Shown in pieces: positions 1-64,000 of a DNA stretch of 64,000 nt. A program made the translations under genes and the position numbers. The stretch is from Candidatus Saccharimonadota bacterium (GTDB taxonomy: Bacteria > Patescibacteriota > Saccharimonadia > Saccharimonadales > UBA4665): NCBI GenBank assembly GCA_028286345.1, contig JAQBRT010000001.1, positions 1 to 64,000 of the forward strand, read 5' to 3'. Each line of letters opens with the position of its first letter. Positions within the stretch are counted from its first letter, which is position 1. Under the pieces are notes generated by a model. The model saw only the letters and a list, made by a program, of their open reading frames with translations, ran no database searches and was not told the DNA's origin.

Positions 1-580
<580 letters not shown>

Positions 581-747
581 AAAAGTAGAATATGATACTA
601 AACTTCAGTCTGCTGACTTAATTTAAAACAATTCCTTCTAACCGAAGTTAGATAATGAACTGACGTTGATTTGCACTATTCAATTTTTAACGAACTAATG
701 ACTGCTCGAAAGACACTTTAATACAGGTCCCGAAAAGTCTTCCCATG

Positions 748-777
748 ATCATACCCCACCCTACCCCTTTTGGTCAA
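748..777 (-). promoter_or_regulatory. rRNA promoter
   Basis: On the minus strand TTGACC (772-777) is followed after 18 bp by TATGAT (748-753). It lies about 165 nt upstream of the mature 16S 5' end, which leaves room for a processed leader at 581-741. The region 581-813 holds no gene. Confidence 0.75.
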
Positions 778-782
778 GGGGT
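763..782. promoter_or_regulatory. 20-bp inverted repeat over the rRNA -35 box
   Basis: The plus strand reads ACCCCTTTTGGTCAAGGGGT, with ACCCCT/AGGGGT arms around the -35 hexamer. The same element with one change occurs at the rpsF-operon promoter (63844-63863). It could be an operator or a conserved promoter context; no binding protein can be named from the sequence. Confidence 0.55.
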
Positions 783-813
783 AATCTGACTTTCGTTGCC
801 GTATTTCTGACAA

Positions 814-1635
814 CTAATGGCCGACAGGCGGATGGATGAAATCGGTAATGGTCACTGCACCGTTGCTAGTGAACCAGTCCCAGATGTAAACTGGGGTGCC
901 GTCGAGTTGCCCGACGCCGCCAGCCGTATAGGTGACCGTTCCATTTAAGGTATTAAAAGCTAGGGGCGCTGACCGGCCTTTAATAGGGTTGACCCCGTCG
1001 TACGTGATGCAATAGGTAGCAACCTGCCAGCCAAGTACTGACCGCATATTGGCGGGGCTGGCATTCATCCAGGCCACCTGGCTAGCTGTCAGGTTGTCCC
1101 AGATTGAATCATCCATAGCAAATACGACGTATTGCTTGGTGTTGATCTCGTTAATCATGCCAGCAAATTGGAAAGCCGCGTAGAGCTTATTGGTGTTGAC
1201 ATAGTTATTGGTCTGCAAGTATTGCGAATTGGTCATGCTCTTGTAATAGGCATACTGTGGCTCCTGCTGCGGTATGCAGTTGACGGTGTTGACCCAGGGT
1301 GTAGTTGGGGCTGGCGTCGGCGTAGCAGCAGGTGTATTTGGCGAAGACGATGCTGGCTTCTTTACGGCAGGCGCTGTTGAGACCGTAGACGGTGGTGTGC
1401 TTTGCGTGGACGTGGTTGTTGCGGGTGTCGCAGTCGGAGCCGCTCTAGAAGCCGTCTGAGCGGCTTTTTTAGCTTGAGCGGTAACTATTCCCTTTTTGGT
1501 GGCGAGGTCGGTTTTGGCGGGCTTATGCATTGTCACAATTAAACCAACTGCTACAAGGAGCAGCGCCACTGCAGCGCCGAGCATAAATGTTTTCTGGCGA
1601 TAGCCAACGATTGTATGAGTTGTTTTGAGGTTCAC
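814..1635 (-). CDS. Membrane-anchored fasciclin (FAS1) domain protein
   Basis: This 273-residue protein has a basic N-terminus and one hydrophobic helix (about residues 17-37), which is either a signal anchor or an uncleaved signal. A long Thr/Ala/Pro/Ser linker follows (about 45-115), then one C-terminal FAS1-like domain. Supporting motifs are YVVFAMDDSIWDNL, matching the FAS1 pattern of a buried strand before the 'TxAAF' helix, and the closing strand GAVTITDFIHPP. FAS1 domains mediate cell adhesion, so a surface role is inferred. The start is GTG at 1635, 51 nt after the stop of the preceding gene on this strand. A TATACT box lies in that gap, so it may have its own promoter. Confidence 0.75.
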   Translation of the reverse strand: MNLKTTHTIVGYRQKTFMLGAAVALLLVAVGLIVTMHKPAKTDLATKKGIVTAQAKKAAQTASRAAPTATPATTTSTQSTPPSTVSTAPAVKKPASSSPNTPAATPTPAPTTPWVNTVNCIPQQEPQYAYYKSMTNSQYLQTNNYVNTNKLYAAFQFAGMINEINTKQYVVFAMDDSIWDNLTASQVAWMNASPANMRSVLGWQVATYCITYDGVNPIKGRSAPLAFNTLNGTVTYTAGGVGQLDGTPVYIWDWFTSNGAVTITDFIHPPVGH

Positions 1636-1686
1636 CGTTGGTATTCTACATCACCTTTTACTGTTTCGTGCTCATCAGTATAAAAC

Positions 1687-2574
1687 TTAAGCTGCGTTGA
1701 TGTCGGTGTCGAGGGTATAGACAAGTTCGTGCGCCGTGCGCCTCTCGTGTTTGCCACCGGCAACAATAATTTCGTCGAGCGCCACGCGTTGGCGGCCTTC
1801 CTCATCGAGTTTGACCGGATACAAGGCAGGCTTAACCCAGGTCGCGACGCCTTCTTCATTGCGGTATGCGATTGGGTTGGTTGGGTCAAAAATAACGCGC
1901 TGACCCTTGCTGTTTTGAATTGTTAAAAAGGCGTGCTGCTCCTGGGTGACACTGCCATCTGGGTTAATGGTACCGAGGTTGCCGAGCTCTAGGCGTGAGC
2001 CAACGCCGAACAAATGCAAGGTATTGTGCACGACTGCGGACCGCTGGTTACACATCGCCGCTTGGCCGTATTCAGAGATAGATACGTATGGTGCAACATC
2101 TTCGCTAATAAGATCGGCGCTAATTTTGGCCATCTTTTCAGCTGAACCGCCAACCGAACCAAAATAGTCAACTTGGCCGACTGTAGCGCCCGCGATAACG
2201 GCGTTCATGTATGCCCTATCGTGCGGCATTTTGTCTTTTAAGTCATTAAACTGCTGTTTGATAAAGGAGAGTGAAGCCTCGTATGCTTTCGGGTCGTCCA
2301 TACGGAAGTCCCGGTACATCGTGCCGATCAACAGATTGGTTTCGGGACCAATGAATGTGTCTGTACCGCCGCTACCCGCGCTAATAGTCTTGCCGCCATC
2401 TTCGACTGCAAGCTCGGTGCTTTTTTGGGTTATGTAATCATGGAAGGCTGCGGCGCCGGTCTCGGCATCAAGTTCAAACAATGGCAAAATATCTGCCATG
2501 GATGCCTGAAGGCGTTCGTGGGCAGCAATTACCGTTGGGTCTGTAACTGGGGTGGAAGGAGCAATTTCTGACAT
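1687..2574 (-). CDS. Transglutaminase-like (Cys-His-Asp) cytoplasmic protein
   Basis: The 295-residue product has no signal peptide or membrane helix. The C-terminal half carries the order expected of the transglutaminase-like cysteine protease fold: Cys175 in MCNQRSAVVH, His214 in QEQHAF and Asp230 in VIFDPTNP. The Cys-x-x-Arg-Ser and Asp-Pro-Thr elements are typical of that fold. The N-terminal 150 residues are mostly helical and unrecognised. The substrate is unknown; such domains act as peptidases, amidases or acyl transferases. The gene has its own strong promoter and no clear Shine-Dalgarno site, since the leader before ATG is A-rich. I am fairly sure of the fold and unsure of the activity. 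Confidence 0.6.
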   Translation of the reverse strand: MSEIAPSTPVTDPTVIAAHERLQASMADILPLFELDAETGAAAFHDYITQKSTELAVEDGGKTISAGSGGTDTFIGPETNLLIGTMYRDFRMDDPKAYEASLSFIKQQFNDLKDKMPHDRAYMNAVIAGATVGQVDYFGSVGGSAEKMAKISADLISEDVAPYVSISEYGQAAMCNQRSAVVHNTLHLFGVGSRLELGNLGTINPDGSVTQEQHAFLTIQNSKGQRVIFDPTNPIAYRNEEGVATWVKPALYPVKLDEEGRQRVALDEIIVAGGKHERRTAHELVYTLDTDINAA

Positions 2575-2600
2575 ATGTTTGTTTTTGAATTATCGTAAAC

Positions 2601-2629
2601 ATCATAACACTCTTTGATCTTTTTGTCAA
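2601..2629 (-). promoter_or_regulatory. Consensus promoter of the transglutaminase-like gene
   Basis: TTGACA (2624-2629) and TATGAT (2601-2606), read on the minus strand, are separated by exactly 17 bp. The start codon is 26 nt downstream of the -10 box, so the leader is about 20 nt and A-rich. Confidence 0.8.
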
Positions 2630-2632
2630 TTT

Positions 2633-2668
2633 AAAAGCCGACGCACTATTGAGGTACGTCGGCTTTTT
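2633..2668 (-). terminator. Intrinsic terminator of gyrBA
   Basis: The stem AAAAGCCGACG/CGTCGGCTTTT sits just after the gyrA stop and ends in a T-run on the minus strand. Confidence 0.85.
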
Positions 2669-2685
2669 AGCCTGCGCTGATAGGC

Positions 2686-5298
2686 TTATTCGGCGGCTGG
2701 CTCGATGATGACGTCTTCGTCACCTTCGGGGCCAAGTTCTTCGAGGTCTTCGGTCTTATCGACAAGCGCCAGGGAGACGACTTGGTCATCGCCGTTGAGG
2801 CGCATGATGCGTACACCTTGGGTGGCGCGGCCGAGGGCTGGGATGCCCTTGAGGCCAAGGCGGATGGTCTGGCCGTTGCGGCTGATGATGATCACTTCTT
2901 GTGTGTCATCTTCGCCAAGCGTCTTAACACCAACCAAGTCACCGGTTTTGTCGTTAACAACAGCGGAGCGGATGCCGACACCGCCACGGGCGTGTGGCGT
3001 AAATTGGGAGACTTTGGTGCGCTTGCCGTAGCCGTACTTGGAAATCACAAAGATGCTGGAACCTTCTTCGACGATGTCCATGCCGATGACGTGGTCATTG
3101 GCGCGGAGGCGGATACCGCGGACACCGCGGGAGACGCGGCCCATTGGGCGGGCGTCTTTTTCGTGGAAGCGGATAGCCTGGCCTTGCGAGGTCGAGATTA
3201 CGACTTCGTTTTCGCCGGAGGTCATGCGGATCCATTTGAGTTCGTCGCCGACATCGAGGTTAATGGCGATCAGGCCTGACTGGCGGACATTGTTGTACTG
3301 CTCAAATGGAGTCTTCTTAACGACGCCGCGGACGGTACACATGATCAGGTTCTTGGCTTCGTGGGTCTTAGAGACGTTTATGACGCTGCTGACGGTCTCT
3401 TCTGGCTGCAATTGCAACAGATTGACCAGCGCGACGCCCTTGGCGTTCAAACCGACTGCAGGAACTTCATAGGTCTTCAGACGGAAGACACGGCCCTTAT
3501 TGGTAAAGAACAGTAGGAAATCGTGGGTGCTGGCGTTGACGACGTGTTCAATAACGTCTTCTTCACGGGTGGCCATGCCACGGCGGCCCTTGCCACCCCT
3601 ACCCTGTTTCTTGTACTCAGCCAGCGGGCTGCGCTTGATGTAGTTGGCGGCCGTTAGGGTAACGGCAACTTGCTCATCGGCGATAAGGTCTTCGTCGCTC
3701 ATCTTGCCGAGTTCAGAAGCCACCACCTTGGTCCGGCGCTCATCACCGTATACTTTACGGATCTCTAGGAGCTCGTCTTTGATGATCTTGAGGATCTTCT
3801 GATCACTGGCCAGGATGCCTTCGAGTTTCTCGATCAGCTTCAAAAGTTCAGCCAGTTCGTTTTCGACTTTTTTGCGCTCCAGGCCGGCCAGCGCACGTAG
3901 CTGCATAGCCAGGATGGCCTTAGCTTGGATCTCAGTCAGCTTAAACTTGGCCATCAGGTTGGCCTGGGCATCTTCGGTGGTGTCGCTGGCACGGATGACG
4001 GCAATAACTTCGTCAATGTGGTCCAGGGCAATCTTCAGGCCCTCTAAGATGTGGGCCCGCTCACGGGCTTTGCGTAGTTCAAACTCGGTGCGGCGGCGGA
4101 CGACTACTTGGCGGTGCTTAATGTGTTCGTTCAAGATGTCGGCTAGGCCAAGAACGCGCGGCTGGATGCCGTCGATCAGTGCCATCATGTTGAAGTGGAA
4201 AGTCGTTTGTAGCGGTGTTAGCTTGTAGAGCTGGTTCAATAACTTCTTAGGGTAGGCGTCCTTTTTGAGGTCAATTACGATCCGGACGTTGCCGCGGGCG
4301 GTTTCGTCACGGAGATCTGAAATGCCGGTAATTTTCTTGGTGTTAACCAATTCGGCAATCTTAAGAACGAGCGATTCTTTGTTGAGGCCAAAAGGAATTT
4401 CGGTAATAACGATCTGGTGGCGGCCCTTGTTGCCTTCGACAATTTCGGCAATACCACGGGTAACAACACCACCGCGGCCGGTGGCGTAGGCGGTGCGGAT
4501 TGATTCTTTACCGTAGATAACACCCCCGGTTGGGAAGTCTGGCCCAGTAATGTGCTCAAGCAGGTCGTCTAGGGTGCTGTCTGGCTTATCGATCAGCTGG
4601 ATCTCGGCGTTGATCAGTTCGGTGATGTTGTGTGGCGGGATGTTGGTGGCCATACCAACGGCAATACCAAGCTGCCCGTTCAAGAGCAGGTTTGGCATCT
4701 TGGCTGGCAGGACGGTTGGTTCCTGCATGCGGCCGTCGTAGTTGTCGCGGAAGTCGACGGTCTCTTTGTCGATGTCTTCTAGGAGTTCGTCGGCCAGGCG
4801 TTGCATCTTAGCCTCGGTATAACGCATAGCAGCTGGCGGATCGCCGTCCATACTACCAAAGTTACCCTGCCCGTTTACGAGCGTATAACGCATTGACCAG
4901 TCTTGGGCCATGCGGACCATCGAGTCATAGATACTGGAGTCTCCGTGCGGGTGGTAATCACCCATCACGGCACCAACGACGGTGGCTGATTTACGGTGGC
5001 GGGCGCCGGAACGCAAGCCATCACGGTTCATGGTATAGAGGATGCGGCGGTGTACTGGTTTAAGACCATCCCTGACGTCAGGCAGGGCGCGGTCGATAAT
5101 AACTGACATGGAATAGCGCAAATAACTATCTTCCATGATATTTTCTACAGTACGCAGTTCAACAGAACGTGAGTGGCCAGAGTCTAGGATATCGTCGGCG
5201 TGAACACTGCCACGGCGGCGGTCTTCCATTGATTCTTCGGCCCTAAAGTTATTGTCTGGTGTTTGTTCAATCGGTGTAATGTCGTTGTTGTCGTCCAT
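2686..5298 (-). CDS. gyrA: DNA gyrase subunit A
   Basis: This is the breakage-reunion subunit of gyrase, a type IIA topoisomerase that introduces negative supercoils as an A2B2 complex with GyrB. The protein has 870 residues. The catalytic tyrosine is Tyr160 in AAMRYTE. The quinolone-determining segment [11 protein letters not shown] keeps Ser and Asp at the positions equivalent to E. coli 83 and 87, so it looks wild type. The C-terminal beta-pinwheel starts with a GyrA box (QGRGGKG), which marks it as gyrase rather than topoisomerase IV. A charged extension of about 40 residues precedes the conserved domain. The start lies 2 nt after the gyrB stop, so the pair is co-transcribed. Confidence 0.98.
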
Positions 5299-5300
5299 GT

Positions 5301-7484
<2,184 letters not shown>

Positions 7485-9074
7485 ATGTTTGAAAAATTAG
7501 TGGCACTCTTGCCGTTTAACCCTGGCCTAGCACATGACTTGGCTTTTTATGGACGCCGCATGCGCGAGGAATCTTCTATCCGCCGCACCGGCTTATTATT
7601 CATTGTATTAACATTTATGGTGCAGTTCTTTGCTGTTATTAGCCCGCCGCAACCAACCGTTGCCGATTCTACGAATGACCTCATCAATGGTGGCGTCAGT
7701 AGCGCTGCAGTTGCTGCACAACACTGTAAAGACAACACCGCCGCCGAACACTACGGCGACATTATGGAAAACTACGGCATTAGCTGCCAAGATATCGCTA
7801 ACGCCGGAACTGTCAGCATCAAGTCAACTGATGACAGTAACAACCTCTTCTCATTTGGCCGCTTGCCACAAGGGGCAACCAACACCCGCACCGGTAAGCC
7901 AACTGGCGAGACTGCCGTCAACATCCCCGGCATGAGCACCGCGATCTATGCCCGCCACTTATCCAGCTTTGACAGCGGCGCGTTCTCAACCTACCAAGCA
8001 CTCAAAGTTACCACCAACCGCGCCCACAAGACGTACTACATCCTGCTCAACTGTGGCAACCTAGTAAGCTCGGGCGTGCCAGTTCCTTACACGCCACCAA
8101 CGCCGCCGGCACCAGTTACTGGTACATTGAGCTGCGCTAGCAACACAGACCACATTACACTGAGCTTTAGCTACGCCAACGCTCCAAACGGTGCCATCAT
8201 CCACAAAGACGGCGCAACGCTCTACACCTTCGCCGAACACACCCGCAGCGGCCGGATCGATGGCGGCACGGCCACACCAGGAAAAACGTATACCTATAAC
8301 CTGCAAGCTGGCGGTAAGATACTGGCCGGCACGACCATTACCTGTGTCACCAAAAAGACCACTGTACCAACCTGTGCCCTCGATGCCACACTTCCAGCTG
8401 GCGACGCCCGCTGCAAAGTCTGTGAAACCGACAGCACTATATTGATTAGCGACAGCGCTTGTAAGCCTTGTGCCGCCGCCGTCAGCAGCGCCAACGCCGA
8501 AGCCTGTATCCAGCGCAGCAAGGCCGCAACCAACACCACCCGCGGCTACAGCGACGCCAACAACACTACGGCCCAAGCCGGTGATGTAATAAATTACACG
8601 CTTTATGCCAAGAACACCGGCAAAGCCACCGTTAAGGGCTTCACTTTTCAGGAAAACATGAGCGATGTCCTCGACTATGCCGACGTTACCGACGCGCACG
8701 GCGGTACCCTTGGCAGTGACGGCACCATGACCTGGCCTGCAGCCGACATCAAGCCCGGCGCAACTGCCAGCGTCCAAGTCACCGTCAAAGTTAAAGCAGT
8801 CATTCCACAAACGCCAACCTCTAGCAGCGACCAAACTCGCTTCGACCTCAACATGGCTAATGTCTACGGTAATGCCGTCAACATCCAGTTGCCTGGTGGC
8901 ACCACCAAGACCATCGAAACCACTGTTGCAACCCTGCCAAACACCGGCCCAGGCGCCAGTATGGTGATTGCCGGCAGCATCTTCTTAGCCGCTGGCTACT
9001 TCTACTCGCGTTCCCGTTTGCTCGCTAAAGAGACCGATATTGAGTTGCAAGAAACAACCGCAGGAGGCGTCTAA
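7485..9074 (+). CDS. LPXTG-anchored surface protein with DUF11-type domain
   Basis: The 529-residue protein begins with about 35 cytoplasmic residues and a signal-type hydrophobic helix (about 36-52) ending near PTVA. Several Cys pairs (CKVCETD, CKPCAA) suggest disulfides outside the cell. A Pro-rich hinge sits near 205, and a beta-sandwich of DUF11/invasin type lies at about 360-460 (GYSDANNTTAQAGDVINYTL). The C-terminus has LPNTG at 484-488, a hydrophobic helix and SRSR, the layout of a sortase signal. Unusually, about 20 charged residues follow the helix. No sortase gene is in the window. The next gene starts directly after its stop. Confidence 0.7.
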   Translation: MFEKLVALLPFNPGLAHDLAFYGRRMREESSIRRTGLLFIVLTFMVQFFAVISPPQPTVADSTNDLINGGVSSAAVAAQHCKDNTAAEHYGDIMENYGISCQDIANAGTVSIKSTDDSNNLFSFGRLPQGATNTRTGKPTGETAVNIPGMSTAIYARHLSSFDSGAFSTYQALKVTTNRAHKTYYILLNCGNLVSSGVPVPYTPPTPPAPVTGTLSCASNTDHITLSFSYANAPNGAIIHKDGATLYTFAEHTRSGRIDGGTATPGKTYTYNLQAGGKILAGTTITCVTKKTTVPTCALDATLPAGDARCKVCETDSTILISDSACKPCAAAVSSANAEACIQRSKAATNTTRGYSDANNTTAQAGDVINYTLYAKNTGKATVKGFTFQENMSDVLDYADVTDAHGGTLGSDGTMTWPAADIKPGATASVQVTVKVKAVIPQTPTSSSDQTRFDLNMANVYGNAVNIQLPGGTTKTIETTVATLPNTGPGASMVIAGSIFLAAGYFYSRSRLLAKETDIELQETTAGGV

Positions 9075-9647
9075 ATGAGCGAAAAAACACCCGAACAAGC
9101 ACCGCAGCACGAAGCATTTGAGATCAAAACGCCCGAGCACATGGCCCTGCCGGATGCTGAGCACGCCGAAGGTTTGCGCGCCGGCGAACAAGACCCTACT
9201 AAGCAGCTCGAAGCGGCCCGTAGCGCCGTCGAATCAGCCCCGGCCGACAATACGGCTGCCGAGAACCTAAACGCCGCTGCACAGGCTTCTGTGGAGCCCG
9301 CACCAACCCATGTCAACAAAGAGCTTGAAAGCACCAGCCTCAGCCGCGAGCTCAAGCACATCCGCGGCAAACTGGCAGCCCCAGATAAAGCCCTTAGCAA
9401 AGTCATTCATACCCCAGCCGTGCGTATGGTCTCAGAAGCCAGTGGTAAAACCCTGGCCCGCCCATCCGGCTTGTTTGGCGGTGGTTTGGTAGCCTTTATT
9501 GGCACCACGTCATACTTACTATTCGCCAAGCACATTGGCGTGCAGTACAACTACTTCGTGTTCTTGATCTTCTTTGCCGGCGGCTTTGCCCTCGGCTTAC
9601 TGCTCGAACTGGTCGTCTGGTCAGTTACTCGCAAACACCGCGCCTAA
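9075..9647 (+). CDS. Two-helix membrane protein, unrecognised
   Basis: The 190-residue protein has an acidic, Ala/Glu-rich soluble N-terminal half. Two closely spaced hydrophobic helices follow in the last 60 residues (from FGGGLVAFIG and from YFVFLIFFAG), ending in the basic tail TRKHRA. The AGGAGG site at 9062-9067 lies inside the end of the preceding gene, and ATG follows its stop immediately, so the two are translationally linked. Partnership with the LPXTG protein is inferred from this. No known family was recognised. Confidence 0.65.
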   Translation: MSEKTPEQAPQHEAFEIKTPEHMALPDAEHAEGLRAGEQDPTKQLEAARSAVESAPADNTAAENLNAAAQASVEPAPTHVNKELESTSLSRELKHIRGKLAAPDKALSKVIHTPAVRMVSEASGKTLARPSGLFGGGLVAFIGTTSYLLFAKHIGVQYNYFVFLIFFAGGFALGLLLELVVWSVTRKHRA

Positions 9648-9659
9648 GTTAGTTATCTA

Positions 9660-12566
9660 TTAAGTTGGGCTAACAAACTGGCCGTCAGCATCAATTGCGA
9701 TGTCACCCTCAACAGCTGGCGCTGGCGCGGGCGTTGTAGCGCGTGGAATTGCCGGAGCTTTGTCAGCATCGAGCTGCTGCTTAAGCTCGGCAGCAATCTT
9801 ATCAACTTCACTGGCATCAATAACATCACTAGAAATGTTCTTGGGCGCGGCGTTTTGGTCTGGTAATGGCACGCTTGGTGGTGGCGTAAACGGTGCTGGC
9901 TGAGTTACTACGGGAGCTGGCGCCGGTGCTGGTGGCAAAGCCGTAGCTGCCGGCTGGACGCTTGGCGTTGGCAGGCCTTGCTTACGCTTATTCAGCCAAT
10001 CATCCAGGAAAGACCCAGGTTGGGCCGGTTTTGGTGCCTGAGGGCCTCCAAATGCGCCCTGAGGGGCAGCTGGGACGGGTGCGATGGCAGCAAACGGCGA
10101 AGCGGCTGGCGCAGCTGGCTTAACGTCTTCCTTGGTTGTAATGCGGGCAAAGACCTCTTTCTCAACCGCTGCCTTTGGCCGGCCATACTTGGCAGCACTC
10201 AGCTGCTTGAGGGCGGCCCCAAGCTGAAGGTTTGGCGTGCCCAAAGACGGCAAGGTGGCCATACTAAACGGCTGCGTTGGCACGCCACCAATCAGTGTCC
10301 GGACAATAGTATTAAAGTTTGGCACACGCAGCAGGTCGTCGCCATCAAAGATCGGCTGGAAGTATTTACCAAGCGACTCAACGTCGTTCTGGCCAATACG
10401 GAAACTTACGATCGTGCCCATATTACCAAAGACAGCGTCGCGGATTTCTGGTGTTAGCTGGGTTGTAAACTGGTTAGCTACAATCAGGTTAAGGTGATAC
10501 TTTCGGGCCTCGGACATGATGGTTGCAAACGAATCCGTTGAGAAGTTCTGGAACTCATCCACGTACAGGCTAAAGTCCACGCGGTCGTCTTCCGGAATGT
10601 TACTACGGCTCATGGCTGCGGCCTGGAACTTCATTACAAAAATCATACCGAGCAACTTGGAGTTCAACTCCCCTGTCCTACCTTTACTGAGGTTTACCAG
10701 CAGGATTTTCTTGTTATCCATGATGTCTCGCAGGTCAAAGGCCGACTTGGTCTGACCGATAATATTGCGCATCATTTCGTTACTCAAAAACGCACCAAAC
10801 TTACTTACAAACCAACTGACAACTTCACCAAACTCATTGGACCGCTGCGACTGCGGCATTTCTTTTTGCCAGAACTCTAGAACGTTTAAGTCAGTTACAT
10901 GCTCCAGCTTTTGCTGGACGTACTTAGGGTCGCGGAACAACTTTGGGATGTCCACAAATGTGCCGCCGCCCGGGTCGGCCATGATAGTCAAAGCCGCGTT
11001 ACGGAACAAGTGTTCGTAGCGCGGACCCATAATACCCTGGTGCTGCGGGTCGTACAGTTTATAGAGCATATTCAGGGCTTCCTGGATCAAAAAGTCTTTC
11101 TGGTCCGGCGTATTAAACTCAAATAAGTTGAGTCCCATCGGGTAGTCCGTCTCGGCCGGACTAAAGTAAATCACGTCCTCGGTGCGCTCTTTTGGCACCA
11201 TGGCCAGCAGTTTCTCAACGACGTCACCGTGTGGATCAACAAAGGCAAAACCATTGCCACTAAGCATGTCCTGCAAGGCCAGGTTCTCGAGGAAAGTAGA
11301 CTTACCAGTACCAGTCTGCCCCACCACATACATGTGCCGCTGGCGGTCACCAAGCCCCAAACGGATTGCCTTTTTAGCGCCGCGGAAGATGTTGTAGCCC
11401 AACAGTAAGCCCTCTTCAGGGACATTGCGCGGACCATCAACCTGCTTGGAATCCTGGCGCGTTAGCTGTGAGGTTGGGATATTGTGCTGGTCCGGGAAGT
11501 GGAACAGCGTTGCCAGTTCCACCGAGTTCAAGATGTTTTTGTTATAGCTCTGCGGGAAAAAGCGCATATTATAAGCTGTTACAAAACTATCGATATCTTT
11601 GGCCGGCGTGTATTTAAAGCCGTTCTTGCCAGGTGCGTCATATAACGAGAAACTAGCCACCACATTACCAAGCACAGCTTGGGCGCGCTGACTAATATTA
11701 GATGACACTACAACGCGGATCATCACCTCAAAACCAGGATGGCGTGTCTTATCATCGATAGCGTCCAAGATAGCCTGGTCGAGGTTAGATAGCTCGGGTT
11801 TCTTAGGGTCATCGCCCTTTCCGGCCTCTGGTGGTTTTACAAAAGCCACCGCCAAGTTCTTAGCCATGCCACCGGCGCTGGCCTTCTTATCGTTACCTTT
11901 ACGCTTGCGGTTGGCGATCTCTGTGGCCCGCTTGCGCCAACTAGGGTTAGCCGGACGCATCAGGAACTGGATTGCTGCCCCGTCCTCTTTACCAAGCGTC
12001 GACAAGGCATTAAGCAAGGCCTGCATGCCGTCACGCTTTAAGTCCTGGTAAGTCGCAATTGGGTAGGCAAACGGCTCTTTAAGCGATAATTCGCCGCCCA
12101 TTGTCCCTGTTAAACGGCCAACTTGGCTAAAGATATTGTGGTCAGCCACTTCTTCTAAACGGGCTGTTGGATAGGCGCTCACCACTGCCTGTTTAACTGT
12201 TTCCAGCAAGGCTAGCGGCACTGCCACATAAAAATAAACAAAGCCTTGGCTGCCAACAATTTCAAAGCCAAAGTGGCGCTGCCCATAAAATGTGCTCTTT
12301 AAACCTTTCTGGAGGGTGCTGGCAACAATATTGTAGATAATCTGCGCCTTGCTAATGGTTTCGTCCGTGATATCACGGGCATCCCTACCACCCACATCCA
12401 AGTCGTCACTAGGCGGCGGCAAGTGGATTAGCAGCGGGACAATTTTAAGCCCACGCTCATAGTTTTTTTGCTCACGAAAATTCTTCCGCGCCTGGAAAAA
12501 AATGATCGGCGCCGCCACTATTATGAAGAGAAATATGATTCCAATGAACGTAATAAGTGTTGCCAT
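9660..12566 (-). CDS. TraG/VirD4-like membrane ATPase
   Basis: The 968-residue protein has an N-terminal membrane helix (about 5-24) and a long region before the motor domain. Walker A is GQTGTGKST at about 416-424, and a FAFVDPHGD motif follows. Walker B is YVDEFQNF (about 667-674), with the nearby ARKYHLNLIVANQF typical of HerA/TraG hexameric pumps. The last 170 residues are Pro/Ala-rich and probably disordered. VirD4-type ATPases couple DNA or protein substrates to type IV secretion. Here it forms a two-gene unit with the small protein upstream, without visible VirB genes, so its substrate is unknown. It converges with the LPXTG operon, with 12 bp between stops. Confidence 0.8.
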   Translation of the reverse strand: MATLITFIGIIFLFIIVAAPIIFFQARKNFREQKNYERGLKIVPLLIHLPPPSDDLDVGGRDARDITDETISKAQIIYNIVASTLQKGLKSTFYGQRHFGFEIVGSQGFVYFYVAVPLALLETVKQAVVSAYPTARLEEVADHNIFSQVGRLTGTMGGELSLKEPFAYPIATYQDLKRDGMQALLNALSTLGKEDGAAIQFLMRPANPSWRKRATEIANRKRKGNDKKASAGGMAKNLAVAFVKPPEAGKGDDPKKPELSNLDQAILDAIDDKTRHPGFEVMIRVVVSSNISQRAQAVLGNVVASFSLYDAPGKNGFKYTPAKDIDSFVTAYNMRFFPQSYNKNILNSVELATLFHFPDQHNIPTSQLTRQDSKQVDGPRNVPEEGLLLGYNIFRGAKKAIRLGLGDRQRHMYVVGQTGTGKSTFLENLALQDMLSGNGFAFVDPHGDVVEKLLAMVPKERTEDVIYFSPAETDYPMGLNLFEFNTPDQKDFLIQEALNMLYKLYDPQHQGIMGPRYEHLFRNAALTIMADPGGGTFVDIPKLFRDPKYVQQKLEHVTDLNVLEFWQKEMPQSQRSNEFGEVVSWFVSKFGAFLSNEMMRNIIGQTKSAFDLRDIMDNKKILLVNLSKGRTGELNSKLLGMIFVMKFQAAAMSRSNIPEDDRVDFSLYVDEFQNFSTDSFATIMSEARKYHLNLIVANQFTTQLTPEIRDAVFGNMGTIVSFRIGQNDVESLGKYFQPIFDGDDLLRVPNFNTIVRTLIGGVPTQPFSMATLPSLGTPNLQLGAALKQLSAAKYGRPKAAVEKEVFARITTKEDVKPAAPAASPFAAIAPVPAAPQGAFGGPQAPKPAQPGSFLDDWLNKRKQGLPTPSVQPAATALPPAPAPAPVVTQPAPFTPPPSVPLPDQNAAPKNISSDVIDASEVDKIAAELKQQLDADKAPAIPRATTPAPAPAVEGDIAIDADGQFVSPT

Positions 12567-12571
12567 TATTA

Positions 12572-12991
12572 CTACTCGCCCAATTTAATTTCTTTACTAT
12601 ACCGCTGCTGAAGATAGTCAGCCCTAAGCCCGTTGAGCTGTTTACTCTGTTGGTGAGGATCTTCTCTAGTGCGTTCCACGATCTGCTTAGCTTTACTGAC
12701 CCATTCTTTTTCAATTAAATCAGTATCATGTGTTGTAACTGGAACAGCAGTTGTCGTTGTAGAAGGCACAATAGGCGAAACGGCTGGTGCTATGGGTGCC
12801 GGACCTTTCTGTGGCATTGGTAGTGGCATGCCTTGCGGCACTACAGCACCCGGGTTTGGGGCAAATTCAGCAGGTGCCGGAGCGGCTTCTGGCCGGTTTT
12901 GGGCAGCCTCGTTTGACGGCACGGGCGACAATTGCTCGGGCACGACGGGCGGTAAATTAAAACCAGCTTGAGGGTTATTTTGCGGTTGCAT
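12572..12991 (-). CDS. Small partner protein of the TraG-like ATPase
   Basis: The 139-residue product is Pro/Ala-rich for 90 residues, then has a compact charged C-terminus (WVSKAKQIVERTREDP followed by LRADYLQQRY). From memory, proteins with this ending are common next to type IV-like ATPases in Patescibacteria. It ends 5 nt before the ATPase start. A TATAAT box lies 9 nt before the ATG, so the mRNA is probably leaderless. The function is unknown; an adaptor role is only suggested by position. Confidence 0.7.
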   Translation of the reverse strand: MQPQNNPQAGFNLPPVVPEQLSPVPSNEAAQNRPEAAPAPAEFAPNPGAVVPQGMPLPMPQKGPAPIAPAVSPIVPSTTTTAVPVTTHDTDLIEKEWVSKAKQIVERTREDPHQQSKQLNGLRADYLQQRYSKEIKLGE

Positions 12992-13057
12992 CTACATACT
13001 ATTATAAGGGTGAACACCAAAAATCGCTAGGCTAAAACCCCTGATTTGTAGCAAGAT

Positions 13058-13414
13058 TTACGCTTGGCGCGCTTTAGAGTAGAACAGATAGACATATAAA
13101 AGCACCGCCAGAGGCACTAAAACGACTACATCGCGCAAACTCAGCTCACCCACTGAAGATAGTGCCAAACAGAGGCCGCCTGCCCCGCTAAGCATGCCCA
13201 CAAACCTGTTAGCCGGCGCTTGCGGCACCCCATATACGCTCAGTACCCGGGCAAATAGCCTTAAAAGTGCGAATAACGTGACCACCAGGAGTAAAAATCC
13301 AATTATAAGGAAGAGGGAGCTGACTTTGTCAGGGTCTGTGCCGCCAAAAAAGCAGGCATCGATCAATAATATTGCTGGTAGGTACCAAATATGCGGTTTT
13401 TTAAGGTTTTTCAA
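13058..13414 (-). CDS. Small polytopic membrane protein
   Basis: The 118-residue product has three to four hydrophobic helices (about 10-25, 32-55, 68-85, 92-110) with basic ends (MKNLKK, SKARQA). No family was recognised. The reading frame offers only a TTG start at 13414. A nearby ATG (about 13424) is out of frame and no good Shine-Dalgarno site is seen, so the start is uncertain. A structured RNA region lies immediately upstream and could be its leader. Confidence 0.5.
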   Translation of the reverse strand: MKNLKKPHIWYLPAILLIDACFFGGTDPDKVSSLFLIIGFLLLVVTLFALLRLFARVLSVYGVPQAPANRFVGMLSGAGGLCLALSSVGELSLRDVVVLVPLAVLLYVYLFYSKARQA

Positions 13415-13442
13415 GGCATTTCATGGTTTTAAAGTGTTAAAC

Positions 13443-13684
13443 GCCGGCATGCAGAAGTTCTGGTCATGCCGGCAATCGATAAAAAGGTGCCGGGACAGCA
13501 AATCCGCTCAAAAAAATAAACTATTGTAGCGCTTGCTGTCCATCGGCGGTGACTGACCGCTCTAAATGCCTTTAGGGCAAAATAGAGCGCCGACGGATTC
13601 CTCCGTAATGTTTTGTAAGCTTCCGCCCCCGCGAGGGCTTCATACTTTTAAGTTGTGACTAACTTTTTGTTTTGGTAACTTACC
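13443..13684 (-). ncRNA. Unidentified structured RNA or long leader
   Basis: On the minus strand, a consensus promoter is followed by about 240 nt dense in complementary segments. TCCGTCGGCG pairs with CGCCGATGGA (10 bp, one G-U) and encloses the hairpin CTCTA/TAGAG with inner TGCC/GGCA. GGACAGCAA pairs with TTGCTGTCC, CCGGCA with TGCCGG, and GCCGGCATG with CATGCCGGC at the end (13443-13473). No start codon with a Shine-Dalgarno site opens a sizeable frame. The T-run after the last hairpin is weak (GTTTAAC), so it may instead be the leader of the membrane protein gene at 13058-13414. No RNA family was matched; tmRNA and SRP hallmarks are absent. Confidence 0.5.
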
Positions 13685-13689
13685 CTCAA

Positions 13690-13718
13690 ATCCTAGCACG
13701 GATAAGCCTTTTTGTCAA
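13690..13718 (-). promoter_or_regulatory. Promoter of the structured RNA
   Basis: TTGACA (13713-13718) and TAGGAT (13690-13695), read on the minus strand, are 17 bp apart. Confidence 0.7.
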
Positions 13719-13882
13719 TCCGCTTGTGCTTTCTGGACATATTTTGGCTGCAATCATATCGCACCTCATTTAGTGTCCAGAGCTTACTCCTTACAGACTC
13801 GTTTAACTCTGATAGCTTAAGCGTAATCAACAGAGGTCATAAGTTATGCACAGCTTTCTATGAAATTTAACCATAAAAGTTA

Positions 13883-13911
13883 TTGACGTGCCCTCTTATA
13901 TCCTCTAATAT
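13883..13911 (+). promoter_or_regulatory. Promoter of the comM leader RNA
   Basis: TTGACG (13883-13888) and TAATAT (13906-13911) are 17 bp apart. The predicted transcript starts near 13918, at the first base of a hairpin. Confidence 0.75.
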
Positions 13912-13917
13912 AAGCGT

Positions 13918-14080
13918 AGCACTGAACAAATTAAGTGCTCAAAAACAAAAACGATCAATAGAAACAACGGCTTCTCGCAAGCCGTTGTTCCATGAAAAAA
14001 CCGCAACAAAAACAAGTAAACAAACATCTTAATTATTTCTTAAAACACCTTGTCTATCCCGAGACAAGGTGTTTTACTTT
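13918..14080 (+). ncRNA. Three-hairpin RNA ending in a terminator, upstream of comM
   Basis: From the predicted start, the RNA folds into AGCACT/AGTGCT (13918-13939), an 11-bp perfect hairpin AACAACGGCTT/AAGCCGTTGTT (13963-13989) and the terminator at 14042-14080. The segments between are A-rich and unstructured. A 32-codon frame from ATG 13992 runs through the terminator and is not convincing. The RNA is either a free small RNA of about 160 nt or an attenuator leader for comM, which has no promoter of its own visible after the terminator. Confidence 0.55.
14042..14080 (+). terminator. Intrinsic terminator or attenuator before comM
   Basis: AAAACACCTTGTC pairs with GACAAGGTGTTTT over 13 bp, followed by ACTTT. 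The start of comM lies 25 nt further on. Confidence 0.8.
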
Positions 14081-14104
14081 GTCCACGTAATACGGGAGGC
14101 CCTT

Positions 14105-15622
14105 GTGGCTGCAACTGTCAAAAGCATCAGTACCTACGGCTCATCCGGACTAGTTGTAGATATTGAATGCCACTTATCAAACAACCTCCCAATCATTGTC
14201 ATTGTTGGCTACGCCAATAAGGCCGTCAACGAAGCCCGCGACCGACTACGCGGTGCCTTTGCCACCAGCCATTTGCAGCTACCACGCAAGCGCGTCACCA
14301 TCAACCTAGCACCGGCTGATATTCCCAAGGGCGATAGCGGCTTTGACCTGGCAATTGCCATGAGCGTACTGCTTGCTAGTACCCAGCTTAAACCGTTAAC
14401 AGATACAAACACAGCATTCATAGGTGAGCTTGGCCTTGACGGTAGGCTGCGTGCAGTCCGTGGCATCATCGGCAAACTGCTGGTTGGGCGCGAGCATGGG
14501 CTAACAACTTTTTACATCCCAGCCGCCAATCTGGCGCAAGCCCAGCTAGTGCCAGGCATTACGCTTGTACCGGTCAGCAGCCTTGGGCAACTATACGAAC
14601 ATCTGGTTGGCGTTGAGCCCGTCACCCTAGTACAGACCAATGCCGGGCTGTTAGGTACTGCTGCACCACCGGCAGACAGTGAGATCAACCTGAGTGACAT
14701 CGTCGGCCAAGACCAAGCCAAACGTGCCCTTGAAATAGCAGCGGCTGGCGGACATAACATCCTACTAAATGGGCCGCCGGGCACTGGTAAAAGCATGCTA
14801 GCGAAAGCATTGGCTAGCATCCTGCCACCACTCAGCCAAGAAGAAGTATTAGAAGTGACGCATCTTCACAGCCTAGCCGGCCACGACTACGAGCATATCG
14901 TCCGCGAGCGTCCCTTCCGCTCGCCCCATCACAGTGCCAGCACCATCTCCATAATCGGTGGCAGTGCCGGTTTGCGCCCTGGCGAAATCAGCCTTAGCCA
15001 CCGCGGTGTGCTGTTTTTTGACGAATTCCCGGAGTTCAGCCGGCCCACACTTGAAGCGTTGCGCCAGCCCTTAGAAGACCGCCGCATCACCGTAGCCCGC
15101 AGTGTTGGCAGCGCCGACTTCCCGGCCAACTTTATCCTGGTCGCTACCGCTAACCCCTGCCCCTGTGGCTACTACGGCACAGATTCTGGAACCTGCACCT
15201 GCCTAGCCCCAGCCCGGGCGCGCTACAATCAAAAACTATCCGGGCCGATTATCGACCGCATAGATTTATTTTGCCACGTCGACTCGGTTGAACATTCGGC
15301 CCTGCTAGCGGACACCAGCGGCCACCCTACCGACACAGGCACACCAGCGCGCGTCAAAAAAGCGCGCGTCGTACAATTAAAACGTTTTACGACGTCCACT
15401 ACATTGAACGCGGATATGTCCAACTCCCAGCTTAAGCAGCATGCCAAACTTGGTCCCGGCACCAAAGCCGCACTCGACCGCGCCGCCGGAACCTACAACA
15501 TGTCGGCCCGCGCCTACATGCGCACGATTAAAGTCGCCCGGACCATCGCCGACCTGGCCGGCTCAGTTCACATAAACACCAACCACATTAGCGAAGCGCT
15601 CATGTACCGCCACAACCAGTAG
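14105..15622 (+). CDS. comM: ComM/YifB-family magnesium chelatase-like AAA+ ATPase
   Basis: The 505-residue protein has an N-terminal Lon-S5-like domain (GYANKAVNEARDRL and PADIPKGDSGFDLAIA). A central AAA+ module follows, with Walker A GPPGTGKSM and Walker B GVLFFDEFPEF, plus a Cys cluster near 355-375 (CPCGYYG, CTC) and a C-terminal helical domain. In Vibrio and Haemophilus, ComM is a helicase promoting branch migration during natural transformation. That role would fit the type IV pilus genes elsewhere in the window. GTG at 14105 was chosen because GGGAGG lies 5-10 nt upstream; the earlier in-frame GTG at 14069 is inside the terminator hairpin. Confidence 0.92.
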   Translation: MAATVKSISTYGSSGLVVDIECHLSNNLPIIVIVGYANKAVNEARDRLRGAFATSHLQLPRKRVTINLAPADIPKGDSGFDLAIAMSVLLASTQLKPLTDTNTAFIGELGLDGRLRAVRGIIGKLLVGREHGLTTFYIPAANLAQAQLVPGITLVPVSSLGQLYEHLVGVEPVTLVQTNAGLLGTAAPPADSEINLSDIVGQDQAKRALEIAAAGGHNILLNGPPGTGKSMLAKALASILPPLSQEEVLEVTHLHSLAGHDYEHIVRERPFRSPHHSASTISIIGGSAGLRPGEISLSHRGVLFFDEFPEFSRPTLEALRQPLEDRRITVARSVGSADFPANFILVATANPCPCGYYGTDSGTCTCLAPARARYNQKLSGPIIDRIDLFCHVDSVEHSALLADTSGHPTDTGTPARVKKARVVQLKRFTTSTTLNADMSNSQLKQHAKLGPGTKAALDRAAGTYNMSARAYMRTIKVARTIADLAGSVHINTNHISEALMYRHNQ

Positions 15623-15625
15623 CGT

Positions 15626-15654
15626 TTGACCTCTGTCGCCTTATCTGTTAAAAT
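15626..15654 (+). promoter_or_regulatory. Promoter of infC-rpmI-rplT
   Basis: TTGACC (15626-15631) and TAAAAT (15649-15654) are 17 bp apart, starting 4 nt after the comM stop. The leader before infC is about 30 nt. Confidence 0.85.
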
Positions 15655-15692
15655 GGGCGTACGTTAAAATCAACAATTTTAAGGAGAGTTCT

Positions 15693-16232
15693 ATCGCCAA
15701 ATACACCCGCCTGAATGAACAGATTCGGGCATCTCAAATGCGGGTAATCGATGAGGATGGCAAGCAGCTTGGCATCCTGAGTCGCAGCGAGGCCTTACAG
15801 TTGGCCGCCGAGCGAGATCTGGACTTAGTCGAGATTTCACCAGACGCCGACCCACCAGTGTGCAAGATCGTAGACTGGGGCAAGTTCAACTATCAGCGCA
15901 CTAAGCAGCTGCAGAAGAACCGCAAAACCGCAAAAACGCTTGAGATGAAGCAAATGCGCTTCGGGCTAAAGATTGGTGAACACGACCTCGCCATTAAAAT
16001 GGGTAAGGTCACGAAGTTCCTAGATGCCGGCCATAAGGTCAAAATCACCCTTGTTTACAGGGGCCGAGAACAGGCTCACAAGGAAATCGGATTCAAACTC
16101 GCAGAAAAGGTCATCGCTAGTTTTGGCGATACCATCGCTGTTGACCAGCAGCCATCACTGGCAGGAAAACAATTAAATTTCGTTATACGAAGCAGTGGCG
16201 CCAAGAAGGAGATCACTAATGCCAAAACTTAA
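15693..16232 (+). CDS. infC: Translation initiation factor IF-3, ATC start
   Basis: IF-3 (179 residues) binds the 30S subunit, blocks early 50S joining and rejects non-canonical start codons. The N-terminal domain (YTRLNEQIRASQMRVIDEDG) and C-terminal domain (MRFGLKIGEHDLAIKMGK, VTLVYRGRE-like) are complete. No ATG, GTG or TTG lies near the conserved N-terminus. AAGGAG at 15681-15686 is 6 nt before ATC at 15693, which opens the full conserved frame. A rare start codon matches the known AUU-based self-regulation of infC in enterobacteria. The first in-frame ATG (15738) would delete conserved residues and lacks a ribosome site. Confidence 0.95.
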   Translation: MAKYTRLNEQIRASQMRVIDEDGKQLGILSRSEALQLAAERDLDLVEISPDADPPVCKIVDWGKFNYQRTKQLQKNRKTAKTLEMKQMRFGLKIGEHDLAIKMGKVTKFLDAGHKVKITLVYRGREQAHKEIGFKLAEKVIASFGDTIAVDQQPSLAGKQLNFVIRSSGAKKEITNAKT

Positions 16233-16413
16233 GACCCACAGCGGGACCAAAGACCGCGTACGTGTCAGCAAGAACGGAAAAGTCCGTGCTGGCCACCCAA
16301 ACATGAACCACTTTCTTGGTAAGAAAAGCGGTGCCCGCAAGCGAGCCCTCACCGGCCTAACTACGCGCACCGGCAAGATTGCCAAGAATATTAAGAAGAA
16401 CCTTGGAGTATAG
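16219..16413 (+). CDS. rpmI: Ribosomal protein bL35
   Basis: The 64-residue basic protein opens with MPKLKTHSGTKDRV and ends KNIKKNLGV, as in bL35 of the 50S subunit. Its ATG lies 14 nt inside the end of infC, behind GGAG (16208-16211), so its translation is coupled to IF-3. Confidence 0.96.
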   Translation: MPKLKTHSGTKDRVRVSKNGKVRAGHPNMNHFLGKKSGARKRALTGLTTRTGKIAKNIKKNLGV

Positions 16414-16416
16414 ATA

Positions 16417-16761
16417 ATGCGAGTCAAACGAGGCGTCACCACCCGCGCCAAACACAATAAAATCCGCAAAGCGACTAAAGGCTTTAGCCACCCTAACCGT
16501 GTCAGTATCAAGCGCGGCAAGCAGGCTGTAACCAAGTCACTGCAATTCGCCACCCGCGACCGCCGCAACAAGAAGCGTACTTTCCGCCAACTGTGGAACG
16601 CCCGCATCAACGCTGCAGCCCGCATCAACGGCACCACCTACAGCGTCCTGATTGCCAACCTCAAAAAGGCCGGCATCAACCTTGACCGCAAAGTTCTCTC
16701 CGAACTAGCCGTCAACGAACCAGCGGCTTTCACCGCTGTTGTCAAAGCCGCTTCTAAGTAA
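16417..16761 (+). CDS. rplT: Ribosomal protein bL20
   Basis: The 114-residue protein matches bL20 throughout ([28 protein letters not shown]). It binds 23S rRNA early in 50S assembly and, in several bacteria, represses its own operon. It starts 3 nt after the rpmI stop in the classical order infC-rpmI-rplT, and a terminator follows. Confidence 0.97.
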
Positions 16762-16785
16762 CCCATCTCCGGTTATGGTGCCCTG

Positions 16786-16811
16786 AGGCCTGCTTCCCTG
16801 CAGGCCTTTTT
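16786..16811 (+). terminator. Terminator of infC-rpmI-rplT
   Basis: The stem AGGCCTGC/GCAGGCCT is followed by TTTT. Confidence 0.9.
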
Positions 16812-16829
16812 GCTAGCCTCAAAACCGCC

Positions 16830-16869
16830 ATATCCCATATATAATATATGTATATCTTATAAGGGATAT
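16830..16869. repeat. 40-bp imperfect AT-rich palindrome
   Basis: The two 20-bp halves match at about 15 of 20 positions when one is reverse-complemented, including a perfect ATATCCC/GGGATAT pair at the ends. It sits between the terminators of rplT and rnpB. Its right half recurs near 19234-19270. It may be a protein-binding site or a recombination site; the function is not evident. Confidence 0.5.
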
Positions 16870-16873
16870 TAAC

Positions 16874-16897
16874 AAAAAAGCCCCGCGTAAGCGGAGC
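16874..16897 (-). terminator. Terminator of rnpB
   Basis: On the minus strand GCTCCGC pairs with GCGGGGC and a run of six T follows. It lies just past the RNase P RNA 3' end. Confidence 0.85.
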
Positions 16898-16904
16898 TGA
16901 TTGG

Positions 16905-17258
16905 TTGGTTAGACTACCTGTAAGCCGGGTTCTGTCGAGACTAGTCATCTATCTAGGCCCACTGTTGCCAGCGGGCTCGAGCGGTTTTATGATGAATCTT
17001 TAGCGGGACACTTCGAGCTTTAGGCTCAAAAAATCCATCTCCTTGCAGCAGGCAGGGTTTACCTCTTCCCTACGTCACCGTAGGCAACTGTGAGCTCTTA
17101 CCTCACTCGTTTCACCCTTACCGGTAAACCGGCGGTATCGTTTCTGTGGCACTTTCCCTAAGGTTTCCCTCGGTCGCCGTTAGCGACTGCCATTCCCTGT
17201 GCTGCCCGGACTTTCCTCGTACGAAAAACGCACGCGACCAGTCAGTAATCTAACCAAA
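16905..17258 (-). ncRNA. rnpB: RNase P RNA
   Basis: The minus strand carries the 5' block GAGGAAAGTCCGGGC and the core GCACAGGGAATGGC (17189-17220). GAGGGAAACCTTAGGGAAAG follows, and near the 3' end comes GACAGAACCCGGCTTACAGG. The P1 ends pair, GGTTAGATTAC with GTAGTCTAACC. This is the bacterial A-type layout of the ribozyme that cuts tRNA 5' leaders. A TATACT box (17263-17268) precedes it and a terminator follows. Confidence 0.95.
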
Positions 17259-17278
17259 AACAGTATACCACACCCCTG

Positions 17279-17971
17279 TTATTTTGGCGAAGTGATGTTT
17301 AGTTCTTCGTCTAAGGCGCGGTTGACGGCTGCATCGGCCAACTTGTTAAACTCGCGCGGTACGTGGTCATAGCTAATAACTTTGAAGCCCTTGGCTAGCT
17401 GGGTTATAGCGTCGTGGATTGGCCACAAATCGCGGTTGCGCACCTTAAAGATGCCTTTCATTTGGTTAACAACCAAGAGGCTGTCCATGTAGACCATAAC
17501 TTCTTTGACGCCCAGGCGTTTGCACTCTTCCAGTGCCAGCTTTAGGGCTGTATATTCAGCCTGGTTATTGGTGGTGATGCCAAGATAAACGCCTTTATCG
17601 ACGAGCACCTTGTCTTCCATATCGAGTATCACAAAACCACTAGCCGATGGGCCGGGATTGCCGCGTGAGCCGCCATCACCAAAGATCTTCACCTTTTCGG
17701 GAGCTGGCGCATCAGCAATAACTTCATCGAGGCTTTGGTCGGCAACTAGTTCATCGATTGCTTCGGCAAGCTTGCGGTCTTTATCTGTAATCGTGCTGCC
17801 GGTGGCATGCGTTACCAGCCAAATCTGCACTACGTTCCACTCATTTTCCCAGCGTGGGTGGTGCCGGTGAGCCTCGGCCAGGGCCGCGACCTCGGTCATA
17901 AACTCCCAAGCTTCCTTGAAGTCATGGAAGTTAAATTGCTTGTAGAATCCGTGCTTGGTTTCTTGCCACAT
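17279..17971 (-). CDS. Fusion: pterin dehydratase-like domain plus RNase HI
   Basis: The 230-residue protein has two recognisable halves. Residues 1-75 match pterin-4a-carbinolamine dehydratase: AEAHRHHPRW (His37, His38, Trp41) and VTHATGSTITDKD (Thr54, His55, Asp65). Residues 93-225 are an RNase HI fold with the acidic set Asp99 (GDGGSRGNPGP), Glu139 (NNQAEY), Asp163 (YMDSLLV) and Asp213 (LADAAV). RNase HI degrades RNA in RNA-DNA hybrids. No pterin metabolism is visible nearby, so the first domain may have been reused for dimerisation or nucleic-acid binding. TATGAT lies 7 nt before the ATG, suggesting a leaderless mRNA. Confidence 0.85.
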   Translation of the reverse strand: MWQETKHGFYKQFNFHDFKEAWEFMTEVAALAEAHRHHPRWENEWNVVQIWLVTHATGSTITDKDRKLAEAIDELVADQSLDEVIADAPAPEKVKIFGDGGSRGNPGPSASGFVILDMEDKVLVDKGVYLGITTNNQAEYTALKLALEECKRLGVKEVMVYMDSLLVVNQMKGIFKVRNRDLWPIHDAITQLAKGFKVISYDHVPREFNKLADAAVNRALDEELNITSPK

Positions 17972-18010
17972 AGGTTATATCATACCACGGTAGAATTAGT
18001 GGCTAGATGT

Positions 18011-18086
18011 CAGGGTGTAGCGCAGTTGGTAGCGCGTACGGCTGGGGGCCGTGAGGTCGCAGGTTCGAGCCCTGTCACCCTGACCA
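18011..18086 (+). tRNA. tRNA-Pro (GGG)
   Basis: The acceptor stem CAGGGTG/CACCCTG, D-arm, T-arm (GCAGG TTCGAGC CCTGT) and anticodon loop CTGGGGG are all intact. The discriminator is A and CCA is encoded. Confidence 0.95.
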
Positions 18087-18100
18087 TTATCGATATAAAT

Positions 18101-18130
18101 AAAAAAGACCAGTGGTTGCTGGTCTTTTTT
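18101..18130. terminator. Bidirectional terminator (tRNA-Pro and the opposite RNA)
   Basis: AAAAAAGACCAG pairs with CTGGTCTTTTTT, giving a T-run on both strands. It serves tRNA-Pro on the plus strand and the structured RNA on the minus strand. Confidence 0.9.
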
Positions 18131-18282
18131 AGTTCGCCGGGTACCGAGGTGATCACCTGAGGTATTCCCAGGTGGGCATCCGCACGCTGGACCACGGTCC
18201 AGACAGATGTTGGTCGCCCTAATGATTAGTATTCAGATAATCATTATCTCGGAAGGAAGCAGTTGCCTGCTCTACCCGACCC
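18101..18282 (-). ncRNA. Unidentified structured RNA, about 180 nt
   Basis: A TATAAT box (minus strand, 18288-18293) predicts a start near 18282, without a good -35. The RNA then folds with its ends joined: GTCGGGT near the 5' end pairs with ACCCGGC before the terminator (7 bp, one G-U), and CCGAG pairs with CTCGG inside. Internal arms are AGCAG/CTGCT, TAATGATTA/TAATCATTA and CTGGACC/GGTCCAG within CATC/GATG. CACCTG/CAGGTG forms another. The size and closed ends recall 6S or SRP RNA, but neither hallmark is present. The plus-strand string GGAAGGAAGCAG resembles the SRP loop but lacks the UCAGG side. Confidence 0.5.
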
Positions 18283-18314
18283 TTCCTATTATACAGCAAG
18301 TTCTGAGGCTAAGC

Positions 18315-18926
18315 TTAAGGTAGCCAATTAAGCACGGCTTGGTTGAGGTCGCTCAAGAAGCCACCCAAACCGCCAGCGAGCACCAGCCCAAAGACAATAA
18401 ACAATCCCAGCGGCTCAATGCTGCGCATAAAGTCTTGCAGCGGTTCCGGAGCAAAGGCGTAGAGCACCCGCGAGCCATCGAGCGGTGGGATTGGCAGCAA
18501 GTTAAACACAAACAACGCGACGTTCAGCACTACAAAGATACCAAGGGCATGGGCCAAGAAACCGCCAGGTGTTGCCCAGTTCTCAACAAACGCACCAGCA
18601 ACAGCTAATAACAGGTTAGAAAACGGTCCAGCGGCAGCAATCAGGGCAGCACCAAACTCGTCAAACTTAACAAAGCGCGGGTCAAATGGCACCGGCTTGG
18701 CGGCCAAAATTGGCGCCCCAAACAACACGATCGTCACAATAGGTAGTATCACCGTCATAACCGGGTCGATGTGGTTAAGCGGGTTAAGGCTCAGGCGCCC
18801 TTCCCGCTCAGCGGTAGTATCGCCCAATTTAAAGCCCACAAAAGCATGCATAAACTCATGCACAGACAGAGAGACCAAGATTGAAGCGATAACAATGACT
18901 AAATCTGAAAGGCTGAGGTGATCCAT
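18315..18926 (-). CDS. M50-family site-2-type membrane metalloprotease
   Basis: The 203-residue protein spans the membrane about five times. The zinc motif HEFMH is in the first helix, and the third ligand lies in NLLPIPPLDGSRV near residues 143-155, as in short M50B proteases without PDZ domains. This family cuts transmembrane segments within the bilayer; the substrate here is unknown. TATACT lies 7 nt before the ATG, so the mRNA is probably leaderless. It is transcribed divergently from rpmB. Confidence 0.88.
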   Translation of the reverse strand: MDHLSLSDLVIVIASILVSLSVHEFMHAFVGFKLGDTTAEREGRLSLNPLNHIDPVMTVILPIVTIVLFGAPILAAKPVPFDPRFVKFDEFGAALIAAAGPFSNLLLAVAGAFVENWATPGGFLAHALGIFVVLNVALFVFNLLPIPPLDGSRVLYAFAPEPLQDFMRSIEPLGLFIVFGLVLAGGLGGFLSDLNQAVLNWLP

Positions 18927-18954
18927 TCCCTCTAGTATAACAGCTACGCGGGGG

Positions 18955-18983
18955 TTGACTTACAGGGGGAAATCCGCTACAAT
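18955..18983 (+). promoter_or_regulatory. Promoter of rpmB
   Basis: TTGACT (18955-18960) and TACAAT (18978-18983) are 17 bp apart. TACAGGGG follows the -35 box, like the right arm of the element at the rRNA and rpsF promoters. Confidence 0.85.
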
Positions 18984-19019
18984 AATGCGTCGAATCATCT
19001 ATAAAGTTTAAGGATACGT

Positions 19020-19229
19020 ATGCAGAAATGTGATATCACCGGCAAGGGCAAGCAGTACGGCAGCAATGTCAGCTTTTCTCAGCGCCACACCAAGAAAGTC
19101 TGGAAGCCAAACCTCCAAAAGAAGACCCTGATGGTCGATGGTAAAAAAGTTACCCTCAAAATCAGCACCCAGGCAATCCGCACCCTCAAGAAAAAGGGTC
19201 TTCTGACCCCTTTTGAAGCCGCTAAATAA
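19020..19229 (+). CDS. rpmB: Ribosomal protein bL28
   Basis: The 69-residue basic protein opens MQKCDITGKGKQYGSNVS and contains QRHTKKVWKPNLQ, the hallmark of bL28 in the 50S subunit. It is monocistronic, with a leader of about 30 nt and AAGGA before ATG. A single Cys remains at position 4; the zinc ligands of the C+ form are otherwise missing. Confidence 0.95.
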   Translation: MQKCDITGKGKQYGSNVSFSQRHTKKVWKPNLQKKTLMVDGKKVTLKISTQAIRTLKKKGLLTPFEAAK

Positions 19230-19233
19230 CTGC

Positions 19234-19270
19234 CGCTAAGATATATGTATACCATATAGGGGATTTTACT
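19234..19270. repeat. Second copy of the right half of the 16830 palindrome
   Basis: ATATATGTATA, a TATA block and GGGGATTTTACTAAAAAA align with 16843-16879 at roughly 31 of 36 positions. Here the left arm is missing. Both copies lie just after ribosomal-protein genes, between a stop codon and a terminator. Confidence 0.4.
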
Positions 19271-19283
19271 AAAAAATGATAAG

Positions 19284-19309
19284 AAAAAGCCCGCTTACCG
19301 CGGGCTTTT
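19284..19309. terminator. Shared terminator of rpmB and the MBL-fold gene
   Basis: GCCCGC/GCGGGC is flanked by AAAAA on the left and TTTT on the right, so it can work on both strands between convergent genes. Confidence 0.85.
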
Positions 19310-19326
19310 GCGCACCAATTGGGCGC

Positions 19327-19947
19327 TTAGGATTTTTCGAGGACGACCAGCTGAGTGACCTCTGGTAGCTCACCGTGCTTTACCTTGAGTTTGCTAACGG
19401 TTTCATGGACTTCCATGCCGATTTCTTTGAGGGCGGGGTCGAGTTCGGCCTGGGGAACCGGGAAGTTGAAGGCGGTGTCGGCGTAGTGGGTTGGGATAAC
19501 CAGCTTGGGCTCAATATCCTTGATAAGCTTGAGAGCGCCGATGGGGTCAATTGTGTAGCCGCTGCCGCCAATAGGGACAAACAGGACATCTACAAGGCCT
19601 ATGGCCTCAAGCTGCTTGTCGCTCAGCTGCGGATAAATGTGACCGGTAACCAAAATAGTCTGCTCACCGATGATGAGCTTGAACATGGTGGCGTTGGTCT
19701 GGCCCGGGGCATCGATGTGGGCGCGGGCTGGGATGCCAATAACTGAGATGTCTGATACTTCGTACTCACCGGGGCCATCGAGGCTTAGGCGGCCAGCACC
19801 AGCGCCGTGTGGGCTGGTAAACAGCGTAACGTCATCTGGTTTAGTGATACTTTTAGCGCCAAGGTCAGTAAGATTGTCATCAATGACGACGCGCGCACCC
19901 TTATGAGAGACACTAATACAGTTTGCCCCGTAAAATTGTAGGTCCAT
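19327..19947 (-). CDS. Degenerate metallo-beta-lactamase-fold protein
   Basis: The 206-residue protein follows the UlaG/YtkL-type metallo-beta-lactamase outline: QFYGANCISVSHKGARVVIDDN at the start, GPGEYEVSDISVIGIPA, LVTGHIYPQLSD in the middle and VIPTHYAD near 155. The usual HxHxDH metal motif is replaced by TSPHGAGAG, leaving one His there, so the normal two-metal site cannot form. It may bind one metal or none. Its ATG overlaps the TAA of the preceding regulator-like gene by one base (TAATG), with GAGGAGG upstream. Confidence 0.75.
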   Translation of the reverse strand: MDLQFYGANCISVSHKGARVVIDDNLTDLGAKSITKPDDVTLFTSPHGAGAGRLSLDGPGEYEVSDISVIGIPARAHIDAPGQTNATMFKLIIGEQTILVTGHIYPQLSDKQLEAIGLVDVLFVPIGGSGYTIDPIGALKLIKDIEPKLVIPTHYADTAFNFPVPQAELDPALKEIGMEVHETVSKLKVKHGELPEVTQLVVLEKS

Positions 19948-20570
19948 TAATCCTCCTCTTGCTGCTGTTCTGTTAGTAAGTTGTGTAGATCTACAAGGAT
20001 CTGCTTTTTGGCCTGCATCATAGCAACGGCAAAGCGGTCGTTAATTGATTGGCGGTATTTAAAGTCATCGAGGCGCATGACCGTGTAACGCAAGCTCTTG
20101 TTTTCTTGCTTTTCGAGGTCGTCGACGTACTTTTGCAATGCGTTGGGGTTAACCTCGCCAACAATAAAAATGTCTACGCCGGCAGTGTCATCGCGGGTGA
20201 ACTGGCCAGTGTAGACTGCCAAGTCAATGTGGCCAACAGCTTTCAAATCGGTGTCGTTGGCAACTTCTTGACCGTCTTCAGTTGCCACGGTTTTCTTAGC
20301 ACGCGTCTTTTTAACGCCGCCGCCAAAAATCTGTTGCAGCGGGTCGTAGTACTCGTACTTTTGGTTGACCTCATAGTAGAGTTTATTGTTGGTATTGTCT
20401 GACGTGATAATGCCCACACTAAGCAGGTTACTTAGTTCCCTGCGCACCGAGTTTATTTGCTCATCGATCTTGCGAGTAATTTCGCGGACATAGAATGAGC
20501 GGTTCGGATTGCTATAGAACAATTGTAGTAACTTGACGCGCGTTTTTGACCCAAAGAGTTGTTCAACCAT
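19947..20570 (-). CDS. Winged-helix protein with nucleotidyltransferase-like C-terminus
   Basis: The 207-residue protein begins with a winged helix-turn-helix (residues 1-75: SKTRVKLLQLFYSNPNRSFY, then EQINSVRRELSNLLSVGII with a wing). A C-terminal alpha/beta part from about 110 (HIDLAVYTGQFTR and VDIFIVGEVN) resembles the minimal nucleotidyltransferase fold. Such pairs regulate transcription in several lineages, but no target can be named. TACAAT lies 6 nt before the ATG, so the mRNA is probably leaderless. It leads a two-gene unit with the MBL-fold protein. Confidence 0.6.
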   Translation of the reverse strand: MVEQLFGSKTRVKLLQLFYSNPNRSFYVREITRKIDEQINSVRRELSNLLSVGIITSDNTNNKLYYEVNQKYEYYDPLQQIFGGGVKKTRAKKTVATEDGQEVANDTDLKAVGHIDLAVYTGQFTRDDTAGVDIFIVGEVNPNALQKYVDDLEKQENKSLRYTVMRLDDFKYRQSINDRFAVAMMQAKKQILVDLHNLLTEQQQEED

Positions 20571-20595
20571 GCATTCATTGTAGCACGACTGAACA

Positions 20596-21483
20596 CTAGT
20601 TGATACTCAAAAACGTTGTGACTATGTCACTCACTTGCTGCAAATTAACAGGGGTGGGTAGCCATTGAGTACTATCATTCCGTTTAAACCAGGTACGCTG
20701 GCGCTTAGCTAAATCCTTAGTTGCTTTGATGATCTTGTCCCGGGTATCAGCCAATGTTTGCGAGCCTAAAAAGTAGTCTTTCCACTGGCTGTAGCCCACG
20801 CCCTTGAGCGCTTCGCAGTCCCAACCGTAGTGTTCAGCAATAGCTTTTGTTTCCGCTTCCAGGCCGGCTGACAGCATATTGTCGACACGCGTTTCGATGC
20901 GGGCATGGAGCTGTGTTCGGTCAGTCGCGAGGCCCAACATGAGCGTGTTCGCGCGCAGTTCGCCGCGGCTTGGCAGTGCACCATTTGTTTCCAACAGGCG
21001 GATCAACCGGCGCTTGTTGCGCCTATCAACGTCGCCTAACTCAATACCCTCAGCTTCAATCTCGGCCAGCAGCTCATCGATACTTAGAACGTTATAGCGC
21101 TCGCGCTCAATGCGGTCGCCAGCCTCCAAAAACCCGTAGTCATATATAACGCCGTCTATATATAAGCCAGTGCCGCCGACCATAATTGGCAACTTGCCAC
21201 GCTTGGTGATGTCATCAATGGCGGCCAGCGCCAGGCGCTTGAACACTGCGGCGGTAAAGTCTTCGTCCGGCCCGGCAACATCGAGTAAATGATGTGGTAT
21301 CTCGGCCTGCTCTGCGCTACTCGGCTTGGCCGTGCCAATATTGACCTCGCGCCGAACGGTCCACGAATCGGCACAAATAATCTCGCCGTTAAATCGGCGC
21401 GCCAGCTCCATGGCCAAGGCCGACTTCCCGGAAGCCGTTTCACCCACCACAACTAGAAGCGGTGGCTGCTTAAGGCTTTTTAT
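20596..21483 (-). CDS. miaA: tRNA dimethylallyltransferase, start uncertain
   Basis: MiaA prenylates A37 of tRNAs that read UNN codons. The P-loop is GETASGKSAL, and the substrate loop ADSWTVRREVNIGTAKP, GGTGLYIDGVIYDY and YSQWKDYFLG follow. The tail AKRQRTWFKRN is typical. The Gln-Val-Tyr of the usual SRQVYR is changed to Thr-Val-Arg. The start is a puzzle: no ATG, GTG or TTG lies at the family's usual position. ATA at 21483 behind GGGGAAG would give 295 residues. An upstream ATG (21555) would read through the preceding gene out of frame, and GTG 21450 removes the first beta strand. Confidence 0.85.
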   Translation of the reverse strand: MKSLKQPPLLVVVGETASGKSALAMELARRFNGEIICADSWTVRREVNIGTAKPSSAEQAEIPHHLLDVAGPDEDFTAAVFKRLALAAIDDITKRGKLPIMVGGTGLYIDGVIYDYGFLEAGDRIERERYNVLSIDELLAEIEAEGIELGDVDRRNKRRLIRLLETNGALPSRGELRANTLMLGLATDRTQLHARIETRVDNMLSAGLEAETKAIAEHYGWDCEALKGVGYSQWKDYFLGSQTLADTRDKIIKATKDLAKRQRTWFKRNDSTQWLPTPVNLQQVSDIVTTFLSIN

Positions 21484-21619
21484 TCTGCTTCCCCAATATG
21501 ACTTGCAAGATAAACTTACGTAAGAGCAACATGGCCAAGATAACGAGTGCCGCATACAACGCAACCAGGAGAGTATGGTCGTTAGTATCTCTTCCGAGCA
21601 AGTAGATGGCAAAGTTCAT
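21470..21619 (-). CDS. Small single-helix membrane protein
   Basis: From ATG at 21619 (AAGGA 3 nt upstream) the product has 49 residues: a short polar start, one hydrophobic helix (LVALYAALVILAMLLL), then RKFILQVILGKQNKKP. It starts 5 nt after the alkyltransferase-like stop and overlaps the presumed miaA start. No family was recognised. It is supported by hydrophobicity and spacing only. Confidence 0.45.
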   Translation of the reverse strand: MNFAIYLLGRDTNDHTLLVALYAALVILAMLLLRKFILQVILGKQNKKP

Positions 21620-21623
21620 ATCC

Positions 21624-21944
21624 TTATGATACTCCATCTGGCCACCAGAGAAGCTTTGCCACATCAACTTTGTCATCCACCACAGCGTAGCCCTCACCCT
21701 CTAACACCTGCCGATGGCCTCCACGGCCACCCGGATAGCCGGCTGCTAGCCCGCCCTGTTTATTAACAACCCGTTGCCACGGCAAATTAGGGTCGCCAAA
21801 GTGGGCAATGCCGCCAACAATCCGCGCCGCCCGGGCATTGCCGCATAGTGCCGCCAGCTGGCCGTAGGTCATCACTTTACCCCTGGGAATCTGTGAAACC
21901 AGCAGCTCCACCCGCTCCCGAAAGCCCGGCTCAACCTCTTGCAT
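21624..21944 (-). CDS. Alkyltransferase-like protein (ATL)
   Basis: The 106-residue protein has the DNA-binding domain of O6-alkylguanine transferases (IPRGKVMTYGQLAALCGNARAAR, with the Arg finger). The PCHRV active site reads PWQRVV, so the acceptor Cys is replaced by Trp56. That defines ATL proteins, which flag O6-alkylguanine for nucleotide excision repair rather than repairing it. Its ATG overlaps the thrS stop by one base (TAATG). Confidence 0.88.
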   Translation of the reverse strand: MQEVEPGFRERVELLVSQIPRGKVMTYGQLAALCGNARAARIVGGIAHFGDPNLPWQRVVNKQGGLAAGYPGGRGGHRQVLEGEGYAVVDDKVDVAKLLWWPDGVS

Positions 21945-23788
21945 TATAGTGACGTTTTACTAACACGGGACTTAGCCTCGTTGGCAACGGTCTGCAAAAA
22001 GTGCTCCATTGGTGTGCCGTTGACTGGTTCGTTAACTACCATATCCTTGCGGATGCGCGGCGTTACGTCTCCCCCGCCCAGTTCTTTCTCACCAATGACA
22101 ATAGTGTATGGAACTTTGGCAATCTCGGCGGCCCGGATCTTCTTGCCAACAGATTCGTTGTTGTTATCGACCACTAGGCGCAGGCCAAGTTTTTTGGCTT
22201 GCTGGCGGACGTTTTCGGCAAAACTAGTTGTCTCATCTTCCTGGTTTACGGTGATGGCGCGTATCTGTTCTGGAGCCAACCAGACCGGGAACTTCCCTGC
22301 CGTATGTTCAATATAAACACTCAAGAAGCGCTCGATCGAACCGAGCAGTGCGCAGTGGATCATCACTGGTTGTTTGGCCGAGCCGTCATCACCGGTGTAC
22401 TCCAGCTTAAAGCGCTCCGGCTGCACAAAGTCCAGTTGCACGGTGGCCACCTGGTGCTCGCGGCCGATGGCGTCTGTGGCCATAAAGTCGATCTTTGGTC
22501 CGTAAAAGGCGGCTTCGCCGGCTTCCTCGTAATAGTCGAGTTCGTTAGCAATCACTGCATTCTTCAGCTGTTCCTGGGCGCTAGCCCACAACTCTGGCTC
22601 ACCAAGATATTTATCTGAGTCATCACGGTAACTGAGGCGGACACGCAGCTGCATGCCAACTGTGGCGTACAGTTCATGGGCACAAGCCAGCAAGTTATTA
22701 ATCTCTATTTCGATCTGGTCATCACGGCAAAAGACATGGCTGTCATCTTGGGTGAAGGCCCGCAGGCGGTTCAGGCCGCCCAGCTCACCAGACTTTTCAT
22801 CACGGTAATCGGTGGTAGTCTCGAGGTAGCGCAGCGGCAGGTCGCGGTAACTGCGCGGCTGAGAGGTGTAAACCCGGGTGTGGTGCGGGCAGTTCATGGG
22901 CTTTAAAACAAACTCGTCATCTGTTTCCTGGCTTTTAACCTGGAACAGTTCGTCGCCAAACTTAGCCCAGTGGCCGCTGGCTTCATATAAATCTTTTTTG
23001 GTCATGTGGGGCGTCCAGACTTTTTCAAAGTCGTAGCGCTGGCGCAGCTCGTTAGAAAAGGCCGCCAACTCCTCCCTGAGCACTGTGCCACGCGGGGTAA
23101 AGATAGGCAGGCCGGAGCCGACCAGGTCAGAGAAGACAAACAGGTCCATCTCGGTGCCAATCCGGCGGTGGTCACGCTTCTTAGCTTCTTCGAGCATGTC
23201 GAGATGCACGCGTAACTCCTTAGGGGTGGCAAAAGCGGCACCATAAATGCGCTGCATCTGGGCGTTTTCTACCTTGCCGCGCCAGTAAGCGCCGCTAACG
23301 CGCAGCAGCTTAAAAGCACCAACCGCCCCTGTTGCCTCTACATGTGGGCCACGGCAGAGGTCGGTAAAGTCGCCATCTTTATAAAAGGATACGTTATCAG
23401 TCTGGGCATCACCTTCGGCGATCGTTCCTAGCTCATCAGCATTTAAGTCCTTGGCGATAGTCGTTCCGGCCCTTTTGAGGTCGTTTAACAGTTCCATCTT
23501 GTAGGGCTGGCCGTTTTCGTGGGCCCAGGTAATTGCCTCGTCTATTGGCTGCTCAAAGCGCTCAAATGGGTAGTTGGCCTTGATAACTTCGGCCATCTCG
23601 GCCTCAATCTTCTCAAAGTCAGCCTCCGACAGCTTGGTTTCACCCAGGTCAACATCGTAATAAAAGCCGTTCTCGACTACCGGGCCAACCCCAAACTTGG
23701 CATGCGGCCAGAGGTGGTGAATGGCAGTAGCCATGATATGCGCTAGGCTGTGGCGCATTGCATATAGTTGGTCGTTTTGGTCTGCCAT
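21944..23788 (-). CDS. thrS: Threonyl-tRNA synthetase lacking the TGS domain
   Basis: The 614-residue class II synthetase charges tRNA-Thr. It begins directly with the editing domain (RHSLAHIMATA, metal-binding HxxxH, and DLCRGPH near 180), without the usual TGS domain of about 60 residues. The catalytic core has RGTVLREEL, MNCPHH, ETTTDYRDEKSGELGGL (motif 2 region) and LLGSIERFLSVYIEH (motif 3). The C-terminal anticodon domain follows (PVWLAPEQIRAITV). AAGGAG lies 9 nt before ATG. Expression is probably controlled by the T-box-like leader upstream. A one-base overlap links it to the ATL gene. Confidence 0.97.
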   Translation of the reverse strand: MADQNDQLYAMRHSLAHIMATAIHHLWPHAKFGVGPVVENGFYYDVDLGETKLSEADFEKIEAEMAEVIKANYPFERFEQPIDEAITWAHENGQPYKMELLNDLKRAGTTIAKDLNADELGTIAEGDAQTDNVSFYKDGDFTDLCRGPHVEATGAVGAFKLLRVSGAYWRGKVENAQMQRIYGAAFATPKELRVHLDMLEEAKKRDHRRIGTEMDLFVFSDLVGSGLPIFTPRGTVLREELAAFSNELRQRYDFEKVWTPHMTKKDLYEASGHWAKFGDELFQVKSQETDDEFVLKPMNCPHHTRVYTSQPRSYRDLPLRYLETTTDYRDEKSGELGGLNRLRAFTQDDSHVFCRDDQIEIEINNLLACAHELYATVGMQLRVRLSYRDDSDKYLGEPELWASAQEQLKNAVIANELDYYEEAGEAAFYGPKIDFMATDAIGREHQVATVQLDFVQPERFKLEYTGDDGSAKQPVMIHCALLGSIERFLSVYIEHTAGKFPVWLAPEQIRAITVNQEDETTSFAENVRQQAKKLGLRLVVDNNNESVGKKIRAAEIAKVPYTIVIGEKELGGGDVTPRIRKDMVVNEPVNGTPMEHFLQTVANEAKSRVSKTSL

Positions 23789-23814
23789 CTCTTGTAACTC
23801 CTTGAGAAATAATA

Positions 23815-23978
23815 AAGACGCTCACATTAAATGATCTCGCATTTCATTCAATGTCAGCGTCTTGGTTCCCTGTAACAGGAAGGTTCCACCTCGACTTTTA
23901 CTCTTATAACAAGCGTTACGTACGCTGTTATCACTCCCACGGAGCTCAATGGCTGGTGATTCCACGTCTCTGCTCACC
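23815..23978 (-). promoter_or_regulatory. T-box-like leader of thrS
   Basis: On the minus strand the leader contains a strong hairpin ATAACA..TGTTAT and the antiterminator-type motif GAGGTGGAACC (23882-23892). A 20-bp terminator hairpin (23815-23863, two mismatches) with a T-rich tail follows, and then the thrS ribosome site. In T-boxes the UGGN bulge pairs with the tRNA 3' end; UGGA here fits UCCA, and the window's tRNA-Thr has U as discriminator. The leader is short, about 165 nt, and I cannot fix the specifier loop. An ACC triplet lies in AATCACCAGCC. Confidence 0.6.
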
Positions 23979-23982
23979 CCTG

Positions 23983-24011
23983 ATTATAACGCTTTTAACT
24001 CCGATACACAA
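23983..24011 (-). promoter_or_regulatory. Promoter of the thrS leader
   Basis: TTGTGT (24006-24011) and TATAAT (23983-23988), minus strand, are 17 bp apart. The -35 box touches the T-run of the terminator at 24010-24048. Confidence 0.75.
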
Positions 24012-24048
24012 AAAAGAGTTGAATGATCTCGCATGTCATTCAACTCTT
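24010..24048 (-). terminator. Hairpin terminator sharing its core with the thrS attenuator
   Basis: A 13-bp perfect stem, AAGAGTTGAATGA/TCATTCAACTCTT, is followed on the minus strand by TTTTTTG. Its inner part and 9-nt loop are nearly identical to the thrS attenuator hairpin. It would end a transcript arriving from 24050-24330, where no convincing gene is seen; the longest frame with a -10-like box is about 13-16 codons. Confidence 0.65.
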
Positions 24049-24260
24049 AGATGCGTTTTTTCCGAGAAAAACAACTCGTCAAAACTTCACCTGTACAAAG
24101 TATCTTATCAGTATTAGTACTATATGGCTAGCCTATTTATGCTGTAATTCCTACACTTCCCCATGGGGATAACTTATTTTCACTGACGTCATGTATGACA
24201 TATTATGCACACCACCTTCCTTGCACCAATTTTACGACACCGTATTCTGGTCGTGTATAG

Positions 24261-24289
24261 ACACTGTATATACTTTGTATATACAGTGT
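24261..24289. promoter_or_regulatory. 29-bp perfect palindrome
   Basis: ACACTGTATATAC (24261-24273) is repeated as its exact reverse complement at 24277-24289, with TTT between. It stands in a 280-bp stretch without a gene. It has no T-run, so it is not an intrinsic terminator. It could be an operator or a cruciform. Confidence 0.55.
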
Positions 24290-24325
24290 TGCGAATTACG
24301 TGTGCAGTTGAGGCGCCATAAAAAC

Positions 24326-24349
24326 AAAAACACCCCTGTTCTGGGGTGC
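24326..24349 (-). terminator. Terminator of tRNA-Val
   Basis: On the minus strand CACCCC pairs with GGGGTG and TTTTT follows, directly after the tRNA CCA end. Confidence 0.75.
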
Positions 24350-24356
24350 ATTTGTT

Positions 24357-24433
24357 TGGTGGGCGATATAGGATTCGAACCTATCACCTCCACAACGTCA
24401 ATGTGGCGCTCTAGCCAAATGAGCTAATCGCCC
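24357..24433 (-). tRNA. tRNA-Val (GAC)
   Basis: The acceptor stem is GGGCGAT/ATCGCCC. The anticodon loop TTGACGT sits between CCACA and TGTGG, and the T-loop is TTCGAAT. The discriminator is A and CCA is encoded. Confidence 0.95.
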
Positions 24434-24480
24434 GCGTTCCGAGAGAACTTCTCTCGGACTCACAGTTTGGCACTCAAATG

Positions 24481-24509
24481 ATCATACCTGATCCAAGGAG
24501 TTAAATCAA
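24481..24509 (-). promoter_or_regulatory. Promoter of tRNA-Val
   Basis: TTGATT (24504-24509) and TATGAT (24481-24486), minus strand, are 17 bp apart and about 50 nt from the tRNA 5' end. Confidence 0.7.
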
Positions 24510-24564
24510 GCTTAAACCAAAACGTTCACCCCTGTTATAAGCATTAGCGCTATACCCTCTTATA

Positions 24565-24593
24565 TTGACTGGTAGGTTTTTCTCTGGTACACT
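24565..24593 (+). promoter_or_regulatory. Promoter of the 37-residue protein gene
   Basis: TTGACT (24565-24570) and TACACT (24588-24593) are 17 bp apart, with about 18 nt of leader before the start codon. Confidence 0.75.
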
Positions 24594-24617
24594 TGATCGG
24601 TTAAATTACGGAGATAC

Positions 24618-24731
24618 GTGAGTATAACCAAATCAAGCGCACTCGATGCGTTCAAGATGTTCTATGAGGAGTTAAATACTCCAAAGCCGAGCACTAGAAT
24701 CCGCCGCTTGCGAACCGCTTCTGCTAAATAA
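24618..24731 (+). CDS. 37-residue basic protein, unrecognised
   Basis: A GTG start (24618) follows CGGAGA with 4 nt spacing. The frame ends in TAA at 24731. The product is MSITKSSALDAFKMF (GTG read as Met), an acidic stretch YEELNTPKPS, and the basic tail TRIRRLRTASAK. A consensus promoter lies upstream and an intrinsic terminator downstream, so this is a complete one-gene transcription unit too short for ordinary gene calling. The basic tail could bind RNA or DNA. It faces nrdR in the same direction. An alternative is that the transcript acts as an RNA. Confidence 0.6.
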   Translation: MSITKSSALDAFKMFYEELNTPKPSTRIRRLRTASAK

Positions 24732-24752
24732 CAGAGGTAATGGTCGCAGCCT

Positions 24753-24795
24753 AAGCCCCTGGCTACCCTTAAACCGGTAACTAGGGGCTTTTCTT
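24753..24795 (+). terminator. Terminator of the 37-residue protein gene
   Basis: AAGCCCCT (24753-24760) pairs with AGGGGCTT (24783-24790), with inner TACC/GGTA, followed by TTCTT. Confidence 0.8.
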
Positions 24796-24857
24796 ATCCC
24801 CAAAAAGTGTGAGCTTTTCCACTAGTGTTTTTACCAGCGGTATGTCAATATGTAGTC

Positions 24858-25262
24858 ATGGTTTGCATACAATGTGGGCATGAAACCTCGGTTGCGAATT
24901 CTCGCCACCAGAAACGCAGCAACCAAGTCTGGCGCCGCCGCAAGTGTCAGAACTGCGGGTGCATCTTTAGCACGACCGAGACTACCAATTACAGCGGCTC
25001 CTGGCGGGTTTTGGGCAACAATGGGCGGCTGCATCCCTTTTCACGCGATAAACTGTTTATAAGCATCTACGAGAGCCTACAGCACCGGCGTGGCGCTATA
25101 CATGAGGCCGACGGCCTAGTAACCACTGTTATCAGTAAATTATCACCTCACGTCAAAAATGGCGTCATCAAAAGTGGAGATGTTGTTACCGTCACCCAGG
25201 TGGCACTCAACCGCTTTGATAACGTTGGTAGTACCCACTACCAGGCTTTTCACGGTAGCTAA
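24858..25262 (+). CDS. nrdR: NrdR-type transcriptional regulator
   Basis: NrdR represses ribonucleotide reductase genes when dATP is high. The 134-residue protein has the zinc ribbon Cys3-x2-Cys6 and Cys30-x2-Cys33 (VCIQCG, RRKCQNCG). An ATP-cone domain follows (NGRLHPFSRDKLFISIYESL, then GDVVTVTQVALNRFD). The RERYTTYE segment of typical NrdR reads FSTTETTNYS here. The ATG at 24858 places Cys3 at the normal position; an earlier in-frame start (24825) would add 11 unconserved residues. No nrd gene is in the window. Confidence 0.85.
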   Translation: MVCIQCGHETSVANSRHQKRSNQVWRRRKCQNCGCIFSTTETTNYSGSWRVLGNNGRLHPFSRDKLFISIYESLQHRRGAIHEADGLVTTVISKLSPHVKNGVIKSGDVVTVTQVALNRFDNVGSTHYQAFHGS

Positions 25263-25271
25263 GCTAAGTGG

Positions 25272-26891
25272 CTAGGTCCGGTTTGAGATAGTGCCTTCGT
25301 CTGTTACGACGGCCTTTTCGGTAACATCAAACTTGCGGATGTACTTACCGAGCATCAGGCGGGTCTGCGAGTACAGGGCCGCGGTTGAACCGTAGACAAT
25401 GGTTGTGACCGGGAGGTAGGCCCACTGAAGCAGCATAAACACCGACCGGTGGCGTTTGTAGCGCTCAGGCCGTGGCGGCAATGTCTTTAGCGCGATAAAC
25501 AGCGACGCTGCACCACCGATCAGGCCAATAGTCTGGATACGGCTAACGGTAACAGGTAACAGGTTGGCGGCAAAGACTTGCGGGTGGAATAACGGCGGTA
25601 TAAAGGCGGCAAAAGTAATCAGCGGTGCGCCTACGGCCCAGCTGACGTGACCCTCAAGGGTACGGAGTAGTTTAGCCAAGACATCGACCTTTGGTGCTTT
25701 ATGGTGCTTGGTACGGAACCCCTGGTGGGCTATGTAGGCAATGTCTGAGGCGCCGTACGTCCAGCGGCGCAGTTGGATAAACTGGGCTTTAAGGGTACGG
25801 ATATAGCCATCGGCCAAGACGGCATCCTGATAAATTGGCACAGATAATGGATAAACGCGGTAGTCGCCGTCGTAACAGAAGTAAGAGCGCCAGAAGTGGT
25901 GGCCGTCTTCTACGATGGTACGCACACTCCAGAAATCCATGTCGATCAGCGCCTGCATGCTTTGGGCGTGGGCCGAGAAGTTGCGCTCCAGGTGCGGGCG
26001 CTGCGTCAGGACAATGTAAAAGAAGTTGTTACCAGTGGCAATCACCCGCATTGGCGCTGGGGCGTCCCAGATATTGTTAGTAAACATTGCTAGTGGTTGG
26101 AATGAGGCCCGGATTGGGTCGTGCACCACGCAGTAGACGTAGCTGAGGTAAGAAAAATAACGGGGGTCAGGCCGGTTGTCAGAGTCGAGTGTGGTTACCA
26201 CCACCTTGCGCGGGTCATACTTGTGCTGCTCGAGGTATTTTTTTAGCTCGCGGCCGGCAAAAGTAACGTTACCGCCCTTGCCAACAATTTCGCCGGGGAT
26301 ATTAGCTGGGTGCTGGACCGCCATGGCATGCTTAAAGTGCTTGCCGTACAGCTTGATTAGCTCATTGACCCGGTCTTGGGCGGCCTGCCCGGCCCGGCCT
26401 TCGTAAGCGAACACTAAAATCATCTTCTTAGTGTCATAGTTGCCGTTGATGACTGCCTGTACAGTAGGCTCTAACACCTCTCGCGCTTCGTTTACGGTGG
26501 CAATAATAACGGCATGCGTCAGCTCACTGGGCTTGATTCGGGTGTCGCGTTTCATGACACGGTCAAGGTTTTTAACATGCCACTTGGGCCGTTCAGCAAT
26601 GTTTTTAGTGACTGCACCGGCTTCAAGGTCAGCCAACAGTTCGTTCCAGTTGAGCTGCATGTGGTGGCGCATTACCCGGTAACCGGCCACGGCCCGGATG
26701 TTAACGGCCAGTGAGCGCACAAAATAGATCAAAATGTAAATCAAAATAAAGAGCACTACGGCATAGACATTAATAATGCTGAGGATCACCGGTGTTAGTA
26801 GCAGTGTCCAGCTGAGCATGCCGGGTAGCATCTCAAAAAAGCGATAGAACTTGCCGCGGTCTTCCTCATACGGAATGTCTAGGTCTGCCAC
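25272..26891 (-). CDS. Membrane glycosyltransferase, family 2 (cellulose synthase-like)
   Basis: The 539-residue protein has two N-terminal helices, a cytoplasmic GT-A domain and four C-terminal helices. Catalytic marks of processive GT2 enzymes are visible: the UDP-binding strand HAVIIATVNEAREVLEPTV, DSDNRPD as the DxD motif, VEDGHHFWR with the general base, and QFIQLRRWTYG as the QxxRW motif. It would polymerise or transfer a sugar at the membrane; the sugar is unknown. It lies 8 nt after a small three-helix membrane protein, which may be its partner. Confidence 0.85.
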   Translation of the reverse strand: MADLDIPYEEDRGKFYRFFEMLPGMLSWTLLLTPVILSIINVYAVVLFILIYILIYFVRSLAVNIRAVAGYRVMRHHMQLNWNELLADLEAGAVTKNIAERPKWHVKNLDRVMKRDTRIKPSELTHAVIIATVNEAREVLEPTVQAVINGNYDTKKMILVFAYEGRAGQAAQDRVNELIKLYGKHFKHAMAVQHPANIPGEIVGKGGNVTFAGRELKKYLEQHKYDPRKVVVTTLDSDNRPDPRYFSYLSYVYCVVHDPIRASFQPLAMFTNNIWDAPAPMRVIATGNNFFYIVLTQRPHLERNFSAHAQSMQALIDMDFWSVRTIVEDGHHFWRSYFCYDGDYRVYPLSVPIYQDAVLADGYIRTLKAQFIQLRRWTYGASDIAYIAHQGFRTKHHKAPKVDVLAKLLRTLEGHVSWAVGAPLITFAAFIPPLFHPQVFAANLLPVTVSRIQTIGLIGGAASLFIALKTLPPRPERYKRHRSVFMLLQWAYLPVTTIVYGSTAALYSQTRLMLGKYIRKFDVTEKAVVTDEGTISNRT

Positions 26892-26899
26892 CGCTAAAC

Positions 26900-27256
26900 C
26901 TACCCTAGTAGCAACAAAGCATTACTGACGATAATATTCAAAACTAGCAGCAAAATGCCCAGCGACAAGATAGCGACCGACAATTGGCGGTGAATCCGGT
27001 AGGTGCGCATACTCAAAACTGTGTGCGCCAGGAGCACGAGGAGCGCAAAGCCAACAAAGCCGAGTAAATTCTGTACACTGCCCGGCTGGTACGCATTAAC
27101 ACCAAGGGCTGGACGATAAGCCACAATGTGACCGCTACTGTGACCACCAACCAAGCGCAGCAGCACAAAAATACTGCCGGCAAATGCCAAGAACACTTGC
27201 ACGCTCAGGAGCAAGAGCACGAGATGATCATGAAAATACTTTTTTGATGAGGCCAT
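26900..27256 (-). CDS. Three-helix membrane protein next to the glycosyltransferase
   Basis: The 118-residue product has hydrophobic helices near 12-33, 62-82 and 91-115, and a loop with AYRPALGVNAYQPG facing one side. No family was recognised. It is the first gene of the unit with the glycosyltransferase. TACAAT lies 12 nt before the ATG. Confidence 0.65.
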   Translation of the reverse strand: MASSKKYFHDHLVLLLLSVQVFLAFAGSIFVLLRLVGGHSSGHIVAYRPALGVNAYQPGSVQNLLGFVGFALLVLLAHTVLSMRTYRIHRQLSVAILSLGILLLVLNIIVSNALLLLG

Positions 27257-27305
27257 TTACTGCCGTTTATTGTATCACTTTTTAGCTCGAAACAGATAGG
27301 GAAAG

Positions 27306-27380
27306 TGGTGCGGGTGGCGAGAGTCGAACTCGCGTCTCAACCTTGGGAAGGTCACATAATGGCCGTTATACGACACCCGC
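27306..27380 (-). tRNA. tRNA-Gly (CCC)
   Basis: The acceptor is GCGGGTG/CACCCGC. The anticodon loop TTCCCAA sits between TGACC and GGTTG, and the T-loop is TTCGACT. CCA is encoded. Confidence 0.95.
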
Positions 27381-27391
27381 AGTTATAAATT

Positions 27392-27467
27392 TGGAGCCAC
27401 CTAGCAGGATCGAACTGCTGACCTACACGTTACGAATGTGTCGCTCTACCAACTGAGCTAAGGTGGC
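27392..27467 (-). tRNA. tRNA-Thr (CGT)
   Basis: The acceptor is GCCACCT/AGGTGGC. The anticodon loop TTCGTAA sits in ACACA/CGTGT with one A-C at the loop end. The discriminator is T and CCA is encoded. The UCCA end matches the UGGA bulge of the thrS leader. It lies 12 nt from tRNA-Gly and is probably co-transcribed with it. Confidence 0.94.
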
Positions 27468-27550
27468 TTACCAGGTGCCGAACAAAGTACCGGGTAATTA
27501 TAGCCGCCGCTTAGCTAGACCGCAACATGTTGTCGCCAAGCTACTTTGGA

Positions 27551-28900
27551 CTATTCTACGGCGTGACGATTACGGATACCGACAGCAGAGATGAGGCCGC
27601 CTACTATCACCAGCAGCCCAGTTGTAACCATCACCCGCCTAAAGCCAGCAACATCGAGCTTATCGCCAATGACTACACCGGCGGCGGCAATTGTTAAGAG
27701 CCCGGCAATCCGCGAAATAGCGTTATTGACCGCCGAGGCAATGCCGGCGTGCTTCTCGGCTACATCCCCAAGGACGGCCGCCGTTAGCGGCGCAACAGTC
27801 ATCGATAGGCCAAGCGCAAACAGAACTACTGCCGGGAACAACTGGGTCCAGTAAGTAACATGTTCGCTCAGGCGAGTCATTAAGATAAAGCCGGAACCTG
27901 CCACCACCGGGCCAAGCCCCATAAACAGTCGCGGGCCATACTTGCCAGAAAGCGCACCAAATTTTGGTGATAAAAAGAACATCACAAAGGTCGTCGGCAA
28001 CAGTGCTAGGCCAGATGATAGTGCGCTGTACCCGCTAACCTGCTGCAAAAAGATCACAATCATAAACGTAGCTATTGATAGGCCGCCGTAAATCGCAAAG
28101 GTCGCAATATTGCCAACCAAAAAATTGCGCACCCGGAATAACTCCAGGGGTAGCATAGCAATCGGGCTGCGCCGTTCATGCCAAATAAAGTAGCCGAGCG
28201 CCAGCAGGCCACCCAGCAACGGCACCAAAATCCGGGCACTAGCCCAGCCATAATGTGGCTGCTCAATCAGGCCAAACACCGCACCAGCCAGCCCGGCGCT
28301 ACAAAGAACGGCTCCCAATACGTCGAGCTTCACACCTTTGGTGTGTTCGGGCGTTTCCAGTTTCTTCATCAGCCACAAACAGATGGCAATTGGCACAATA
28401 TTGATAGCAAAAATCAGCCGCCACGATGCCCAGTCCACCAAAAAACCGCCCAAAAGCGGCCCAAAAATAAATGCTATCCCAGTCCAAGCCGTCCAGGTAC
28501 CAATCGCTTTCCCCTGTTCTGCGCCATTGAACACCGAAATAATCACTGCCAGCGAACTAGGCACGAGCAGCGCACCAGCCGCACCCTGCAAACCACGGGC
28601 CACAATCAGTACCGCACTGTTTGGTGCCAGGGCACACAGCAACGATGTCACGCCAAAGCCAATCAGTCCGGCACTTAGGATCCGTTTGCGGCCAAAGAGA
28701 TCAGACAGCGATCCAGCCAGCAGGATCAGCGAGCCCAGTGTAATCAGGTAGCCATCAGCCACCCACTGTTGGGTCACTAGGCCGCCATGCAGCTCACGGC
28801 TAATCGCCGGCAACGCTACGTTTACCACCGAGCCATCAAGGAATGCCACAAACGACGCCAATATACTTATCACCAGCGCCAGTTTTTGTGGTCTTGTCAT
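27551..28900 (-). CDS. MFS drug exporter, DHA2 type
   Basis: The 449-residue protein has about 12-14 helices and the proton-antiporter signatures of the EmrB/QacA group. These are LDGSVVNVALPAI in helix 1, the loop GSLSDLFGRKRIL (motif A), ARGLQGAAGALLVPSSLA, and GTWTAWTGIAFIFGPLLGGFLV (motif C). It most likely exports toxic organic compounds with proton uptake. TATGAT lies 6 nt before the ATG, so the mRNA is probably leaderless. It is divergent from the MarP-like protease. Confidence 0.9.
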   Translation of the reverse strand: MTRPQKLALVISILASFVAFLDGSVVNVALPAISRELHGGLVTQQWVADGYLITLGSLILLAGSLSDLFGRKRILSAGLIGFGVTSLLCALAPNSAVLIVARGLQGAAGALLVPSSLAVIISVFNGAEQGKAIGTWTAWTGIAFIFGPLLGGFLVDWASWRLIFAINIVPIAICLWLMKKLETPEHTKGVKLDVLGAVLCSAGLAGAVFGLIEQPHYGWASARILVPLLGGLLALGYFIWHERRSPIAMLPLELFRVRNFLVGNIATFAIYGGLSIATFMIVIFLQQVSGYSALSSGLALLPTTFVMFFLSPKFGALSGKYGPRLFMGLGPVVAGSGFILMTRLSEHVTYWTQLFPAVVLFALGLSMTVAPLTAAVLGDVAEKHAGIASAVNNAISRIAGLLTIAAAGVVIGDKLDVAGFRRVMVTTGLLVIVGGLISAVGIRNRHAVE

Positions 28901-28982
28901 AGCTCAATCATACACCGCGTTACAAGTAATACTGCTTGTGCTATTGCATCCACATCGCGCTGGCGAGCATACTGTGCTCAGC

Positions 28983-30167
28983 ATGTTCGGCTTCAACCTG
29001 GCAGATGCCATCATCATAATACTGCTCATTGGCTCAGTTGCCAGCGGTATTAAACTCGGCTTCTCAAACCAACTGTTCATACTCGGCGGCTTTTTGGGGG
29101 CGCTTTTTCTGGCTGGCGCGCTGTATCCGCACTTGCTGCCAATCCCCGACCGGACCATACGGACAATTTTCAACACTAACCTCGTATTATTCACCGCGTT
29201 TTACGCCGCAGCCCGCAGCTTTGACCTCGTGCAAAATCTCCACTGGTCATTCCATACGCACAAACAAAGCACTCGGAATAGGCTGGAACGTACCGATGCG
29301 TGGCTGGGTGCCGTGTCTGCCGGCGCAGCCTGTTTGGTGGTCGTATGGCTGGTGGCAGCAGCCATAGGAAGGCTGCCGTTTGCAGGGGTCAGCAACAGTG
29401 CCAATGATGCCCGTATTGTTCAGCACCTTACCCAAGCATTGCCGCCAGTGCCTGCAGTTTTGGCTGAATTTAACCGGCAAGTTGACCCAAACAGCCCACC
29501 GCACGTGTTCGTCAACCCAAAGCCACAGACCTCTTTCGCCTATTCACCTGCCGAAGTCCAAGCCGCCACTGATAAAGCGACTGCCGCGGTGGTTCGGATT
29601 ACCGGTTTCGGCTGCGGCGGCATCGTTATGGGTTCTGGTTTTGTAGCAGCGCCAGACCTGGTGGTAACTAACGCTCACGTTATTGCCGGTGTCCGGCGGC
29701 CAATCATTAAGTACCACGGCCAAAGTTACGAAGGCCTGCCGGTACTATTTAGCCCCGACCTGGACTTTGCCATCCTCCGGGTACCAGGCCTCGGTATTAA
29801 ACCACTGGCCCTTGCCTCTGAGGATATCACCACCAATACGACAGTTGCCGTACTCGGCTACCCCGACGGGAACTTTAGGGTAGCTCCAGGTTTGATACGC
29901 AACAACCTCACGGTATTCGCTAGGAATATTTACGACGTCGGCGTTATCGGCCGTGCCATATACGAAATCCAGGCCTCGGTCGCACCCGGCAGTTCGGGCG
30001 GCCCCGTCGTTTTAGGCAACGGCCAAGTAGCCGGCGTGATCTTCAGCAAATCACTTGACGTTAACGACGATGCATTTGCCTTATCGTCATCCCACCTGCT
30101 AGCAAGCCTTAACAAAGCCAAACAGTCATACAACCGGGTCAGCACCGGCGTTTGCCTAGCAAGCTAA
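28983..30167 (+). CDS. MarP-like membrane serine protease (CvpA domain + trypsin fold)
   Basis: The 394-residue protein has four N-terminal helices of the CvpA type (residues 1-130). An extracellular trypsin-like domain follows, with the triad His232 (TNAHVIAG), Asp261 (PDLDFAILRV) and Ser338 (APGSSGGPV). Two Cys near 211 and 391 could form a disulfide. The layout equals mycobacterial MarP (Rv3671c), needed for acid and oxidative stress resistance. ATG at 28983 was chosen because it opens the first helix, with CATACT 9 nt upstream; a longer frame from 28938 adds 15 unlikely residues. Confidence 0.88.
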   Translation: MFGFNLADAIIIILLIGSVASGIKLGFSNQLFILGGFLGALFLAGALYPHLLPIPDRTIRTIFNTNLVLFTAFYAAARSFDLVQNLHWSFHTHKQSTRNRLERTDAWLGAVSAGAACLVVVWLVAAAIGRLPFAGVSNSANDARIVQHLTQALPPVPAVLAEFNRQVDPNSPPHVFVNPKPQTSFAYSPAEVQAATDKATAAVVRITGFGCGGIVMGSGFVAAPDLVVTNAHVIAGVRRPIIKYHGQSYEGLPVLFSPDLDFAILRVPGLGIKPLALASEDITTNTTVAVLGYPDGNFRVAPGLIRNNLTVFARNIYDVGVIGRAIYEIQASVAPGSSGGPVVLGNGQVAGVIFSKSLDVNDDAFALSSSHLLASLNKAKQSYNRVSTGVCLAS

Positions 30168-30174
30168 GCTCGCA

Positions 30175-30215
30175 GGCAAAAGAAAACACCTATCGGCGAG
30201 GATAGGTGTTTTCTT
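30175..30215. terminator. Terminator, copy 1 of a 41-nt identical pair
   Basis: AAGAAAACACCTATC pairs with GATAGGTGTTTTCTT around GGCGAG. It serves the MarP-like gene on the plus strand and the unrecognised gene at 30232-31236 on the minus strand. The same 41 nt recur exactly 1150 bp away at 31325-31365. Confidence 0.85.
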
Positions 30216-30231
30216 GCAGACAGCAGGTGCT

Positions 30232-31236
30232 TTAGTTTGCTGCTACTTCTTTCATCGCTTCAGTTACTTCTTGAATCTTGGCCTGCATTTTTGCGATATC
30301 ATCGGCTTGCAAAGGCTCTTTTTCAACCCGCTCGTAATTACTACCCCGCTTTACAACAGTAGCTGTTATGTCACCGTTATCCATGTGGTTTGGCAAGTGT
30401 TTATGTACAGTGCCGTTCTTGTGGCCGTTATCAATTACATTACCATCGGTCTTAATAGTGAACTTATAGGCCTCAACAGTTGCAAGGTTTTTGTCATACC
30501 GGGCTACAGCAGCTTGATCAATATCGGTTGCTTTAGAAAACTGCACTTCAGTACCATCTTCATTAAAACCGATTGAGAGTAGTTCAGTTTCTTGGTGAGT
30601 TTGTGCATATGTCAGACCGTCTGTATCGACGGGGGTACGCTCAAACATCATTCTTTTGCCATGGCGAGGTGTTCCAATAAACCTCCAACCTGACATACTC
30701 TGTTTGTGAGCAGTAGACAACGTAGCTAATTCTTTGATTGCTGCATCAAGCTGAGGTGCACCATCAATTTCAACGCCCTCTAAATGCTTTTCGTGGGCTA
30801 GAGCATATGCTGTTGCGGCTTCTTGCTTCTTGATTTCAGCCTCGATGCGCTCACGCTCTTGCTGAGCATATTTAGTAATTGCGCCCTTTTCACCAGCTTT
30901 AATGGCATCCTTATCTTCAAACAGCGTAGACAGGACTTCATGCGCCTTATCTAACTTATCTTCTCGGTAGTACAAGTCTGCACGAACTTCTTCATCAGAT
31001 TCTCGGTGATTTTCAACGAGCCAATCCTGGTGATCCAAGCTGCCACGATCGTGGCCAGGGTCTGGAGTTGGAGCGGGTGGCTGATAATTTTGTGCAAAGT
31101 GTAGGCTCTGTTCTGCGCCTGAAACTTCCTTTTGGGCCAGCTCCATAGTGCGAGCAATACCATTTAATGCTAAATGGCTGTCGTCTAGTGCTAATTGTTC
31201 GCGTAAATCTTGTGGTGCTTCTTGTGCTTGTGCCAT
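30232..31236 (-). CDS. Unrecognised coiled-coil protein, 334 residues
   Basis: The soluble product is highly charged. Long helical segments (about 30-50, 85-160 and the last 30 residues) are rich in Glu, Lys and Ala and probably form coiled coils. A middle part (about 175-290) looks like mixed strands (GWRFIGTPRHGKRMMFERTP). There is no signal peptide. It has its own consensus promoter and AAGGA before ATG. Its coding sequence looks less GC-rich than its neighbours, and identical terminators bracket it beside tRNA-Asp, so it may be an inserted cassette. No function can be assigned. Confidence 0.7.
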   Translation of the reverse strand: MAQAQEAPQDLREQLALDDSHLALNGIARTMELAQKEVSGAEQSLHFAQNYQPPAPTPDPGHDRGSLDHQDWLVENHRESDEEVRADLYYREDKLDKAHEVLSTLFEDKDAIKAGEKGAITKYAQQERERIEAEIKKQEAATAYALAHEKHLEGVEIDGAPQLDAAIKELATLSTAHKQSMSGWRFIGTPRHGKRMMFERTPVDTDGLTYAQTHQETELLSIGFNEDGTEVQFSKATDIDQAAVARYDKNLATVEAYKFTIKTDGNVIDNGHKNGTVHKHLPNHMDNGDITATVVKRGSNYERVEKEPLQADDIAKMQAKIQEVTEAMKEVAAN

Positions 31237-31284
31237 GGAGTAGATTCCTTGATTAAATGTTTTTAGTTTTTGTTTACTGTTAAC

Positions 31285-31313
31285 ATATTAGCATAAGCTT
31301 GTTATTTTGTCAA
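31285..31313 (-). promoter_or_regulatory. Promoter of the 334-residue protein gene
   Basis: TTGACA (31308-31313) and TAATAT (31285-31290), minus strand, are 17 bp apart. The leader is about 40 nt. Confidence 0.8.
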
Positions 31314-31324
31314 TATAGTGCCTG

Positions 31325-31365
31325 GGCAAAAGAAAACACCTATCGGCGAGGATAGGTGTTTTCTT
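31325..31365 (-). terminator. Terminator of tRNA-Asp, copy 2 of the 41-nt pair
   Basis: The sequence is identical over 41 nt to 30175-30215. It begins 1 nt after the tRNA-Asp CCA end. Confidence 0.85.
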
Positions 31366-31366
31366 T

Positions 31367-31444
31367 TGGCGGGCCCGACCGGATTCGAACCGGCGATCTC
31401 CTCCGTGACAGGGAGGCGTGATAGGCCGACTTCACTACGAGCCC
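31367..31444 (-). tRNA. tRNA-Asp (GTC)
   Basis: The acceptor is GGGCTCG/CGGGCCC with one T-G pair. The anticodon loop CTGTCAC sits between CCTCC and GGAGG, and the T-loop is TTCGAAT. The discriminator is G and CCA is encoded. Confidence 0.95.
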
Positions 31445-31533
31445 ACGACCAAACAAGTATCTTTTTCAAAATACAGGGGTAATCATATCAATTTAGGCTT
31501 CAAAAAGCAACCGCAAACTGCCTTGACAACTCT

Positions 31534-31562
31534 TTGACGTTTTATCCAACTTATGTTAATAT
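31534..31562 (+). promoter_or_regulatory. Promoter giving a leaderless mRNA at 31570
   Basis: TTGACG (31534-31539) and TAATAT (31557-31562) are 17 bp apart, and the ATG lies 7 nt after the -10 box. Confidence 0.8.
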
Positions 31563-31569
31563 AACAGAT

Positions 31570-32301
31570 ATGCACGACCTCGATCCCGGCCTACGTCCTA
31601 GCGCGATCGACACGCTTCTGTCTGACCCTGCCAAGCAGGAACAGGTACGCGAGTTCTTTGCTGATGTTGACGCCGAACAAGAGCGCATCAAGGCCGATGG
31701 CAAGCTTATTAACACCGTTTCTAACAAAAATGTGGGCGGCTTCCCTGCTATTATCACCGAGACCGGCGTGGTTATCGAAGTTGTGTCTGTCGAAAACCCC
31801 GTGACCCTGAGCGATTCTCCTAAGTACGTAGCCTTTAGCGAGGCGGACATTGCTGATGCCATCCGCGAAATTGCCGGTTACAAAACCGTTGTCATGGGCT
31901 TTGGCCTTGATATAAGCAAGCCTGAGCCGACCCGTTTCGCTCTAGAAACCGTGGCACTGCCAGAGTGGAGCGATCTTGATAAGACCCTAAAACCGCGTAA
32001 TACTTTTGACCACGGCGGCTCGCTGATATTGTTTGGGCGGACGGATGCATCAACGGTCAAAGACAGCGAAGAGGCCGTTGCCCTACTAGATAGCGCTCTG
32101 CGTGATACGGGCAACAAAACCAGCGAAGAGGCCATGCACGACTTTACGGTCGAGCTAGCCAAGCAAGGCGCCTACATATTTATCATGGGCTTTAAACGTA
32201 ATGTTGGTGAAGGTGTTCAGCCAGATCGCCAGATGTGGACAGGCAGCGTTCAGAGCGAGCAGTTCAGCGCCGCTCGCAAGCGCAACCAGTTTGAGCTCTA
32301 G
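31570..32301 (+). CDS. Unrecognised cytoplasmic protein, 243 residues
   Basis: The product looks like a mixed alpha/beta protein: a helical N-terminus (DPAKQEQVREFFADVDAEQERI), strands around GGFPAIITETGVVIEVVSV, and helices near 180-205. It is acidic, without signal or membrane segments. No motif was recognised. The start is fixed by the promoter, which allows only a leaderless message from ATG 31570. It is the first of three consecutive unrecognised plus-strand genes, each with its own promoter. Confidence 0.7.
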   Translation: MHDLDPGLRPSAIDTLLSDPAKQEQVREFFADVDAEQERIKADGKLINTVSNKNVGGFPAIITETGVVIEVVSVENPVTLSDSPKYVAFSEADIADAIREIAGYKTVVMGFGLDISKPEPTRFALETVALPEWSDLDKTLKPRNTFDHGGSLILFGRTDASTVKDSEEAVALLDSALRDTGNKTSEEAMHDFTVELAKQGAYIFIMGFKRNVGEGVQPDRQMWTGSVQSEQFSAARKRNQFEL

Positions 32302-32307
32302 AGACTT

Positions 32308-32335
32308 TTGACTCAGAACTGTTTTATAGTATGGT
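32308..32335 (+). promoter_or_regulatory. Promoter giving a leaderless mRNA at 32342
   Basis: TTGACT (32308-32313) and TATGGT (32330-32335) are 16 bp apart, and the ATG lies 6 nt after the -10 box. Confidence 0.75.
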
Positions 32336-32341
32336 AAATCT

Positions 32342-32989
32342 ATGGCGGGAGAATACCGAGTTTTATACACCAACGGCATCCAACCCGATGCTGTGGAGCA
32401 TGCTCTCGAGGCAACGCTCGTAACGTTTGATGCGATCAGCGCCCAAGACGAACAGTTAGAAACCCCTATTATCACCCGTGACCTTATGGGCATTGCCGCG
32501 GCGATACACCCATACAACACCGGGCGTGAGCGTGATCGCATCTTGACGATTGCCCAAATTGGCGAAATACCAGACCGAGAAACCTATAAAAAGTTTGCTC
32601 TCAAGAGCGTCAGCCGGGCCTTTGACCAATGCGCCCGCGGACTCGAGACCGACGCCCAGCCAATGGAACGATTAGCCTGGCTGGCTGACAACGCACTGTA
32701 CCGCGCATCGAGCGCCAGCGTTAACGGTCTGCATGCTGGCTTTGCCGGTGGCTGGCCGCATCACAGCCGCTTAGTTGCTGTCAGTTTTGCGAGCAGCCTG
32801 GCAGAATCGATGCGACTACCGAACTCTTCTGACAAAGAGCATCATCTCTTCCCCGATGACTGGGCTACCGAACGACTCTCTTGGCTCAACGGCGGCCGTG
32901 ACGCTGGTGATAATCACGCTCACTTAGAAGCGTTCCGTGAGCGCTACCGCTTCATCTTTGACTTGATAGCTGAACCCGCCGTCAGTTAG
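32342..32989 (+). CDS. Unrecognised cytoplasmic protein, 215 residues
   Basis: The protein is mainly helical and rich in His and Arg. Visible elements are YRVLYTNGIQPDAVEHALEA at the start and GLHAGFAGGWPHHSRLVAVS near 135-155, with a His pair. A short DNHAHLEAFRERYRF segment lies near the end. Clustered His and Asp residues could bind a metal, but no known motif fits. It has its own promoter and probably a leaderless message. Confidence 0.65.
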   Translation: MAGEYRVLYTNGIQPDAVEHALEATLVTFDAISAQDEQLETPIITRDLMGIAAAIHPYNTGRERDRILTIAQIGEIPDRETYKKFALKSVSRAFDQCARGLETDAQPMERLAWLADNALYRASSASVNGLHAGFAGGWPHHSRLVAVSFASSLAESMRLPNSSDKEHHLFPDDWATERLSWLNGGRDAGDNHAHLEAFRERYRFIFDLIAEPAVS

Positions 32990-33008
32990 TCAGTACTCGG
33001 AAGTATAA

Positions 33009-33037
33009 TTGACTTTATGTCACTATTATGCTAATGT
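33009..33037 (+). promoter_or_regulatory. Promoter of the 315-residue protein gene
   Basis: TTGACT (33009-33014) and TAATGT (33032-33037) are 17 bp apart. An A-rich leader of about 20 nt without a Shine-Dalgarno site follows, as at the transglutaminase-like gene. Confidence 0.75.
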
Positions 33038-33062
33038 TAATACAGTTCTCTAAAACAAAAAC

Positions 33063-34010
33063 ATGTCAGAAACACTCGAAAAACAACCACAGTTAGAAGC
33101 GCAAAACTATAGTCCTGAAGAGATTCAGGCCTTACTTGCTGCTGGTATGCTCGATCCTGCCTTGTACCCTGAATACTCCCAGGCAGCCGACCCTAGCCTA
33201 CAGCCAAATTATGACCCATCTAATCCGTATGCCTCCGTTGAAACCGGTCAAATTGTGCCTGAATCGCTCGAAGTCCAGACCCAGCAAGCAGCACAAGAGG
33301 CCGCCACAAAACGCTTAGCCGAAATTGAAGCTGCCGAGCTGAAGCGCGCCGCCGAAGTACCCAACACCACTGCTGCTGCCGCTGTCGAACTGACCCTCCA
33401 TAATGCCGCCGTTATCGAAGCCGAGAAAGCCGTGCATGAAGCAATATCTGGTAGCGACACCCAAGCTAAAGAAGAAGCCATCAGAGAGGCCATCGCCCAG
33501 AGCCCTATCGAAGGTGACACTGCCGAGGTCGCCAGGGCCGCTGCAGAAGGCCGCTCCCCGACCAAGCTAGCCGAACAAGCTGCACCCGAGCCGGAAGCTG
33601 TTGAGGGCTACTCTGAATTAAAAGCCAAACCAAATGCTAATGCCGATAAGTTACTAAGCAAGTTCGCCAAGCGGGTTGGCCATCCACTAGAGGCAATGGG
33701 TGTTAAGCCCGGCCGCAACAAGCTCAAAGCTCAAATTGCCGAAGCTGGTGGTGCCGATCTTACCAAAGCCGAAGTTGCCCACGATGTCGAGCAGCAAATT
33801 GTTGGTATGGACTTCTTAAAATCGTTTGCCGACAATAAAGCACGTGGTAACCGGGCAAAACGCACGGAAGCTATTAAGGCCCTCCGGGAAACTGGCAGCC
33901 TGCGGATCGCATCTGAAGCAATGGGCCGTATGCGCCGCGGTGGCACTGTCAGTGCCGGAACCGAGCGCCGCATTGGCAAGCGCTTGATGCGCGCTTTTAG
34001 TAAACACTAG
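33063..34010 (+). CDS. Unrecognised Ala/Glu-rich protein with basic tail, 315 residues
   Basis: The first 190 residues are rich in Ala, Glu, Pro and Gln and probably disordered or helical. It opens with repeat-like turns (SPEEIQALLAAGMLDPALYP). The last 125 residues are a basic helical domain (LLSKFAKRVGHPLEAMGVKPGR and RRGGTVSAGTERRIGKRLMR) that could bind nucleic acid or a membrane. No family was recognised. It overlaps the convergent parvulin gene by 4 nt. Confidence 0.65.
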   Translation: MSETLEKQPQLEAQNYSPEEIQALLAAGMLDPALYPEYSQAADPSLQPNYDPSNPYASVETGQIVPESLEVQTQQAAQEAATKRLAEIEAAELKRAAEVPNTTAAAAVELTLHNAAVIEAEKAVHEAISGSDTQAKEEAIREAIAQSPIEGDTAEVARAAAEGRSPTKLAEQAAPEPEAVEGYSELKAKPNANADKLLSKFAKRVGHPLEAMGVKPGRNKLKAQIAEAGGADLTKAEVAHDVEQQIVGMDFLKSFADNKARGNRAKRTEAIKALRETGSLRIASEAMGRMRRGGTVSAGTERRIGKRLMRAFSKH

Positions 34011-35101
34011 ACTTTGATGTAGCGGTGGACTGGCTGTTTTTTGGCCAATGGGCCGCTGTAGGTCTTGATGTCTTTGAAGACAAATTGGATGTCGCTGGCG
34101 GTGACTTTGTTGCCGTTGACGCTGCCAACTTTGACGATTTCTAGAGTAAAACCGGTATTAATAACGCCAGAGAATTCGCCAGGCTTGAGGCGGAATAGTT
34201 GGGAAGTGATCTGTGGTGCCACGTTGCGGTCTGATTCGCCGATTGGCGCCGGGAATTGGCCGCCGTTGGCCTTGGTTGGAGAATCGGACACCTGGGCTGC
34301 CAGTGTGGCAAAGTCTGCCCCGCCGTTAAGTTGCGCTAGGGCGCTGTCCGCGCGGGCCACGGTGGCAGTGTCGAGCTTAGCGACAACTTTTTGGGCAAGT
34401 AATTGCTGTTTGAGTTCGCGCTTAAAGTCATCCACGCTCCAGCCCCAGAACTCGTTGAGCACATCTTTAAAGACGCGGTCACTGCTGCCTAGGCGGTTTT
34501 GTGAACGTACCAAGGCAACTTCGTTATCGACTTCCCTATCTGTTACCGACACATGGCTTTGGGCAGCCAATTGCTTTACATAGGCATCATCAACCACTTG
34601 TTGGAGAGCTAGCTGCTTAAGGCCCTGGAGCTGGGATTTGTTCTTTTTATCCGCAAAGTTTGTTGCCTGCTGAGTTTGGTAGTAATGCAGGTTGCGGCGC
34701 AGTTCAAAAAGATAGCTTTCATAGCTCACCCAGCGGTTCCCCGTCTTGGCAACCGGGAATGGTATAACTTTTGTAACTCCGTACAGGAATGTTGAATTAC
34801 TTTGCAGCTTGTATAAGGCAATGCCGCAATACGCAAAAAAGACTATCAGCACGCCAATGAACAACCCAATAGAAATACGTACAATGCGGTGCTTAGAGTG
34901 TTGCAACGGATAAATGTACTTTCGGGCGCTGCTGAGGACTTCTTCTCGGTGTTCGGTGACTGTTTCGTTGGTGATGCGCGGCACATTAGCCAGAGCCTCG
35001 GTCACCTTTTCTTCGGTGGATTTGCCCCGGCGTAAAGCCGCCTTAAGTACTCGGGGTACTTCGGGGACTTTAGGTTTCTTTAGTTTCTTCAATTTCTTCA
35101 T
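34007..35101 (-). CDS. Membrane-anchored parvulin-type foldase (PrsA/SurA-like)
   Basis: The 364-residue protein has a very basic N-terminus, one transmembrane helix (about 82-102) and a large extracellular part. That part has a SurA-like helical chaperone region (about 165-270). A PPIC rotamase domain follows (FATLAAQVSDSPTKANGGQFP, then APQITSQLFRLKPGEFSGVI). Such proteins help secreted proteins fold outside the membrane, which suits a cell with many pilins and surface proteins. ATG 35101 was preferred to GTG 35134. It overlaps the preceding PH-domain gene by about 32 nt. Confidence 0.85.
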   Translation of the reverse strand: MKKLKKLKKPKVPEVPRVLKAALRRGKSTEEKVTEALANVPRITNETVTEHREEVLSSARKYIYPLQHSKHRIVRISIGLFIGVLIVFFAYCGIALYKLQSNSTFLYGVTKVIPFPVAKTGNRWVSYESYLFELRRNLHYYQTQQATNFADKKNKSQLQGLKQLALQQVVDDAYVKQLAAQSHVSVTDREVDNEVALVRSQNRLGSSDRVFKDVLNEFWGWSVDDFKRELKQQLLAQKVVAKLDTATVARADSALAQLNGGADFATLAAQVSDSPTKANGGQFPAPIGESDRNVAPQITSQLFRLKPGEFSGVINTGFTLEIVKVGSVNGNKVTASDIQFVFKDIKTYSGPLAKKQPVHRYIKV

Positions 35102-35684
35102 GCTGGTTTGATTGGCTATTACCGCTGTTAACACCGTACTGGGTGCCAGTGATACCCTGGTCGCGCAAAATGCCTACGAGCTTCTTCTGAATATGCGCGG
35201 GCTTGTGTACATCATGAATAGTCATGTCTCCCACGTAGGTTTGCATCTTTATTGTACCAAATCCAAGGAGAGTTTCCTGCAGGCCGGCCACTTCATAGTT
35301 CACAGACTGTATCTGAGCCAGCGAAATATCGGCCACCGCCCGGTGAAACAGCCCCTTTTGGGTGATCTGAATAAACCGCTGGTCCGTCACAATAAACACA
35401 CTGAAGTACCAACTTATATAGAACGGCAGGAATAGCAAAATGCTCAGGCCAAAACTGGCGATGAGACTTAGAAAGAAAAAGTTTGGGCTCGGGTATTTAT
35501 CGGGGTTGTGGGCATAGATAACGGTCAGTAACAGCGTATAGACCGGCCCTGCAAGGATGCCCGCAGAACCAATAACAATCCCCTTGCGCATTACTACCGG
35601 GTGCCTATGAAATACAAACAGCACGTCCTCGTCATCAAACTGGTCTTCGAAATATTTGTGTTTTGCGCTTTTGGCTTCAGCCAT
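35070..35684 (-). CDS. Membrane protein with bacterial PH (YdbS-like) domain
   Basis: The 204-residue protein has an acidic start, two hydrophobic helices (about 42-62 and 72-95) and a bPH2-type domain. The domain has FSVFIVTDQRFIQITQKGLFHR and the hallmark DISLAQIQSVNYEVAGLQETLLGFGTI. The role of such domains is unclear. TACAAT lies 6 nt before the ATG at 35684, so the second of two nearby ATGs is preferred and the message is probably leaderless. It is co-transcribed with the foldase. Confidence 0.82.
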   Translation of the reverse strand: MAEAKSAKHKYFEDQFDDEDVLFVFHRHPVVMRKGIVIGSAGILAGPVYTLLLTVIYAHNPDKYPSPNFFFLSLIASFGLSILLFLPFYISWYFSVFIVTDQRFIQITQKGLFHRAVADISLAQIQSVNYEVAGLQETLLGFGTIKMQTYVGDMTIHDVHKPAHIQKKLVGILRDQGITGTQYGVNSGNSQSNQHEEIEETKET

Positions 35685-35773
35685 AAGCATATTGTACCAC
35701 TTCGGTCACTCTTCGCTACGTTTAGCCCATGGGTTTTGAGCAGCACCCCACTTATTTTAGCTGGTGATGGTTT

Positions 35774-35848
35774 TGGTGCCCCCACCACGATTCGAACGTA
35801 GAGCTTCTCCTTAGGACGGAGTTGTTTTATCCATTGAACTATGGGGGC
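35774..35848 (-). tRNA. tRNA-Arg (CCT)
   Basis: The acceptor is GCCCCCA/TGGGGGC. The anticodon loop GTCCTAA sits between ACTCC and GGAGA, and the T-loop is TTCGAAT. CCA is encoded. Confidence 0.94.
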
Positions 35849-35897
35849 GAATTCTGGCGACCCCTCGATTGTACCATTTGAGGTGTATACTTTAGAT

Positions 35898-36107
35898 ATG
35901 TATGAAAGACCAAAAGAAGTGGCGGTGTTTACGCCGGTTCAAGAGGAGTCTCTCTTTGGTAAGGCACTCGGTGGCGCGGCAGTCCGTGCCGATATAGTCG
36001 ACCTTAACGGCGAAGTTGTTCGGAGCAGTATTTTTTACGCTCCAACGAGAGACATGATAGACCTGGTAGAAGCCAAAGTGGGCGCTACTTCTTCCGCGGC
36101 TGAGTAA
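35898..36107 (+). CDS. Small unrecognised protein, 69 residues
   Basis: The soluble protein opens MYERPKEVAVFTPVQEESLF and has a strand-turn-strand middle (ADIVDLNGEVVRSSIFY). TATACT lies 6 nt before the ATG, predicting a leaderless message. Its 3' end overlaps the convergent ndk gene by 23 nt. No family was recognised; the support is the promoter spacing and the intact frame. Confidence 0.55.
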   Translation: MYERPKEVAVFTPVQEESLFGKALGGAAVRADIVDLNGEVVRSSIFYAPTRDMIDLVEAKVGATSSAAE

Positions 36108-36591
36108 ACGGTTGGTGTACCGTGTCGTAGGTGTGCAGTTCGCTGTCTGAGAACCAGTGGGAGATTTCTTTCTTGGCCTCGGAGAGGTCGGCTGAGGCGT
36201 GGATAATGTTGGCAACGCCGCGGCCAACGCTAGCGGCTGCACCATAGGTAACGTGGGCGTAATCGCCGCGGATCGTGCCGGGAGCGGCACTCTTTGGCTC
36301 GGTGGCGCCAACCATTTTACGGATGGTTTCGACGGCTTCAACGCCTTCGAGAACCATGGCAATAACCGGGCCATCCTGCATGCTGGCCAGCTGGCTTTCG
36401 AAGATCTCGTCGCCTTTGCGAGTTTTGAGTGTGCCAATGCCTTCGTAGTGCGTAAATAGGTCGTCGTAACTTGGCTGGAGCATTTTCATAGCAATAATTT
36501 TGAAGCCGGCGCGTTCAAAGCGAGTGATAATTTCGCCGATGATGCCACGGAGTACGGCATCTGGTTTGAAAATAATGAGTGATCGTTCCAC
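36085..36591 (-). CDS. ndk: Nucleoside diphosphate kinase
   Basis: Ndk transfers the gamma phosphate from ATP to other nucleoside diphosphates through a phospho-histidine. The 168-residue protein has ERSLIIFKPDAVLRG, the nucleotide-binding core and the active His in GVANIIHASADLSEAKKEI. It is about 20 residues longer than many orthologues because of an insert after residue 50 (LKTRKGDEIFESQL) and an extended C-terminus. The start is GTG with AGGAAT upstream. Confidence 0.96.
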   Translation of the reverse strand: MERSLIIFKPDAVLRGIIGEIITRFERAGFKIIAMKMLQPSYDDLFTHYEGIGTLKTRKGDEIFESQLASMQDGPVIAMVLEGVEAVETIRKMVGATEPKSAAPGTIRGDYAHVTYGAAASVGRGVANIIHASADLSEAKKEISHWFSDSELHTYDTVHQPFTQPRKK

Positions 36592-36650
36592 GTAATATTC
36601 CTGTTTAGTTCACTTTATTTTAACAGAGCTTGGCCTGTTACAATAACGGT

Positions 36651-37574
36651 ATGCTATTCGCTCATGCTAAAACTGATTTTCTCGAGTACCTTGAACTCGA
36701 GCAAAACCGCTCGCAGAAGACCATCCGCAACTACGACCACTACTTAACGCGGCTGATCGATTTTGCGGGCGACATTCAAGTTACAGAGATCGATAAGGAG
36801 CTGGTGCGTAAATGGCGGTTGTGGCTCAACCGGCTGGGTACTAACAACTCCGACGAACTGGGCAAAGCCACGCTCAATTACCACTTGATTGCCCTGCGCA
36901 GCTTCTTAAAGTTCTGCGCCAAGCGCGACATCCCCGCCCTGACAGCCGACAAAGTCGAGCTGGCGCGCACCGTCCGCAAGCAAGTCACATTCCTGAATGC
37001 CGAAGAAGTGGAACGCCTATTTGAACAGCCGGATACAACCACCATTACCGGGACGCGTGACCGGGCCATACTAGAATTGCTGTTTAGTTCCGGCTTACGT
37101 GTTAGCGAGCTAACCGGCCTAGACCGCGACCACATTAACCTCAAGCGCCGCGAGTTTATGGTCCGCGGTAAGGGCCAAAAAGACCGCCCAATTTTTATTA
37201 GCCAGGACGCCGCCACCTGGGTTGAACGCTACCTCGATAAACGTGAAGACAATGCCCGGCCCCTGTTTGCCCGCTACAGCGGTAGCAAAAAAGTTGACCT
37301 CTCCGGCAATTTTCACCGTCTGACCGACCGCAGTGTCCAAAGGTTAGTTGCCCGCTATGCCCTGCTGGCCGGCATCACCAAGCATGTTAGCCCGCACACG
37401 CTCAGGCACAGTTTTGCCACCGACCTACTTATGAACGGTGCCGACCTGCGGTCTGTCCAAGCCATGCTTGGCCACAGCAATATTGCTACTACTCAGATTT
37501 ATACGCATGTGACAGATTTCCACCTAAAAGAGATTCACGAAAAGTTCCACCACAAGAACCCTGACGAAGACTAA
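36651..37574 (+). CDS. XerC/D-type tyrosine recombinase
   Basis: The 307-residue protein has a SAM-like N-terminal core-binding domain (LELEQNRSQKTIRNYDHYL) and the catalytic domain. Visible residues are Arg in SSGLRVSELTGL, Lys in VRGKGQKDRP, HTLRHSFAT with His and Arg, GHSNIATTQIYTH with His and the nucleophile Tyr. Such enzymes resolve chromosome dimers at dif. No flanking attachment sites were seen, so it is probably the housekeeping Xer protein. TACAAT lies 6 nt before the ATG, predicting a leaderless message. Confidence 0.9.
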   Translation: MLFAHAKTDFLEYLELEQNRSQKTIRNYDHYLTRLIDFAGDIQVTEIDKELVRKWRLWLNRLGTNNSDELGKATLNYHLIALRSFLKFCAKRDIPALTADKVELARTVRKQVTFLNAEEVERLFEQPDTTTITGTRDRAILELLFSSGLRVSELTGLDRDHINLKRREFMVRGKGQKDRPIFISQDAATWVERYLDKREDNARPLFARYSGSKKVDLSGNFHRLTDRSVQRLVARYALLAGITKHVSPHTLRHSFATDLLMNGADLRSVQAMLGHSNIATTQIYTHVTDFHLKEIHEKFHHKNPDED

Positions 37575-38626
37575 CAACCGCCAGAGTCGGAGAAGCCAGG
37601 ACGAACACGCAGTTGCTTGCAGGCATTACCGATGGTTTCGAGCGTAAAGCCTGGGTAATAGAAGCTGTTACGGTTGGGGATTCGGACTTGGATACGTTTG
37701 AGCACATCTTGGGCACGGCCAGTCGAATCAACCAGGCTTTGGGCATCGGCTAAGTTGTCCGCACCGCCGTTAGCGCTAATGAACACTTTTGTATCACTAT
37801 AAATTGACCGTAGGCTAATGAGCACCCGTGGCGCACTCCCGCCACCGCCGTTAATTGTTACCGAGCAGCGCAGTGGCGTATTACCCGGAGAACATTTGCC
37901 ATCCATGACTACACCTTGTGCTGAAGCCACGTTAGTGTACGTAAATGTATTATTACTAGCTGTCGTGGTTGGATACAAGTAAGCCGTGAAGGTATTGTTT
38001 TGTAGCGTGGCGCGGTCAACGGCACCTAGGCCAATTGGCGTTATGCTGATGCGGACCACGCCGATAGCATCCCATGCGCCGCCGGCTGGCGGGAAGGATA
38101 CGTTGCCAACACCACTAGTGCTGCGGATTTTTTGCGGGCTACTCTGGTCAGCATCTTCCCAGGAAACAGTAAGGCTCGTAAAGTTAGTCTGGGCACCTGA
38201 CGGGTCTACGGCGCGCGCTACAAAGGCTGTTGGGTTTACTTGGTCAACTGGTGAGTATTTGAGCGTACCCGGGGCGGAATCGATTAATAAACAGGTCCAT
38301 TCGGAGTTAGTGCTATCGACATCATTCTTTGACAAGTAGGCCTCAGCGAGAGTTTTAGGTCCGACAATCGGGTCACAGCTGGTTTTTTTACCTACATAGC
38401 CATTGTTTAGGGCAGCTACGGCGTCGTTGACACCTGATTCTGCAGCATAGTAGGCCTGGTTGGCAAGCTGTTTGCCGGTAGCTTGAGTAATTTCACGACG
38501 CATGAGTTGGGCAAAACCAACAGATATCAGCCCCACAATAACTACCAAAGTAATAGCAATAACAAGCGCCGCGAACCCCTCTTGCTCACCCCTGAGCGTT
38601 TGTCTTTTCATAAGCACATTGTACAT
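37571..38626 (-). CDS. PilX-like pilus assembly protein
   Basis: The 351-residue protein has a type IV pilin-like N-terminus without a clear cleavage Gly (EGFAALVIAITLVVIVGLIS), then ANQAYYAAESGVNDAVAAL, typical of PilX-N minor pilus proteins. A large Cys-containing beta-rich part follows. The ATG at 38626 overlaps the TGA of the preceding pilin gene (TGATG). A second ATG at 38611 has TACAAT 6 nt upstream and might start a separate leaderless message. It is the last gene of the minor-pilin cluster and converges on the recombinase gene with a 4-nt overlap. Confidence 0.75.
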   Translation of the reverse strand: MYNVLMKRQTLRGEQEGFAALVIAITLVVIVGLISVGFAQLMRREITQATGKQLANQAYYAAESGVNDAVAALNNGYVGKKTSCDPIVGPKTLAEAYLSKNDVDSTNSEWTCLLIDSAPGTLKYSPVDQVNPTAFVARAVDPSGAQTNFTSLTVSWEDADQSSPQKIRSTSGVGNVSFPPAGGAWDAIGVVRISITPIGLGAVDRATLQNNTFTAYLYPTTTASNNTFTYTNVASAQGVVMDGKCSPGNTPLRCSVTINGGGGSAPRVLISLRSIYSDTKVFISANGGADNLADAQSLVDSTGRAQDVLKRIQVRIPNRNSFYYPGFTLETIGNACKQLRVRPGFSDSGGC

Positions 38627-39252
38627 CAGTTAGCTAACCTGCGGGTAACAGTTTTTTTCAGGGAAGCGACAGCGCAAAATTGGTTACCTTTAACTGATTG
38701 GCAATTGGTGGTGTCAGCAATTTTGTTATATACCACCAGGTCCCCGCCATAAGCGATCGTGACTGTCACAAACCAAGTACGGTCATCAAGCTTGCCGGTA
38801 TCGAGGTCTGTAACCTCCATGTTGTTACCAAGAAGCTCCACGCCACTCTTATCAACAGCATCTGGGGCGGTGTTTAAGTCCGCATATGCGGTCAAATCAA
38901 AAGGTGTACAGACGTCGGCTGTTTTCATGCTGTCACGCCACAAGACATGCGGATGCGTCGCGTCTAGGGGCTGGGCCCGCAGGAATGTGTAGCGGGTGGC
39001 GCCCATACAAACCGTTTCACTACCACTGACCGACTTGTGCTGCGGCATATTACTGCCTACCTGGATATCGGAGCTTATACTCGTCATGAGGTTGCGGGCA
39101 ATGTTCTGGGTGTTTGCTTGGTTGACGCCCTTAGAAAAGAGCTTGCCAAGCTGCGACAACGTCAGGGTGCTTAATAGCAATATTACTGAAAGTATCGTCA
39201 AGGCGATCATTAGCTCAACAATCGTAAAACCGGCTTGTTTTTGCCTGGTCAT
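38626..39252 (-). CDS. Type IV minor pilin (PilW-like)
   Basis: The 208-residue prepilin has a seven-residue leader ending in Gly, then FTIVELMIALTILSVILL, with Phe+1 and Glu+5 as required by the prepilin peptidase and for assembly. The C-terminal part has several Cys pairs. It overlaps its neighbours on both sides by a few bases, so the minor pilins are translated as one unit. Confidence 0.88.
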   Translation of the reverse strand: MTRQKQAGFTIVELMIALTILSVILLLSTLTLSQLGKLFSKGVNQANTQNIARNLMTSISSDIQVGSNMPQHKSVSGSETVCMGATRYTFLRAQPLDATHPHVLWRDSMKTADVCTPFDLTAYADLNTAPDAVDKSGVELLGNNMEVTDLDTGKLDDRTWFVTVTIAYGGDLVVYNKIADTTNCQSVKGNQFCAVASLKKTVTRRLAN

Positions 39253-39698
39253 GGCTGGTGTACCTTATAAAACAGCTGCTCCTGCTGTGGGCCAAAAGTG
39301 CCCACGCCCTGCCACTTTACTGTCGCAGTAAAATGATCTTGGTGGGCGCCACTGGACAAACTATCAACGTAATCGATGGTCAAAACGTAACTAGCACCAG
39401 AGCCTGCGGGGGTAATGGTACACGCGGCGGTAACAGGACGGATAACATTGCCGGTTACTGGGTCCATACAGAACGTGCCAGCCGCAAACACCTTAGGGTT
39501 GTCTGTCCGCGCCCTTATGAGCTCAACCTGGCCCGACAAGTATTGCAATGCCTCGGTGTGTTCCTGGGCATTACGGGCTTGCAACAAAGCCTTATTGGCC
39601 GTTGCGTAGGCAATGCTGAACGCCATGGCCAGCACTGTGAGCGCAATCATTACTTCGACGATGGTATCGCCGCGCTGACTTTTAATTATTTGGCGCAT
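39249..39698 (-). CDS. Type IV minor pilin with Asp at +1
   Basis: The 149-residue prepilin has QRG/DTIVEVMIALTVLAMAFS. Residue +1 after the cleavage Gly is Asp rather than the usual Phe or Tyr, while Glu+5 is kept. This could reflect a GspK/I-like minor subunit placed at the tip. One Cys pair is present in the small globular part. It overlaps both neighbours. Confidence 0.85.
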   Translation of the reverse strand: MRQIIKSQRGDTIVEVMIALTVLAMAFSIAYATANKALLQARNAQEHTEALQYLSGQVELIRARTDNPKVFAAGTFCMDPVTGNVIRPVTAACTITPAGSGASYVLTIDYVDSLSSGAHQDHFTATVKWQGVGTFGPQQEQLFYKVHQP

Positions 39699-40591
39699 GG
39701 TGTTGAGTACCCCATATTTATCGTTGTCGTCTGGGCTTGGCCACTGGATCCACCAATGGTAATCGAGCCGTACTTTGGACCATATTTAAAACACAACAAG
39801 ATCAGCTTACCGCCAACAACTACATCGCTTGTGCCAATCGTCGGGAGTTTTGAATTGAGCTTGTCTGCCATATCGCCTTCGTTGAAGTAAGCTGCACTGT
39901 AGGTGCCCGGCACTGCCGCAGTGATAATTTGCTGAGCCGATGACTGGTTGGTCGCAGCCTTACTGACGTAGCCTCCAAAACTACCAAAAAAACCAAAGGC
40001 ACCAATGGGGGTACTGCTTACCGCACAGTCGGTGGTACACAAGAATGCATTGGTAAACTGCAGGCTAAAACTAGTTATCGGTGTTCTTGTCAGGTTAACA
40101 CTGGCAGGGTTGCCGGTTGCTTTCGTATCAACAACCATCGGGCTGGCGTTTGCGAATGAGTCAACTGAGTCAGTGGTGGTCACGTTAGTTTGCCGGGCCA
40201 CAGCGGTGTATATGGCAAATTGTGTGTCATCGGTGCTAAGAGCACTCGGGCTGCTATTGAGGTGGAACTGTACAACTTTACCAAGGAAGGTACAACCACC
40301 ATTACTGCCCTGCGGCCTGGTTCCGGCCTTAATGGTCGGTGCTGAGTTTGTCACCGTAGAAGCCGTGCAGTTGTTAGCGCCCAGGCTACTGTATTCGCCG
40401 TTAGCGACTTCATTCATAATTGCTTGGACCTGGCCGTTCATATCATTCATACTCTGCCTAAACTGGGCTGCTCCCTGCTTACCAGATATAAAAGTGGCCG
40501 CCATCATGAACATAATGCCACTGATAGCCATAAAAATCATGACTTCAATAATCGTATATCCAGACTTGGGGGAACCGTCCTGAAAAAGCAC
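39686..40591 (-). CDS. Type IV minor pilin, first gene of the cluster
   Basis: The 301-residue prepilin has SPKSG/YTIIEVMIFMAISGIM, with Tyr+1 and Glu+5. A large globular part with two Cys pairs (about residues 66-96 and 207-212) follows. The start is GTG at 40591 behind CTGGAG. A 96-bp spacer with TATACT at about 40655-40660 separates it from pilD, so the minor pilins may have their own promoter. Confidence 0.82.
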   Translation of the reverse strand: MLFQDGSPKSGYTIIEVMIFMAISGIMFMMAATFISGKQGAAQFRQSMNDMNGQVQAIMNEVANGEYSSLGANNCTASTVTNSAPTIKAGTRPQGSNGGCTFLGKVVQFHLNSSPSALSTDDTQFAIYTAVARQTNVTTTDSVDSFANASPMVVDTKATGNPASVNLTRTPITSFSLQFTNAFLCTTDCAVSSTPIGAFGFFGSFGGYVSKAATNQSSAQQIITAAVPGTYSAAYFNEGDMADKLNSKLPTIGTSDVVVGGKLILLCFKYGPKYGSITIGGSSGQAQTTTINMGYSTPCAK

Positions 40592-40687
40592 TTCTAATCT
40601 CCAGTTACGAGCAGGATTCGGCTTTTATTTTTGCCACCCAGCATAATAGCTTAAGTATAGCACAAGCGGTATCTGATAAAACGGCTT

Positions 40688-41536
40688 TTACAGCCCTATA
40701 AGCGTCACGCGGTACCAATGAATAATAGCCGTACCAAACAACTGTGTCACAATGGCAGCAATAATCAGGAATGGGCCAAACGGTATAACGCTTTTACCCT
40801 TGAGTTTATGCACTGCTACCAGGGGTATCGAGACCAAACTGCCAAGCAAAGCCGCCAAAAAGATAAATAACAAAGCTTTGGCGGGCGTGCCTACACTTAA
40901 GCCCAGCAGCCAGCCAAGCTTTACGTCACCGCCGCCAATCCACTTACCTGCCGATACCTGGAATAGCACGTAAAACAGTCCCCCGCCAACCGCTACAGCC
41001 GCTACGACGTTAATAAGCGCTACAACCGGCCTATCTGAGGCCGTCACGGCTACTAAGGCCTGCAACGCAGCCAAACCTGTAAGCGGGAAGACTAAGCGGT
41101 CCGGCAACAGCATCCAACGCAAATCATAGACCAAAAGCGCTATTAGCCCGACCAAAAGCGCCAGCCACAGTACAAATACGCCAACCTCAAGCCCCTGAAG
41201 CTGGTTTGGCCACCATAGGTAGGACGCAACAAACAGCGCGCCGGTAATAAGTTCCACAATTGGATATTGAACCGAGATCGGTGCTTTGCAGTAACGGCAC
41301 TTTCCACGCAGGCTCAGCCAGCTAAAAACCGGCACCAGATCCTTAGCTGCCAGTTCGTGCTTACAGTGCGGACACATACTACGGCCCTTACTTATCGATA
41401 AACGATCTAACTGTTTGCTATTTGGGCTCTTCTTAGCCGTTTCCTTGGACTGGGCGTGAATGCGCCATACCAGGGCATTTACAAAGCTGCCCAAGGCCAC
41501 TCCGTATACAGCAAGCATTAAGATAATCATGAGCAT
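40688..41536 (-). CDS. pilD: Prepilin peptidase / N-methylase
   Basis: The 282-residue inner-membrane aspartyl protease removes prepilin leaders and methylates the new N-terminus. The zinc motif CPHCKH..CRYCKAP and the catalytic aspartates in VYDLRWMLLPD and GGGDVKLG are intact. About eight helices are visible. TATGCT lies 6 nt before the first ATG, right after the terminator of the major pilin gene, so pilD has its own promoter and probably a leaderless message. Confidence 0.95.
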   Translation of the reverse strand: MLMIILMLAVYGVALGSFVNALVWRIHAQSKETAKKSPNSKQLDRLSISKGRSMCPHCKHELAAKDLVPVFSWLSLRGKCRYCKAPISVQYPIVELITGALFVASYLWWPNQLQGLEVGVFVLWLALLVGLIALLVYDLRWMLLPDRLVFPLTGLAALQALVAVTASDRPVVALINVVAAVAVGGGLFYVLFQVSAGKWIGGGDVKLGWLLGLSVGTPAKALLFIFLAALLGSLVSIPLVAVHKLKGKSVIPFGPFLIIAAIVTQLFGTAIIHWYRVTLIGL

Positions 41537-41547
41537 AATAGTAGCAT

Positions 41548-41577
41548 AAAAAATGAGCCCCTTTCGGAGCTCATTTT
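41548..41577 (-). terminator. Terminator of the major pilin gene
   Basis: AAAATGAGC with a short inner stem pairs with GCTCATTTT and is followed by T6 on the minus strand. The T-run runs into the -10 box of pilD. Confidence 0.85.
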
Positions 41578-41595
41578 ATTTAACTAGCGAGTTGA

Positions 41596-42156
41596 CTACT
41601 GTTCAACACACTGTAGGTTGCCGTTACCAGAACCGTTTTCGGTTACGTAGTAGATAGCAGCGGTGCGTGCGTTAGCGGTAGGAGTACAGTCCTGACCGTA
41701 GATAACCAATATTGAGTTAGTACTTACCTTAGTTGCGGCTTCAGAGCCAGGTGCAACAACTGTTGGTGCAACGGCAGGGCTAGCTGCAGCTGAGATCCAG
41801 ACGTTGCCATCTACGCCAGCGGCCTTGGCCTGAGCTATCTTGCCACCTGTGGTGAAGTAACCAAGCTTAGCGGTTTCAAAGTTACCAGTGGTGCCTTTAC
41901 CGAATGATGCTGTATCGGTCGTTGCCTGGTCAAAGACTGAGTCAGGTACAGTACCGTTGTTGTTACTAATAGCGTTTGCTAGTGCCGTAGCTACTAGGCC
42001 AGCGTCGTTTTTACGTTGCGTGTTGCGGCCGTTACGCTGCAGTGCTGGAACTGCCAGGAAGACGATCAACAGGATCAATCCGGCGATTGCCAACACGATC
42101 ATGACTTCGATAATCGTGAAGCCTTCGTTATTACTTTTCTTGAGTTTGCTAAGCAT
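41596..42156 (-). CDS. pilA: Major type IV pilin
   Basis: The 186-residue prepilin has the leader MLSKLKKSNNEG, then FTIIEVMIVLAIAGLILLIV (Phe+1, Glu+5) and PALQRNGRNTQRKND. The globular part is small, with one Cys pair near the C-terminus (CTPTA, LQC). It has its own promoter, a strong AAAGGGG site and its own terminator, as expected of an abundant subunit. It lies between pilC and pilD. Confidence 0.88.
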   Translation of the reverse strand: MLSKLKKSNNEGFTIIEVMIVLAIAGLILLIVFLAVPALQRNGRNTQRKNDAGLVATALANAISNNNGTVPDSVFDQATTDTASFGKGTTGNFETAKLGYFTTGGKIAQAKAAGVDGNVWISAAASPAVAPTVVAPGSEAATKVSTNSILVIYGQDCTPTANARTAAIYYVTENGSGNGNLQCVEQ

Positions 42157-42199
42157 TGCAAGTGCCCCTTTGCGATTTAGTTTAACTGCTTATGGTTTG

Positions 42200-42228
42200 A
42201 TAATAGATAGTTTAAGGAGATAAAGCAA
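42200..42228 (-). promoter_or_regulatory. Promoter of the major pilin gene
   Basis: TTGCTT (42223-42228) and TATTAT (42200-42205), minus strand, are 17 bp apart, with a leader of about 35 nt. Confidence 0.75.
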
Positions 42229-42257
42229 GCCTTTAGCCCTAGCTGTGGATAACTCCC

Positions 42258-43469
42258 CTACCCCCCAAATCCGGCTTGGTTGACCAATCCATAAATTGGC
42301 AGCAGGATAGCGCCCACGATTGTCAGGGCAATAACACCCATCACCACCATCAAAACCGGTTCAATAATTGTACTGATAGCCTTAATCTGGTTGTCGACTT
42401 CTTTTTCGTAGTAGTCGGCAACTTTTTCGAGCATTGCCTCCAGCGCACCCGATTGTTCACCAATACGAAGCATGTTTGGAACCAGTTCCAAGAAGTTTGG
42501 GTCATTGGTTAGCGCGTCCGCAATTGATTTACCACCCTTAACTTTCTCTATAGCCTTGTGCAGCGAAGCGTGGATGTGGACGTTGTTGACGGCGTCAGCT
42601 GTAATCTCAAGCATCTGCAGTAGTGGCACGCCACTGGCAACCAGTGTGGTACCGGTACGCGCAAAACGGGCCATGTACATTTTCATAAAGAGCGGGCCGA
42701 CCGGCCAGGCTTTCATCTTAAGCGTGTCAAAAACGCTACGCCCTAAGATGGTCTGTGCCCATTTAAGGCTTCCAACAATAGCCAAGGCCACAAGGATGAT
42801 CACAATCCACCAGAAGTGTGTAATAAAGTGCGAGATAGCTAGCAAGAACTGCGTAATAAACGGCAGCTTGGCGCCCTTGATACCCGAGTAAATGTTCTGT
42901 ACCTGTGGCAGCACTTTTACAATCATGAATCCGGCAACGCCCATCATGACCATCAAGACAATAATTGGATAGGTCATGGCTCCACGGACTTTGGCGATGA
43001 TTTCGGCATCTTTTTCCTGTTGGTCGGCTAGACGTTCTAGGCCGCTATCGAGCGTACCGGAAACTTCACTGGCGGCAATTAAGGCAATGTAGACTTTGTT
43101 AAAAACTTTGGGGTGTTTGGCAAGCGCAACATTAAATGCCGTACCGGCTTCAACGTCACTAATAACATTGTTAATGATAACTTTGAGCGGCTTGTTGGTC
43201 GTCTGGCTGGCAACACTGCGCAAGCTCTGCACTAGTGGCAACCCGGCGTTAATCAGCGTGGAGAGTTGTCGGCTAAACAGCACCCGGTCCTTGGACTTAA
43301 TGCGGCCAAAGCGGCTGGCACCGTTGCTCTTGGAAAGCACGAGTGAAATTGGCGTATACCCCTGGGCGGTGATGAGCTTATTGGCCGACTGTTCATTATC
43401 AGCCTGTACCTCAGCTTTGATGGTTTCACCGGTCTGGGTATTGCGAGCTTCGTATTTGTAGGTGAGCAT
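42258..43469 (-). CDS. pilC: Type IV pilus inner-membrane platform protein
   Basis: The 403-residue PilC/GspF protein has two repeated cytoplasmic domains (LFSRQLSTLINAGLPLVQSL and FARTGTTLVASGVPLLQMLE), each followed by membrane helices. It anchors the PilB and PilT motors to the growing pilus. It starts 6 nt after pilT, in the order pilB-pilT-pilC. Confidence 0.95.
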   Translation of the reverse strand: MLTYKYEARNTQTGETIKAEVQADNEQSANKLITAQGYTPISLVLSKSNGASRFGRIKSKDRVLFSRQLSTLINAGLPLVQSLRSVASQTTNKPLKVIINNVISDVEAGTAFNVALAKHPKVFNKVYIALIAASEVSGTLDSGLERLADQQEKDAEIIAKVRGAMTYPIIVLMVMMGVAGFMIVKVLPQVQNIYSGIKGAKLPFITQFLLAISHFITHFWWIVIILVALAIVGSLKWAQTILGRSVFDTLKMKAWPVGPLFMKMYMARFARTGTTLVASGVPLLQMLEITADAVNNVHIHASLHKAIEKVKGGKSIADALTNDPNFLELVPNMLRIGEQSGALEAMLEKVADYYEKEVDNQIKAISTIIEPVLMVVMGVIALTIVGAILLPIYGLVNQAGFGG

Positions 43470-43475
43470 CTCGGG

Positions 43476-44543
43476 TTAGCCTCTCATTAAGCGGTCGAGC
43501 TCATCGATATCGATGGCCACGTTGCGTGCTTCCTCATAGGTTATGGTGCCGTCATGGATCAAGTTAACCAGGGTCTTGTCTAGGCTGGCCATGCCAAACT
43601 CGGCGCCGGTCTGGATTACAGCTTCGAGCTGGTGGGTCTTGCCTTCACGGATAATGTTACGGACAGCTGGTGTAGCCACTAAAATTTCTGCTGCGGCCAC
43701 GCGGCCACCACCGATTGATGGTACCAAGCGCTGCGCAACAATCGCCTGCAAGATGTTGGCCAGCTGGGCCCGGATCTGGGGCTGCTGGTGTGGCGGGAAA
43801 ACGTCGATCATACGGTCAATACTCTGCGAAGCGCTGTTAGTGTGCAGCGTTGCAAAGACCAAGTGCCCGGTTTCGGCAATGGTGATGGCGCTAGCGATAG
43901 TCTCGAGGTCACGCATCTCACCAACTAGCACAACGTCCGGGTCCTGACGCAGTGCACTGCGTAGTGCGGCGCTAAATGAATAGGTGTCATAGTGGACTTC
44001 GCGCTGTACGATAACTGATTTGATTGATTTGTGAGTAAACTCAATCGGGTCTTCAATGGTCACAATATGCGAGGCACGTTCGACGTTAATCTTGTGTACC
44101 AAGGCAGCCAGCGTAGTAGATTTACCAGAACCGGTTGGGCCGGTTACTAACACCAGGCCACGTGGTAGGTCAGCAAATTTGTTAACGATTTGCGGCAAGC
44201 CAAGCTGTTCGATAGTTAGGATTTCGTTAGGGATAAGGCGCAGTGCGGCAGCCATGTTGCCGCGCTCATGAAAAGCGTTGACACGGAAACGGCCAAGGTC
44301 GCCAAAGGCAAAACTAAAGTCAAACTCTTTATCTTTTAATAAGATCTGTTTTTGGTCTTCGTCGAGAATGGTAAAGATCAATGCTTCAACAGCTTCTTCG
44401 TTGAGGATGTCCGCACCGGTAACCGCTACTAAAGCGCCGTCAACTCGGAGCATTGGCGGCAGGCCGACTTGCAAGTGAAGGTCAGAAGCCTTTTTCTTAA
44501 TGACTTCTTCAAGTAGTATTTCGATTCTTGGTTGACCTTGCAT
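43476..44543 (-). CDS. pilT: Pilus retraction ATPase
   Basis: The 355-residue hexameric ATPase depolymerises the pilus. It has the N-terminal PAS-like domain (ASDLHLQVGLPPMLRVDG), Walker A GPTGSGKSTT, the Asp box IVTIEDPIEF, Walker B DPDVVLVGEMRDLET, the His box GHLVFATLHTNSA and the PilT-specific AIRNLIRE-like segment (AVRNIIREGKTHQ). ATG 44543 was chosen behind GAGGGTGG; a longer frame from 44570 would overlap pilB by 8 nt. Confidence 0.96.
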   Translation of the reverse strand: MQGQPRIEILLEEVIKKKASDLHLQVGLPPMLRVDGALVAVTGADILNEEAVEALIFTILDEDQKQILLKDKEFDFSFAFGDLGRFRVNAFHERGNMAAALRLIPNEILTIEQLGLPQIVNKFADLPRGLVLVTGPTGSGKSTTLAALVHKINVERASHIVTIEDPIEFTHKSIKSVIVQREVHYDTYSFSAALRSALRQDPDVVLVGEMRDLETIASAITIAETGHLVFATLHTNSASQSIDRMIDVFPPHQQPQIRAQLANILQAIVAQRLVPSIGGGRVAAAEILVATPAVRNIIREGKTHQLEAVIQTGAEFGMASLDKTLVNLIHDGTITYEEARNVAIDIDELDRLMRG

Positions 44544-44562
44544 TATTCCACCCTCTTTTCCT

Positions 44563-46362
44563 TTAGGCATTGTCTTCAGCTGCTACGCGGTTAATCTCGG
44601 CAATGGTCGTGCGACCATCGAGCGCCTTAAGGTAGCCGTCTTGGCGCATGGTGATCATGCCCTCAACTTGTGCCTGTTTCTGGATATCGGTGCTCGTTGC
44701 TGATTTCATAATTAAGCCTTGGATAGCCTCGGATACTTCAAAGACTTCGTAAAGGCCTATTCGACCCTTGTAGCCTCCTGGCGTACTCGGGCTATCGGTG
44801 CCCTTGCTTAAAGTATAAGCGTTTTGAGTGGCCAACGGCAAGCTTTTATATCCCAGGTCTTCAGCGACGGACTGTATCTTATCTTCGGATTGGGGCAATA
44901 AGCTGCCAATTGCCGTCTGGATAACAGCTGTTTCGCTGGCGCTGGATTGATAAGATTGTTTGCCGTCATCAGGGATTTTACGCACCAGTCGCTGGCCAAT
45001 AACGGTGTGTACGGTGCTAGCAATCAGGAACGGCTCAACGCCCATATCGAGCAGACGCGGCAGGATGCCGGCCGCACTGTTGGTGTGGAGTGTGCTAAAG
45101 ACTAAGTGCCCGGTTAAAGCCGCTTGCACCGCCAACTGGGCAGTTTCTTTGTCACGGATCTCCCCTACCATCACAACATCCGGGTCCTGACGCAGGATAG
45201 AGCGCAGCCCAGATGCAAAGCTCAGGCCAACTTCGGCATTAACTTGGATCTGGTTGATGCCTTCCATCTTATATTCGACTGGATCTTCGAGTGTCACGAT
45301 ATTAATCGTGTCGCTGAGGATCTCCTGGATCAGTGCGTAGAGCGAGGTTGATTTACCAGAACCGGTTGGTCCAGAGGTCAGGATCATGCCGTTTGGCCGC
45401 TCTAAGCCCTTACGGATAGTGCGTAGTGCCCTACCGGCGTAACCCATGTCTTCAAGTTTTAGGCTGGTGCCAGATTTATCGAGCAAACGGATAACCACCT
45501 GCTCACCCCATACAACTGGTGCAATGGCAATACGCAGGTCAATTTTCTTGTCATCAACCAATACCGTAAAGTTACCATCTTGCGGCGAGCGGTGTTCGTC
45601 AATTTTTAGGTTACTCAAAATCTTGATACGAGAGATAAGCGCCGGCTCGGTGTTCTTTGGTAAGCGCATGATCTCACGAAGTACACCGTCAATACGACAG
45701 CGGACTTTCAGCTCTTTTTCCAAAGGTTCAATGTGGATGTCACTGGCGCGGTTGCGGGCAGCAAACTCCAAAATAGCGTTCAGCGCCTTACTTATTGGCG
45801 AATCCTGGACGATGGTCTTAATTTCGGAGTCTTTTTTGCCCTTTTTGTTATCAACGCTCACCTCGGATTCGGCACCATTAAAGTCAGCCGCTACTAGGCC
45901 ATCCATCTGGGTATCAAGCCGCGAGGCATACTGGCTCAGGATAGCGCGGATGCTGGCTTCGCTGGCAACATAAACTTTGAGGGGGCGGCCAATACGGTTA
46001 CTAAGAAAGTCTACAGCCTGGATGTTGTCGGCATCGAGCATAGCAACCACCAAACGGTGCTGCATTTCGCCCAGTGGCACAGCCATGTAACGCTCGGCAA
46101 TTTCTTGCGGCAGTAGCGACAAAATCTTTGGGTCAATATTGGCTGACAACAGATTAACGTAAGGTACCTTTGTAACTTCGGCTGTGGCTTTGGTAAGCTG
46201 CTCGTCAGTCACTAATTGTGACTCTACCAAGTAGCTAAGCACCGGCTTCCCGGCTTTCTTAGCAGCCTCTTTAGCATCTGCCAACTGGGCAGCGGTTAAT
46301 ACCCCTGCTGCTACCAGGTTATCTTCGAGCTGCTGCTGGCCGGTTGCTGAAAGCACACTCAT
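44563..46362 (-). CDS. pilB: Pilus extension ATPase
   Basis: The 599-residue protein has an N-terminal MshEN/T2SSE-N domain (residues 1-150), then the motor core: ASDIHIEPLEKELKVRCRID, Walker A GPTGSGKSTS, IVTLEDPVEY, Walker B DPDVVMVGEIRDKET and GHLVFSTLHTNSA. It powers pilin addition. The tetracysteine zinc motif common in PilB and GspE is missing: the segment between IGQRLVRKI and YKGRIGLYEVFEV has no Cys. Confidence 0.95.
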   Translation of the reverse strand: MSVLSATGQQQLEDNLVAAGVLTAAQLADAKEAAKKAGKPVLSYLVESQLVTDEQLTKATAEVTKVPYVNLLSANIDPKILSLLPQEIAERYMAVPLGEMQHRLVVAMLDADNIQAVDFLSNRIGRPLKVYVASEASIRAILSQYASRLDTQMDGLVAADFNGAESEVSVDNKKGKKDSEIKTIVQDSPISKALNAILEFAARNRASDIHIEPLEKELKVRCRIDGVLREIMRLPKNTEPALISRIKILSNLKIDEHRSPQDGNFTVLVDDKKIDLRIAIAPVVWGEQVVIRLLDKSGTSLKLEDMGYAGRALRTIRKGLERPNGMILTSGPTGSGKSTSLYALIQEILSDTINIVTLEDPVEYKMEGINQIQVNAEVGLSFASGLRSILRQDPDVVMVGEIRDKETAQLAVQAALTGHLVFSTLHTNSAAGILPRLLDMGVEPFLIASTVHTVIGQRLVRKIPDDGKQSYQSSASETAVIQTAIGSLLPQSEDKIQSVAEDLGYKSLPLATQNAYTLSKGTDSPSTPGGYKGRIGLYEVFEVSEAIQGLIMKSATSTDIQKQAQVEGMITMRQDGYLKALDGRTTIAEINRVAAEDNA

Positions 46363-46371
46363 GCCAAGACC

Positions 46372-46623
46372 CTAATTATGTGAGCCGCTAAATGGATCGT
46401 TGTTATCGTTTTGGCTAATCGTAATTAGCTTGGTTGGGTCAAAGGACTTGTCATTGAAGTACTTTCTATCAGGTGTTGGGAAGTCAGCAGTAATTTTCTG
46501 TACAACCTCGGCAGTCAGGTTACCCTTTTGGGCACCAAACAATGATTTAGCAACTACCAGCGAGATAATGCCGCTAACGATGACTATCCCGATAACCATT
46601 GCTATATCTTTTTGCTTCATCAC
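46372..46623 (-). CDS. Small single-helix protein of the pilus operon
   Basis: The 83-residue product has one N-terminal helix (IAMVIGIVIVSGIISLVVA) and a polar extracytoplasmic tail with DRKYFNDKSFDPTKL. Position between pilO and pilB suggests an alignment-complex subunit, perhaps taking the place of PilP, but no sequence similarity was recognised. It overlaps pilO by 4 nt. Confidence 0.7.
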   Translation of the reverse strand: MMKQKDIAMVIGIVIVSGIISLVVAKSLFGAQKGNLTAEVVQKITADFPTPDRKYFNDKSFDPTKLITISQNDNNDPFSGSHN

Positions 46624-47297
46624 TTAACCGCCTTCGTGGTGATGTTAATGGCTTTTGGAGGCTGGTAGTAGGTGTGTGCTGATATGTTCATGTCCATGCT
46701 ATCTGAGCCGCCACTCAAGCTAAGCGAATCGATCTGAATTGGCCTGATAGAAGACTGGAGCGTAGCAATTAGGTCCTGAATGGCCGTATAGCCCGCACTG
46801 CCAACACCGAATGAAAAGGCGATTGGAACTGGCTGCGGTGCAGGGCTGGCAGCCGATGCAGCCTGTTGGGCAACTTCATCGTCAGTGCCGCTAATACCGG
46901 TGACTTTAAAGTTCTTATTAGTTAGGATGTTTTCCATAGTGCTAGTCAGCGCCGGGAAGTCGTACGTGCTAGGAAGCGCATCCAGTACAAGGCGGGCGTT
47001 ATCGCCATCATGGTCCCCTGTACCGTTAACTTTGCCCCCGATGACGTTGGGATCCTGGGTACTAAATTTTTGGTAGGCATCGGCCAAGCTGTTGGTTGCT
47101 TTAATGTTGGCCTGCAGCTGTGTGTGGGCCTTTTGTTTGAGGCCAATCACTTTGCTTAGATACAGGTTGCTGCTCCATAGCGTCTGCGACGCCACCAGGC
47201 AAAAGACCGATATAAAAGCAGCGGCAGCAACAAAACCAAGCGTCTGGGTATTAGCCTTATCAATTGCGCCTCGTTTGATGGATTCTGGAGCTGCCAT
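46620..47297 (-). CDS. pilO: PilO-like alignment subunit
   Basis: The 225-residue bitopic protein has one helix (about 22-42), a short coiled region and a ferredoxin-like periplasmic domain with a C-terminal strand pattern (DSLSLSGGSDSMDMNISAHTY). PilN and PilO form heterodimers linking the motor platform to outer parts. Assignment rests on topology and the order pilM-pilN-pilO. Confidence 0.78.
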   Translation of the reverse strand: MAAPESIKRGAIDKANTQTLGFVAAAAFISVFCLVASQTLWSSNLYLSKVIGLKQKAHTQLQANIKATNSLADAYQKFSTQDPNVIGGKVNGTGDHDGDNARLVLDALPSTYDFPALTSTMENILTNKNFKVTGISGTDDEVAQQAASAASPAPQPVPIAFSFGVGSAGYTAIQDLIATLQSSIRPIQIDSLSLSGGSDSMDMNISAHTYYQPPKAINITTKAVK

Positions 47298-48001
47298 TAT
47301 TTGCCTCCCTGTGTTGTAGTTGCCGGTGCTTTGGTAAACAACTCTGTTGGTTTATCAACTTCTGAACGTGTCGAAACCGTTGATGGTATCGCCAGCTTAA
47401 CTGTCTGTTTAATATCAAAAATGTTTGGGTCGTAGCTAAAGGAAATTGTGTAGCTACTGGTCGATGGCTTGCCATTGTCTGCAGGGGTCAGGCCAAATGA
47501 CGACAGCACAACACCAGTGAATGCCGGCGTGGCATCGGTGACAGTATCGCTCTTGTAAGTGGTGAACTTGAGGGTATCGATGTACTTGTTAACTGAGCTC
47601 AGCGTGTCCGATGAACCAGTTAGCGAGAAAGAATGCGTTACTAAGTCTAGTGTCATGCTGCTAATGGTCGTATTGTTAGGCGTAACCTGGTTAAGGTAGC
47701 TAAAAACGCGCGTGACAGCTGGCTTGGCGTCGTGCAGTGCAGTTAGGCTTTGCAGCTGGTTCTGAATAGTAAGGACCTTATCGATGTCCGGGTTGCCTTT
47801 GAGTTGGGATGTTTCGCGTTTAATGTCGGTGTTAAGGTCATTCAGGTGCTTTTTTTGTAGCTGGTTAGCGCCAAACGACAGGATAAAAATACCAACCGAA
47901 ATAACCGTCACAATAGTGGCAGCAGACAACATTGTCCGCCTAGTTTGCTGGGCTTTGATGTAGTCAATTTTGACGTCTGGTAAGAGGTTAAACTGAATCA
48001 T
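47297..48001 (-). CDS. pilN: PilN-like alignment subunit
   Basis: The 234-residue bitopic protein begins MIQFNLLPDVK, the conserved PilN start that binds PilM (INLLP). One helix (about 25-45), a coiled region and a periplasmic domain follow. Its stop overlaps the pilO start, and its start overlaps the pilM stop. Confidence 0.86.
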   Translation of the reverse strand: MIQFNLLPDVKIDYIKAQQTRRTMLSAATIVTVISVGIFILSFGANQLQKKHLNDLNTDIKRETSQLKGNPDIDKVLTIQNQLQSLTALHDAKPAVTRVFSYLNQVTPNNTTISSMTLDLVTHSFSLTGSSDTLSSVNKYIDTLKFTTYKSDTVTDATPAFTGVVLSSFGLTPADNGKPSTSSYTISFSYDPNIFDIKQTVKLAIPSTVSTRSEVDKPTELFTKAPATTTQGGK

Positions 48002-49041
48002 GCTGACCTCTGCGCCAGCCCAACGGCCACACTAAATTGGTTGGACAATGACAGCAGCTCGTTCTGGCGGTCGCGGCTATAGCTGACATTGCGCCAAGCA
48101 TTACCAATCTCAATTTCAATGCCAAACTTGTTTGCCAAGTACAGTGGGAACTCTGGGATAACCGATGCGCCGCCAGTTACAATCATGCGCTCAACTTTTT
48201 CGCTGTTGTAGCGGGTCAGGAAGAACTTAATCGACTTTTCAATTTCACCAACCAGTATATCTACAGTGCCGCTTACGGCCTGGATAATCTGGCCTTCGAG
48301 CTTCTCTTTACTGAGGCCAAACTTCATGACAAATTGCTCGGCTTGTTTTTCATCGATGTTCAAGTTTTGCATAGCAGACTTAATAATAGCTTCGGTGCCG
48401 GTTGGGATAGAACGGGTTAGCCGTGGCAGCCCATTGAGCATCACTACCAGGTCGGTTGACTTGCGGCCGATATCGATAAATATCTGTGAGCCTTGGGCTT
48501 CGGGTGCCACCAGGGCGCGGGACATAGCCAGGTTGTCCGGTTCAAAAGCAATGACGTTTAGGCCAATTGACTCAAGCATATCGAGACGGCTTTCTACGTA
48601 GTTGTTGGGAACGCTGGAGAGCAAGATTTCTTGTTTGGTTTTATCCGATGGCGAGTCGCCAAGCAGCGCCCAGTCAATCTTACTTTCGGCCAGTGGCGTT
48701 GGGATTAATGAATCGGCTTGCAAGCGGATTGATTTAGCCAGCTCGTCGTTAGACAGGCGCTCAACATCGGCTACAGTAGTAAATACTTTGCTCGATGGGA
48801 TGCCTACTGCCACGTTCTTAGTGTCTAGGCGGGCTTGCGATACAAGCTGGGCAATCACTTGGGCTAGTTTGTCTTGGTCGGCCTTAGAATCACTCAGTGC
48901 CAACTTTGGGTCAACCGGGATGTAGGCATACTTAGCAAGTTGGCGTGGTGTGCCGGTGCCCTTTAGCTCCACTAACCTAATAGCCGTGGTACCTATGTCC
49001 AGGCCAAAAAAGTCAGAAACGCCACTCATTAATAAGCTCAT
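47998..49041 (-). CDS. pilM: PilM, actin-like pilus assembly ATPase
   Basis: The 347-residue FtsA-like protein has the phosphate loops FFGLDIGTTAIRLVEL and IFIDIGRKSTDLVVM and the adenosine motif MIVTGGASVIPEF. It sits on the cytoplasmic face and binds the N-terminus of PilN. It leads the operon pilM-N-O-x-B-T-C. TATAAT is at 49054-49059, giving a leader of only about 5 nt. Confidence 0.93.
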   Translation of the reverse strand: MSLLMSGVSDFFGLDIGTTAIRLVELKGTGTPRQLAKYAYIPVDPKLALSDSKADQDKLAQVIAQLVSQARLDTKNVAVGIPSSKVFTTVADVERLSNDELAKSIRLQADSLIPTPLAESKIDWALLGDSPSDKTKQEILLSSVPNNYVESRLDMLESIGLNVIAFEPDNLAMSRALVAPEAQGSQIFIDIGRKSTDLVVMLNGLPRLTRSIPTGTEAIIKSAMQNLNIDEKQAEQFVMKFGLSKEKLEGQIIQAVSGTVDILVGEIEKSIKFFLTRYNSEKVERMIVTGGASVIPEFPLYLANKFGIEIEIGNAWRNVSYSRDRQNELLSLSNQFSVAVGLAQRSA

Positions 49042-49104
49042 AATCTAGTCTCGATTATAGCATAAGCGTATTGTTTGTTTTGCCCACCCATGTTCATATT
49101 TCTC

Positions 49105-52100
49105 CTATAGTACCGGTGATAAACTCGTTATGTAATCAAACTTACCCGAACTCGGCCCCGATTTGGATTGGATGGCTGGCTGGCCTAGGAAAGCTTCTGG
49201 TGAAAAATTAAAGACTTCGGCAGCACAACTGTAACCCCGTGGGGCAGCCCCTGCCCCGTTGGCACTACAATCACCGGTTACGCCTGGAACTTCACCGGCA
49301 ACAGAGTTACGTATTGATGCCCAGGTACGGTTCAGCTTTACATCTTGGGCAATAAAGGCACCATTAATTGTCAGCTGGTTATTGCACAGCGAATACCGGT
49401 CACCACCACTAATACTACAAGTGTCGATGGCACCGTTCTGGGAAATGTAGACACCATCAAGTCGGGAAACAGCCGGGTCAATTTTAATGTTGCCCTTAAC
49501 AATAATGTAGAGCGTTGGAGCGTCTGCAACATCAGCCCAGCTGGTGCTAAACGTAATGCCGCCCGTAATCGTAAGGTCCCCGTTAACGTAGATGGCAATG
49601 TTGGCGTCAGGGTTTAAGTTGAGGCCGGCCAGCGTTGTTGGGCCAGTTAAGCCATAGATGTGAGTACCATCGCTTGCAACTGGTGCAGTCTCGGTAGCAG
49701 CAGGCTTATCGGCAAAGTAATTGTGTACGCACCAATCTTTGTTGAAATTACCGAGAGCAGGTGTGTTGGCAAACGTTAAGCCGTTTGGCGCCGTTGGCAC
49801 GCTGCTGCGCAAACTGGCGCTCGCAAAACCGCTAACTGTTTGGAGTGATAGCGCGGCAAACTGCGAGCTTGTACCACGGGCTGGAGACGTTGGTGACGGT
49901 TTTAGGAAACCAAGCACACTACTCTTGGCAGTTACACCAGTACTACAGTCCCCTGTCGCGCTAGCAAACTTACCGCCGGCCGAAACGTCTGCACCAAAGA
50001 ACTGGGCATATGGCTCGTTGGTAATTGGCGCTTGGCATTTACTAACCGTGTAGCTAGTAGAAGCGCCGTTGACATACGAACCGCTCTGATTAACCTGGTT
50101 ACCAGACAACGTAAAGGTATACGAGACACAGAAGTAGTCCCCAACGTTCATAGGTGGTGCAAACGAGGCCGCCCCATTACAGCTTGCCGATAGGTACTGT
50201 GAGTTATTGGTTATTTGACTGACTGACTGGTTAAATGACGCAACTGTCATTGTCATAGACCCACTGTCATCAGAACATCCAGGCAAGCCCGGGCCAGAAG
50301 TTGCAGATGGGTCCGATGAGTAAAAAGGATGCACGGTGTAGGTCATGACTGCCGAGTTAGGGTTGCGCGGCGTGTTGCTGGCCGAAGCTGGCGCGCTTGG
50401 GTTCCTATTAAAGATAACTGCGCCCGTTGCCTGGTAAGTAACACTGCCTGGGTCTTCATCGTCAGGGACATTAATGTTATTAACTGTTGTGTTTGGCTGG
50501 TCAATCTGAACGCCGCGGTAGTAACACTCACCAATCTTTGGCGCGCCCCAGGTTGAGTCAGAAGTTATTGTTGGGGAAGATGCTGCAGCTTGCCACTTGT
50601 ACTCCTTGTATGTACAGTTTGTGCCACTCGGCGACGTGCCAGCCGGGCACGAGTAGGTCGTGTATGACCTGTAGCCAGCGTACGTATTGTCGCTATCGTG
50701 GTAGCAGTAAATGATATTTCCGCCTGGGCCGCCGTTATGGTCACCGGCGTTGCACTGGTATGGGTTAGCTGTGGCTGGTATTTGGCAACTGCTACCGTTC
50801 CAGGTTGCACCGCTACACGACGAATCGATGGTTGAAGTGAAGACTGTTTCCTTGTACTGCTGTGTGTATTGGACAGTCGTGGAATGGCTGTCATACGGGT
50901 AGTCCTTTTCGTAATTTGAGTAGTCGAGGGTGAAAGGGTTATTGCTATAACCTTTCGCTGACCAGTCGGCCGCCTCGTTATACTGGTCATAAACATTGTT
51001 AATCCTAATCTTTCCCGGCACTTCTTTGTAATATACATCGCTTGGACCCGGCCTACCTGACGGGTCGCCCGTACCAGTGGACACGCCCCCCGGCGCTGGA
51101 GAAGGTGCGTTTGGTATATTCACAACAGGCTTCGTAGAGTCGCCTGGCGACGCTGGGCAAGGACCAGTACTACAACCGCTGGCTGTGAGCGTACCACTCT
51201 TTACTTTTATGAAGCCGGAACCCGGCATATCTCTCACCCATAGCTCAACCGTTGTGCCACCAGAGCCGATTGGTATGCCCGACCAGCTGCCTGATTGAGC
51301 GTTGGTTTTGGTTGTGTATGGAACGCCCCCAGCAACAATATACGCATCCGTATTGCTACCCGGTCCATCAGTGTCCTTAAAAGTCGCAGTGGCAGTTCCA
51401 GACGTTGCAGTATCGCACGCCAACCCCAGTGTGCCTTGCGGCGCACCTGGCTTTTTATAAATCCAGCGCATCTCATAGGTATGGTCAGCTATTAAGTTAA
51501 CCGCTCCCGTACGAATGTTGCTCTGCTTCATCAAGTAAGTCCCAGTACATCCGCCTGGCGGTGGATTATCTCTATCACAGATCGTAAATCCAAGTAAAGT
51601 CCAACCAGTATTGGCTGTGCCACGTGCCTGGTCAGTAAACGTATGACTGCCAGCATCAAGAACTTTTGCACCACTAAAGTAGAATGCATTACTGTTATCA
51701 TTTTGGTCCTGAGCACCACCACTTTTATAGGCAATGATAGTGTCGTCAGAGAATGGATACTGGCTTCCGGCGTTAACATTGTCACCAACGCTCTGATAAT
51801 TGCCGCTCTCGTCAACCTTAATGCCCTCTACAATCGCCGTTGGCGGCTGGACGGTCACTGTAATCGTATAGTCTGAAGAATAGGCTGTGCAAAACTGGTA
51901 GTTAAACCCACCATTAGCATTAGCTCCTGCACCTGAAGAAACGCAGGTATAGCTACCATTATTAAAGTGGTTGATAACCTTGTTGTCGATCGTAACTGTG
52001 TACGTATTTGTTCCTGCTTTAAATCCTCCTGGTGGCGAATAGGTAAAAGCATCGGATGCCCCGTCATAATAGCCGTTATTTCCTGTCCCTGGGCCAGGAA

Positions 52101-52506
52101 AGGTAACACTCAGTACATCATTAACTAGCCCTGATACACCTGCAGAGGCACTGGTAATTTTTGTGCGTGTCTCTATGTCTTTACTGCCATCAATACAGTA
52201 GGCACCCGCAAAGTCAAACTGCAGGCTAACTGATGTTGTTCCCGCGGGCACGCTCATAGACTGAACAGCAGGTGCACCGGCCTTAGATATCCATGCCGCA
52301 AAGGCAGGTGTTTGCCCTGTCTGAGGATACCTATTATCACATGTCGAAAGGTAGTCTTGTACGTACTGTGGCGCGCCACTTGGTCCCGGATCAGGGTGCA
52401 GTCCTGAAGCATGGGCGTGCTGTACGCTAAAAACGCTACCAAGTAAGCCTAAAAGCACACCGAGCACGAGCATTTTAAGGTTTGCCCTGTGGCTCATAGC
52501 TATCAT
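49105..52506 (-). CDS. Large secreted protein of the pilus locus, 1133 residues
   Basis: The protein has a signal peptide (helix about 12-28, ending HAHA) and no C-terminal anchor. The body is rich in Gly, Ser, Thr, Asn, Tyr and Pro with many Cys pairs, and has Ig-like or adhesin-like stretches (IVEGIKVDESGNYQSVGDN). The last 250 residues include IYVNGDLTITGGITF and a parallel-beta-like run. Its ATG overlaps the stop of the membrane protein before it (ATGA), and it ends just upstream of pilM. A pilus-tip adhesin comparable to PilY1 is a reasonable guess, but no PilY1 motif was recognised. Confidence 0.75.
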   Translation of the reverse strand: MIAMSHRANLKMLVLGVLLGLLGSVFSVQHAHASGLHPDPGPSGAPQYVQDYLSTCDNRYPQTGQTPAFAAWISKAGAPAVQSMSVPAGTTSVSLQFDFAGAYCIDGSKDIETRTKITSASAGVSGLVNDVLSVTFPGPGTGNNGYYDGASDAFTYSPPGGFKAGTNTYTVTIDNKVINHFNNGSYTCVSSGAGANANGGFNYQFCTAYSSDYTITVTVQPPTAIVEGIKVDESGNYQSVGDNVNAGSQYPFSDDTIIAYKSGGAQDQNDNSNAFYFSGAKVLDAGSHTFTDQARGTANTGWTLLGFTICDRDNPPPGGCTGTYLMKQSNIRTGAVNLIADHTYEMRWIYKKPGAPQGTLGLACDTATSGTATATFKDTDGPGSNTDAYIVAGGVPYTTKTNAQSGSWSGIPIGSGGTTVELWVRDMPGSGFIKVKSGTLTASGCSTGPCPASPGDSTKPVVNIPNAPSPAPGGVSTGTGDPSGRPGPSDVYYKEVPGKIRINNVYDQYNEAADWSAKGYSNNPFTLDYSNYEKDYPYDSHSTTVQYTQQYKETVFTSTIDSSCSGATWNGSSCQIPATANPYQCNAGDHNGGPGGNIIYCYHDSDNTYAGYRSYTTYSCPAGTSPSGTNCTYKEYKWQAAASSPTITSDSTWGAPKIGECYYRGVQIDQPNTTVNNINVPDDEDPGSVTYQATGAVIFNRNPSAPASASNTPRNPNSAVMTYTVHPFYSSDPSATSGPGLPGCSDDSGSMTMTVASFNQSVSQITNNSQYLSASCNGAASFAPPMNVGDYFCVSYTFTLSGNQVNQSGSYVNGASTSYTVSKCQAPITNEPYAQFFGADVSAGGKFASATGDCSTGVTAKSSVLGFLKPSPTSPARGTSSQFAALSLQTVSGFASASLRSSVPTAPNGLTFANTPALGNFNKDWCVHNYFADKPAATETAPVASDGTHIYGLTGPTTLAGLNLNPDANIAIYVNGDLTITGGITFSTSWADVADAPTLYIIVKGNIKIDPAVSRLDGVYISQNGAIDTCSISGGDRYSLCNNQLTINGAFIAQDVKLNRTWASIRNSVAGEVPGVTGDCSANGAGAAPRGYSCAAEVFNFSPEAFLGQPAIQSKSGPSSGKFDYITSLSPVL

Positions 52507-53030
52507 GGGTTAATAGCCCCGAATGAATTTTTTATCAGCTCTTTATGCTGCGCCTGCAGGCCACTCATCTCAACGCTCAATTGGTGCATTGACTCCACAG
52601 GCCTAAACTCAGTGCTAAAGCCTCTATTAGGCTTATACGCTTTGCTCAGTAGCGCAAAAGTCGTTGAAGCCTGGTTATAATCACCTCTGTAGATTGCAGA
52701 CTTTAAGACGATGTACAGGCAGTTGGGGTCTGCGGCATAGCGCTTTTTTAAGACAATGTCGTCGGCTATATTTTTCAGTGTCGGTATGTCTTCTTTATAA
52801 ATAGCTGTGTTTGCGCTGTCCAGTTCCTGGATAGTGCAAACTTTATTGGATGCAAACAGGCCAAATGGATGACCCAAGGCAACGGCAACTGCTAAACCTA
52901 GTAGAATAACAGCAGCTACAATAACTTGAGCCAAGCTGATATGTTTTGGTACCGTAAAGGACCCAACATTTATGCGACTTTGCTCGTCGGTTCCCTCTTT
53001 GAGCTTTGTACTCTTTTTTAGTATTTTCAC
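52503..53030 (-). CDS. Membrane-anchored helical-repeat protein
   Basis: The 175-residue protein has a cytoplasmic start, one helix (about 34-54) and an extracytoplasmic part of antiparallel helices resembling TPR units (CTIQELDSANTAIYKEDIP and YRGDYNQASTTFALLSKAY). It has one Cys pair. The start is GTG at 53030 behind AAGAGAG. It is co-transcribed with the 1133-residue protein and may help to display or assemble it. Confidence 0.65.
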   Translation of the reverse strand: MKILKKSTKLKEGTDEQSRINVGSFTVPKHISLAQVIVAAVILLGLAVAVALGHPFGLFASNKVCTIQELDSANTAIYKEDIPTLKNIADDIVLKKRYAADPNCLYIVLKSAIYRGDYNQASTTFALLSKAYKPNRGFSTEFRPVESMHQLSVEMSGLQAQHKELIKNSFGAINP

Positions 53031-53056
53031 CGTTCGCTCTCTTAAGCTTTAGCGTA

Positions 53057-53085
53057 ATCATACCACGGCGAAAAAATTGAAGCAA
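53057..53085 (-). promoter_or_regulatory. Promoter of the secreted-protein operon
   Basis: TTGCTT (53080-53085) and TATGAT (53057-53062), minus strand, are 17 bp apart. The -35 box matches that of the major pilin gene. Confidence 0.75.
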
Positions 53086-53157
53086 TCAAAACAACGGGGA
53101 AGCCGACTATGAAAAATCCTACTGCAAGCATGTGTTAGAAAGCACATACTATGCATC

Positions 53158-53225
53158 GTAGGCAAAGCTCAGAAACTTCCGACCCTCACCCCTTCACCAC
53201 TTCTGACTTTCTGACCTTTGCCTAC
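53158..53225. other. Long intergenic hairpin
   Basis: GTAGGCAAAG (53158-53167) pairs with CTTTGCCTAC (53216-53225). After a C-C mismatch, TCAGAAA pairs with TTTCTGA, for 17 bp in all. The 32-nt loop is pyrimidine-rich on the plus strand and purine-rich with GGTGAAGGGGTGAGG on the minus strand. It lies in a 273-bp gap without a gene, before the terminator at 53250-53290, so it may belong to a small RNA. Confidence 0.5.
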
Positions 53226-53249
53226 ATACCGCACCCCCACCCCTAAGTT

Positions 53250-53290
53250 AAAGCCAGATCACCCCCTTCACTCAAGATCTGGCTTTTTAT
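53250..53290 (+). terminator. Intrinsic terminator
   Basis: AAAGCCAGATC pairs with GATCTGGCTTT, and TTATTTT follows on the plus strand. On the minus strand it follows the MFS gene stop, though with a weak tail. No plus-strand gene precedes it, which supports a small RNA here. Confidence 0.75.
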
Positions 53291-53303
53291 TTTGGCTGCG
53301 TTT

Positions 53304-54770
53304 TTAGGCCATTGCCGACGGGTCAAATTCGGCTTTTTCACCTTTTGGCTGATGGACAACAAAAATTGCCAATAGCGATGCGAACACGCCGAACGTTGAG
53401 GCAATCAAGAAACCATCATGGAAACCATGCACCTGAGCGCTCACCAACTGTAGTGCAGTTGGCTGGGCATGCAGGTGTAAGTTGGTTACAAACCGCGCCG
53501 TGCTCGAAGTTGCGATGCCGCTAAGTACTGCCAAGCCTAATGCCCCGCCGATTTGCTGTGACGTGTTGAGTAAGCCTGACGCCAACCCTGATTCATGTTT
53601 GGGCACGCCTGAGGTTGCCGCGATGGTTAGGCTCACAAATGTCCCGCCCATACCAAACGCCATGAGCGCCATGCCTGGTGCCACATTGCCCCAGAAAGTG
53701 CCGTGAACTGGAATGTGTGACAGCCAAAAGAGGCCTGCCGAAACAAACAGCGGTGACACCATTAAAATTTTCTTGTACCCGACTTTTTGCACTAGCTTTG
53801 GTACATTGCTTGCAGTCAGGCCAATCACTACCGGTACCACTAAGAAGCTTAAGCCTGTGTGTAGTGGCGTGTAGCCCAAAACGAGTTGCAGATACAGCGT
53901 AGTAAAGAAGAAAATCGAGAACATGCCGGCTGCCATAAACAGCTGCATAACATTGGCCGCCGACAGGTTGCGGATCCGGAAAATCTTAAACGGCACTAGC
54001 GGGTGTTTGGCCCTCAGCTCATTGATAATAAAAGCTGTTAGGGCTGCAATCGCGATACCAAAATATGTTAACGAAGTGCTCGACGTCCAGCCGGCACCCG
54101 GGGCTTTAACTAAGGCGTACACCAGTGTCATTAGGCCACCAGTAACTAGCACTGCTCCCGGAAGGTCTAGGTTGTTGTGTTCGACTGTCGACTCGTGACG
54201 GTCAATATATTTCATAGCCGCAAACAGCACACCAATACCAACCGGTACGTTAATCAAGAAGTTCCAACGCCAACCACTGTACTGAGTAATAATGCCTCCG
54301 AGCAACACACCGGCAGCTGCACCACCGGCAGCAACCGAACCCCACACGCTCAGCGCCACGTTCCGTTCATGCCCCTCTTTATAAGTCACCAAAATAATCG
54401 ACAGTGCGGCCGGCGACATAAACGCCCCAGCTAATCCTTGCACTGCGCGGAATGCAATCAACATATTGCCCGAGGTCGCCAGACCATCAGCTAACGAAGC
54501 CAGCGCAAACAACGTCACTCCACTGAGGAAAATCCGGCGCCGTCCAAATAGGTCGGCGGCCCTACCCCCAAGCAACAAAAAACCACCAAACGTCAGGGTG
54601 TAGGCGGTAACAATCCACTGCAAATCAGCCGGAGACATGTGGAATGCTCTTTGGATTGATGGCAGTGCCACATTAACAATTGATACGTCGAGCACCACCA
54701 TAAACTGGGCGAGTGCTAATAATATTAAGATCAGCCAATGGCTGGTTTCGGACGATTTTTGCTTTGCCAT
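53304..54770 (-). CDS. MFS drug exporter, DHA2 type (EmrB/QacA)
   Basis: The 488-residue protein has about 14 helices. Signatures are LDVSIVNVALPSIQRAF in helix 1, GGRAADLFGRRRIF (motif A), FRAVQGLAGAFMSPAALS and WGSVAAGGAAAGVLLGGIIT (motif C). It probably exports drugs or dyes against protons. A short inverted repeat in its promoter suggests local repression, though no regulator gene is adjacent. Confidence 0.9.
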   Translation of the reverse strand: MAKQKSSETSHWLILILLALAQFMVVLDVSIVNVALPSIQRAFHMSPADLQWIVTAYTLTFGGFLLLGGRAADLFGRRRIFLSGVTLFALASLADGLATSGNMLIAFRAVQGLAGAFMSPAALSIILVTYKEGHERNVALSVWGSVAAGGAAAGVLLGGIITQYSGWRWNFLINVPVGIGVLFAAMKYIDRHESTVEHNNLDLPGAVLVTGGLMTLVYALVKAPGAGWTSSTSLTYFGIAIAALTAFIINELRAKHPLVPFKIFRIRNLSAANVMQLFMAAGMFSIFFFTTLYLQLVLGYTPLHTGLSFLVVPVVIGLTASNVPKLVQKVGYKKILMVSPLFVSAGLFWLSHIPVHGTFWGNVAPGMALMAFGMGGTFVSLTIAATSGVPKHESGLASGLLNTSQQIGGALGLAVLSGIATSSTARFVTNLHLHAQPTALQLVSAQVHGFHDGFLIASTFGVFASLLAIFVVHQPKGEKAEFDPSAMA

Positions 54771-54797
54771 CAGGTACCCCTATTTTCAGTAAGTCTT

Positions 54798-54816
54798 TAC
54801 TATCTTTTGTATAGTA
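54798..54816. promoter_or_regulatory. Inverted repeat at the MFS promoter
   Basis: TACTAT (54798-54803) and ATAGTA (54811-54816) flank a 7-bp centre. On the minus strand the repeat touches the -10-like TATACT of the exporter gene. Confidence 0.45.
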
Positions 54817-54885
54817 TAGCTCTGTTCCGGCAAATAAGCCACAATATTATTTACAAACATCTACCACCGGCATACTCTAGGAGTC

Positions 54886-55128
54886 ATGACTACAAAAAAC
54901 CTTCCGCCAAAGATGGCCCTGCCTCGCACCACTAACCATTATCAAGAACTCGCCAATGAAACGCACCAAGAGTTTTTAGCCGCACCAACTACCCTACGCG
55001 AAGCAACGCTTTTGCAGCAAGTCGGATGTGCCGTAACGGCTGTCGCATTTGGTATAAGCCTGGCGTTTATTGGCGCGCCATCCGAAGCAGCGCCACAGCC
55101 CATTCCAGTGCAAACCATTGAACAATAG
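54886..55128 (+). CDS. Small membrane protein, 80 residues
   Basis: The product has a polar helical start (HYQELANETHQEFLAAPTTL), one hydrophobic helix (VGCAVTAVAFGISLAFIGA) and a short Pro-rich tail. CATACT lies 9 nt before the ATG, and AGGAG overlaps the gap, so either a leaderless or a very short leader is possible. No family was recognised. It lies 34 nt before ychF. Confidence 0.6.
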   Translation: MTTKNLPPKMALPRTTNHYQELANETHQEFLAAPTTLREATLLQQVGCAVTAVAFGISLAFIGAPSEAAPQPIPVQTIEQ

Positions 55129-55162
55129 CAAAACGCTCCCACCTCTGTTATAATAGCTGACA

Positions 55163-56248
55163 ATGAGTTCTCTTTCGATCGGTATTGTCGGCCTGCCCAA
55201 CGTTGGCAAGTCTACCCTGTTTAATGCCCTGACTGGCAGCAATATTTTGGCTGCCAATTATCCGTTTGCCACGATTGAGCCCAACACCGGCATTGTGCCC
55301 GTCCCAGACGAACGCCTAGGCAAACTTAGCGAGCTGTATGGCAACGCGCCCATCAAACCGGCCACCGTCACCTTTGTGGACATTGCCGGCCTGGTAGCCG
55401 GTGCCTCTGAGGGCGAAGGCCTGGGCAACCAGTTTTTGAGCCATATCCGTACCACTAACGCCATCGTCCAGGTAGTCCGCGCTTTTACAGACAGCAACGT
55501 GTTGCATGTAGACGAAGATCACGACCCTAAAAAAGACATAGACGTTATCAACACCGAGCTGATTTTGGCCGACCTGCAAACGCTCAGTAAACGCCTACCA
55601 CGCATCGAAAAAGAAGCCCGCGCCAACCCCAAGTTAAAACCACTAGTTGATACATACACCGAAGTAAATAAGCTGCTAAACGATGGTGACCCGCTATGGA
55701 ACCACCCAGAACTTGACCCTGAACACTTGGCAGATTTGCAGTTGCTGACCATGAAGCCTATCATCTATTTGTTCAATATGGATGAGGATGGTTTGGGTGA
55801 TGATTCCCAAAAGCAAAACTTAAGCGGGCTGGTTGCGCCGTCGCAGGCATTGTTTGTCTGTGCCAAGCTCGAGAGTGAACTCAAAGACCTGGATGCCGCC
55901 GACGCCAAAGAGCTGCTCGAAAGCTACGGCCAGCAAGAATCCGGCCTACTACAGCTAATCCACGCTGCTTATAAAACGCTTGGCCTGCAAAGTTATTTGA
56001 CGGCTGGCGAGCAAGAAGTCCGGGCCTGGACAATCCCAGCAGGCGCCACCGCGCCGCAAGCCGCCGGTGTTATCCATGGCGATTTTGAGCGCGGCTTTAT
56101 TGCTGCCGAAGTTGTCGACTGCAATGATTTACTGGCTGCTGGTTCCCTCACTGCCGCCAAAGGTGTCGGCAAAGTACGAACCGAGGGTAAAACCTACGTT
56201 ATGAAGCCAAACGACGTTGTCGAATTCCGGTTTAACGTCTCTAAATAA
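55163..56248 (+). CDS. ychF: Obg-family GTPase/ATPase YchF
   Basis: The 361-residue protein has G1 GLPNVGKST, then NYPFATIEPNTGIVPVPDERL (G2 region), G3 DIAGL, an NMDE element in place of NKxD (which explains the ATP preference of YchF/OLA1), and a C-terminal TGS domain ending VMKPNDVVEFRFNV. It binds ribosomes and affects stress responses. TATAAT lies 8 nt before the ATG, predicting a leaderless message. Confidence 0.96.
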   Translation: MSSLSIGIVGLPNVGKSTLFNALTGSNILAANYPFATIEPNTGIVPVPDERLGKLSELYGNAPIKPATVTFVDIAGLVAGASEGEGLGNQFLSHIRTTNAIVQVVRAFTDSNVLHVDEDHDPKKDIDVINTELILADLQTLSKRLPRIEKEARANPKLKPLVDTYTEVNKLLNDGDPLWNHPELDPEHLADLQLLTMKPIIYLFNMDEDGLGDDSQKQNLSGLVAPSQALFVCAKLESELKDLDAADAKELLESYGQQESGLLQLIHAAYKTLGLQSYLTAGEQEVRAWTIPAGATAPQAAGVIHGDFERGFIAAEVVDCNDLLAAGSLTAAKGVGKVRTEGKTYVMKPNDVVEFRFNVSK

Positions 56249-57223
56249 CTAAACTTGTGGCGTAGGGTGTGGCTGTAACGGTTGTTGCTGTACTGCTTGT
56301 TGAGAGTGGGCGTGGAATGATGGACGGCCAAACTTGCGGTTACGGAGTGCTAACGGTAACTTTGAATAGGCTATGCTGATCGGGTTAACTTCTAGGCTCT
56401 GGGCAGGTGGCTGAACCACTTGGGCTGCTACTGGTTGCGGCTGTGGCGCGCTAGCGGCAGCGCTGGCTGCGGCGGCTTGCTGTTGGCGGCCAAAGATTTC
56501 TTGCATACCCTCAGAATATAGATCAGCGAGTTGCGGGTTAGCCGGGTCGCCATATGGACGTGGCGTAGCGGCTTGGGTAATAGGCTGAGGACTTTCCTGT
56601 ACTGGTACTGTTGGCGCCTGTTCTGCGAGCAGGCGTTGTGCCAGCATGTAGTCTTTAAGTTCAGAACTCATTTCGATTGGATCGGGCAGAACAATGCTGG
56701 CAGTTTTAGACTTCTGCAACTCCTGCTTTAATGTTTCCTGCTGTTCATACTGGGCGAGCAAGTAGGACTGAAGCTGTTGGTTAATCTGTTCCAGGTGGGT
56801 TTTCTGATCAACCTGATGCGTATGTTGCTGCTTCTTGATGGTCGCCATATGGTTCTGAACGTGACCAATCAGACTACGTAGGCGCGGCTGGTTAAAGCTA
56901 TTAAACTTGAGGTTCTTGGAACCGGTACTAATGTTAATCCGGGCACCAAATAGCCGGTGGCTGTAATCAATTTCGCTAATCATATCAAAGCGTAGGTCTT
57001 CGACGGTCAGGTACTTGAGTGGTTTCTTATCAATCAGTAGCACCCGCATGTCGGTAGCAACAAGTAACGCAAAGCCACCTTCATAGATTCCGTTGACGCA
57101 TTCAAGAATAGACTCATCGGGAAGAAGAATATTTGGCAGCTCTTGCACCTCTGACGTTCCCCACGACAGATGGTTAAAATGGATCCGTTTGAGCTGTTTC
57201 TCAACAGACTGCTTGCTTACCAT
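56249..57223 (-). CDS. PH-like domain protein with Gln/Ala/Pro-rich tail
   Basis: The 324-residue cytoplasmic protein has an N-terminal PH-like fold of the YokE/bPH4 type (GGFALLVATDMRVLLIDKKP and ARINISTGSKNLKFN, about 45-130). A coiled segment rich in Gln and His (135-180) and a low-complexity tail follow. AAGGAGG before ATG 57223 fixes the start; a longer frame from 57262 would bypass it. Its stop abuts the ychF stop. The function is unknown. Confidence 0.75.
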   Translation of the reverse strand: MVSKQSVEKQLKRIHFNHLSWGTSEVQELPNILLPDESILECVNGIYEGGFALLVATDMRVLLIDKKPLKYLTVEDLRFDMISEIDYSHRLFGARINISTGSKNLKFNSFNQPRLRSLIGHVQNHMATIKKQQHTHQVDQKTHLEQINQQLQSYLLAQYEQQETLKQELQKSKTASIVLPDPIEMSSELKDYMLAQRLLAEQAPTVPVQESPQPITQAATPRPYGDPANPQLADLYSEGMQEIFGRQQQAAAASAAASAPQPQPVAAQVVQPPAQSLEVNPISIAYSKLPLALRNRKFGRPSFHAHSQQAVQQQPLQPHPTPQV

Positions 57224-57338
57224 AACGTCCTCCTTCACTTGGTACTCTAATAATATAGGCACTAAGCTTAATAAACCGTGAAAATACTCACTAAAAGTCT
57301 GCGATTTTTATCACAAAGCAATCCTGTACCATGAAAAG

Positions 57339-57367
57339 TTGACAAGTGAGTTAGAAACTTTCATACT
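57339..57367 (+). promoter_or_regulatory. Promoter giving a leaderless crp-like mRNA
   Basis: TTGACA (57339-57344) and CATACT (57362-57367) are 17 bp apart, and the ATG lies 6 nt after the -10 box. Confidence 0.85.
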
Positions 57368-57373
57368 TAGACT

Positions 57374-58027
57374 ATGTTGGCTACCCTCAAGCAGACCGCT
57401 GAGCTCGTAGATCTCTTCCGCACGCGCGGCTTAAAACAGACGTTCCGAAAAGGTGACTTCGTTATCCGCCCTGGCGAAACGCCAAATGGCATCTTTTACA
57501 TCTATCAGGGCCTGGTAAAAGCCTACGATATCACCAAGTACAACGAAGAAAACCTGCTGATCATGCGCAAGGAAGAAGAAGTCTTCCCGCTAATCTGGGC
57601 CATCACCGGCCAAGAGCGCCATGTTATCTACCAAGCGCTGGCCCCAACCATCACCTGGCAGATTAGCCGCGAGACATTCCTGGAATTTGTCGAGAAAAAC
57701 CCCGAAGCCCTAGCTCCCCTTCTAGACATGACCATTGAAATGTACCGCCTTCACAGTGAGCGCATCTTAAATCTGGAATACCGCACCGTCCGCGAACGGA
57801 TTATCTCGTTCCTGCTAACTATGAGCCACCGCTTTGGCAAAAACACCCCCGATGGCGTCCTGATTGAAGCACCACTGCGCCACCAGGACATTGCCAGCTC
57901 AGTTAATGCCACCCGCGAAACTACCAGCCGCGAACTGTCCGCCTTAGAAAAGAAAGGCTTGCTGACCAATAAGCAGTCCTACATACTACTGCGCGATATC
58001 GACGCCCTGCAAAAGCACCTCAACTAG
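57374..58027 (+). CDS. Crp/Fnr-family transcription regulator
   Basis: The 217-residue protein has a cyclic-nucleotide-binding-type beta roll (KGDFVIRPGETPNGIFYIYQG), a dimer helix (about 120-145) and a winged helix-turn-helix (HQDIASSVNATRETTSRELSALEKKGLL). No Cys cluster for iron-sulfur is present. The PRGEIG-like phosphate loop is missing, so cAMP binding is doubtful. It is the only classical global-type regulator in the window. Confidence 0.9.
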   Translation: MLATLKQTAELVDLFRTRGLKQTFRKGDFVIRPGETPNGIFYIYQGLVKAYDITKYNEENLLIMRKEEEVFPLIWAITGQERHVIYQALAPTITWQISRETFLEFVEKNPEALAPLLDMTIEMYRLHSERILNLEYRTVRERIISFLLTMSHRFGKNTPDGVLIEAPLRHQDIASSVNATRETTSRELSALEKKGLLTNKQSYILLRDIDALQKHLN

Positions 58028-58684
58028 CTATTTCCAGTGAAGAATAATCTGTTCGATGGTCTTAACGACCGTCTCGTGGTCCGGCACATCCTGCTTGTCG
58101 TAGTAATGCGGCGTGTCCATGTAATCGGCAATTACGCTCAAACAATAGATCTCATCGGCCACAATGTGCATCCGGTCCACTGCCTGGACACTAGCCAGCG
58201 GTGTTGCGACGATTAGCTTTTCGTAAGCAATCGGTTTTAAGAACTGGGTGGCAGAATCAAGCGAAAAGCTGCTTTGCAACCCGTCGGAAACTAAAATGAG
58301 GGTATGGCCACGCAGCAAATCACGGCTAATTAAGCCGCTACTGCCAAGCAGTTGGTTCATGTGGTGCATGCTGGTCCGCTTTTCCTGCTCAATCAGCTGG
58401 AAGAACTCGCCGCTCAGCTCGTCAATTTCACCCTGTGAGTAATCATGGTTATAGGTAAATGAGCCGTCTTGGGAAATGCTTCCAATGGCCATAGCCTCGC
58501 GCGGCAGCAGGACTTCTTCGCTGAGGATCATCGTTAAAACGCAGTGCAGCTCCATGGCAATTTGGGAGCCAACCATCACCCCTCCATCGTTGAGCGCAAT
58601 CACCGCGCAGTTTTCGTAGCGGTATTTCTCGGCTAACTGTTTAGCAAGGACACGGCCGGCTTGCATGCGACTCGAAAAATACAT
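58028..58684 (-). CDS. Phosphoribosyltransferase-fold protein
   Basis: The 218-residue protein fits the type I phosphoribosyltransferase outline: SSRMQAGRVLAKQLAEKY, CAVIALNDGGVMVGSQIAMEL, and a PRPP-loop-like strand HTLILVSDGLQSSFSLDSA. The usual DDxxxTG signature is altered to SDGLQSS, so catalytic activity is uncertain. TACACT lies 6 nt before the ATG, predicting a leaderless message. It converges with the Crp/Fnr gene with adjacent stops. Confidence 0.7.
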   Translation of the reverse strand: MYFSSRMQAGRVLAKQLAEKYRYENCAVIALNDGGVMVGSQIAMELHCVLTMILSEEVLLPREAMAIGSISQDGSFTYNHDYSQGEIDELSGEFFQLIEQEKRTSMHHMNQLLGSSGLISRDLLRGHTLILVSDGLQSSFSLDSATQFLKPIAYEKLIVATPLASVQAVDRMHIVADEIYCLSVIADYMDTPHYYDKQDVPDHETVVKTIEQIILHWK

Positions 58685-58698
58685 ATTCCTAGTGTAGC

Positions 58699-59649
58699 CT
58701 AAAGCGTCTTAAAGGCAGCTTCTATGCTCTTCTCAACATTAGCAATCTTACCCATTGAGCTACCCTCGGACATAATCGTCACAGCGTACATGTTGTTGCC
58801 GCTGACGACAATTGCCGTATCGTGATTGTCTGTGCCCTCGTTACCAGTCTTATTATAGGTAGTACAGCCCTTGCAGCCCGCGGGGATACCGCTGCGTATG
58901 GCCTGGTTCTTAAGGCTATTCAGGATAAAGTCCGAGGCGTCCTTGCCAAACATGTCGCCTTTGTACAATTGGCTCATTAGCACTGCCGTATCGGCTGCCG
59001 TTGTGACTGAACCGCCGGGCTTGTTCATGATCGTGCTGTTAAAACCGGCTTTGCGGCTCTCGTTATCAACGTTCTTCCAGCCAATCATGTTCCCAAGGCC
59101 AATACCGCAGTTGTTATCAGAAACGCGGATCATCAGGTCCATACATTCTTTGACCGAGTGGCCCGAGACCTGCTTCTTTGACCAATCATCAAACGACACG
59201 CGCTTTGATACCGCCAGCGCCACGTACAGCTTGTACAGGCTGGCGCTAAACAGTTGTTGGTTGGGGTTTACTTGGGCAATCCAGCGGCTATTCTTCATGT
59301 CATAAACTGCCACGCTCCAAACTTGGGCGCGGTTTTGGTTGAGGCCATTACGGGTAATCAGGGCGCTTAGGTCGGCTGTCTTGGCCGCTGGCTCGATGGT
59401 CTTGTTATCGTTTTGTACTGGCTGCACCGCTGTTGCAGGGTCGTATTGTGTGGTTGCAACCAGGTCACCAGTAGTAGCGCTGGCCAAATGCTGTCGCTGG
59501 CCAAAAGTCTGGTGCAAACCATAGCCAAAATAACTCGCTGCACCTATAAGCAGTAAGCTCAGCAGCGGATATTTAAGTTTTGAGGCGAGTGAGCGACGAG
59601 GTCGCTCTCTACCGGGCACATAATAGCGCCCTTGAGACTGGCTCGACAT
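58699..59649 (-). CDS. Membrane-anchored serine beta-lactamase-fold enzyme
   Basis: The 316-residue protein has a basic start, one anchor helix (about 27-44) and an extracellular domain of class A type. The motifs are SLYK (Ser137-Lys140), SDN (177-179) and KTG (267-269). The omega-loop ExxLN carrying Glu166 is not recognisable, so it may be a peptidoglycan D,D-peptidase-like enzyme or a slow beta-lactamase. Cys pairs (167/181 and 259/262) could form disulfides. Saccharibacteria keep peptidoglycan, which gives a plausible substrate. Confidence 0.82.
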   Translation of the reverse strand: MSSQSQGRYYVPGRERPRRSLASKLKYPLLSLLLIGAASYFGYGLHQTFGQRQHLASATTGDLVATTQYDPATAVQPVQNDNKTIEPAAKTADLSALITRNGLNQNRAQVWSVAVYDMKNSRWIAQVNPNQQLFSASLYKLYVALAVSKRVSFDDWSKKQVSGHSVKECMDLMIRVSDNNCGIGLGNMIGWKNVDNESRKAGFNSTIMNKPGGSVTTAADTAVLMSQLYKGDMFGKDASDFILNSLKNQAIRSGIPAGCKGCTTYNKTGNEGTDNHDTAIVVSGNNMYAVTIMSEGSSMGKIANVEKSIEAAFKTL

Positions 59650-59712
59650 ACTATCTTTTCTTTTTTTGGTTCTTTATTTCACGTATCTCACACAGATATT
59701 ACGCTTACTTTC

Positions 59713-59740
59713 ATGATACCACTTATGGTTCAACTTGCAA
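59713..59740 (-). promoter_or_regulatory. Promoter of the beta-lactamase-fold gene
   Basis: TTGCAA (59735-59740) and TATCAT (59713-59718), minus strand, are 16 bp apart, with a leader of about 55 nt containing AAGAAAAGA. Confidence 0.6.
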
Positions 59741-59760
59741 GAATATCGTTGCGAAAATTA

Positions 59761-60489
59761 CTAAGACAACTTCTTGAGGAGATAGAACCGTTCCTGGTTG
59801 CCCTTGCTGCCTTTGACCTCTGAATCGGCCTTGTCGATAACTACAAAGTACTGGTGCGCCCAACCTTCAAAATCTTTTAAGATATCGCGCCGAATTTTGT
59901 CGTTTTTGATTACCCCTTTATGTTTGAGGTTGCTCTGCCCCGCTTCAAACTGCGGCTTAACCATAATGGCAAACAGCGTGTTTTTGTTTGCGAGCTGGGC
60001 TACGCTTGGCAAAATCTCCCGTAAAGATATAAATGATACATCGGCAACGACCAGGTCGATTGTTTGGTCTGTTTTAAAGTCACGGATGTCGGTTTTTTCA
60101 TGAAGTTCAATCTGGGGATTGCCGTGCAAGCTAGGGTGCAGCTGGTCTGAGCCAACCTCGACGGCAATGACCTTCCGGGCACCGTGCCTCAGTGCGTACT
60201 CGGTAAATCCGCCAGTGCTGCTACCCACATCGAGCACGGTTTTACCCGTAAAGTCGAGTTTAAGGGCTTGGGCAACCGACCCAAGCTTAAGTGCCGCCCG
60301 GCTGACATACTGTTCAGTGGTCGTCATTTTGATGTCGTCACGGTCGCTAACGGCAGTGCCGGCTTTGGTGGCAACCTTGCCGTTCACTGTCACCTGCCCT
60401 AGGCGCACATAACTTTCGGCCTGTGACCGGGTGGTAACCAGTCCAAGTAGTACCAGTTTTTGGTCTAGGCGTATTTTGCTTTCTTGCAT
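59761..60489 (-). CDS. tlyA: TlyA-type rRNA 2'-O-methyltransferase
   Basis: The 242-residue protein has an S4 RNA-binding domain (MQESKIRLDQKLVLLGLVTTRSQAE, in parts) and an FtsJ/RrmJ-fold methyltransferase with the SAM loop LDVGSSTGGFTEYAL, DLVVADVSFISL and MVKPQFEAG. In mycobacteria TlyA methylates 16S C1409 and 23S C1920 and affects capreomycin sensitivity. TATACT lies 10 nt before the ATG. It is divergent from the gene at 60514. Confidence 0.92.
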   Translation of the reverse strand: MQESKIRLDQKLVLLGLVTTRSQAESYVRLGQVTVNGKVATKAGTAVSDRDDIKMTTTEQYVSRAALKLGSVAQALKLDFTGKTVLDVGSSTGGFTEYALRHGARKVIAVEVGSDQLHPSLHGNPQIELHEKTDIRDFKTDQTIDLVVADVSFISLREILPSVAQLANKNTLFAIMVKPQFEAGQSNLKHKGVIKNDKIRRDILKDFEGWAHQYFVVIDKADSEVKGSKGNQERFYLLKKLS

Positions 60490-60513
60490 AATAGCTACTA
60501 GTATAGCTAAAGA

Positions 60514-60999
60514 ATGTCTGACCCCCTCACAAAATTGTACAGCTCGTTTCTACACGGTACCGCGAAGATGCTTTTAAGCATGTTGGTGGTGGGCGCCGTG
60601 ATTGTAGCTGGGGTAGCTGGTTTCGCCATAGACTTTGGGCGCTGCTTTGGCAATCCAGACTGCTCAGGTGGCTCAGGTCTATTTATGTTCATTTTTCCCA
60701 CGTCGGTAGCTGCCATTGCCATTTTTATTTACCACAAGCTTCGCCAGTCTAAGCAAAACCGCCAAAAGGATGCCATCCGCCAGGAGGTAATGACAGAAAT
60801 GAACATGCAAGACCGATCTGCTGCTGATACAGTCTTTGGCTTAATCAATGATTCTGGTGAGATCACATTTGCAGAGCTCTTGAAGCAAACTGGTATCAAC
60901 CAAGAGCAAGCAAACGAAATTATCAGGCAACTGATCAATGACCAGGCCATTTCGCAGCACATAGTAGACGGTAGAGCTGTCTATTCAGCTCATAACTAG
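60514..60999 (+). CDS. Two-helix membrane protein with winged-helix-like C-terminus
   Basis: The 161-residue protein has two hydrophobic helices (about 20-42 and 55-72) with a Cys pair between them (RCFGNPDCSG). A cytoplasmic C-terminal domain follows that looks like a winged helix (GEITFAELLKQTGINQEQAN, then an ISQHIVDGRAVYS wing). A membrane-bound regulator is possible. A TATAGC box lies 6 nt before the ATG. It overlaps the convergent femX gene by 4 nt. Confidence 0.6.
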   Translation: MSDPLTKLYSSFLHGTAKMLLSMLVVGAVIVAGVAGFAIDFGRCFGNPDCSGGSGLFMFIFPTSVAAIAIFIYHKLRQSKQNRQKDAIRQEVMTEMNMQDRSAADTVFGLINDSGEITFAELLKQTGINQEQANEIIRQLINDQAISQHIVDGRAVYSAHN

Positions 61000-61985
61000 T
61001 AAAAGATCTCGCCAGTTAGTTTGCGGTGCACTTTAGTAATAAGCCGCTCGTTTTTGCGCCACAACGCATACTTGGCTTTCTTAATTGGCAAATCAATAAA
61101 ACCCGGGTACGTTACAAGGTTTTTGCTGAACTTGCTCTTAAACTTGTACACGCCCCACAGCGGGTCTTGGTCGGATTCTTTGCCACTGGCCAGCGCACCA
61201 CACAGGTCATAGGCTTTAACACCCCGCTTAATTAGGTCTTGGATAATAAACCATTGTAGCGCCGAGGCCGCGCCGGTGTTATTGGGCAGCGAGCCAGCGT
61301 CTTTATAAAATGCCTTATCACCATTAACGATCACGTAGGCCATGGCGATGGTTTTGCCCTCATGCTTGGCGGCGTAGAGGTTGCCCTGTCCCTGGTAATT
61401 AAACTCGTTCCAGTAGTCCTGCAAGAAGTCTTCGGCCCGGGTGTAGAACTGCTTACGCTGCTTGGTGTCGTTGTTAATATCCGTGAAAAGTTTCACGGTC
61501 TGCTCGTCGATGGGCAGATTTTCACAGGTCACATTAAACTTTTCACGGGCTTGCTTAATGTCGTAGCGGGCGGTCTTGTGCAGTGACATCAGCACATCTT
61601 CTTCGGGCTTGCTTAGGTCAACTACGAGAGTACTAAGGTATTGGTTGTGCCGCCCATTAGCGTAGACAAAGCCGGTGTCTTTAGCCGCTTGCATATCAAG
61701 TTCGTCTCTAGGGACGGCTGGCTCCAGGCGGACCATGAAACAATCGCTGGCAGCTTCATGCAAAGCGCTGGCAACCCCTGGCTCCGCAAACACATTGAGC
61801 CACATTGGGCCATAGGCGAAGCGACCAATACCGGGCACATTGCGGACATACAAAAACAGCTGCAACTCGCCGAGCTCAGCTGTTTTTATGTTCACTTCAC
61901 GCACTTCAAAGCCGGTCCGGCCTTTGGCCGTTGCCCAGGCGGGCAGTTGCATGTAGTGGTTGTGGGCGTATTTGTTGTTTGCCAT
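60996..61985 (-). CDS. FemX/FemAB-type peptidoglycan bridge aminoacyltransferase
   Basis: The 329-residue protein has the double GNAT fold of Fem transferases: FLYVRNVPGIGRFAYGPMWLN, then MSLHKTARYDIKQAREKF with the basic helix, GKTIAMAYVIVNGDKAFYKDAGS and LWGVYKFKSKFSKNLVTYPG at the end. These enzymes add amino acids from aminoacyl-tRNA to lipid II. ATG 61985 was chosen, 22 nt after the efp stop; a longer frame from 62051 would overlap efp. It is the last gene of the rpsF operon. Confidence 0.88.
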   Translation of the reverse strand: MANNKYAHNHYMQLPAWATAKGRTGFEVREVNIKTAELGELQLFLYVRNVPGIGRFAYGPMWLNVFAEPGVASALHEAASDCFMVRLEPAVPRDELDMQAAKDTGFVYANGRHNQYLSTLVVDLSKPEEDVLMSLHKTARYDIKQAREKFNVTCENLPIDEQTVKLFTDINNDTKQRKQFYTRAEDFLQDYWNEFNYQGQGNLYAAKHEGKTIAMAYVIVNGDKAFYKDAGSLPNNTGAASALQWFIIQDLIKRGVKAYDLCGALASGKESDQDPLWGVYKFKSKFSKNLVTYPGFIDLPIKKAKYALWRKNERLITKVHRKLTGEIFY

Positions 61986-62007
61986 GACTATTCTTAGTCT
62001 AGCAGCT

Positions 62008-62574
62008 CTAGTCTTTAACGCGTTCGCGGTAAGCACCAGACGACGTATCAACAGAAATCAGGTCGCCCTGCTTAATGAAGGCCGGCACGCGGATGGTGAT
62101 ACCCGTTTCGAGCGTGGCATCTTTGGTAATTGACGAACTGGTGTCGCCTTTAACGGCGTCTTCAGTGTAGGTTACCAGCAGTGGCACATTCTTTGGTAGC
62201 TCTACATTAATTGCGCGGCCATCAAAAAACTGGAGCGTGACTTTGTCGCCCTCTTTTAGGTAGCCGGAGCCATCACCAACTAGGTCGGATGGGACTTCGA
62301 ACTGGTCAAAGGTGTCTTCGTTCATGAAGTAGAACGTAGCGCCGTCGCTATACAGATATTGGACAGTTTGGTTGGTAACATCTGCGCGGTCGAGCTGTTC
62401 GTTGCCCTTAAAGGTTTTTGCGAGGACTTTGCCATCGATCAAACTCTTAATCCGGACGTTGACGATCGAGCCGCCGCGGCCCATCACCTTCTGGTTGTAT
62501 TCAACCACGCGGAACGGTTGGCCATCCAATTGGAAGACCGTGCCTTTTTTGAGTTCAGTAATGCTTAATGCCAT
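62008..62574 (-). CDS. efp: Translation elongation factor P, Arg at the tip
   Basis: EF-P (188 residues) relieves ribosome stalling at consecutive prolines. The KOW domain (ITELKKGTVFQLDGQPFRVVEYNQK), two OB folds and GDLISVDTSSGAYRERV at the end are complete. The tip loop reads VMGRGGS: Arg33 stands where E. coli has the beta-lysylated Lys34. Arg at the tip occurs in the rhamnosylated (EarP) group, but no earP gene is in the window. It lies 10 nt after rpsR. Confidence 0.95.
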   Translation of the reverse strand: MALSITELKKGTVFQLDGQPFRVVEYNQKVMGRGGSIVNVRIKSLIDGKVLAKTFKGNEQLDRADVTNQTVQYLYSDGATFYFMNEDTFDQFEVPSDLVGDGSGYLKEGDKVTLQFFDGRAINVELPKNVPLLVTYTEDAVKGDTSSSITKDATLETGITIRVPAFIKQGDLISVDTSSGAYRERVKD

Positions 62575-62584
62575 GCAGAAGCTC

Positions 62585-62788
62585 TTAGTTGTTAGCGACG
62601 AATGGTAGCAGTGCGATGTGGCGGGCGCGCTTGATAGCGGCGCTCAGGCGGCGCTGCTGTGATTCGGTCAGGCCGGTCTTCTTGCGAGTTTCGATCTGGC
62701 CGTAGACGTTTACGTAACGCTGCAAGGTCTTAAAGTCCTTGTAGTCGAAGAACGCAACATCGGTTCGGTGCTTAAAAATCTTTGCCAT
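62585..62788 (-). CDS. rpsR: Ribosomal protein bS18
   Basis: The 67-residue protein has FDYKDFKTLQRYVNVYGQI and QRRLSAAIKRARHIALLPF, diagnostic of bS18, which pairs with bS6 on the 30S platform. It follows ssb by 17 nt in the usual rpsF-ssb-rpsR order. Confidence 0.97.
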   Translation of the reverse strand: MAKIFKHRTDVAFFDYKDFKTLQRYVNVYGQIETRKKTGLTESQQRRLSAAIKRARHIALLPFVANN

Positions 62789-62805
62789 ATAATGGTCCTT
62801 TCAAA

Positions 62806-63279
62806 TTAGAATGGGATGTCGTCGAGGTTGATTGGCTCGTCGCCAATGTCTTCGATGACGACGTCATCGGTTTTCTTAGAAGGTGCGGGCTTACTTGCCG
62901 GAGCGGATGAACCGCCACCAGCTGGAGCGCCACCTTCACCGCCCTCACCACGTGAGTCTAGGAAGGTTACATCGCTGGCAAGGACTTCTACCTTGCTGCG
63001 CTTGGCACCATCCTGCTCCCATGAGCGAGATTGGAGCCGGCCCTGCACGAGGCAGCGACGGCCTTTACTTAAGTATTGGGCAACGCGCTCAGCGAGCGGG
63101 CCCCAGGCGACAATGTCGATGTAATCGGTGGCTTCTTGCCATTCGCCGCTGGCGTCTTTGTAACTGCGGTTAAGCGCGAGGCTAAAGCTGGTTACATTTT
63201 GGCCGGTGGGCGTCTGACGAAGCTCCGGGTCACGGGTAAGGTTACCCATTAGTGTTACTTGGTTGAGACTACGTGCCAT
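62806..63279 (-). CDS. ssb: Single-stranded DNA-binding protein
   Basis: The 157-residue protein has one OB fold (MARSLNQVTLMGNLTRDPEL, then WGPLAERVAQYLSKGRRCLVQG), a Gly/Pro-rich linker and the acidic tip DDIPF that recruits repair and replication proteins. AGGAGGA precedes the ATG. It lies in the rpsF operon. Confidence 0.97.
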   Translation of the reverse strand: MARSLNQVTLMGNLTRDPELRQTPTGQNVTSFSLALNRSYKDASGEWQEATDYIDIVAWGPLAERVAQYLSKGRRCLVQGRLQSRSWEQDGAKRSKVEVLASDVTFLDSRGEGGEGGAPAGGGSSAPASKPAPSKKTDDVVIEDIGDEPINLDDIPF

Positions 63280-63367
63280 GTGGCAATCCTCCTTATTAGT
63301 ACTTTTACCCTACGCCTAGCCTTGAACCCTCGTCAAGTTTAGGCTGCAAAACTTCAGAATAAGTTAA

Positions 63368-63760
63368 TTATTCCTCGTCTTTATCTTTGGCCTCATCATC
63401 GCTGTCCCTGCTGTCACCGCGTTTGGCTGCCTGTTCGGCTTTTTCGGCCTTGGCAGCTTCGGCCTTGGCGAGTGCCGCCAGGTCTGGCTTGGTGATCAGG
63501 AAGCGGATGACCTCGTCGGTGATGTTCAAGGTGCTTTCGACCTTGGCAACACCGGCTCCAGGCATATCTACGGTGTAAAAAACGTAAATGGCGTGCTCGT
63601 TGCCTGCAATGGCGTATGCGAGCTTGCGCTTGCCCCAGTTATCGGTGCTCGCGATCTTACCACCGTTGTCGGTGAAGATCTTAGTGACGCGGTCCTCGGC
63701 CTTGCTCAGGTCGACTTCCAGGTCAGGGTGATAGAGCACAGCAACTTCGTACTGGTTCAT
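63368..63760 (-). CDS. rpsF: Ribosomal protein bS6
   Basis: The 130-residue protein has MNQYEVAVLYHPDL, the core ending IRFLITKPDL, and a long charged C-terminal tail rich in Lys, Glu, Ala and Asp. ATG 63760 behind AAGGAAGGAA was chosen; an upstream in-frame start adds 15 unconserved residues. It is the first gene of rpsF-ssb-rpsR-efp-femX. Confidence 0.95.
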   Translation of the reverse strand: MNQYEVAVLYHPDLEVDLSKAEDRVTKIFTDNGGKIASTDNWGKRKLAYAIAGNEHAIYVFYTVDMPGAGVAKVESTLNITDEVIRFLITKPDLAALAKAEAAKAEKAEQAAKRGDSRDSDDEAKDKDEE

Positions 63761-63829
63761 GCTTGATTCCTTCCTTTGGTTATAGCCCGCGTGCATTAGA
63801 GCCACGAGCTAGAAGTTAATAGTGTTCCA

Positions 63830-63858
63830 AGTATACCGGAATTACCCCTGTTGGTCAA
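63830..63858 (-). promoter_or_regulatory. Promoter of the rpsF operon
   Basis: TTGACC (63853-63858) and TATACT (63830-63835), minus strand, are 17 bp apart. The leader is about 65 nt. Confidence 0.85.
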
Positions 63859-63863
63859 GGGGT
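63844..63863. promoter_or_regulatory. 20-bp inverted repeat over the rpsF -35 box
   Basis: The plus strand reads ACCCCTGTTGGTCAAGGGGT, identical at 19 of 20 positions to the element at the rRNA promoter (763-782) and in the same place relative to the -35 box. Confidence 0.55.
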
Positions 63864-63865
63864 GG

Positions 63866-64000
63866 CTAGGCAGCAATCTTTTCGGTCAATGTCATGGCAC
63901 TTGGCGCTACTACCCGGCCGAGCATGGTCGCTACTTCAACTGGCGTCATGCCAGCTGGCGGGACTTCTGTCACACGAAACTCAGGTGGTACGGCTTCTAA
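63866..64000 (-). CDS. C-terminal end of a gene cut by the window edge
   Basis: An open minus-strand frame enters at 64000 and ends in TAG at 63866-63868. The visible 44 residues include VTEVPPAGMTPVEVATMLGR and end in TLTEKIAA. The family cannot be told from this piece. Its stop lies 8 nt before the rpsF -35 box. Confidence 0.6.
   Translation of the reverse strand, partial: LEAVPPEFRVTEVPPAGMTPVEVATMLGRVVAPSAMTLTEKIAA

Follow-up and report, generated by a model that had tools for sequence, protein, structure and literature searches.

The minus strand of a Candidatus Saccharimonadota genome carries a compact, strongly folding segment just upstream of a small membrane-protein gene. This raises the question of whether the segment is a leader that controls that gene or an RNA gene in its own right. 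The window analyzed here is a 64,000-nucleotide stretch of contig JAQBRT010000001.1. Folding of minus-strand positions 13725–13430 gave a minimum free energy of −104.7 kcal/mol (z = −4.9), a value reached by none of 200 shuffled sequences. A consensus scan located TTGACA and, after 17 nt, a −10 box (TAGGAT) with an extended TG, so that the earlier note's description of a strongly folding RNA behind a consensus promoter held on both counts. The same promoter occupies the corresponding position in nearly all aligned relatives and is also found in family f26. From its position, transcription would start near 13683. The extent of the RNA was set by the promoter at the 5′ end and by a U-run at the 3′ end; the motif GGC(A/T)CC is kept after hairpin P4, and many relatives have a U-run immediately 3′ of this hairpin. 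The features of the locus are as follows.

13481–13684, minus strand: predicted noncoding RNA, about 205 nt here, single copy; based on the folding z-score of −4.9, relatives and covariation
13690–13718, minus strand: promoter, TTGACA (13718–13713), 17-nt spacing, extended −10 TGCTAGGAT; from the consensus scan
13615–13683, minus strand: helix P1, GTAAGT (13683–13678) with GCTTAC (13620–13615), enclosing an A-rich stretch and a variable hairpin
13558–13589, minus strand: hairpin P3, CGCTCTA (13589–13583) with TAGAGCG (13564–13558)
13552–13558, minus strand: linker GGTCAGT, usually GGTCAGTC; the first G also takes part in closing P3
13489–13547, minus strand: hairpin P4, with compensatory changes and the same architecture in a second CPR class
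13481–13488, minus strand: probable 3′ end, ACC plus TTTTT (13485–13481) after P4
13443–13473, minus strand: terminator-like spacer hairpin, GCCGGCATG/CATGCCGGC, whose U-tract is weak; seen in the sequence

No open reading frame spans the RNA on its own strand, in line with the earlier finding that no coding frame accounts for the region. A mechanically called frame of 111 aa on the opposite strand (13194–13529, plus) overlaps part of it. Since the helices show compensatory changes, an RNA is favored over this protein.

The order of the elements is shared across the aligned relatives. P1 is followed by a variable region that extends to P3, and its loop holds a conserved A-rich stretch, AAAACAAAAA (13673–13664). 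Alternative P1 pairs occur in relatives (GUAAGU/ACUUAC; AUGGUU/AGCCAU in locus L045; CGAUC/GAUCG in L046) and in f26 (GCUUUU/AAAAGC and GGUUU/AAACC); these were identified by inspection and lie outside the formal covariation count. The base of the P3 helix is almost invariant, with covariation in the upper pairs. The linker columns are invariant in 28 sequences, and the linker recurs in most f26 sequences; in the second CPR class, L191 has it as GGTCAGT. The 5′ side of P4 is formed by GCCG (13547–13544), GGACAGCAAG (13541–13532) and CGCT (13531–13528), and the 3′ side by AGCG (13508–13505), a GA bulge, TTTGCTGTCC (13502–13493) and CGGC (13492–13489), on either side of an AU-rich apical loop (13527–13509).

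Compensatory changes in relatives, on which the earlier note had staked its case, were found. Changes on both sides affected 18 of 29 pairs in the alignment of 28 sequences. The count was 17 of 29 in a set of 62, of which 61 were collected with a pattern fixing only the invariant segments and whose alignment, being fitted to the model, is biased towards it. For P4 and its base, the corresponding figures were 12/18 and 11/18. In both alignments none of 500 shuffles scored as high, and slid pairing partners scored far lower. Sequence comparison thereby establishes minus-strand positions 13684–13481 as a structured RNA selected for its fold in Saccharibacteria and in one further CPR class.

The individual helices named earlier fared differently. 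A 9-bp helix, GGACAGCAA/TTGCTGTCC (13541–13533/13501–13493), is real and forms the core of the conserved P4. A 10-bp helix, TCCGTCGGCG/CGCCGATGGA, can form in the window, but only one of 89 sequences has it; it also competes with GCCG/CGGC at the base of P4, a pairing that compensatory changes maintain. It was rejected as part of the conserved fold. The terminal 9-bp GC-rich hairpin exists (13473–13443) but lies outside the conserved RNA, which ends at 13485–13481.

BLAST (E < 1e-5) returned clear relatives in about 30 of 60 related genomes. Scanning of the genome collection with the pattern gave 61 contigs with one match each; the groups named are Saccharibacteria, Saccharimonas, Saccharimonadales and Patescibacteria, the other contigs being labelled only "bacterium". 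Of 380 genomes of the phylum, a covariance model matched 13, and 11 of these belong to the same class as the window. The two matches outside that class are probably due to chance, because one (L050) covers the model only partially and the other (L052) falls within a long open frame. In f26 the RNA is larger, at about 400 nt or more; it retains the promoter and all the named elements (P1 and the A-rich loop, P3, the linker, P4) and adds a further paired domain. Within this P2 domain, several sequences contain ACUGACCG, which could form pairs with the conserved CGGUCAGU.

The second CPR class, represented by nine genomes of families f54 and f64, has a related RNA that measures about 270–440 nt. 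It shares the A-rich stretch and the P4 architecture with the Saccharibacteria RNA, and a U-tract comes directly after P4 in most of these sequences. The Saccharibacteria model recognized three of these sequences (E = 1e-6 to 1.4e-5 in a small search), and kinship of the others rests on shared motifs and layout. On this sequence evidence, the RNA is kept in nearly all Saccharibacteria examined, beside one small membrane-protein gene. The space around it varies greatly, with spacers of about 250–570 nt in L007/L103 and L029.

The genes downstream of the RNA in the window are the following.

13058–13414, minus strand: companion gene for a 118-aa basic membrane protein, TTG start; an orthologue is the next gene in 60/60 loci
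12572–12991, minus strand: second cluster gene, 139 aa, kept downstream, no Pfam match
9660–12566, minus strand: third gene, VirD4/TraD/HerA-like ATPase, 968 aa, from Pfam profile matches

The earlier note had tied the RNA to the membrane protein at 13058–13414, and the wider comparison bears this out. The same small membrane protein is encoded by the next gene downstream on the same strand in all 60 testable loci, those with room downstream (one contig ends too early). In three of the 60 the membrane-protein frame opens upstream. AlphaFold predicts four helices (mean pLDDT 86), and the protein is typically rich in Lys and Arg (8–15 residues, versus 2–5 Asp and Glu). A Pfam search with it gave no significant match. 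Comparison of the predicted fold with the PDB gave a best E of 2.6 with Foldseek and a best Z of 8.6, to unrelated helical bundles, with VIA-align; this lack of an informative match does not show that the fold is new.

Downstream of the membrane gene, Saccharibacteria usually encode a protein of about 139 aa and then the VirD4/TraD-like ATPase. The window's 968-aa ATPase matches TraD (7.4e-10), DUF87 (5.6e-5) and TraG-D_C (0.0029), and a VirD4-like ATPase is present in 41/41 f26 genomes. Most f26 genomes have at least two VirD4-like paralogues. Within 1.5 kb downstream of the membrane gene, no VirD4-like gene was found in the second class, although most genomes there retain the order of RNA and membrane gene. 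The membrane protein is therefore the most constant companion of the RNA. Upstream, comM was found in 39/61. Between comM and the RNA promoter in the window, minus-strand positions 13961–14074 hold two strong consecutive hairpins, AACACCTTGTC/GACAAGGTGTT and AACAACGGCTT/AAGCCGTTGTT, with a short T-rich run after each. Other CPR groups, f42 among them, have homologues of the membrane protein, but upstream of these no such RNA was recognized, although a divergent one may have been missed. In L172, L173 and L174, from such groups, the homologue directly follows a coding gene with no RNA between them; the sequence of this gene resembles that of a diadenylate cyclase.

The earlier note had left a choice between a riboswitch-like leader and a separate noncoding RNA. 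As a cis-acting riboswitch or attenuator, the RNA would control the membrane-gene cluster through termination at P4 or at a hairpin following it. Leaders of this type resemble the locus in combining a structured RNA upstream of one conserved gene with terminator-like hairpins, and the RNA's position directly upstream of the same gene in 60/60 loci is as a leader would have it. Of 37 loci belonging neither to f26 nor to the second class, 17 have a terminator-like hairpin separating the RNA from the gene, versus 2.25 expected from shuffles; the scan did not count the window's own spacer hairpin (13473–13443) among the clear cases. The spacer is very short in L002, L009, L010 and L017 and holds no clear gene promoter (L009 has a possible −10), so read-through from the RNA promoter is probable there. 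Read-through into the membrane gene is thus possible in some lineages close to the window.

Two arrangements argue against a leader. The membrane genes of f26 and the second class have a separate promoter of the leaderless type, with a −10 box immediately preceding the ATG. A clear promoter of this kind is absent from most loci near the window and was rejected as a universal feature. In G145 and G159, other genes part the RNA from the membrane gene by about 1.5 kb. The intervening 1.5 kb in G145 adjoins an apparently intact RNA and is flanked by a 43-nt, 91% repeat of the RNA 3′ end. This insert (L213:543-2069) has direct repeats and a 379-aa frame without a Pfam family. It resembles an element that has integrated at the 3′ terminus of the RNA gene, a behavior known of elements at tRNA and tmRNA genes. 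Two genes, one a NUDIX hydrolase, lie between RNA and membrane gene in G159. In f26, the second class, G145 and G159, the RNA thus does not sit within the 5′ leader of the gene that it would control. Because the promoter and P4 persist after separation from the gene, the RNA does not appear to be its leader. Inspection by eye likewise noticed no clear antiterminator or sequestered ribosome-binding site. The terminator-like spacer hairpins of the 17 loci, and the U-tract that comes after P4 in most second-class sequences, also speak for an RNA independent of the gene. We consider a leader unlikely, and an independent noncoding RNA gene very probable.

As an RNA gene it could still be a known RNA in disguise. 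The earlier note had assigned it to no known family, and this stands: at gathering score, Rfam gave no match to the RNA in the window or f26 loci, and a relaxed search of the window region up to E = 10 returned nothing relevant and nothing to OLE or housekeeping RNAs. For the second-class loci nothing relevant emerged either, the only matches being to tmRNA at the far 5′ end of two loci. The openly licensed PubMed Central literature yielded no conserved structured RNA class of CPR bacteria. No 8-mer of GGUCAGUC is complementary to the 5′ part of 16S rRNA.

A divergent copy of a housekeeping RNA (SRP RNA, 6S RNA, tmRNA or RNase P RNA) would be suggested mainly by gaps in the genome. The SRP RNA models RF00169 and RF01854 and the 6S RNA model RF00013 found no match in the window's own genome, and the small SRP RNA model reached its cut-off in none of 40 Saccharibacteria relatives. 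Yet a search of the own genome for the Ffh M domain (PF02978), the part of Ffh to which SRP RNA binds, also came back empty, so SRP RNA was rejected as an identity; this genome and its relatives may lack the signal recognition particle or have a very divergent one. The RNA resembles 6S RNA in being free-standing, about 200 nt long and driven by its own promoter, but it forms two separate hairpins (P3 and P4) where 6S RNA has a single long rod interrupted by a central bubble. Together with the missing RF00013 match, this led us to reject 6S RNA. tmRNA and RNase P RNA are encoded elsewhere (G000:C2:346992-347377 and 16905–17253, respectively) and were likewise rejected. With no Rfam match to such families up to E = 10, a disguised housekeeping RNA is extremely improbable. 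Like the raiA motif RNA/ModT (PMC11706538), the RNA represents a class of conserved, structured noncoding RNAs in bacteria that are not riboswitches, but the raiA motif occurs in other phyla and no Rfam match links it to this locus.

The closest likeness is to OLE RNA of Bacillota. The gene immediately downstream of OLE RNA encodes OapA, a membrane protein with four predicted helices and a basic cytoplasmic face, which binds OLE RNA and brings it to the membrane (PMC12265935). In both systems a structured RNA lies directly upstream of a gene for a small, basic four-helix membrane protein (60/60 loci here), and the immediate downstream neighbor is the commonest partner. OLE RNA is about 600 nt long, unlike the RNA described here (about 205 nt, or about 400 nt or more in f26), and belongs to another phylum. 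The absence of an OLE covariance match and the difference in length led us to reject membership of the OLE family; Rfam gave no sequence or covariance match, and the likeness is one of layout, drawn from sequence and prediction.

By analogy with OLE RNA, we tentatively propose, at a little under even odds of being right, that the RNA is the RNA part of a membrane-associated ribonucleoprotein with the neighboring protein. The RNA and the protein are strictly adjacent in two classes, which suggests that they act together, and retention of the RNA at the membrane is the likely form of this partnership, given the likeness to OLE RNA and OapA. The four-helix, Lys/Arg-rich protein would tether the RNA to the membrane's inner face. 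Conserved unpaired parts would bind this protein or further partners, the candidates being the A-rich loop, GGUCAGU, the GA bulge of P4 and its AU-rich loop. A conserved neighborhood alone does not prove physical interaction, and synteny is generally high in such small genomes. The occurrence of the membrane protein in other CPR groups, with no such RNA found upstream there, counts against the pairing.

The adjacency could instead be inherited gene order, with the RNA acting in trans as a regulatory or housekeeping RNA that binds, for example, RNA polymerase, ribosomes or mRNAs. The strong conserved promoter, the independence of the gene, its conserved unpaired segments and the failure to find 6S RNA in the own genome would all suit such a role, as would the partial conservation of upstream order (comM, 39/61). 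The downstream gene is, however, kept far more strictly than the upstream one, and in another class as well, which points to a functional link, and the architecture is not that of 6S RNA. A trans-acting RNA is thus possible but rather less probable. The best overall explanation in our view, with an even chance of being correct, is an independent RNA gene whose product joins the neighboring protein in a membrane ribonucleoprotein.

The VirD4-like gene in the cluster suggests a more specific version of this proposal, in which the RNA and its membrane protein would form an unrelated, CPR-specific counterpart of the OLE system in epibiotic bacteria, possibly VirD4-coupled in Saccharibacteria, and the RNA would serve as an adaptor or even a substrate of type IV secretion acting on the host. 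The secretion link is speculation, and we regard this version as quite doubtful. The coupling-protein gene of Southlakia epibionticum was not essential for epibiotic growth (PMC12102498).

Rfam contains no family for this RNA, which is previously undescribed. Saccharibacteria, which parasitize other bacteria, have very small genomes. The RNA is likely to be important to them, since it is kept in nearly all of these small genomes with its fold preserved and the same membrane gene adjoining. Should the RNA and the membrane protein act together, they would make up a second instance of the OLE/OapA arrangement, unrelated to the first, which would suggest that membrane RNA–protein particles are a more general bacterial solution.
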